Shown here piece after piece: positions 1-20,240 of a stretch of DNA of 20,240 nucleotides (position 1 is the first letter of the stretch; the number at the start of each line of letters is the position of its first letter). Under the pieces are notes generated by a model. The model worked only from the letters and a program-made list of their open reading frames with translations, searched no databases and had not been told where the DNA came from. The stretch comes from a virus: IMG/VR virus record IMGVR_UViG_3300022752_000484, positions 1-20,240 of that record; one strand, given 5' to 3'. A program made the position numbers and the translations under genes.

Positions 1-2
1 TT

Positions 3-551
3 AGACAAAAAAGACGCGTAGGCATGGGTGATCGTACACCGAAGGCAGAATCGGTTATTGACGAAGAAAAAAAAGCAAAACGAGATGCATGTTACCACAA
101 AGTAAAAGCTAGATACGCTGTGTGGCCATCTGCATATGGGTCTTTAGCATTATCAAAATGTCGCAGTGTAGGCGCAGCCAATTGGGGAAATAAAACAAAG
201 GAATCTATGGAAGAAATGTCAATATGCAATGAATGTGCAATTGCAATGTTAGAAGACATCAAAGCTGGTAAACATGTAATTACAGAAGCTGAATATCAAG
301 GACGTACGGTGCAATTAGGCAAACCAATGCGTGGGGATGTTCGCAAGTATAAAGTTTATGTAAAAAATTCTAAAGGACGAGTTGTAAAGGTTAACTTTGG
401 CGATCCTAATATGGAAATAAAACGAGATAATCCAAAGCGACGAAAATCGTTTAGAGCAAGACATAAATGTAGTACAGCAAAAGATCGCACTAGCGCTAGA
501 TATTGGTCATGTAGAATGTGGTCATCAACGCCTGTTTCTAAAATTGTATAA
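3..551 (+). CDS. Conserved phage protein, probably virion-associated; 5' end likely outside window
   Basis: The first ATG is at 24, but the frame is open to the left edge and no ribosome site precedes that ATG, so the gene probably starts upstream. Counting from ATG 24, residues 17-31 (KAKRDACYHKVKARY), the VWPSAYGS block at 33-40 and the basic end (RRKSFRARHKC at 139-149, YWSCRMW at 160-166) form a pattern I remember from marine T4-like phages, usually labelled structural or DUF5872-like. Cysteines at 46, 68, 71, 149 and 163 could bind metal. The stop overlaps the ATG of the homing endonuclease (TAATG). The family recollection is unverified and no enzymatic function is implied. Coding status is secure; role is uncertain. 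Confidence 0.75.
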   Translation, partial: RQKRRVGMGDRTPKAESVIDEEKKAKRDACYHKVKARYAVWPSAYGSLALSKCRSVGAANWGNKTKESMEEMSICNECAIAMLEDIKAGKHVITEAEYQGRTVQLGKPMRGDVRKYKVYVKNSKGRVVKVNFGDPNMEIKRDNPKRRKSFRARHKCSTAKDRTSARYWSCRMWSSTPVSKIV

Positions 552-1174
552 TGGCAATCGTATATCAACATATTAATATGATAACTAAAAAAAGTTATAT
601 CGGATGGACTTCTAATTCCATGGAAGCTCGTTGGCAACAACATGTACAGGAATCAATTAAAAAAATAATAAATACAAAATTTCAAAATGCTTTGAGAAAG
701 TATGGCGTGGATTGCTGGGAACATAAAATTTTATTTGAATGTAAATCAAATTCTGATGCAAAAATAAAAGAAATTGAAATGATTGATTTATATGATACTT
801 ACAATACAGGATATAATTCAACTAAAGGCGGCGATGGTAACAATTGTATTCGTATGTCAGCTGAATCTAATCTGAAACGAAGTTTATCAGCTAAAGGCAA
901 ACCAAAAACTTATAATAGGATGTTAGGAAAAACTCATTCACTAGAAACAAAAAAGAAAATCAGCCAAGCTCATAAAAATAAGAAAAAACCATGGGTAAAA
1001 TGGTCGCCGGAACAAATACGAACCAGATCATTAAAACGACGTTCTTTAACTGAATATCAATTTATAATGATTAAACAACTTAAGGAACAAAATTTGTCTT
1101 TAAAGGAAATTTCAAAACAACTTAATGTTTCATATGATGTAGTAAAAAAATGGCATACTATTGAAAAATGGTAA
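551..1174 (+). CDS. GIY-YIG homing endonuclease with NUMOD3 and HTH regions
   Basis: A 207-residue protein. The N-terminal nuclease domain has the degenerate GIY at VYQ (4-6), YIG at 16-18, a candidate catalytic Arg at 27 (EARW) and acidic residues in KEIEMIDLYDTY (73-84), where the catalytic Glu of I-TevI-type enzymes lies. The GYNSTKGGDG segment (87-96) is typical of phage GIY-YIG endonucleases. A NUMOD3-like DNA-binding motif follows (GKTHSLETKKKISQAHKNKK, 126-145). The C-terminal part (about 165-207) contains a helix-turn-helix-like LKEISKQLNVSYDVVKKW. Such proteins cut DNA at specific sites and spread their own gene. It starts in the stop codon of the preceding gene, as a free-standing insertion would. 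All key motifs are present, so it is probably active. Confidence 0.92.
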   Translation: MAIVYQHINMITKKSYIGWTSNSMEARWQQHVQESIKKIINTKFQNALRKYGVDCWEHKILFECKSNSDAKIKEIEMIDLYDTYNTGYNSTKGGDGNNCIRMSAESNLKRSLSAKGKPKTYNRMLGKTHSLETKKKISQAHKNKKKPWVKWSPEQIRTRSLKRRSLTEYQFIMIKQLKEQNLSLKEISKQLNVSYDVVKKWHTIEKW

Positions 1175-1205
1175 TTTGATTTTTTAAAACATTTTCATAT
1201 ATTTA
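1175..1205 (+). promoter_or_regulatory. Weak match to the recurrent phage promoter
   Basis: TTTGAT at 1175-1180 and TATATTTA at 1198-1205 are separated by 17 bp, the spacing of the stronger copies elsewhere. The -35 box has one mismatch to TTGGAT. It lies directly after the homing endonuclease and would serve the small ORF at 1211. Confidence 0.4.
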
Positions 1206-1210
1206 TTTGT

Positions 1211-1336
1211 ATGGAAAAGATAGAATTAACTATGCAAGAAATATGGCAAGCAACACGCCCGGTAATTCAAAAGAATCGCAAGAAGTATACTAGGAAATCA
1301 AAGCATAAAAATCAAAATATTAGTGCAGACTATTAA
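1211..1336 (+). CDS. Small basic hypothetical protein (41 aa)
   Basis: A 41-residue ORF, ATG at 1211 and TAA at 1334-1336, filling the gap between the endonuclease and the ATPase promoter. The first half is amphipathic (TMQEIWQATRPVI). The second half is very basic (KNRKKYTRKSKHKN), suggesting nucleic-acid contact. I recall short phage ORFs with a similar EIW...KKYTRKxKHK layout but cannot name a family. A weak promoter precedes it. No function is assigned. Confidence 0.55.
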   Translation: MEKIELTMQEIWQATRPVIQKNRKKYTRKSKHKNQNISADY

Positions 1337-1353
1337 AAAAATTATCAAATAGG

Positions 1354-1384
1354 TTGGATTTCGGCTCTTTATTTCATATAATAT
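1354..1384 (+). promoter_or_regulatory. Phage promoter for the MoxR-type ATPase
   Basis: TTGGAT at 1354-1359, preceded by GG, then 17 bp, then TATAATAT at 1377-1384. The leader AGAAAAATAAAAGAGCT leads to ATG 1402. This is a full match to the consensus built from the other copies in this window. Confidence 0.8.
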
Positions 1385-1401
1385 AGAAAAATAAAAGAGC
1401 T

Positions 1402-2568
1402 ATGAAAAAAACAAAATCAATTGGCGTAGTTAAGTACACGCAAGACGGAAAAGCTTTCATTTCCGAATTAGGAACTGGTAATGACATTACTTCATTGTTC
1501 CGATCCATTATGGTGCAACATGCAGTAGACAACAATGAAGCATTAATATTTGATCATGAAACGGGTCGTGCTAAAAGAATTGGATTAGACCAAATTAATC
1601 AAGAAGAAGTAATACTAACCTCAGACCCTCAACCTCAAACTAAACAAGACGCAGATCCAGTATTAGCATTGATTCAAAATGCACATAAAATTAAACCTGC
1701 TAGCTTAGAAATGTCTGACATTAAATGGAAGTATCTAGTTAGATCAGCCGTGCGAGGTAAAAACATCATGATGGTTGGCCCTGCAGGATGCGGTAAGACA
1801 CAGGCCGCTAAAGAATTACCTATAGCAACTAATCGACCATTCTTTTATTTTAACTTGGGTGCTACGCAAGATCCTCGAGCAACTCTTATTGGTAATACAC
1901 ACTTCAAGCAAGGCGAAACTACCTTTGATGAGTCAGCATTTGTTAGAGCAATTCAAACAGAGAATGCAGTTATTTTGTTGGATGAGTTATCCAGAGCTCA
2001 TCCTGAAGCATGGAATATTTTAATGACAGTGCTTGACGAAGGACAACGCTATTTGCGATTAGATGAAGATGTTGACTCACCAACTATACAAGTTGCAGCA
2101 AATGTATCCTTTATTGCTACAGCAAACATTGGTACGGAGTATACTTCAACACGCGTATTGGATAGAGCATTGATGGATCGTTTTGAAATTATTGAAGTTG
2201 ATATATTGTCATTGTCTCAAGAAGAAGACTTATTGCAAAAGCGATACGGCAATAAAGTATCAACTAGTTTGATTCATGCAGTCGCAGATATTGCAGATGC
2301 AACCCGCAAAGAATGGAGATCAGAAGAAGGCAAACTATCAACAATGATATCAACGCGTATGACAGTTAGAGTATGCGAATTGTTAGCCGACGGATTTTCT
2401 TTGTCAGAAGCCGCTGAGGTTGCAATTATTCCTTTCTTTGATGCATCAGGCGGTGCTGACTCTGAAAGAACATTTGTTAAACAAATCATTCAGAAGCATA
2501 TGGCAACTGAAATGAAAGATATATTTAATACAGGGAATGATGCTTCAAACGAAGCAATACCGTTTTAA
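1402..2568 (+). CDS. MoxR/CobS-type AAA+ ATPase
   Basis: A 388-residue AAA+ protein. Walker A is GPAGCGKT (126-133), Walker B is AVILLDEL (189-196), sensor 1 is FIATAN (237-242) and a candidate arginine finger is DRALMDRF (254-261). The insert around PRATLIGNTHFKQGETTF and the order of motifs fit the MoxR/CobS branch, whose members remodel proteins or help load metals together with a VWA-domain partner. The next gene encodes such a partner, so the two probably act together; this is an inference from gene order. Residues 1-100 have no recognised domain. It has its own promoter and is followed by a terminator-like hairpin. CobS-like proteins are known in large phages, where their role is unclear. 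Confidence 0.9.
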   Translation: MKKTKSIGVVKYTQDGKAFISELGTGNDITSLFRSIMVQHAVDNNEALIFDHETGRAKRIGLDQINQEEVILTSDPQPQTKQDADPVLALIQNAHKIKPASLEMSDIKWKYLVRSAVRGKNIMMVGPAGCGKTQAAKELPIATNRPFFYFNLGATQDPRATLIGNTHFKQGETTFDESAFVRAIQTENAVILLDELSRAHPEAWNILMTVLDEGQRYLRLDEDVDSPTIQVAANVSFIATANIGTEYTSTRVLDRALMDRFEIIEVDILSLSQEEDLLQKRYGNKVSTSLIHAVADIADATRKEWRSEEGKLSTMISTRMTVRVCELLADGFSLSEAAEVAIIPFFDASGGADSERTFVKQIIQKHMATEMKDIFNTGNDASNEAIPF

Positions 2569-2583
2569 TTTTTCATAGCTCGA

Positions 2584-2621
2584 AGAGGGGTGGATCGCTA
2601 AACGTCTGCCTCTCTTTTTTT
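2584..2621 (+). terminator. Probable intrinsic terminator after the ATPase gene
   Basis: AGAGG (2584-2588) can pair with CCTCT (2609-2613), with a few extra pairs inside the loop, followed by seven T at 2615-2621. The stem is short and the loop long, so it may be weak. The next promoter starts 10 bp downstream. Confidence 0.5.
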
Positions 2622-2631
2622 CTATTTCCGG

Positions 2632-2662
2632 TTGGATATTACTGGATAATTTCTTATAATAT
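2632..2662 (+). promoter_or_regulatory. Phage promoter for the zincin/VWA gene
   Basis: CCGG precedes TTGGAT (2632-2637), then 17 bp, then TATAATAT (2655-2662). The 18 bases from the -10 box onward (2655-2672) are identical to those at the groEL promoter (4771-4788), so the initially transcribed region is conserved too. Confidence 0.82.
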
Positions 2663-2680
2663 TTATATAAAAATAAAGAT

Positions 2681-4765
2681 ATGAAACAAGCAGGCAAAGT
2701 AGTTACAACGTACGTTCCCAAGTATGCATCTAGCTTTTGGTTAGATAGAGACTTCGATACCGATTTTAAACGAGAAGATGGTGGTGTAGATTTAACTAAG
2801 TTAGCAGCTGCTCAACGAGCTATAGGTAATTTTGTTAATATTGTTACAGGCAAACAAATTCCAGTAGTTTTTCAAAGCAATGACTCAAGTTATACAGATG
2901 GCGAGCGTGTTGTTATTGGAACTAGTCTTAAAGATAAAGACTTTGACCCCGCAGTAGGATTAGCTCTTCATGAAGGTTCGCACATATTGCTTACGGACTT
3001 TACATTGTTCAAAACAACCACAGGCTCAAATACTTCATACTTAGAAAATACGGTATTTGCCAATGCAATACGAATGAAAGGATTAGATCCGGACATGACA
3101 ATGACTAGAGCACAATTTGGTTTGATAAAAGATTTATTGAATTGGATTGAAGACCGTCGCATCGATTATTATATTTATACAAATGCTCCAGGTTATCGTA
3201 TGTATTATGAAGCAATGTATAACAAATACTTCAATGATAAAATTATTGACACGGCTTTAGAATGTGGTGAAAAATGTAATGAGTCAATTGATGATTACTT
3301 TTTTCATATCATCAATTTTACTAATCCAAAAAGAAAATTGGATGCATTAAAAGAGTTGAGATCTATATGGAATGTAATTGATTTGCAAAACATAAGTCGT
3401 TTACGCAATACAAATGATGCATTAGATGTAGCGTGCCAAGTATATAAATTGATTATTGGTGCAGTTAAGGAACAAGAACAACAGACGGCATCGACACAAA
3501 TTACACCTAGCGAGTCTGGCAGTGAACAAGGAACTTCAATGTCAGGTGCAGGCGGGGATGCTGATGATGATATCGAAGGAGATGGCGACGGAGAAGGTGA
3601 AGGTGAAGAAGGCGATGGCGAAGATACTCAATCTAAATCATTATCCGAACGGCAACTTGAAAAATTGCAAAAAGCTTTGCAAAAGCAAAAAGATTTTCTT
3701 GCCGGTGACATGAAAAAAACTGGTAGATTATCAAAAGCACAAGCAGCTACCGTTAATGCATTACGAGAATCAGGCACCGAAGTTAGAATGGTAGATACTT
3801 CGATGGGCGGCCCAATGAATTCAATTGAATCAGTTGTTATTAAAAAATTGACTTCAAACATTATTTGCACAATGCCAAGTTTATTTAGTAATATGTCTGA
3901 TGAATACATTAATGGTTCAAGAAATTATGAAGCAGATGTAATTGCAAATTCGAATAGAGTTAAACACATTCAGCGTAATGATGAAGCAGTTCAGAGAGGC
4001 ATCATTTTAGGCAAACAATTAGGTCGTAAATTGCAAGTACGAGATTCGGATCGAACTCTTAAGACTACAAGATTGGCAGCCGGTAAAATTGATAGACGTT
4101 TAGTTTCTCAATTGGGTTATGATAATGTCAATGTATTTCATCGAATCGTAACGGATCGTTATAAAAATTATTTCATACATATTTCAATTGATGCATCAGG
4201 CTCGATGAGCGGAGATAAACTAAGAAATGCAATAACATCTGCAGTAGCTATAGCACAAGCAGCTTCAATGACAACGGGTATTAGAGTTCAAATATCATTG
4301 CGAGGAACAGACTGTTTATCTTCATCTAGAGAAAAGACAGTTACATTGTATGCATATGATTCTGCACATGACAAAATGTCTAAGATTAAATCAATGTTTA
4401 AGTATCTAGACGTATTTGGATGTACTCCAGAGGGCATTGCATTTAAAAGTATTGAAAAAGACATCAAGCAAGATGCAAAAGGCGATGAATGTATTTTTAT
4501 AAACTATTCAGATGGCGAACCTTCTAATGTATATGGAACGCAATATTCTTATAATGGAGAAGAATATACCCGTAGAGTCATAAACGGTTTCCGAGAAATA
4601 GGAATGAATATTATTTCATATTTTATTTACCAAGGGACAATATATGCCGGAACGAAACACGCATTTCATACAATGTACGGACCAGATGCTCAATTTATTG
4701 ACCCGGTGAATATGTCACAAGTATCCAGAACAGTTAATCAAAAGTTCTTGGAAATGGCTGAATAA
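2681..4765 (+). CDS. Zincin-like metallopeptidase fused to a VWA domain
   Basis: A 694-residue protein. An N-terminal HExxH motif (LHEGSH, His97-Glu98-His101) is followed about 56 residues later by NWIEDRRID (154-162), whose Glu could be the third zinc ligand. Residues about 265-320 form a linker rich in Gly, Asp and Glu. The C-terminal third is a von Willebrand A domain with a MIDAS motif DASGS (Asp504, Ser506, Ser508). This layout resembles CobT-like or VWA metallopeptidase partners of MoxR ATPases, and the ATPase is the gene just upstream. No signal peptide is seen, so it is likely cytoplasmic. The substrate is unknown. A role in remodelling or processing proteins during infection is inference. 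Confidence 0.85.
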   Translation: MKQAGKVVTTYVPKYASSFWLDRDFDTDFKREDGGVDLTKLAAAQRAIGNFVNIVTGKQIPVVFQSNDSSYTDGERVVIGTSLKDKDFDPAVGLALHEGSHILLTDFTLFKTTTGSNTSYLENTVFANAIRMKGLDPDMTMTRAQFGLIKDLLNWIEDRRIDYYIYTNAPGYRMYYEAMYNKYFNDKIIDTALECGEKCNESIDDYFFHIINFTNPKRKLDALKELRSIWNVIDLQNISRLRNTNDALDVACQVYKLIIGAVKEQEQQTASTQITPSESGSEQGTSMSGAGGDADDDIEGDGDGEGEGEEGDGEDTQSKSLSERQLEKLQKALQKQKDFLAGDMKKTGRLSKAQAATVNALRESGTEVRMVDTSMGGPMNSIESVVIKKLTSNIICTMPSLFSNMSDEYINGSRNYEADVIANSNRVKHIQRNDEAVQRGIILGKQLGRKLQVRDSDRTLKTTRLAAGKIDRRLVSQLGYDNVNVFHRIVTDRYKNYFIHISIDASGSMSGDKLRNAITSAVAIAQAASMTTGIRVQISLRGTDCLSSSREKTVTLYAYDSAHDKMSKIKSMFKYLDVFGCTPEGIAFKSIEKDIKQDAKGDECIFINYSDGEPSNVYGTQYSYNGEEYTRRVINGFREIGMNIISYFIYQGTIYAGTKHAFHTMYGPDAQFIDPVNMSQVSRTVNQKFLEMAE

Positions 4766-4778
4766 AACAATATAATAT
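4748..4778 (+). promoter_or_regulatory. groEL promoter inside the end of the preceding gene
   Basis: TTGGAA (4748-4753) lies in the last codons of the VWA gene; TATAATAT (4771-4778) follows after exactly 17 bp. The leader ends in AAGAAAGAAAGG, a strong purine-rich ribosome site for ATG 4808, so GroEL may be translated more strongly than its neighbours. Confidence 0.75.
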
Positions 4779-4795
4779 TTATATAAAAGTTATAA

Positions 4796-6417
<1,622 letters not shown>

Positions 6418-6418
<1 letters not shown>

Positions 6419-6627
6419 TGCAAATTCAAGTACATAACAACATAGCATACAAAATACTAAGGACGCAATTCATTTCACACTTTGCTCCTAGATTAGACGA
6501 ACAACCAAACATGGAGTATGTACAAATATATAGAGACTGGGTTGGGGCGGATCATGTATTGAGAAACTCAACCCACTTTCTTTTTTGCGAAACAATTCCA
6601 GATGTAGATTTTGAAATGTGTGAATAA
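6418..6627 (+). CDS. Hypothetical protein (69 aa)
   Basis: The ATG overlaps the groEL stop (TAATG), so it is translationally linked to groEL. The protein is rich in aromatic and acidic residues (YVQIYRDWVGADHVL, ending CETIPDVDFEMCE), is soluble-looking and lacks membrane segments. No family is recognised. The promoter for the next gene overlaps its 3' end. Confidence 0.65.
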
Positions 6628-6640
6628 ATTAATATAATAT
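6610..6640 (+). promoter_or_regulatory. Promoter whose -10 box abuts the next ATG
   Basis: TTTGAA (6610-6615), 17 bp, TATAATAT (6633-6640). The -10 box is a perfect match and the -35 box has two mismatches. ATG 6644 is only 4 bases past the -10 box, so transcripts would start at or next to the start codon. Confidence 0.55.
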
Positions 6641-6643
6641 ATT

Positions 6644-6868
6644 ATGACTGAAAAACAACTTCAATTGCTAGGATTCAAACGAGAAGACAGTTCGGATACC
6701 ATTACAATTACAGATACAGAGACGGGAGAAACAACTACCGATTCATCATTTTATTATTATACTCATGATGTAGTTATTGGTTTCGGATTTATTTCGTGTG
6801 CAAGTGATGAAGTAGATGAGACAGGTCAATGGTATGTAGAATTGTTTGATACTCATCCTAATATTTGA
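6644..6868 (+). CDS. Hypothetical protein interrupted by an in-frame TGA
   Basis: A 74-residue acidic protein (MTEKQLQLLGFKRE...) ending WYVELFDTHPNI at a TGA (6866-6868). The same frame continues for 19 more sense codons, reading FTEFGEVQALINLLNSRIV, to a second TGA at 6926-6928. That second stop forms an ATGA overlap with the next gene, the junction style used by many neighbours. The continuation looks like a natural C-terminal helix. The first TGA is therefore either a recent nonsense mutation or a readthrough site. Other genes here (for example at 11054 and 16505) stop at TGA, which argues against a changed genetic code. Function unknown. It has no ribosome site and may be translated from a near-leaderless mRNA. 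Confidence 0.65.
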   Translation: MTEKQLQLLGFKREDSSDTITITDTETGETTTDSSFYYYTHDVVIGFGFISCASDEVDETGQWYVELFDTHPNI

Positions 6869-6928
6869 TTCACTGAGTTTGGGGAAGTACAAGCTCTTAT
6901 CAATTTACTTAATTCTAGAATTGTATGA
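6866..6928 (+). other. In-frame extension after TGA (readthrough or nonsense site)
   Basis: After the TGA at 6866-6868 the reading frame stays open for 19 codons and ends at the TGA inside the ATGA overlap with the ORF at 6925. Residue pattern and junction both suggest this was, or still is, the C-terminus of the preceding protein. Confidence 0.5.
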
Positions 6929-7065
6929 TTAAAAGAAAAAAACCCGGTAAATTTAAACGTATGATGATTGGCATACGTGCATTTTGGATAGGATTTATAA
7001 TATATCCTATAGCAGCATTTGTAATTGCAATTGAATCTTTATTTTCTAAGAAACGCGATGAATAG
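6925..7065 (+). CDS. Small single-pass membrane protein (46 aa)
   Basis: ATG 6925, TAG 7063-7065. A very basic N-terminus (MIKRKKPGKFKR) is followed by one hydrophobic segment (about 18-40, FWIGFIIYPIAAFVIAIESL) and a charged tail. The positive N-terminus suggests it faces the cytoplasm. It overlaps thyA by 8 bases. Too short for family assignment; function unknown. Confidence 0.6.
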   Translation: MIKRKKPGKFKRMMIGIRAFWIGFIIYPIAAFVIAIESLFSKKRDE

Positions 7066-8128
7066 TTTAGATAGACAATACCAGGATCTTTTGTTTGAAA
7101 TAATAACATGCGGTACCGTGAAAGATACACGCAATGGTAAAACCGTATCGGTATTCGGTCGGCAAATTAGACACAAGATGAAAGATGGTTTTCCTTTACT
7201 TACCACAAAGAAAATGTACTGGAAAGGAATTGTAACAGAGTTGTTATGGTTCTTGCGTGGTGATACAAACATTAAATACCTTGTTGATAATGATGTTCAT
7301 ATTTGGGATGGTGACGCTTATAAGAATTATGTGAGTAAACAAACAACTGAAGATGTTGGTTCAATGAATTGGTTTATTGAACAAATCAAAACAGATTTCG
7401 AATTTGCTAAGAAATGGGGTGAACTAGGTCCTGTTTATGGGAAGCAATGGAGAAAGTGGAAAGGTAAATTAGTTGATAAGTCTATAGAATTTAATGCACA
7501 CACAGCTTGGATACCAGAACAAATAGACCAAATCGCAAATCTAATCAACGACCTAAAAACAAATCCAGATTCAAGACGACTAATGGTTTCAGCTTGGAAT
7601 GTAGGTGAATTAGACCAAATGGTTCTTCCACCTTGTCATTACGGATTTCAAGTTTATACAAGAGAGTTGAGTTTAGAAGAGAGAAAACAAATCTTCGATG
7701 ACAGAGGCTATGTTTGTGATTTATGGCCTTTTAATGGTGATTGGCACGGTGAGTATGATGGTTTTGGAATACCTCGTAGAGCAATCTCCTTAATGTGGAA
7801 TCAACGTTCAGTAGATACATTCTTAGGTTTACCATTCAACATTGCTTCTTATGGATTGTTATTGGAGATAATTGCAAAAGAAGTTAATATGGTTCCTGAT
7901 GAATTGATTGGTAATTTAGGTGATGTGCATTTATATCAAGACCATTTATCGCAAGCACGCGAACAAATAACAAGACAACCGTATCGATTACCTAAACTTG
8001 AAATGAACGGTCAATATTGGGTAACCGATTGTGGTTTGGATACTCATATTTTATCCATGTTGATTGAAGATTTTCAAGTTAAAGACTATGAATCACATTC
8101 AACAATTAAAGCGCCTTTACTGAACTAA
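7058..8128 (+). CDS. thyA: Thymidylate synthase ThyA
   Basis: Converts dUMP to dTMP using methylene-tetrahydrofolate, supplying thymine nucleotides for phage replication. From ATG 7058 the protein has 356 residues. It shows GRQIRHKMKDGFPLLTTKK (34-52), GPVYGKQWRKW (124-134), the arginine motif PDSRRLMVSAWN (170-181), catalytic Cys193 in PPCHYGFQVY (191-200), GLPFNIASYG (257-266) and GDVHLYQDH (288-296). It is longer than the 264-residue E. coli enzyme because of inserts around 92-160 and 205-245, a long form I associate with Bacteroidota. A start at 7025 is possible, but 7058 matches the conserved N-terminus (LDRQYQDLL) and overlaps the upstream stop in the style of this genome. Confidence 0.96.
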   Translation: MNSLDRQYQDLLFEIITCGTVKDTRNGKTVSVFGRQIRHKMKDGFPLLTTKKMYWKGIVTELLWFLRGDTNIKYLVDNDVHIWDGDAYKNYVSKQTTEDVGSMNWFIEQIKTDFEFAKKWGELGPVYGKQWRKWKGKLVDKSIEFNAHTAWIPEQIDQIANLINDLKTNPDSRRLMVSAWNVGELDQMVLPPCHYGFQVYTRELSLEERKQIFDDRGYVCDLWPFNGDWHGEYDGFGIPRRAISLMWNQRSVDTFLGLPFNIASYGLLLEIIAKEVNMVPDELIGNLGDVHLYQDHLSQAREQITRQPYRLPKLEMNGQYWVTDCGLDTHILSMLIEDFQVKDYESHSTIKAPLLN

Positions 8129-8131
8129 AAA

Positions 8132-8506
8132 ATGAAGAAACCAGATAACGTAGCTGATACTCCGGGTGTACTACCTTATGCTAGTAATGTTGGTGCTCCG
8201 GCAATCCAAATTGAAGATGTTGCCGGTTGGAAACAAAGTAATGCACTTAAAGTAAACAAACAATTTCAAACTAAATTTGAAGAATTAAAAGAATCATATC
8301 AAAAACTTATTGAGGAATTTAAATGGAATGATCTTGTTTATTCTGCCAAGTATAGCTTTGAGCCGATAATAGGAGAACTATACTATTTATATTATAAACA
8401 TAATGGTGATATATTTCTTTCATTAATTGAACCTCAACAATGGAAGTTTGAATTCATTGGCAGTTTTAAATTAGATTCTACATATAAATGGATTAAGATA
8501 GATTAA
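8132..8506 (+). CDS. Hypothetical protein with YLYY segment (124 aa)
   Basis: Follows thyA by 3 bases and precedes the GNAT gene by 2, so it is probably co-transcribed with both. The N-terminus (KPDNVADTPGVLPYASNVGAPAIQ) looks flexible. The middle is a charged helix (FQTKFEELKESYQKLIEEF), and the C-terminal half has beta-like aromatic segments (GELYYLYYKHNGDIFLSLIE). Small phage proteins with this ending (structure-like WKFEFIGSFKLDS) are familiar to me but have no known role. No membrane segment. Confidence 0.75.
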   Translation: MKKPDNVADTPGVLPYASNVGAPAIQIEDVAGWKQSNALKVNKQFQTKFEELKESYQKLIEEFKWNDLVYSAKYSFEPIIGELYYLYYKHNGDIFLSLIEPQQWKFEFIGSFKLDSTYKWIKID

Positions 8507-8508
8507 AC

Positions 8509-8835
8509 ATGGAAGACATAAAAATAATACATTTAAAAAGCAATGCCCAACAGTTAGAAACGTGGATTGCTATGGTTAGCGGCGAAATTGTAGGACATAT
8601 CTACATGGAACGAGAACGAGATCAAAAGATTAAATTCTTAGATGCTTGGGTACATGAAGAACATCGCCGGAAAGGCATCTTCAGAATGCTATGGGAAGCA
8701 CGTTGGGAATATGTACAAAACAAATATCCCGGATGGTTAGCGTATGCATGGTGCAAACCTGCATCATTACCACTGCTTCTAGAAAAAGGATTTGATGCTG
8801 GCGAAACGTGCACGTATGTTGAAAAACTAATTTAA
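8509..8835 (+). CDS. GNAT-family N-acetyltransferase
   Basis: A 108-residue protein, near the minimum for this fold. The acetyl-CoA motif A is HEEHRRKGIFRMLWEARW (about 46-63), with RRKGIF in the place of the usual Q/RxxGxG/A loop. The beta-strand before it (KIKFLDAWVH) and the C-terminal strand-helix (AYAWCKPASLPLLLEKGF) fit GNAT motif B. It transfers an acetyl group from acetyl-CoA to an amine; the substrate cannot be read from sequence. It lies 2 bp after the preceding gene. Confidence 0.8.
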   Translation: MEDIKIIHLKSNAQQLETWIAMVSGEIVGHIYMERERDQKIKFLDAWVHEEHRRKGIFRMLWEARWEYVQNKYPGWLAYAWCKPASLPLLLEKGFDAGETCTYVEKLI

Positions 8836-8853
8836 AAAAGTTTAACGGCCCGG

Positions 8854-8884
8854 TTGGATTGTATCGATATTTTTTATATATTAA
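8854..8884 (+). promoter_or_regulatory. Phage promoter for the small ORF and RNA cluster
   Basis: CCCGG precedes TTGGAT (8854-8859), then 17 bp, then TATATTAA (8877-8884). ATG 8903 follows after a leader ending AAATAAAAAGAG. No gene on the other strand intervenes, so this promoter probably drives the tRNAs and the RNA block up to 9656. Confidence 0.75.
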
Positions 8885-8902
8885 GGATATAAATAAAAAG
8901 AG

Positions 8903-9058
8903 ATGACAGTAGAACATTTAATAAACGAAACTTATCAGGTAATAGATGAAGCAACGGCTCTAGTAGTATATCAAGGTACGCAGGAAGATTGCCAATTGGT
9001 TATGTATGCCGAAGAAGAAGCTCGATTGCGAGAAGAGTTTATTCTAATGATGAGTTAA
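8903..9058 (+). CDS. Small acidic hypothetical protein (51 aa)
   Basis: ATG 8903, TAA 9056-9058. Sequence begins MTVEHLINETYQVIDEATALV and contains VVYQGTQEDCQLVMYAEEEA. The motif 'valine-tyrosine-x-glycine-[ST]-x-glu-asp-cys' is one I recall in short phage and bacterial proteins of unknown role that carry two short strands and a helix. It has a good promoter and an AAAGAG ribosome site, which supports expression. Confidence 0.7.
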   Translation: MTVEHLINETYQVIDEATALVVYQGTQEDCQLVMYAEEEARLREEFILMMS

Positions 9059-9064
9059 ATACAT

Positions 9065-9136
9065 GTTCCGTTAGTGAAGTGGTAAACACGTCGCTCTTTC
9101 TAAGCGAAGGCACGAGTTCAAATCTCGTACGGAATA
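9065..9136 (+). tRNA. tRNA-Glu (UUC)
   Basis: Acceptor GTTCCGT (9065-9071) pairs with ACGGAAT (9129-9135), discriminator A at 9136. D-arm GTG/CAC has loop AAGTGGTAAA. Anticodon stem TCGCT/AGCGA has loop CTTTCTA, giving anticodon TTC at 9098-9100. Variable loop AGGC. T-arm ACGAG/CTCGT has loop TTCAAAT. CCA is not encoded (CAA follows). Base 37 is T, while a purine is usual there. It resembles Bacteroidota tRNA-Glu as I remember it. Confidence 0.9.
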
Positions 9137-9142
9137 CAAAAA

Positions 9143-9191
9143 CGCTTTAAATAGGACGAAGCGCAAGTCCAGAGCAGGGTGCGGGTCCTGC
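9143..9191 (+). ncRNA. Structured spacer between tRNAs: candidate pseudoknot plus hairpin
   Basis: CGCTT (9143-9147) can pair with AAGCG (9159-9163), and GGAC (9154-9157) with GTCC (9167-9170). The two are interleaved, so they form either an H-type pseudoknot or alternative hairpins. A further hairpin GCAGG (9174-9178)/CCTGC (9187-9191) has the 8-base loop GTGCGGGT. No ORF covers it. It could be the 5' part of a longer RNA that includes the following tRNA-like element. Confidence 0.5.
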
Positions 9192-9196
9192 AACAT

Positions 9197-9328
9197 GGTC
9201 GGGTGGCGGAATTAGTAGACGCTATTAGTTGTGTAAGGGGAGACATGAAGTGGAATTCATGCCGCCCACCAGGTAACCACGCCAGACAAGCAACTATACC
9301 ATCACAGGTTCGAACCCTGTCCTGACTA
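9197..9328 (+). tRNA. tRNA-Leu-like element with an extra internal segment
   Basis: Both ends are tRNA-like. Acceptor GGTCGGG (9197-9203) pairs with CCTGACT (9321-9327) with two GU pairs; discriminator A is at 9328. Then come TG, a leucine-type D-arm (GCG, loop GAATTAGTAGA, CGC, 9206-9222) and a perfect T-arm ACAGG/CCTGT with loop TTCGAAC (9304-9320). The middle (9223-9303) is 81 bases, where a long-variable-arm tRNA would have roughly 33. It has no normal anticodon arm. TAGTTG (9226-9231) pairs with CAACTA (9291-9296), and inside it lies hairpin CATGAA/TTCATG (9244-9261). It may be a tRNA carrying a small intron or insertion, a tRNA mimic, or a domain of a larger RNA. The amino acid is inferred from the D-arm only. 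Confidence 0.6.
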
Positions 9329-9656
9329 CGCAAAAAACACAGAATGGAGTTTCCTTACCTCAGAGGAGATGGGTTTTACAAGTTCAGATATTTATATTAG
9401 TATCTACCACGCTTCTGGATTGTGGTGACCACGGTCGAGCGTACCAGGGTAGATCTTTTGCCCCCTGTGGTGAGATAACCATAGGCCCAGTGCCATCGGG
9501 CTTACCGTAAGATCAGCTCACTTGTATGGCCTTCTTGGTGCCGGGAAATGGAACCTGCTTCAGATGGTGATGGACGCATCCTCGCTGAACAATCCTATAA
9601 CCAGTATCGCCCCTTAGTAAGACTGTCTGATCAACGGAAACTGCTAAGGGTTTTTT
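9329..9656 (+). ncRNA. Non-coding structured RNA region of unknown class
   Basis: About 330 bases with no credible ORF and visibly richer in G and C than the genes around it. Stems seen by eye: AGATA/TATCT (9386-9405); ATCTACC-ACGC (9402-9412) with GCGT (9439-9442) and GGTAGAT (9448-9454), enclosing GTGG-TGA-CCAC (9422-9432); AGGCCC/GGGCTT (9483-9503) with a 9-base loop; and a long-range GGATTGT (9417-9423)/ACAATCC (9589-9595). It ends in a terminator. Large phage RNAs of the GOLLD and ROOL classes occur beside phage tRNAs, and this is a plausible relative, but I cannot match a consensus. I find no tmRNA tag, RNase P core or group I core. Confidence 0.55.
9611..9656 (+). terminator. Intrinsic terminator of the tRNA/RNA block
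   Basis: CCCTTAG (9611-9617) pairs with CTAAGGG (9644-9650), followed by six T at 9651-9656. An outer CCAGTA (9601-9606)/TACTGG (9656-9661) stem can also form. The 26-base loop is large, so it may double as a structural domain of the RNA. Confidence 0.7.
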
Positions 9657-9661
9657 ACTGG

Positions 9662-9692
9662 TTGGATAATTGAAATAATTTATATATCATAT
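9662..9692 (+). promoter_or_regulatory. Phage promoter for the metallophosphoesterase gene
   Basis: TTGGAT (9662-9667) preceded by GG, 17 bp, TATCATAT (9685-9692). ATG 9696 begins 4 bases after the -10 box, so the predicted transcript start falls at the start codon (leaderless or nearly so). Confidence 0.65.
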
Positions 9693-9695
9693 ATT

Positions 9696-10412
9696 ATGAA
9701 GCTTGTATTAACATTTATATCAGATACGCATACAAAACATCGTTATTGTGAAAAGGATTTACCAGGTGGTGATATTCTTATTCACGCCGGAGACTTTATG
9801 AATTCGGGCCGATATGAGTATGAAGCTACAGATTTCTTAGATTGGTTTGAAGGAATAAATAACTACAAGAACAAAATATTCATTGCAGGTAATCATGATC
9901 GTTTGTTTGAACATGATGCCGATTGGAGAAAAATGATTCTGGATGAATATAAAACAATAGACTATCTGCAAGACGAAGATTGGGTTGATTACAATGATGG
10001 ACCTAACGGAGAATATCCGGAAGACAATATTCGTATTTATGGTTCGCCATGGCAGCCGGAATTTTACAATTGGGCATTTAATTTACCCCGTAATGGTGAA
10101 GCCATGAAAGCTCGTTGGGATGCAATACCTGATAACACTGACATCTTAATCACCCATGGGCCTGCATTTGGATATTTGGATATTCCAGGAGGACAAAGTG
10201 TGCGAGTAGGTTGTGAAATGTTAAGACATCGCATTGATGCATTTAAACCAAAGATGCATGTATTTGGACATATTCATGGCAGTGCTGGATATTATTTTAA
10301 TGGACATACACACTTTATTAATGCTAGTATCCTTAATGAAGGCTATGTTTATGCAAATCAACCCTTGACTGTAGAATGGGATAACATAACAAACGAAATA
10401 AAATGGTTGTAA
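9696..10412 (+). CDS. Calcineurin-like metallophosphoesterase
   Basis: A 238-residue enzyme with all dimetal-site motifs: DTH (10-12), GDF (32-34), GNHD (65-68), the histidine of ITHGP (154) and GHIH (191-194). The compact order, with PGGDILIHAGD and THGPAFGYLD, resembles the MPPED1/2-like branch, which hydrolyses cyclic nucleotides or other phosphodiesters. The phage substrate is unknown; possibilities include host cyclic-nucleotide signals or nucleic-acid ends. No signal peptide, so cytoplasmic. It follows its own promoter and is separated by 1 base from the next gene, starting a long run of small genes. Confidence 0.92.
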   Translation: MKLVLTFISDTHTKHRYCEKDLPGGDILIHAGDFMNSGRYEYEATDFLDWFEGINNYKNKIFIAGNHDRLFEHDADWRKMILDEYKTIDYLQDEDWVDYNDGPNGEYPEDNIRIYGSPWQPEFYNWAFNLPRNGEAMKARWDAIPDNTDILITHGPAFGYLDIPGGQSVRVGCEMLRHRIDAFKPKMHVFGHIHGSAGYYFNGHTHFINASILNEGYVYANQPLTVEWDNITNEIKWL

Positions 10413-10413
10413 T

Positions 10414-10713
10414 ATGGCAAAGCGTTTAACAAGAGAACAAAAAGAAAAACAAATGGTTGTTGATATGATCAATAAAATGTTTGAAATTGCAGGACATGAA
10501 GTTACATTCGAAGATGTAAAGGATCGTAAGGATGCTTGGTATTCGGATTGGACAATGACCGAAGCTCAATATGATGAATGGAAAGCTTGGGGCAAGAAGT
10601 ACCTACAAACTAAACTAAGAATGTATGCTAAAATGGCAGAGCGACAAATGGAAATGATTGGACTAATGTGGGGCTTAAAATTTTCAGATTTAAAATGGAC
10701 AACAAATGAGTAA
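10414..10713 (+). CDS. Hypothetical protein (99 aa), helical and charged
   Basis: The ATG follows the previous stop by 1 base. The protein is mostly helical and rich in Lys, Glu, Met and Trp (DAWYSDWTMTEAQYDEWKAWGKKYLQ split by a short loop), ending KFSDLKWTTNE. The WTMT..QYDEWK..G..YL pattern is one I recall from T4-like phage hypotheticals. No catalytic motif or membrane segment. Its end overlaps the next gene by 8 bases. Confidence 0.75.
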   Translation: MAKRLTREQKEKQMVVDMINKMFEIAGHEVTFEDVKDRKDAWYSDWTMTEAQYDEWKAWGKKYLQTKLRMYAKMAERQMEMIGLMWGLKFSDLKWTTNE

Positions 10714-11056
10714 ACTAAAACAAACTAAACTGCCCGTACAGCTAGAAGATTTAGCTGAACTATTGACACAAGGTAAACCAAATTGGAAACTTGTTAGAGA
10801 ACGAGATGGTTTAACTAAACAATCAGAAGATGTAATGTGGGTGGAATGGAATGAAGAAGGACGATTCAAAGAAAAACACTCAGAACCTGCCGTTGGTAGA
10901 TCTTTGTTAATGTCACCTTTCAGTGAATTCTTTGCTTGGCAAACAACAAGTGTAACTGAGATTACGGAGCAAAGAGAAGATTACATTAAATTCAAAACAA
11001 AAAATAGTAACTACGAGTTATTTAAATTAAGCAATGAACAAGATACCAATCCATGA
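10706..11056 (+). CDS. Conserved phage hypothetical protein (116 aa)
   Basis: Soluble-looking protein with a central MWVEWNEEGRFKEKHSEPAV block (49-68) followed by GRSLLMSPFSEFFAWQTT and a C-terminal EDYIKFKTKNSNYELF strand pattern. I recall the SLLMSPF..FFxWQTTxVTEI stretch from other phage genomes, without a known function. It overlaps the gene before it by 8 bases and the one after by 23, so translation is probably coupled. Its stop is TGA. Confidence 0.75.
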   Translation: MSKLKQTKLPVQLEDLAELLTQGKPNWKLVRERDGLTKQSEDVMWVEWNEEGRFKEKHSEPAVGRSLLMSPFSEFFAWQTTSVTEITEQREDYIKFKTKNSNYELFKLSNEQDTNP

Positions 11057-11411
11057 TCCATATACCGGAGAATTGAATCCTTACTATGAGGAATTAACCG
11101 GTAAGACAAATCCGTTAGCTGTTAAGAATACAACTCCTACTACGTTTGACCTTAATCAGTTAGTTGGGAAGAAATTTAGATACATTAGCGAATATGGTTT
11201 ATCTGAATGGTCGGATACAGTTACGGCAATTATTCCCTTGCAAGGAATACATACTAATTATTTTAAATCAAATTTGATTCCTAAAATTGATATAGACGAA
11301 GTTCAAGACCCATATAAAATCCTAGGTTTCTCGTATGAATTACAAGTAGTAGCATCTGAAACAGGACATCATTATGAATTCAACAAATGCATTTTTTTAA
11401 ACAATGATTGA
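11034..11411 (+). CDS. Hypothetical protein (125 aa)
   Basis: The N-terminus carries IHDPYTGELNPYYEELTGK, a proline- and tyrosine-rich segment that probably lacks fixed structure. The rest alternates hydrophobic and polar residues like a small beta-rich fold. No known motif. It overlaps the neighbours on both sides (23 and 8 bases), typical of this operon. Confidence 0.72.
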   Translation: MNKIPIHDPYTGELNPYYEELTGKTNPLAVKNTTPTTFDLNQLVGKKFRYISEYGLSEWSDTVTAIIPLQGIHTNYFKSNLIPKIDIDEVQDPYKILGFSYELQVVASETGHHYEFNKCIFLNND

Positions 11412-11988
11412 TAAAATTAGATTGTGGTGGAAGTTTGATGGACGATACATGCACAAAGAGTTTGCTCGAGGAGTAAAGAACTTATGGAGATGGTTCCCAG
11501 TAATATGGAAAGACCGAGATTGGGATCAGGTATACATTTACACAATGTTAGCTAAGAAACTAGAGTTTCAAGCAAAGTATATCGGCGATAGAGGATTTCA
11601 TACGGAAGCAAAGCGAGATGCCGAAAGGATGCAACTTGTAGTTAAATTAATCGAGATGCAACGAGATGAATTCTATACTTTAGAACGTATGAACTATGAA
11701 ACGTCTGAACATAGGTTTGAACCAGTAGCTGATAATCCGGGATATAAAGAATGGAAACATGAAACTATTTCGGAACGGTATGATGAATACTTTGCAAAGT
11801 ATCCTAGACAATACAAAAAAGTACTTAACGGAGAAGGCATATTTGCACATTACCGAGAACCAGGATATGTAGTTGATCCAACTGATAAACATAGAATTGC
11901 ATTGGAAATTGCACATATGAATCAGGACCGATGCAAAACGTTACTATTTAAAATTATGAATGATCACATTGAAAGATGGTGGGATTAG
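11404..11988 (+). CDS. Conserved phage protein with WKDRDWD motif (194 aa)
   Basis: Contains VKNLWRWFPVIWKDRDWDQ (24-42), a motif that I recall recurring in marine and T4-like phage proteins of unknown function, followed by a helical region (YIYTMLAKKLEFQAKYIGD, about 44-62). The C-terminal half has a second helical region ending HIERWWD. Many Trp, Arg and Asp residues and no membrane segment. A promoter-like element overlaps its stop region, so it may end a transcriptional unit. Function unknown. Confidence 0.8.
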   Translation: MIDKIRLWWKFDGRYMHKEFARGVKNLWRWFPVIWKDRDWDQVYIYTMLAKKLEFQAKYIGDRGFHTEAKRDAERMQLVVKLIEMQRDEFYTLERMNYETSEHRFEPVADNPGYKEWKHETISERYDEYFAKYPRQYKKVLNGEGIFAHYREPGYVVDPTDKHRIALEIAHMNQDRCKTLLFKIMNDHIERWWD

Positions 11989-12016
11989 GATTTTATAATT
12001 AATTTACTTATAATAA
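11986..12016 (+). promoter_or_regulatory. Promoter, one mismatch from consensus
   Basis: TAGGAT (11986-11991), 17 bp, TATAATAA (12009-12016). ATG 12023 follows 7 bases after the box. The -35 box has one mismatch to TTGGAT. Confidence 0.5.
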
Positions 12017-12022
12017 AAGAAA

Positions 12023-12616
12023 ATGAAAAACTTTAGCTATTTAAAAACATTTTTCTCTCCTTTCAAACGACCTAAATTGCAATTTTATTTAGGTAAAACA
12101 GCTGTAGGTGTTCCTTACTTTTATCCACGCAGATGGGTTAAAGCAACTCCAAAAATGGCTCACGAAGAAGCATTGCGTAAAATAAAAAAGATAAAAGAAT
12201 TTAATGAGCGCAACAAAGAATACGGACATACGCAACGAGTACCTAAATATGCAGAAGTATATGAACAAGTAAAACATTACCACTTTCCAGTAGACAAACG
12301 CATCGGATTTGATTTTGTATCATTAGGTTGGAAAACAAAATGGTCGGCAACGGATGTTCGATTTGAATGGGCACCGCGGTGGTCATTTGTATGCTTTGGA
12401 TATCAATTTGCTGTTACATTTGTTGCGCCAGAACAAGATCATTATTGGGAGTGTTGGTTGTATTATGAATTGCACACTGATAAACGCAAATCTAAACGAG
12501 AACGCATTGCACAATGTCGCAAAGAGTTTTCATGCACGTGGACATCACATAAAGCTGGCGTTGAAACAAAAACGGATTATTACGAAAAGATATTAAGAAA
12601 AAAATATTTAAAATGA
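12023..12616 (+). CDS. Conserved phage protein, Trp/Tyr-rich (197 aa)
   Basis: An aromatic-rich protein with a basic N-terminus (FSPFKRPKLQFYLGK), a helical stretch (KKIKEFNERNKEYG) and a core LGWKTKWSATDVRFEWAPRW (95-114) followed by FVCFGYQFAVTFVAPEQDHY and WECWLYYEL. I recall LGWKxKW and AVTFVAPExDHYWECW in hypothetical proteins of several phages, so it is a real conserved family without a known role. Its last codons overlap the next gene by ATGA. The promoter upstream leaves almost no leader. Confidence 0.8.
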   Translation: MKNFSYLKTFFSPFKRPKLQFYLGKTAVGVPYFYPRRWVKATPKMAHEEALRKIKKIKEFNERNKEYGHTQRVPKYAEVYEQVKHYHFPVDKRIGFDFVSLGWKTKWSATDVRFEWAPRWSFVCFGYQFAVTFVAPEQDHYWECWLYYELHTDKRKSKRERIAQCRKEFSCTWTSHKAGVETKTDYYEKILRKKYLK

Positions 12617-12855
12617 AAAAGTTATTATTATTGTTGCTACCATTAGCAGTAGCATGTAAATCAAAAGCAACTTGCGATGCATATTCAGTTTATCGTATCC
12701 CATTCAATGATTCTATTATAGTATCACAATGGCACGAACATGTAGAATTCGACAATAAACGACACTGTATATATGTTCCTAAAGAAATTGTATACATCAA
12801 GGATACTGTTGAATTTAGAATACCAATTGAAAGAGAACATCACAAATTAAAATAA
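12613..12855 (+). CDS. Small probable lipoprotein (80 aa)
   Basis: The N-terminus MKKLLLLLLPLAVAC is a lipoprotein-type signal: basic start, leucine core and a lipobox-like AVAC with Cys15. The mature part is short and polar with two further cysteines (21 and 52) and a charged tail (REHHKLK). It would be anchored in the envelope. Such phage lipoproteins can block superinfection or take part in lysis, but nothing here decides between these. It overlaps the previous gene by ATGA. Confidence 0.72.
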   Translation: MKKLLLLLLPLAVACKSKATCDAYSVYRIPFNDSIIVSQWHEHVEFDNKRHCIYVPKEIVYIKDTVEFRIPIEREHHKLK

Positions 12856-12885
12856 AACACACAAAACAAAAAGAAAGGTAAAATT

Positions 12886-13293
12886 ATGGAAGTAACAGCG
12901 TATGTTTTAGGTATGCTTACGATTGTAACAGTTGCATTTGTAGCCGTTATCGTTGTAGGTTTGCTTAGGATTTTGAAACTAACAAACAGAGTAAATAATC
13001 TTGAAATGAGATTAGATCGTGAAGTAGAACATGTTTATCATCGCATAGAGAATGAGCATACTGAGGTATGGAGACAATTCGAAAATGCAGGACGAGACGT
13101 AACAATGGTTGAAAGAACCATTATGAATCAGATTGATAAGACTAGAAAAGAAATGGATCAGGCTATTGATCAATTGAATCGTATTGACGGTGAGTTAAAC
13201 GAAAATGCAAGACGATATACGGATTCTCGAATCGACAAACTTATCGATACCTATTTTGATATGGTAGGTTCTAAAAAAATAATCAAAGGATAA
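12886..13293 (+). CDS. Membrane-anchored coiled-coil protein (135 aa)
   Basis: One transmembrane segment at about 5-28 (LGMLTIVTVAFVAVIVVGLL), then a basic turn (RILKLTNR) and a long charged heptad-like region to about residue 110 (EMRLDREVEHVYHRIENE and following). By the positive-inside rule the coiled coil faces the cytoplasm. A good ribosome site, GAAAGG, precedes the ATG. A terminator follows at 13318, so it ends its operon. Function unknown; scaffolding of something at the membrane is only a guess. Confidence 0.75.
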   Translation: MEVTAYVLGMLTIVTVAFVAVIVVGLLRILKLTNRVNNLEMRLDREVEHVYHRIENEHTEVWRQFENAGRDVTMVERTIMNQIDKTRKEMDQAIDQLNRIDGELNENARRYTDSRIDKLIDTYFDMVGSKKIIKG

Positions 13294-13317
13294 AAAAATC
13301 ATAGTTTTGTGTGTTTA

Positions 13318-13342
13318 GGGCTTGGATTCCAGGCCCTTTTTT
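13318..13342 (+). terminator. Strong intrinsic terminator overlapping a promoter
   Basis: GGGCTTGG (13318-13325) pairs with CCAGGCCC (13329-13336) over an ATT loop (one G-U pair), followed by six T at 13337-13342. The -35 box TTGGAT (13322-13327) of the next promoter lies within the hairpin. Confidence 0.85.
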
Positions 13343-13352
13343 ACTATATTAT
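13322..13352 (+). promoter_or_regulatory. Phage promoter embedded in a terminator
   Basis: TTGGAT (13322-13327), 17 bp, TATATTAT (13345-13352). The leader ATAGAAAATAAAGAGTT leads to ATG 13368 and is nearly the same as the leader at 1385-1401. Confidence 0.78.
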
Positions 13353-13367
13353 AGAAAATAAAGAGTT

Positions 13368-13667
13368 ATGAAAAAAAGAAGTTTAAAGTTATTAGTATTA
13401 CGATCGATGCGTCGTGTAGGATTACTATGTAAAAAACCTGCATCGTTAAAACCTATGCGTATTGTGCGTACGGTATATCCAGATGGATATTCAAATGATT
13501 TGGATTCTGAAGTACATGTATTTATTCAGAACAAGAAAGCTGCGTTTAAAAACTGTATGTTTGATGAAAACAGTCATAGTTGCGTTTGTGGAAAGCGTTC
13601 ATTAGATCAATTTGCTAGAGAAGGTTGTGGAATTAAAAATACAAAATCATATAGTTATGGGAAATAA
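13368..13667 (+). CDS. Basic, cysteine-containing hypothetical protein (99 aa)
   Basis: The N-terminal third is strongly basic (MKKRSLKLLVLRSMRRVGLL). The middle reads VRTVYPDGYSNDLDSEVHVF. The C-terminal third holds several cysteines, NCMFDENSHSCVCGKRS and EGCGIK, that could form a small metal site, although the spacing matches no family I know. It is the first gene after a promoter and overlaps the next gene by 11 bases. Confidence 0.7.
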   Translation: MKKRSLKLLVLRSMRRVGLLCKKPASLKPMRIVRTVYPDGYSNDLDSEVHVFIQNKKAAFKNCMFDENSHSCVCGKRSLDQFAREGCGIKNTKSYSYGK

Positions 13668-13857
13668 TCGTAGTATAGAAAAAGTAATTTACGCAAGTTT
13701 AATCATAGTATCAATACTATTGATTGGCGACATATTGTCCTTGTTATTTGCATCGCAATTGCATGTTGGATACAAAATAACCGGAGGCATCATTTTTATG
13801 TTATACGCACTAGTATGCGGCGGTACGCTAAGTAAAATTTTAACTTTAAAAAAATAA
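13657..13857 (+). CDS. Two-pass membrane protein (66 aa)
   Basis: ATG 13657 is preferred over the TTG at 13612, because upstream codons would lengthen the overlap with the previous gene. Two hydrophobic segments, about 9-33 (VIYASLIIVSILLIGDILSL) and 40-62 (TGGIIFMLYALVCGGTL), with a basic C-terminus. Small two-pass proteins in phages include holins, but none of the usual lysis neighbours is visible, so no lysis role is assigned. Confidence 0.68.
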   Translation: MGNNRSIEKVIYASLIIVSILLIGDILSLLFASQLHVGYKITGGIIFMLYALVCGGTLSKILTLKK

Positions 13858-13858
13858 A

Positions 13859-14158
13859 ATGACAGAAGAACAATTTCAAAAGTTTATGCAAGTAAATGGC
13901 ATTGACTCTGCAGACGAAGCAGTACAAAAAATGTTAGAACAACTTCAACAAACAATTGATCCTAGAGAATTCATGACACCGTCAATGCGGGAGATTGCAG
14001 AACTTTCAATGGAACAATTGACTATTGAGTACGAACAAGTACAACAAAAGAATAGTGATCGTAGTTCAGCACAAAGAAAATTTATTACTCAAAGATTTGA
14101 ATATGAACAAAATGCAGCTAGGCAAACAGCCGTTGAACAAGATTCTCCCGATGCTTAA
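13859..14158 (+). CDS. Gln/Glu-rich helical hypothetical protein (99 aa)
   Basis: Starts MTEEQFQKFMQVNGIDSADE, a helical opening that resembles MTAEQFAYWLQGFMEMADPK of the gene at 15473 in its first few residues. The rest is a charged helix (SMEQLTIEYEQVQQKNSDRS) rich in Gln. No known domain. The gene begins 1 base after the previous stop and its end overlaps the next ATG. Confidence 0.72.
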   Translation: MTEEQFQKFMQVNGIDSADEAVQKMLEQLQQTIDPREFMTPSMREIAELSMEQLTIEYEQVQQKNSDRSSAQRKFITQRFEYEQNAARQTAVEQDSPDA

Positions 14159-14255
14159 GCCAATTGCTCAAGCACACGGACTTAGATTATATGTAGCTCG
14201 AGAATTCAAGATGGCTCGTTTACTTTTTGCAAATCAATACATTAACGGATTATGA
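14151..14255 (+). CDS. Tiny basic hypothetical protein (34 aa)
   Basis: ATG 14151 lies inside the end of the preceding gene (ATGCTTAA) and the TGA overlaps the ATG of the following one, so it fits the tight packing. Sequence MLKPIAQAHGLRLYVAREFK then MARLLFANQYINGL. It fills the gap between two likely genes and its residue composition is protein-like. It is too short for certainty. Confidence 0.5.
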   Translation: MLKPIAQAHGLRLYVAREFKMARLLFANQYINGL

Positions 14256-14425
14256 AAGCAGAATATTGGGCAATGCTCGCCGGATCAATTGTTGGTAGCG
14301 TATTAGGCATATACATTGGTACTAAAATGATAAAAAAATCTGAATCGTGTCAAGAGTTAAAACGTGAGAATAAAATGTTACGCGAAGTTATTTTAGAACA
14401 ACAACGAATGTATTATAGTAGATGA
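14252..14425 (+). CDS. Small membrane protein with coiled-coil tail (57 aa)
   Basis: ATG 14252, TGA 14423-14425. One transmembrane segment at about 6-23 (AMLAGSIVGSVLGIYIGT) with glycine small-residue spacing, followed by KMIKK and a charged helix (ELKRENKMLREVILEQQR). The basic flank places the helix in the cytoplasm. It overlaps the next gene by ATGA, evidence that it is translated. Function unknown. Confidence 0.65.
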   Translation: MKAEYWAMLAGSIVGSVLGIYIGTKMIKKSESCQELKRENKMLREVILEQQRMYYSR

Positions 14426-14631
14426 GTGCAGTGAATAGACCTAATATGAATTTTGATAATGAGCATAAAGTACATGTGCCATATTCTAAGATCATGGCGG
14501 GCGAATTGAAATCGGCTTATGAACGTTTTAGAAAACCTAAAAGCGGCAAAGCGGCTCCTAGAAAGACAAAGGTTACAAAGAATACAGAGTCTGTTGCTGA
14601 TGCAACAATATTTAAAAAATGGTTTGATTAA
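14422..14631 (+). CDS. Basic hypothetical protein (69 aa)
   Basis: Begins inside the previous stop (ATGA). The N-terminal half (NFDNEHKVHVPYSKIMAGEL) is neutral. The C-terminal half is lysine- and alanine-rich (RKPKSGKAAPRKTKVTKN), probably disordered and able to bind nucleic acid, and ends FKKWFD. No family recognised. Confidence 0.65.
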   Translation: MSAVNRPNMNFDNEHKVHVPYSKIMAGELKSAYERFRKPKSGKAAPRKTKVTKNTESVADATIFKKWFD

Positions 14632-14639
14632 ATAATAAC

Positions 14640-15053
14640 ATGATGGAAGATAGAATTCAAGTTAATGGCGTTTGGTATGTTAAAGAAACAACAAAGCCTA
14701 TATCCGACATAGTAAGCATGATAGACATTGATGAATTTGATGTAACACGAAGTCTGCATCGCATATGGGAAGATTCGGAATATGCGTTTGAAGCAAAAAT
14801 ATTGTTAGCTCCAGATGGCATAGCATTAGAAGATACGTGGGGTGATTGTTGGTTAATAATTACCGAAAAGGTTGGCGACACAAATGATAGTTGGATTGAA
14901 CATAGCATAGACAATCCAACATGGATGCTAGGAGTATATGAAGGCGATGATTTAAGTATGCGAGAAGCCAAAAAAATGATGACACCGAATGGCATTGCTA
15001 AATTTCGAGGCTTCTTACATTTATTGATTAAACAAGGTTGGTTAAAAAAATAA
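14640..15053 (+). CDS. Acidic hypothetical protein (137 aa)
   Basis: Two ATGs in a row (14640, 14643). The protein is acidic and mixed alpha/beta: VNGVWYVKETT (8-18), a central DTWGDCWLIITEK, and a C-terminal MREAKKMMTPNGIAKFRGFL helix region. No motif recognised. The opposite strand carries a long open frame (14657-15067), but it is an antisense shadow. The next gene starts 1 base after its stop. Confidence 0.75.
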   Translation: MMEDRIQVNGVWYVKETTKPISDIVSMIDIDEFDVTRSLHRIWEDSEYAFEAKILLAPDGIALEDTWGDCWLIITEKVGDTNDSWIEHSIDNPTWMLGVYEGDDLSMREAKKMMTPNGIAKFRGFLHLLIKQGWLKK

Positions 15054-15054
15054 T

Positions 15055-15297
15055 ATGGCAAAACCAATATTCATAATACGTATTCCAGTATCAGCATTAG
15101 AAACAATGGGTAGCGATAAGTTAACGGAAATAACTAAAGGCTTGCAAACGCAACTAGATGATTACCATGTATTGTCAATGATTGATAATCATGTTGAGAC
15201 TGCTAGCTTTCAATGTTTTAATGCAGATACAGTACCAGAGATTGAATTAGATGCATTAAAAGAAATGTGTATGAATACTTTAAATGATATTAAATAA
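15055..15297 (+). CDS. Hypothetical protein with N-terminal IIRIP strand (80 aa)
   Basis: MAKPIFIIRIPVSAL is a beta strand, followed by a helix (DKLTEITKGLQTQL), a second strand (DDYHVLSMID) and an acidic end. This strand-helix-strand order suggests a small ferredoxin-like fold. I recall similar short phage proteins with LDDYHVL. Its stop overlaps the next ATG by one base (TAATG). Function unknown. Confidence 0.72.
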   Translation: MAKPIFIIRIPVSALETMGSDKLTEITKGLQTQLDDYHVLSMIDNHVETASFQCFNADTVPEIELDALKEMCMNTLNDIK

Positions 15298-15476
15298 TGG
15301 AAGATTGGACATTAAATTGGACGGGTTGGGTCCTTCGCAATACTCACGCTGAAGTTGAAGGTTTAACCTACGAAAAAGACTTTGTAGAATGGATACTAGT
15401 GATGTTTGAATTATGGAAGAATAATTCGGATTATGGTTGGAAATATCAAGAACAACAAAAACAAGGAAAACAATGA
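15297..15476 (+). CDS. Trp-rich small hypothetical protein (59 aa)
   Basis: ATG 15297 (in TAATG) to TGA 15474-15476, overlapping the next gene by ATGA. Contains six tryptophans, including WTLNWTGWVLRNTHAEVEG, and ends in a Gln/Lys-rich tail (YQEQQKQGKQ). Both junctions are of the standard type for this genome, which supports it as real. No family known. Confidence 0.62.
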   Translation: MEDWTLNWTGWVLRNTHAEVEGLTYEKDFVEWILVMFELWKNNSDYGWKYQEQQKQGKQ

Positions 15477-15853
15477 CAGCAGAACAGTTTGCATATTGGC
15501 TACAAGGATTCATGGAAATGGCTGATCCAAAAGAATTAAACACAACACAAACTCAACAAATCAAAGATCATTTGAAATTGGTATTTGATAAGAAGACTCC
15601 GGAAGTATCGTTGCCATCAATTCAACACACAGAACCATTTAGAATCACTCCTTATACAAGTACTTGTGATGACAATAATAATTTGCCAGATCCAATGACT
15701 ACTCCGGTTTGTAGTGGAACTACAATAACTTCGACATTTGGACCAACTGAATTACCAAATGGATTCGATATTCAAAACATAGTAAACAACATGAACGGTT
15801 ATAAAGATAAAAACGAATACAAAAAGACACAGTTTCCTAGAATAAAATGTTAA
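15473..15853 (+). CDS. Phage hypothetical with MTAEQFAYWLQGF domain (126 aa)
   Basis: ATG 15473 is chosen because it overlaps the previous stop (ATGA) and gives the N-terminus MTAEQFAYWLQGFMEMADPK, a short helical domain seen at the start of many phage hypotheticals (usually EQFxxWLxGFxE, then LNxxQxxxIKxHLxxVF). Residues 1-45 hold this domain. The rest (46-126) is proline- and threonine-rich and probably disordered. Function of the domain is unknown. Confidence 0.82.
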   Translation: MTAEQFAYWLQGFMEMADPKELNTTQTQQIKDHLKLVFDKKTPEVSLPSIQHTEPFRITPYTSTCDDNNNLPDPMTTPVCSGTTITSTFGPTELPNGFDIQNIVNNMNGYKDKNEYKKTQFPRIKC

Positions 15854-15856
15854 GAT

Positions 15857-16099
15857 ATGAGTAAAGAAACTATAGTATATCAAGGAGATGCACAATGGCA
15901 TCGTCCTGCCTATTTAAAACTAGTAGGAGATCAAGTTGTCTTTGATTGTTCCGATGGCGAGTATGGACCTATAGAGTTTGATATAAAAACGTTAAAAGAA
16001 GCTTTATTCTATCATGATGTATCCGATGCATCGGATTGGGGAAGTGATGATGAATTGGATTGGGACGTAACATTGCTAGACGGATTAGATGACGAATAG
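15857..16099 (+). CDS. Very acidic hypothetical protein (80 aa)
   Basis: Aspartate-rich, especially the end (DASDWGSDDELDWDVTLLDG). The first half has a beta-like YLKLVGDQVVFDCSDGEYGP. Such acidic small phage proteins can mimic DNA, but no structural evidence supports that here. The stop (TAG) lies just before the next promoter. Confidence 0.72.
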   Translation: MSKETIVYQGDAQWHRPAYLKLVGDQVVFDCSDGEYGPIEFDIKTLKEALFYHDVSDASDWGSDDELDWDVTLLDGLDDE

Positions 16100-16100
16100 G

Positions 16101-16131
16101 TTGGATTGTAATGCATTATTTCTTATATTAT
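16101..16131 (+). promoter_or_regulatory. Phage promoter for the SWIM protein gene
   Basis: TTGGAT (16101-16106) preceded by GG, 17 bp, TATATTAT (16124-16131). The leader AGTATAAAATAAGAGT reaches ATG 16148. Confidence 0.8.
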
Positions 16132-16147
16132 AGTATAAAATAAGAGT

Positions 16148-16507
16148 ATGCATCAACATGTAATTCATAGCAAACAACAAGTTAGATCAATGCGAAGAGG
16201 TGAGTCTTTATTTCCTCCTATCATTGTTAATTTTATTACAGGTCGAACTATGATATTTCATGATGCTGAAGGAGGTAGCATACGAGTAGCAGAAGATGTT
16301 ACGGCAGAAGATGCAAATGCTATATGGATTAGGCGGCAATTTAAACAACGCGTCTTTAACGGAGATGCACAATATCAAATTGCAAGTTCGTCAGGATCTA
16401 CATATACCGTGACATTGCAAAATGCTAGATGGTCATGTACATGTGCCGGGTTTGGCTTTAGAAAACGTTGCCGTCATTTAGAACAAGCAAAACAACAACA
16501 CAAATGA
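16148..16507 (+). CDS. SWIM zinc-finger protein (119 aa)
   Basis: The C-terminus has a complete SWIM motif, CxCx8CxH: Cys97, Cys99, Cys108 and His110 in WSCTCAGFGFRKRCRHL. SWIM domains bind zinc and usually DNA or protein partners. The upstream region (about 70-95) gives the beta strands that normally precede it (YQIASSSGSTYTVTLQ). The first 60 residues hold RRGESLFPPIIVNFITGR, with no known domain. It is not attached to a helicase or transposase as many SWIM domains are. It may be a small phage regulator; this is inference. It has its own promoter and overlaps the next gene by ATGA. Confidence 0.82.
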   Translation: MHQHVIHSKQQVRSMRRGESLFPPIIVNFITGRTMIFHDAEGGSIRVAEDVTAEDANAIWIRRQFKQRVFNGDAQYQIASSSGSTYTVTLQNARWSCTCAGFGFRKRCRHLEQAKQQHK

Positions 16508-16875
16508 GAATAAGAATCAATCAAATTGAATGCCGTTTCAGTCAAGGTCGTTATGAAATCATTAAATGGTATCCTAACGGTTATTACGGCAAAGAGCAAG
16601 AATACGTTGACAATGGTTGGGAATTAAGCGGAGGCTTCTATCGAAATGACAATGTTAGTATACATGAAAATTGTTTTGTGAATCCAGAGTCTTGCTATAC
16701 CGTTGCCACACTGCATTATGATGATGGAGAAGGTTGCTGTGATATGCATACCGTAGGGCCGAGACTATTGCAATTAAGTAAATCAGAGCGTGCTGATTTC
16801 TTTGCAGTATATGAATATGCAGAGGATAGAATCCGAGAAAAAGAATTAGATAAACAAGAAGAAGTAGAATATTAA
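16504..16875 (+). CDS. Conserved phage hypothetical protein (123 aa)
   Basis: ATG 16504 in the ATGA overlap is preferred to the in-frame start at 16468. The N-terminus reads MRIRINQIECRFSQGRYEII followed by KWYPNGYYGKE, a pattern I recall from other phage genomes. The middle has aromatic residues and cysteines (10, 42, 57, 74, 75). The C-terminus is a charged helix (AEDRIREKELDKQEEVEY). Function unknown. It may be co-expressed with the SWIM protein. Confidence 0.75.
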   Translation: MRIRINQIECRFSQGRYEIIKWYPNGYYGKEQEYVDNGWELSGGFYRNDNVSIHENCFVNPESCYTVATLHYDDGEGCCDMHTVGPRLLQLSKSERADFFAVYEYAEDRIREKELDKQEEVEY

Positions 16876-16885
16876 ATTTATATAC

Positions 16886-17383
16886 ATGTTTTTATTATCA
16901 TTAATATTGGCATCACAAGTCAATTGTGCATCTATACCAAAAGACACGTTATCATTAAAAAATATCAACGATAATAGTATTATCCGTAATGGCATCGAAT
17001 ACAATGTATTGTTTGATAACATGGTTGGACATATCAATATGTCTGCAGATTTTCGTGATATGAATAAGCATAATAATTGGAATTACGCAGAATATTTTGA
17101 TATAGATTTTTCTATAGCACGGCCATTGCTTATAACTGAATCGATATCTAAGCGTGTTAAACAATATAAATCAACTATTAATACTCAATTGAAATCTAAT
17201 TATCGATACCGTTTATTCTTTAAAAGAATTACAGATCCCGCTGCGGCAATGTTTGGTGATGGTATTGATGCAGGAAAAATCAAATTAAATTCAATTTTAA
17301 TAACATGTATACATGATAATGAAACATTATTTATTTTTCAATCTCATGATAATATGTGGTATTATTTTACAATTTTAAATTAA
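16886..17383 (+). CDS. Exported hypothetical protein with signal peptide (165 aa)
   Basis: MFLLSLILASQVNCASIPKD is a signal-peptide-like start: a hydrophobic core and small residues before a possible cut near residues 14-16. It lacks the usual basic first residues. The mature part is mixed and contains several basic and aromatic residues (SKRVKQYKSTINTQLKSNYR). No known domain. It starts a run of four exported or membrane mini-genes, which suggests an envelope role such as host interaction. That role is not shown by the sequence. Confidence 0.7.
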   Translation: MFLLSLILASQVNCASIPKDTLSLKNINDNSIIRNGIEYNVLFDNMVGHINMSADFRDMNKHNNWNYAEYFDIDFSIARPLLITESISKRVKQYKSTINTQLKSNYRYRLFFKRITDPAAAMFGDGIDAGKIKLNSILITCIHDNETLFIFQSHDNMWYYFTILN

Positions 17384-17390
17384 AAAACAT

Positions 17391-17513
17391 ATGGATACGG
17401 GTAAAAAAATCAATACAATTATTTTGATAGCAATTGCAATAGCATTAGCATATCAAACATATGAGCTTTATCAATTATCAAAAATGATTGATCAGTGTGC
17501 AGTAAATCGATAA
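17391..17513 (+). CDS. Tiny single-pass membrane protein (40 aa)
   Basis: ATG 17391, TAA 17511-17513. MDTGKKINTIILIAIAIALA gives a basic start and one membrane helix (about 8-21), then YQTYELYQLSKMIDQCAVNR. It fits tightly between neighbours. No family. Confidence 0.55.
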   Translation: MDTGKKINTIILIAIAIALAYQTYELYQLSKMIDQCAVNR

Positions 17514-17531
17514 CCTTTAAATCAGAATAAG

Positions 17532-17717
17532 ATGAAGAAAACAACAAAATTATTTATAGCCTTTATTTTAGCTTGTGTAAGTGCATTATTAATGCCAATT
17601 TTTACTCAGTGGTATGAACAAGAAACAGGTACATTTCCTATTGCTTTTGTTTGTGTATATTCTTTTGGAGGAGTAATGTCTATTATGGCAATAGCAATTG
17701 GAGATATGGATATGTAA
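17532..17717 (+). CDS. Two-pass membrane protein (61 aa)
   Basis: Basic start MKKTTK, hydrophobic segment about 7-24 (LFIAFILACVSALLMPIF), short polar loop (TQWYEQETG), second segment about 35-56 (IAFVCVYSFGGVMSIMAIAI) and acidic end. It is preceded by copy A of the repeat described at 17512. Function unknown; small two-pass proteins could be holin-like, but nothing nearby supports lysis. Confidence 0.65.
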   Translation: MKKTTKLFIAFILACVSALLMPIFTQWYEQETGTFPIAFVCVYSFGGVMSIMAIAIGDMDM

Positions 17718-17742
17718 TAATTAACATTTAAATCAGAATAAG

Positions 17743-17862
17743 ATGAATAATATCAAATATTTATTTTTAGTGCTACCGATTCTTACTTTTTGCAAGTACA
17801 ATGACGGCAGAAAAGAAATAACTTTTGGGTGGCTTACAAAAACATGGACTTTAAAATTTTAA
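17743..17862 (+). CDS. Tiny exported or lipoprotein-like protein (39 aa)
   Basis: ATG 17743, TAA 17860-17862. MNNIKYLFLVLPILTFCKYN is a signal-like hydrophobic start ending LTFC, only loosely a lipobox. The rest is 19 residues with aromatic and basic character. It lies between copies B and C of the repeat, whose ribosome-site side (AATAAG-ATGA) it shares. Coding status is uncertain. Confidence 0.5.
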   Translation: MNNIKYLFLVLPILTFCKYNDGRKEITFGWLTKTWTLKF

Positions 17863-17880
17863 CCTTTAAATCAGAATAAG

Positions 17881-18105
17881 ATGAGTAAACAAATTAGTGC
17901 CGTAGAATGGTATGAAAACAGAATTTTTATTCTGCAAATTCAATTAGAAAAGAAAGAAATTTCTCTTGGTGAATATTCAGTAACAAGAGTAGAATTGTTC
18001 AAACAAGCCAAAGCAATGGAGAATGAAAGAGTTACAGAAGCATATCGTATTGGCAGAATAGGTAAGTCAATCAAAGAATTTAACGAAACCTTTAAATCAG
18101 AATAG
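17881..18105 (+). CDS. AVEW/NETFKSE family protein, paralog 1 (74 aa)
   Basis: One of three adjacent related genes. It shares ISAVEWYENR at the start, FKQAKAMENE in the middle and FNETFKSE at the end with its neighbours. The protein is a charged, mostly helical chain. I recall this family from phages and islands of Flavobacteria and related bacteria; its function is unknown. The start follows repeat copy C. Confidence 0.78.
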   Translation: MSKQISAVEWYENRIFILQIQLEKKEISLGEYSVTRVELFKQAKAMENERVTEAYRIGRIGKSIKEFNETFKSE

Positions 18106-18106
18106 A

Positions 18107-18322
18107 ATGAAAACAGCAGTAGAATGGTTGCAGGATACTTGGTTAAATTATCCTGACTTATGTAGTTATGATAAAATACAAGAATGGTTTAAACAAGCCA
18201 AAGAAATGGAGAAAGAGCAGTCTCTTGAGGATTACTCTGTTGGGTATAGTAATGGGCAGGTAGATTCAAATAGAACAGCAAATCAATATTACAACGAAAC
18301 CTACAAAAACACGGAACTATGA
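18107..18322 (+). CDS. AVEW/NETFKSE family protein, paralog 2 (71 aa)
   Basis: Shares MKTAVEWLQDTW, WFKQAKEMEKEQ and YYNETYKN with the flanking genes. The end has diverged (TYKNTEL in place of TFKSE). The middle has a glycine-rich YSVGYSNGQVDSN segment that may be a turn. It starts one base after paralog 1 and overlaps paralog 3 by ATGA. Confidence 0.78.
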   Translation: MKTAVEWLQDTWLNYPDLCSYDKIQEWFKQAKEMEKEQSLEDYSVGYSNGQVDSNRTANQYYNETYKNTEL

Positions 18323-18552
18323 AACAAACAGCAGTAGAATGGTTGATTTATGAACACTTTGGAGGTATAGAGAATTGTACTCCAGATTTTAGATTTCATA
18401 TTGAAAAAGCCAAAGAAATGGAGAAAAACAATATTGATAATAAAGTAATTCATTTTGCAGAATGGTTAACTAAAAAACATACATCTACATTAATTACTTT
18501 GTATGAACATTTTGAAGAAGAATACTACAATGAAACCTTTAAATCAGAATAA
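18319..18552 (+). CDS. AVEW/NETFKSE family protein, paralog 3 (77 aa)
   Basis: Starts MKQTAVEWLIYEHFGG, has IEKAKEMEKNN in the middle and ends EEEYYNETFKSE. The insert HFAEWLTKKHTSTLITLYEHF is not shared with the others. Its 3' end is repeat copy E. Three copies in a row suggest local duplication with divergence. Confidence 0.78.
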   Translation: MKQTAVEWLIYEHFGGIENCTPDFRFHIEKAKEMEKNNIDNKVIHFAEWLTKKHTSTLITLYEHFEEEYYNETFKSE

Positions 18553-18585
18553 CATACCTTTCTGGTAAACATCATATTTATTTAT

Positions 18586-19139
18586 ATGATACGTCTTAAA
18601 GATTTATTGACAGAACAGTCTTGGATTGAGATTGCTAGTCAAGTTGGAGAAGAAGCTTGGGGGCCAACTTATGATTTTGATAATTTTGCAAATCAAGTAG
18701 CCAGAAAAAAACCAAGTGAACGTGCTGCAGAAACACTTCAGCAAGTAAAAAAGAATATTCCAGATTTTGGTGCTTTTTAAAAAGTAAAGGATTTTCAACA
18801 AGCAATGTTCAATCTACCGAAGCAGATTGGGAAACTGCTAGCTCCGGTATCCATCAATTAAAATTAGGCTTAGGTAGAACGGGTATTGATCTTTATAAAA
18901 TAATAATTCAACATCCGGGTGAACTTAATCAGGCAGGTACCTTTAAGATTTGGTGTTATCATAAAAATCTCAAAGCGTTATCTTCAAAGATTCGCAGTTA
19001 TTTTAATAACAATGACTTTAAAGTAAATTCAGACGGCACATGTACATTTATTATACGACATGATGATTTAGCATATATCTATAAAGAAACAAAAACAAAA
19101 TTAGCTGCAGTAATTTCATTGTTACAAACAACAAGATAA
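18586..19139 (+). pseudogene. Two-part gene with -1 frameshift; N-terminus like a capsid-targeting peptide
   Basis: The first frame (18586-18780) encodes 64 residues, MIRLKDLLTEQSWIEIASQV onward, and stops at TAA 18778. From T18774 the -1 frame is open to TAA 19137-19139 and encodes about 121 more residues (FLKSKGFSTSNVQSTEADWE onward, ending AAVISLLQTTR). Together about 184 residues. The junction GCTTTTTAAAAAG has runs of five T and five A, so this could be a programmed -1 shift (TTT slipping), a real mutation or a sequencing error. The N-terminus, amphipathic with LTE before a polar residue, resembles T4-type capsid-targeting sequences cut at (L/I)xE by the prohead protease. It may therefore be a protein packed into the head; this is inference. 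A strong terminator follows at 19151. Confidence 0.62.
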
Positions 19140-19150
19140 TTCAATTACAA

Positions 19151-19175
19151 GGAAGTCTATATGGCTTCCTTTTTT
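19151..19175 (+). terminator. Strong intrinsic terminator after the frameshifted gene
   Basis: GGAAGTC (19151-19157) pairs with GGCTTCC (19163-19169) over loop TATAT, followed by six T at 19170-19175. It closes the operon before the long non-coding region. Confidence 0.88.
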
Positions 19176-19268
19176 ACTGACCGCAAACTAACAAGTAGCC
19201 GTAGCAATGTAATGTTTACGGATACTGAAGACAAATATATAGAAGAAGACAGCATATACAAACACATA

Positions 19269-19319
19269 AAGTAATAAGTATAGTATAAGTAATAATGCAT
19301 ACGCACATGTAAGTAATAA
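19269..19319 (+). repeat. Three copies of AAGTAATAA
   Basis: AAGTAATAA at 19269-19277, 19287-19295 and 19311-19319, spaced 18 and 24 bp. The second and third are each followed by GCATAC within 1-3 bases. They may be small iterons at the left edge of the non-coding region. Confidence 0.6.
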
Positions 19320-19384
19320 GCATACATAACGTATGAATCCCGTACCCAGGTTACTAGGTGGTGTATTTTTAGTTGAGAGTCTAG

Positions 19385-19412
19385 TATCTTCCCCACCCCG
19401 AGCGATTTTTAG
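19385..19412 (+). repeat. Imperfect 27 bp direct repeat, copy 1 (copy 2 at 19877)
   Basis: ATCTTCCCCA, then CCCCGAGCG, then ATTTTTAG here. Copy 2 at 19878-19904 reads ATCTTCCCCA, TCCCGGGTT, ATTTTTAG. The flanks are identical and the middle differs at a few bases. Distance about 492 bp. Confidence 0.7.
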
Positions 19413-19816
19413 TCCGAATCTTGATAAAAGTGCTAGACGTATTTTTAGATGAAAATGCATTTTTAGTGTCTAGTAGCATTCAGCAAGACAGGTTAGATAT
19501 CTCCCTGCCGGTCCTACGCGTTTCTACGGGGCATAGTCTCTATATTACGGGTCTAATGGATTCAAACCCTTAAAACGGCCTCGATGTTCTTAAACGAACT
19601 GTATGGCGCGGGAGAGGGTAACGGCTATTTTTAGGCGAAGTGGCCTTATTTTTAGATGAAGTGGATGTTATTTTTAGAGCAATACCTGATTCTATTTTTA
19701 GACGAAGTGGATTCTATTTTTAGTCTCTATATATAGTATATTTGCTTTTAGATGCGATCTCACGTATATAGAGAGTAACCTGGTATCGCGTATATAGTGC
19801 ACGTAGTGCTGATCAT

Positions 19817-19834
19817 GTTCAGATCACTAGCTAT
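19817..19834 (+). repeat. Exact 18 bp direct repeat, copy 1 (copy 2 at 20020-20037)
   Basis: GTTCAGATCACTAGCTAT occurs at 19817-19834 and again at 20020-20037, 203 bp apart, flanking the second cluster of T5 motifs. Copy 1 lies in an imperfect inverted repeat (AGTGCTGATC ... GATCACT). Confidence 0.85.
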
Positions 19835-20064
19835 TGAGCGTCCTATTTTTAGAGCAATATCCGTACATTTTTAGATGATCTTCCCCATCCCGGGTTATTT
19901 TTAGACGAAATTCAGGCTATTTTTAGAAAAAACAGCCTTTTATTTTTAGACGAAGTGGTTGTATTTTTAGTCCTATTTTTAGTCCAGGCCTCGTTTTTAG
20001 CCCCATTAGAACGGTTTTAGTTCAGATCACTAGCTATACAGAGTAAACGTTTTTGCACGTTTGG

Positions 20065-20095
20065 TTGGATATGTGCGCGCGTTATCATATAATAT
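20065..20095 (+). promoter_or_regulatory. Phage promoter at the right edge of the repeat region
   Basis: TTGGAT (20065-20070) preceded by GG, 17 bp, TATAATAT (20088-20095). It fires rightward, away from the repeat array. Confidence 0.82.
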
Positions 20096-20116
20096 AAGTG
20101 TAATTAAGAAGATGAT

Positions 20117-20203
20117 ATGGCAATTGTAATATTAATAGCAGTAGTGTTAGGGATCGGTGCTTACATGGATTGGCGCTTTAACCGAGACGATTGGAATAAT
20201 TAA
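20117..20203 (+). CDS. Tiny membrane protein (28 aa)
   Basis: ATG 20117, TAA 20201-20203. MAIVILIAVVLGIGAYMDW forms one membrane helix and is followed by RFNRDDWNN. A full-consensus promoter and an AAGAAG ribosome-site-like sequence precede it, which supports expression despite its size. An alternative start at 20112 is in another frame and stops at once. The last 37 bases of the window hold nothing I can name. Confidence 0.55.
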   Translation: MAIVILIAVVLGIGAYMDWRFNRDDWNN

Positions 20204-20240
20204 CGACGGGGTCCGGGATTGATGTGCTCGCAAGACACAC

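Follow-up and report, generated by a model that had tools for sequence, protein, structure and literature searches.

The window – the whole stretch of 20,240 nucleotides of viral DNA analysed here – carries, among its protein genes, a GIY-YIG homing endonuclease with a NUMOD3 motif (551–1171) and, at 1402–6418, a MoxR-type AAA ATPase, a 694-aa protein for which Pfam has no match and a GroEL-type chaperonin, in this order. Further along lies an array of small units that starts with a tRNA and ends with a terminator. The features needed for what follows are these:

4808–6418, + strand: GroEL-type chaperonin gene
9065–9137, + strand: tRNA-Glu (TTC), the start of the array (ARAGORN; Rfam tRNA model, 64.9 bits)
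9138–9196, + strand: module M0, with hairpins GGAC..GTCC and GCAGG..CCTGC (9 nhmmer hits, 6 distinct sequences)
9197–9328, + strand: tRNA-like element (TLS), its anticodon arm replaced by cargo (Rfam tRNA model, 29.1 bits, with a 62-nt insertion)
9197–9203 with 9321–9327, 9206–9222, 9304–9320 and 9328, + strand: acceptor stem, D-arm, T-arm and discriminator A of the TLS
9226–9296, + strand: cargo of the TLS, closed by the stem TAGTTG (9226–9231)/CAACTA (9291–9296); its core recurs elsewhere
9238–9267, + strand: core of the cargo, GGGAGA–hairpin (GTGGAA loop)–CCGCCC
9330–9386, + strand: module A, a small RNA of three helices, its internal segments near-invariant (20-sequence alignment)
9389–9396, + strand: promoter-like motif TATTTATA just 5′ of module B, of putative function
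9399–9463, + strand: segment B1 of module B, a long stem GTATCTACC/GGGTAGATC around a hairpin (28-sequence alignment)
9464–9656, + strand: segment B3 of module B, eight helices with the terminator last (25-sequence alignment)
9610–9656, + strand: hairpin of the intrinsic-terminator type followed by T6, the 3′ end of B (helix 7 of alignment A3)

The first-pass annotation had described 9143–9656 as a gene-free block of distinct base composition, rich in potential stems and closed by a terminator at 9656, and on these points it stands. No credible open reading frame is found there; GC content reaches 0.47 at 9001–9500, the top 500-base step in a window of 35% GC overall; the minimum free energy (MFE) of 9138–9656 is −170.3 kcal/mol (z −2.37), with 1 of 100 shuffles equally low; and a hairpin stem (9610–9617/9644–9650) precedes six T residues at 9651–9656. 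This hairpin was missed by an automated terminator scan because of its long loop, and in the B3 alignment its helix comprises 8 pairs, 6 of them changed on both sides. A promoter near 8854, also part of that description, was not borne out: no sigma-70 site is listed there, and the region has 12 sites against 15.8 expected. The long-range 7-bp match between 9417–9423 and 9589–9595 (GGATTGT/ACAATCC) does exist, but of the 19 loci in which both segments are present, just 3 preserve all seven pairs, and covariation places both of its strands into local helices instead.

What the block turns out to contain differs more deeply from the single large structured RNA that had been suggested. Non-coding and located beside phage tRNAs it is, but its modules are separable and a second tRNA-like element (9197–9328) lies within it, so that, as far as sequence comparison can tell, 9138–9656 is a row of separate exchangeable units – M0, TLS, A and B – and not one giant RNA. 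Among relatives, gathered by the proteins on either side of the block and by DNA patterns, tRNAs stand between A and B in locus L007, and an ORF does so in L004; L017, L034 and L052 have B3 and no B1; B1 is followed by M0, and not by B3, in L096 and L294; and a variable insertion lies between B1 and B3 in many others. M0, found between tRNA-Glu and the TLS in the window, is elsewhere followed by tRNA-Leu (L004 and L007), tRNA-Glu (L294) or other sequence. Locus L002 lies on a phage that shares 86–93% identity with the window in most of the pieces that align. It matches 8852–9064 at 89% and 9304–9720 at 95%, yet is unrelated in tRNA-Glu (62% of columns, against 49% in a shuffled control), in the next module (46%) and in the middle of the TLS (30%). 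One breakpoint coincides with the tRNA start, the other with the TLS T-arm, and by this comparison the tRNA-Glu/M0/TLS block is replaced wholesale in L002.

GOLLD and ROOL, to which the block had been likened, are large structured phage RNAs near tRNA islands; GOLLD has a universally conserved 3′ region, many of its members exceed 800 nt and its linker can hold tRNAs (PMC12286853). Assembly into a homo-oligomeric RNA nanocage is a further hallmark of ROOL and GOLLD. Being structured, terminator-ended and placed beside phage tRNAs, 9143–9656 shares enough with these RNAs, of which GOLLD accommodates tRNAs, for a single ornate RNA of their kind to deserve consideration. However, neither the window nor its relatives show a sequence or structure match to GOLLD (RF01998) or ROOL: Rfam returned none up to E=10 in the window, none at the gathering score in 16 related loci, none up to E=5 in L004 and none up to E=0.5 in seven further loci. 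The block is, moreover, 519 nt long and made of separable, shuffled units, the largest of which, module B, measures about 255–400 nt (~255 nt in the window); the 5′ half is swapped wholesale in L002 and the 3′ half stays; and B has a promoter-like motif of its own. One large RNA of this kind thus has a very slim chance of being the right description, and membership in GOLLD or ROOL falls away. The other option raised at first pass, a new class, is right for three of the units: A, B and the TLS.

At the centre of the array is the TLS. The geometry of acceptor, D-arm and T-arm in the tRNA model (RF00005) is all present, at 29.1 bits against a gathering threshold of 29, and neither ARAGORN nor the gathering-mode Rfam scan calls a tRNA at 9197–9328. 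Its acceptor stem, GGTCGGG/CCTGACT, includes G–U pairs, and a 5-bp anticodon stem with a 7-nt loop, U33 and a purine at 37 was not found in it. In the MFE fold of the window TLS, the D-loop forms a hairpin with downstream sequence, rather than the D-arm and closing stem given above.

Since the window’s own 5′ half is divergent (an exact 24-base pattern from it had 0 matches in viral contigs), the 3′ half of its relatives was used as the search pattern, which yielded at least 120 stretches. A fuzzy scan of 311 loci plus the window then gave 256 rows; 24 in which no 5′ half was recognised, and 10 that exceeded 200 nt, were set aside. This left 222 copies with both halves and lengths within 60–200 nt; identical copies were merged, near-identical ones may remain, and the family size of at least 222 copies is a lower bound. 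The copies range from 69 to 191 nt (median 103.5). The acceptor AGTCAGG/CCTGACT is unaltered in 185 of 222, and 214 have every acceptor pair intact; all T-stem pairs form in 215, 9 copies showing changes on both strands of this stem; position 8 is T in 216, the D-loop region has GG in 204 and a D-stem is possible in 203 – a constancy that is in part inflated, as most copies were found through a pattern with a constant T-arm and acceptor. In a pattern-independent check on 29 copies from 22 loci fetched by neighbouring proteins, the acceptor is identical in 22, the discriminator is A in 26 and the next base is C in all 29: at the sequence level, a tRNA-type processing signature. The same junction, with C after the discriminator, is found in 435 of 471 ordinary tRNAs.

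The decoding part behaves quite differently. A canonical anticodon arm is present in 2 of the 222 copies, compared with 110 of 127 ordinary tRNAs under the same test, and the middles of the elements fall into 184 insert clusters, of which 156 are singletons. As ARAGORN calls a tRNA in 36 of the 222 copies, mostly with odd or incomplete anticodons or anticodon loops, the border between TLS and real tRNA is not sharp. Such diversity, together with weak average folding of the inserts, is what one would expect of decaying tRNA genes or functionless recombination debris. Decay should, however, also have struck the acceptor, T-arm and D-arm, which are paired in more than 90% of copies, and it sits poorly with insert families that recur across phages with compensatory changes and with the reuse of two separate cargo slots; we regard it as highly improbable. 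One locus, L170, packs eight TLS copies of the counted set into 5 kb, along with real tRNAs and additional modules. In L004, a very short tRNA-like element (1856–1918; 33.4 bits with the tRNA model and a weak mascRNA score) has another acceptor, which indicates that other TLS families exist.

The exact T-arm pattern of the TLS occurs in 4 contigs among GTDB genomes, all of them metagenome-assembled and two assigned to Bacteroidota; a search allowing up to 3 mismatches did not find it in Flavobacterium phage immuto 2-6A, LR756502.1 or Bacteroides phage DAC16. The thymidylate synthase of the window is closest to that of Flavobacterium phage immuto (52.9%), and this kinship, taken with the GTDB contigs, makes a Bacteroidota host likely for the window phage.

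What takes the place of the anticodon arm is not arbitrary sequence throughout. The cargo core of the window recurs in the same frame in L015, L309, L326, L348 and L352, and in these five homologues the hairpin and closing stem differ from those of the window yet stay complementary: CATGAA/TTCATG and TAGTTG/CAACTA in the window correspond to TGCAG/CTGTA and GTTAG/CTAAC in L015. The alignment of the six homologues (A4), four rows of which have wrong ends, was used for the core only. A pattern search for the cargo returned 40 stretches in 27 distinct contexts, of which 6, the window included, have a T-arm downstream; most of the stretches are taken as chance matches, since they lack a TLS context. 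A second cargo sits in the D-loop and is common to L017, L183 and L326, whose arm cargos all differ; that of L326 is of the window type. As the same D-loop cargo accompanies three different arm cargos, the two slots are filled independently. Averaged over 190 inserts, the folding z-score against shuffles is −0.58, a slight advantage only, with 9% below −2, so part of the cargo may be unstructured or drifting. Families, structures, modularity, cargo homology and cassette replacement are all shown by sequence comparison.

An insert at this site, next to a tRNA-Leu-like D-arm, also brings to mind an intron-bearing tRNA gene, interrupted in the anticodon loop – the usual place of tRNA introns – from which splicing would restore a normal tRNA. 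The evidence runs against it: no group I intron match was obtained up to E=10, and the inserts are far too short for one (the window cargo has ~70 nt); the intron mode of ARAGORN finds only tRNA-Glu; copies of 69–78 nt leave no room for an intron and still have no canonical arm; and some copies carry cargo in the D-loop. We give the intron next to no chance.

The occurrence of ACCGCCCGTCAA in cargo of the L015 type raised the possibility of rRNA mimicry or pairing by the cargo, which was tried and rejected. With block shuffles and reversed sequences as controls, and with both sense and antisense matches counted, no enrichment was seen at k=10–12 except for antisense 10-mers, which numbered 128 against an average of 109 and a maximum of 122, a slight excess that is gone at 11 and 12. 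No cargo target was found in the six host-family rRNA loci used, which were taken with flanks, untrimmed and some of them reversed, so that the two directions are mixed.

The units around the TLS have their own conserved structures. Comparison of homologous loci, which might have come out without covariation and did not, reveals it in both A and B. Module A (20 sequences) has 11 pairs, with 95.8% of cells paired and two-sided change in 7 of 11; B1 (28 sequences, 27 distinct rows) has 18 pairs, with 99.1% of cells paired and two-sided change in 10 of 18; B3 (25 rows) has 42 pairs, with 96.0% of cells paired and two-sided change in 27 of 42. Cells with two-sided change amount to 30 in A against 9.9 in shuffles (0 of 500 shuffles reach 30), to 27 in B1 against 4.8 and to 148 in B3 against 46.9 (all 500 shuffles exceeded in both cases), counts that are not to be read as probabilities, because each structure was derived from the very alignment on which it was assessed and the sequences in it are related. 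When partners are slid by 1–3 columns, every measure collapses in A, B1 and B3. One helix of B3 (columns 36–40/72–76) was placed by eye. In M0, compensatory changes are visible across the 6 distinct sequences.

Module A sits immediately 3′ of the TLS end in the window, and each of its 34 distinct copies directly follows a tRNA-type 3′ end, which in 21 cases is of the TLS family. A TLS of the counted set stands before 12 of the 20 aligned A modules, with a mean pairwise identity of 0.44 between the inserts. In 100 TLS loci scanned with model R1, no further module A was found. Its near-invariant joining segments around covarying helices, and its invariable start right behind a tRNA-type 3′ end, would suit a catalytic or ligand-binding RNA – A might, for instance, trim the 3′ end of the preceding tRNA or TLS, and B could be considered in the same light. 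Against this, known ribozymes and riboswitches gave no match up to E=10, save a weak hammerhead outside A, and no gene is placed as a regulated target of A; a catalytic or sensing role thus appears improbable. The hammerhead match (17.2 bits, E 0.61), which covers tRNA-Glu and M0, is given no weight, and neither is the other sub-threshold Rfam match in the window at E≤10, Plastid-ycf2 on the antisense of tRNA-Glu; intron and riboswitch families had no match up to E=10 in 8800–9800.

A scan of the TLS loci with model R2 recovered a full B3 in L163 and partial matches in five loci. Most of the partial matches are a reused B3 hairpin of the GCATACCGTAAGATCTGC type, a recurrent sub-motif of TLS arrays, with sites at L226 6791–6825, L179 4480–4505, L256 4081–4106, L218 5600–5638 (− strand) and L191 1661–1752.

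Ahead of module B, 11 of 25 non-redundant flanks have TATTTAT or ATATTTA in the 25 nt immediately 5′ of B1, against a shuffled mean of 0.88 and maximum of 6; the other 14 flanks lack the motif, and some of these follow directly upon a tRNA. The presence of both a promoter-like motif and a terminator suggests that B is probably a transcript of its own in many phages. Within the window, the motif ATATTTATA is seen at 2660, 4776 and 9389, shortly 5′ of + strand units in each case – an ORF at 2681, the GroEL-like ORF at 4808 and module B – and may be regarded as a candidate phage promoter.

The tRNA parts that make up the TLS shell are the recognition features for RNase P, for 3′ maturation and for CCA addition. 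As the element keeps the parts needed for tRNA maturation and loses the part needed for decoding, we propose that it is a processing scaffold with a cargo. What we infer about the transcription, processing, promoter and function of the block is as follows. The TLS retains what the maturation enzymes see – a 7-bp acceptor stem, U8, a D-arm with GG, a T-arm with TTCGA and an A-then-C 3′ junction like that of the phage’s real tRNAs – with structured cargo RNA filling the place of the anticodon arm; some copies have another cargo in their D-loop as well. The array would be co-transcribed with the tRNAs, RNase P would cut 5′ of the TLS and 3′ maturation behind the discriminator base, and a stable, tRNA-shaped cargo carrier would result. 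The same cuts would release M0 and A with defined ends, the TLS punctuating the transcript in the manner of mascRNA, and B would be made mainly from its own promoter as a free, terminator-ended structured RNA of ~255 nt. Cassettes may be exchanged between phages by recombination at the constant tRNA and TLS ends, and the fast-changing cargo would most likely engage RNA or proteins of the host or of rivals, as a decoy or an sRNA. To this reading as a whole, with the TLS as a natural tRNA scaffold, an enzyme-excised cargo carrier that punctuates the array, we assign a probability of roughly 60%. The wider picture, offered tentatively and at slightly less than even odds, is of a broad environmental phage lineage, probably of Bacteroidota, in which a two-slot tRNA-like chassis carries a swappable small-RNA repertoire and liberates M0, A and B, as an RNA counterpart of protein-coding anti-defence islands.

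On the question of why the cargo changes so fast, the main rival, itself compatible with a scaffold, sees in the TLS copies decoys that draw off tRNA-binding or tRNA-cutting host defences: the body would be the bait, and the variable part would spoil translation or escape recognition. A phage-specific, multi-copy, fast-changing locus beside real tRNAs, retaining the tRNA shape with the decoding part gone, is what such a decoy might look like. Yet bait for an anticodon nuclease should keep the anticodon loop, and 220 of 222 copies are without a canonical one; conserved, covarying cargo cores and the reused D-loop cargo point to functions of the cargo itself; and the restriction of the exact 3′ end to the 4 GTDB contigs means that it is no copy of a host tRNA end. 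We consider the decoy unlikely, albeit less so than the other alternatives.

The scaffold reading places the TLS next to several known systems, none of which it matches in full. In tmRNA (ssrA), too, a tRNA-like end has its anticodon arm yield to an unrelated insert, alanine identity rests on a G–U acceptor pair (G3–U70), and the RNA contains a reading frame for a tag. The TLS differs in keeping a D-arm of the tRNA-Leu type, in having inserts of tens of nucleotides and in its 3–70 pair, which is U–A in 218 of 222 copies and U–G in 4; ARAGORN finds no tmRNA at the site, and with G3–U70 absent, a tmRNA identity was rejected. The tRNA-like mascRNA and menRNA (RF01684) make the 3′ ends of MALAT1 and MEN beta via RNase P and RNase Z, so that a non-coding transcript is cut into defined RNAs. 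The TLS probably works like them, even though they are mammalian, short, without cargo and not homologous; matches to RF01684 were confined to elements of L004, at 19.2 and 16.6 bits against a cut-off of 42.5. In the engineered tRNA scaffold (tRSA), RNA cargo replaces the anticodon stem of a tRNA for protection; that device is man-made, whereas the TLS is natural, multi-copy, two-slotted and swapped between phages. The TMERs of gammaherpesviruses are viral tRNA-like elements carrying regulatory RNA, but they belong to a eukaryotic virus and have their cargo 3′ of the tRNA-like part; we claim no homology. Finally, freshwater-1 RNA (RF02979), a small RNA, lies in one such tRNA/TLS array (L052 1435–1496, 74.5 bits) and matches no unit of the window.

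Beyond the tRNA model, nothing in Rfam 15 corresponds to the TLS family or to modules A, B and M0. When the block was compared by BLAST with 50,697 phage records, none covered 80% of it and the best matches were to tRNA-Glu only; one TLS copy likewise gave partial tRNA matches only. No description of a multi-copy, cargo-swapping phage TLS, or of A, B and M0, was found in the literature within reach of our search. Precedents exist for tRNA-like elements whose anticodon arm gives way to other sequence, namely tmRNA, mascRNA and the engineered scaffolds; the multi-copy, two-slot, cargo-swapping phage family, with A, B and M0, appears unmatched. Were the scaffold reading true, phages would have invented the engineers’ tRNA-scaffold trick and would run with it a swappable small-RNA arsenal – RNAs open to testing, whose targets would probably be hosts or rivals, and a natural parts list of scaffolded folds – and phage ‘tRNA arrays’ could hold much beyond tRNAs. 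Such islands have likely been overlooked elsewhere, because ARAGORN and Rfam in gathering mode report none of these modules.

Two further recurrent modules were seen in the relatives. The first, non-coding and absent from the window, lies between tRNAs; the second often has T-rich sequence behind it:

L003 411–578, L004 1690–1855, L007 2619–2800, L015 708–865, L032 2087–2248: module CAGCAGTTACTTGA ... AAATCTCCAC
L008 10–110, L015 947–1055, L034 350–440: module ACCTTAATACCGA...GGTGGCATCGGTGACC

In the cultured relative Flavobacterium phage immuto 2-6A (L319), an unannotated hairpin at 21172–21255 (AAGGACTGGGGTGTCCCCGGTCG), with tRNA-Glu and tRNA-Gln on either side, resembles the apical hairpin of B1 and may offer a handle on this segment in a culturable phage.

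Follow-up and report, generated by a model that had tools for sequence, protein, structure and literature searches.

T4-type phages of lake Bacteroidota are, to our knowledge, mostly uncultured, and we know of no control sequences described for them. Elsewhere, trans-acting antisense RNAs direct their loops against translation-start regions, for example the C-rich loops of staphylococcal sRNAs. Plasmids and the Vibrio satellite PLE (RepA_N) have iteron origins, in which a protein binds direct repeats and its specificity and the repeats can change jointly; in PLE, it has been shown that the DNA-binding domain of RepA and the ori vary together (PMC8263062). In T4 itself, 12-nt "iterons" have been described at oriE. 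They are kept in the syntenic regions of close relatives and their role has been called ill defined (PMC3016281).

The window analyzed here, a stretch of 20,240 bases which is an entire IMG/VR record classed as a linear fragment, carries near its right end 16 exact copies of ATTTTTAG, all on the + strand between 19365 and 19982 (Table 1). This count and orientation, reported in a first-pass annotation of the window, were borne out; one stray extra copy is located at 17763, and dinucleotide shuffles of the whole window contain 2.6 copies on average and 7 at most. Similarly, the two clusters with steps of mostly 20–24 bp are real (spacings of 21, 22, 24 and 22 bp, and of 22, 30, 22, 23, 21 and 12 bp), as is the exact 18-bp repeat GTTCAGATCACTAGCTAT. 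The region had also been called gene-free. More precisely, it is bordered on its left side by a terminator, and at its right end a possible 28-codon ORF and the start of a structured RNA are found. By reading, a terminator-like hairpin is located at the equivalent place in the related locus L087. Hairpin H is not considered a terminator since no T follows it. Alignment of block B from 21 sequences gave no consistent RNA fold (RNAalifold, −0.9 kcal/mol, almost structureless), and a CTAGCTATA element is present in most array loci.

Table 1. Coordinates of the features surrounding the repeat array in the window.
Feature	Position	Strand	Remarks
Intrinsic terminator of the upstream gene block	19149..19178	+	AAGGAAG-TCTATATGG-CTTCCTT with a T tail behind it; delimits the region on the left
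Hairpin H, AGTAGCCGTA / TACGGATACT	19194..19226	+	Kept in most of 14 sequences; positive covariation (RNAalifold)
First motif group, four ATTTTTAG	19365..19466	+	At 19365, 19405, 19441 and 19459; homologous positions in L053 and L105
Conserved block B, GTGTCTAGTAGCAT ... GGGGCATAGTCTCTATAT ... GATGTTCTTAAACGAACT	19467..19600	+	Aligned in 21 sequences
Second motif cluster, five ATTTTTAG at 21–24 bp	19627..19723	+	No variation in the motif columns across aligned relatives
AT-rich inverted repeat TTAGTCTCTATATA / TATATAGAGAGTAA and TATATAG copies between clusters	19720..19798	+	14-nt arms, 93% complementary
18-bp repeat GTTCAGATCACTAGCTAT, left copy	19817..19834	+	Repeat family D6
Third motif cluster, seven ATTTTTAG at 12–30 bp	19845..19982	+	
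18-bp repeat GTTCAGATCACTAGCTAT, right copy	20020..20037	+	Overlaps the conserved CTAGCTATAYRGAGTAA element ahead of the promoter
Promoter P, TTGGAT - 17 bp - TATAAT	20065..20093	+	Box forms and constant spacing kept in relatives
Possible 28-codon membrane micro-ORF MAIVILIAVVLGIGAYMDWRFNRDDWNN	20117..20203	+	Similar ORF in L217
Structured RNA module E, 5' half, AACGACGGGGTCCGGGA...GTGCTCGCAAGACACAC	20202..20240	+	Module cut by the window end

When viral contigs were scanned for three consecutive motifs, 106 stretches were obtained, many of which are simple tandem or coding repeats. The same non-coding element was recognized in about 25–30 related phage contigs, in which the motifs are invariant, the spacers divergent and the flanking blocks conserved. 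Within the arrays, 311 copies of exact ATTTTTAG were counted versus 22 of the next variant. In each of the 20 records searched over their whole length, the array is located in one region and on one strand, the exceptions being a small second group within 4 kb in G015 and one stray pair in G005; a control pattern read backwards is nearly absent from these records. The conservation and synteny check proposed in the first-pass annotation thus gave a clear answer, the motif array being kept in relatives at one per genome. The motifs point in the direction of nearly all genes in two long records (169 and 140 kb). ATTTTTAG is rarely used elsewhere in the genomes, and a function as a general or late-promoter motif was rejected on this basis. 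In cellular genomes, the array pattern returned matches which lack the other blocks of the element and look like plain repeats, none resembling the phage element, and DNA-level searches of named phages with the region from the window or from L141 gave chance matches only.

The phages carrying this array are T4-type lake phages, probably of Bacteroidota. Related records of 160–173 kb encode T4-type proteins, and in G001, genes which we take to encode DNA polymerase, gp32, UvsX and terminase were recognized by sequence. The N-terminal 60 residues of the terminase are nearest to those of Flavobacterium phage immuto (59%), and gene order suggests that the genomes are circularly permuted. A Bacteroidota host appears likely from the downstream-gene promoters, whose TTG ... 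TA-nn-TTTA form is near the −7 box of Bacteroidota, TAnnTTTG (PMC9723704). The uncultured "Far-T4" phages from freshwater viromes (PMC4360716) are of a similar type, this name being a lead and not an assignment. In the near-complete G005, G009 and G013 and in several shorter contigs, most ends are no more than about 15 kb away from the array, which could reflect assembly trouble, hypervariable genes or a real packaged-end feature.

In 21 of 25 neighborhoods, a sigma-70-type factor (Pfam Sigma70_r2) is encoded 2–7 kb downstream of the array, and further loci were retrieved by alignment of this factor with no reference to the array. All the clear relatives obtained in this way whose upstream DNA spans 4.8 kb or more carry the ATTTTTAG array except L224 and L226, while that of L227 is degenerate. 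Within 10 kb, L226 is devoid of an array; it contains a cluster of tRNAs. In L224, the same locus (7465–7640) contains an array of ATTTTTCG, ATATTTCG and ATATTTGG, mostly at multiples of 11 bp, next to the same promoter; in a pattern scan for ATTTTTCG, the promoter was also present only in L426, which is L224's own contig. A structured RNA follows the L224 array, seemingly closed by a long-range stem and ending with a T-run.

A third motif was found in phage immuto (Flavobacterium phage immuto_2-6A, MW353175), where positions 66,275–66,900 (16,275–16,900 of locus L185) contain a one-strand array of ACCCGT at ~12 bp, made of 13 exact and about 21 near copies which are mostly 11–13 bp apart and form two clusters around a middle segment. 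Outside this region, ACCCGT occurs just five times on that strand, and in the published annotation the array stretch contains two tiny ORFs only. A pattern scan with ACCCGT proved too unspecific. Like the window locus, this region is located right ahead of a small-gene cluster which includes homologues and has a shared leader, and it contains two one-strand repeat clusters. In contrast, its motif is ACCCGT at 12 bp, its shared leader is UAUCAAUAAUUAAAAC, and it has no clear anti-leader loop. Between 67,640 and 73,850, 15 copies of TATCAATAATTAAAA are present, nearly all directly ahead of annotated genes, as would befit a shared leader or promoter of the immuto small-gene cluster. We conclude that the motif turns over but that position, orientation and an 11–12 bp unit are preserved; therefore, a sequence-specific protein is favored, and T-tract curvature disfavored, as the function of the array.

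The spacing of the motifs was analyzed across 27 arrays. Among 251 gaps of at most 80 bp, which are not fully independent as related arrays share ancestry, 35 are at 11–12 bp, 107 at 21–25 bp, 46 at 30–36 bp and 19 at 13–20 bp, and the same pattern was obtained with 217 sequence-distinct intervals. The spacing quantum is ~11–12 bp and not 10.5 bp. None of 5000 jittered sets comes near the phasing of the 27 arrays, whereas 307 of 5000 jittered controls reach that of the window, which taken by itself is only suggestive. The helical phasing initially claimed for the window, once compared with control spacings, is thus strong at the level of the 27 arrays, with a unit of 11–12 bp. The curvature initially proposed was also computed and is moderately raised in most ATTTTTAG arrays: the predicted curvature of ATTTTTAG arrays exceeds that of dinucleotide shuffles (mean z of 2.5) and, modestly, that of jittered-motif arrays (mean z of 1.4; 10 of 25 below 0.05). 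Phased T/A-tracts with raised predicted curvature are what intrinsically bent DNA would require, the tracts curving the helix to aid promoter P or packaging with no sequence-specific partner. In such an element, the tracts would be conserved and not the exact sequence or strand, whereas ATTTTTAG is strict down to its final AG and kept in a single orientation, the ACCCGT of immuto is no T-tract and the spacing quantum is closer to 11–12 than to 10.5 bp. This explanation is therefore highly improbable, and curvature, as predicted, is unlikely to be a conserved function of the array since that of immuto is without T-tracts. The cooperative binding of a protein, also put forward in the first-pass annotation, is well supported by the invariant motif, its one orientation, the quantized spacing, the occurrence of a single array in each genome and the retention of its position when the motif differs. 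Collectively, these sequence data suggest that the repeats are probable iteron-like binding sites for a sequence-specific protein.

Promoter P had been described as a full-consensus promoter, which is inaccurate: its −10 box, TATAAT (20088–20093), is perfect but its −35-like box, TTGGAT (20065), matches at 3/6 positions only. In a promoter pattern scan of the window, promoter-like sites were no commoner than in shuffles. Promoter P is credible because it is conserved in relatives. In about 20 distinct arrays, it starts 14–115 bp past the last motif and is composed of two boxes a fixed distance apart, the first of TTGG type and the second of TATAATAT/TATTATAT type. Between the boxes, ATTTTTAG is found in L141 and L085, and the variant GTTTTTAG in L062. 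Hence, of the outward promoter initially proposed to prime an origin, the promoter stands by its conservation, but its product looks like a terminated regulatory RNA. Conserved promoter-like and terminator-like sequences are present in relatives, and transcription is predicted to end at terminators about 300 nt past P.

The part of this RNA located 3' of the window end was read from relatives, the closest of which, L105 and L217, come from a single contig and are 86% identical to the window over the array region. The micro-ORF is unrelated or absent in relatives other than L217 and thus is not a constant part of the locus. Module E was found in full in 11 relatives, with compensatory changes, and contains in most relatives a hairpin with a GNRA loop. 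While 97% of its 176 base-pair cells are kept, 14 cells are changed on both sides versus 4.6 in shuffles, none of 500 shuffles reaching this value. This covariation reveals a conserved RNA structure, as would be expected for a trans-acting antisense RNA. In Rfam, the window and ten relatives match tRNAs only, with no match above the gathering score for the structured RNA. In L141, L062, L085 and L059, a second conserved RNA module follows the promoter, with an internal loop AACCACAAG ... CUAACACC within a long stem; it occurs in several branches of the relatives, and its order relative to module E varies.

This organization bears on what the repeats themselves may be. If the region were transcribed, the AUUUUUAG copies could act at the RNA level as a sponge for an RNA-binding protein, in agreement with their location on one strand, which in the long records examined is that of the genes. 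However, P is downstream of the array and a terminator is ahead of it, quantized spacing is needless for single-stranded RNA, and the folding of the array scores no better on the sense than on the antisense strand, so that we give a sponge very little credence. A partition site would be consistent with the 11–12 bp direct repeats, which are like centromere iterons, but lytic T4-type phages are not known to us to partition, and a Pfam scan of the neighbors revealed no ParR/ParM or TubR/TubZ genes. Likewise, a packaging site is hard to reconcile with the headful packaging of T4-type phages, which requires no strict pac site. The repeats could also be tandem −10 promoter elements, as TATTTTTA resembles the TAnnTTTG box of Bacteroidota (PMC9723704); nevertheless, the motif is scarce in the rest of the genomes and hence no general promoter element. 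Even taken together, partition, packaging and tandem promoter elements are poor candidates.

In most relatives, a terminator-type hairpin, or a pair of them, closes the RNA, the loops having sequences such as UUUCUCUCUCUUAUUU; the RNA of some genomes contains CAUAUCUCUC as well. These sequences are complementary to a leader (AAUAAGAGAUAUG, AAAGAGAGAUAUG) located right before the start codons of downstream genes. In most conserved families downstream, 75–91% of the members carry this leader (48% in the case of the sigma factor), against near 0% in most upstream families; in two long genomes, it is found mainly less than 10 kb past the array. Perfect antisense of at least 8 nt was found in the RNA region for 187 of 312 leaders, compared to about 41 with dinucleotide-shuffled RNA, 45 with windows taken 40 bp upstream and 20 inside genes. 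As some RNA regions also gave many same-sense matches, probably because they run into the leader of the next gene, the test was repeated with the loops alone (at least 7 nt) on the sigma-retrieved loci: 260 of the 443 genes lying up to 10 kb downstream were positive, as opposed to 31 of the 207 lying upstream. In most cases, the terminator loops are predicted to belong to stable hairpins and to be about 80% unpaired; exposed loops with above-chance complementarity are thus present in the relatives, those of the window lying past its end. The main weakness of this evidence is the low complexity of leaders and loops (AAGAGA / TCTCTT), which inflates chance matches. The leaders are not ordinary ribosome sites, since Bacteroidota are devoid of Shine-Dalgarno sequences (PMC6847099). 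Like trans-acting antisense RNAs, the putative P RNA is short, structured and terminator-bearing, with exposed loops complementary to many start regions; it differs in being phage-encoded and directed against its own clustered genes, and in having as target a special leader instead of a Shine-Dalgarno sequence. In immuto, the anti-leader loop was sought and none was clear or convincing, and by reading it is apparently absent from L224. As both carry an array, it appears that array and antisense loops can part company.

The same locus could be an iteron-type replication origin, in which a phage initiator would bind the array and open the AT-rich segments, with the P transcript priming or regulating initiation. 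Its repeats are regular, one-orientation direct repeats in non-coding DNA, as in iteron origins, and they are single copy and spaced near 11/22 bp. In addition, the locus contains AT-rich inverted repeats, a promoter and an RNA directly adjoin the array, and motif turnover occurs as in initiator/iteron pairs. T4 also initiates replication at some origins from promoter transcripts, yet its own origins have no common motif (PMC3016281). The array, with its presumably protein-bound direct repeats and changing motif, is reminiscent of plasmid and PLE origins, but PLE contains three ~30-bp iterons versus roughly 7–19 copies here (PMC8263062), and no initiator gene is known here. No initiator family was detected among the neighbor genes scanned, most of which are without known family. 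Silent-site GC skew showed no consistent change at the array in seven genomes, and transcription appears to be terminated about 300 nt after P. We thus consider an origin less likely than not, but the main alternative. Total and silent-site GC skew was rejected as an origin marker, G001 alone being suggestive and the other genomes failing to confirm it.

The array shares with T4 oriE a T4-type phage context, evenly spaced direct repeats, an early promoter and small early genes. However, the oriE repeats are inside gene 5 in the T4 record, and both motif and position differ: instead of being associated with gene 5 and repEA/repEB, the array is intergenic, among small genes and 2–7 kb from the sigma factor. 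Homology with oriE was therefore rejected, the latter being in a different place and in coding DNA. In T4 (NC_000866, 79,425–79,570), the direct repeats near oriE have a 24-nt (8-codon) unit and belong to gene 5; the oriE "iterons" may for this reason partly reflect protein sequence.

Since GC skew is inconsistent, no initiator was found and the transcript is seemingly short, we favor, at about even odds (probability of roughly 0.5), an operator-type array controlling an antisense-RNA gene. The array would provide direct-repeat, iteron-like sites for one sequence-specific DNA-binding protein, from the phage or the host, and would constitute the upstream control region of promoter P. The protein would assemble cooperatively along these one-sided sites and thereby set the activity of P, from which a short structured RNA ending in terminator-type hairpins would be transcribed. 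The loops of this RNA would pair with the shared leaders and change, most likely block, translation of the downstream gene cluster. Two observations count against an operator: 1) 7–19 sites over several hundred bp exceed the needs of a simple one and 2) block B is left unexplained. Operator and origin could both hold for one locus; as the array adjoins the promoter of an RNA with leader-complementary loops, the locus resembles a control hub, which may double as an origin, more than simply bent DNA. More tentatively, and with less than even confidence, it may be a master locus shared by a whole group of T4-type Bacteroidota phages, in which a fast-evolving iteron array would drive an antisense RNA acting through one non-Shine-Dalgarno leader on a contiguous regulon of 10–20 genes, loops and leaders being matched in each genome.

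A single-copy array whose motif changes at a kept position and spacing offers a handle on the evolution of protein–DNA recognition, and it is amenable to experiment in the cultured phage immuto. The antisense part, if true, would represent a lytic phage running its own gene block via one RNA in a host which does not use Shine-Dalgarno sequences.

Several neighboring genes deserve mention. In L120 and L141, about 5–8 kb after the array, a 315/316-aa AAA ATPase with similarity to T4-type nrdC.10 is encoded, which carries the leader in most relatives. The window itself encodes at 1402–4765 a MoxR-type AAA ATPase beside a 694-aa protein with weak CobT/VWA similarity, whose nearest named relatives are just 34–38% identical. 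It also encodes a GIY-YIG/NUMOD3 homing-type endonuclease (551–1174), a protein which by reading is a GroEL-like chaperonin (4808–6418) and a thymidylate synthase (7025–8128).
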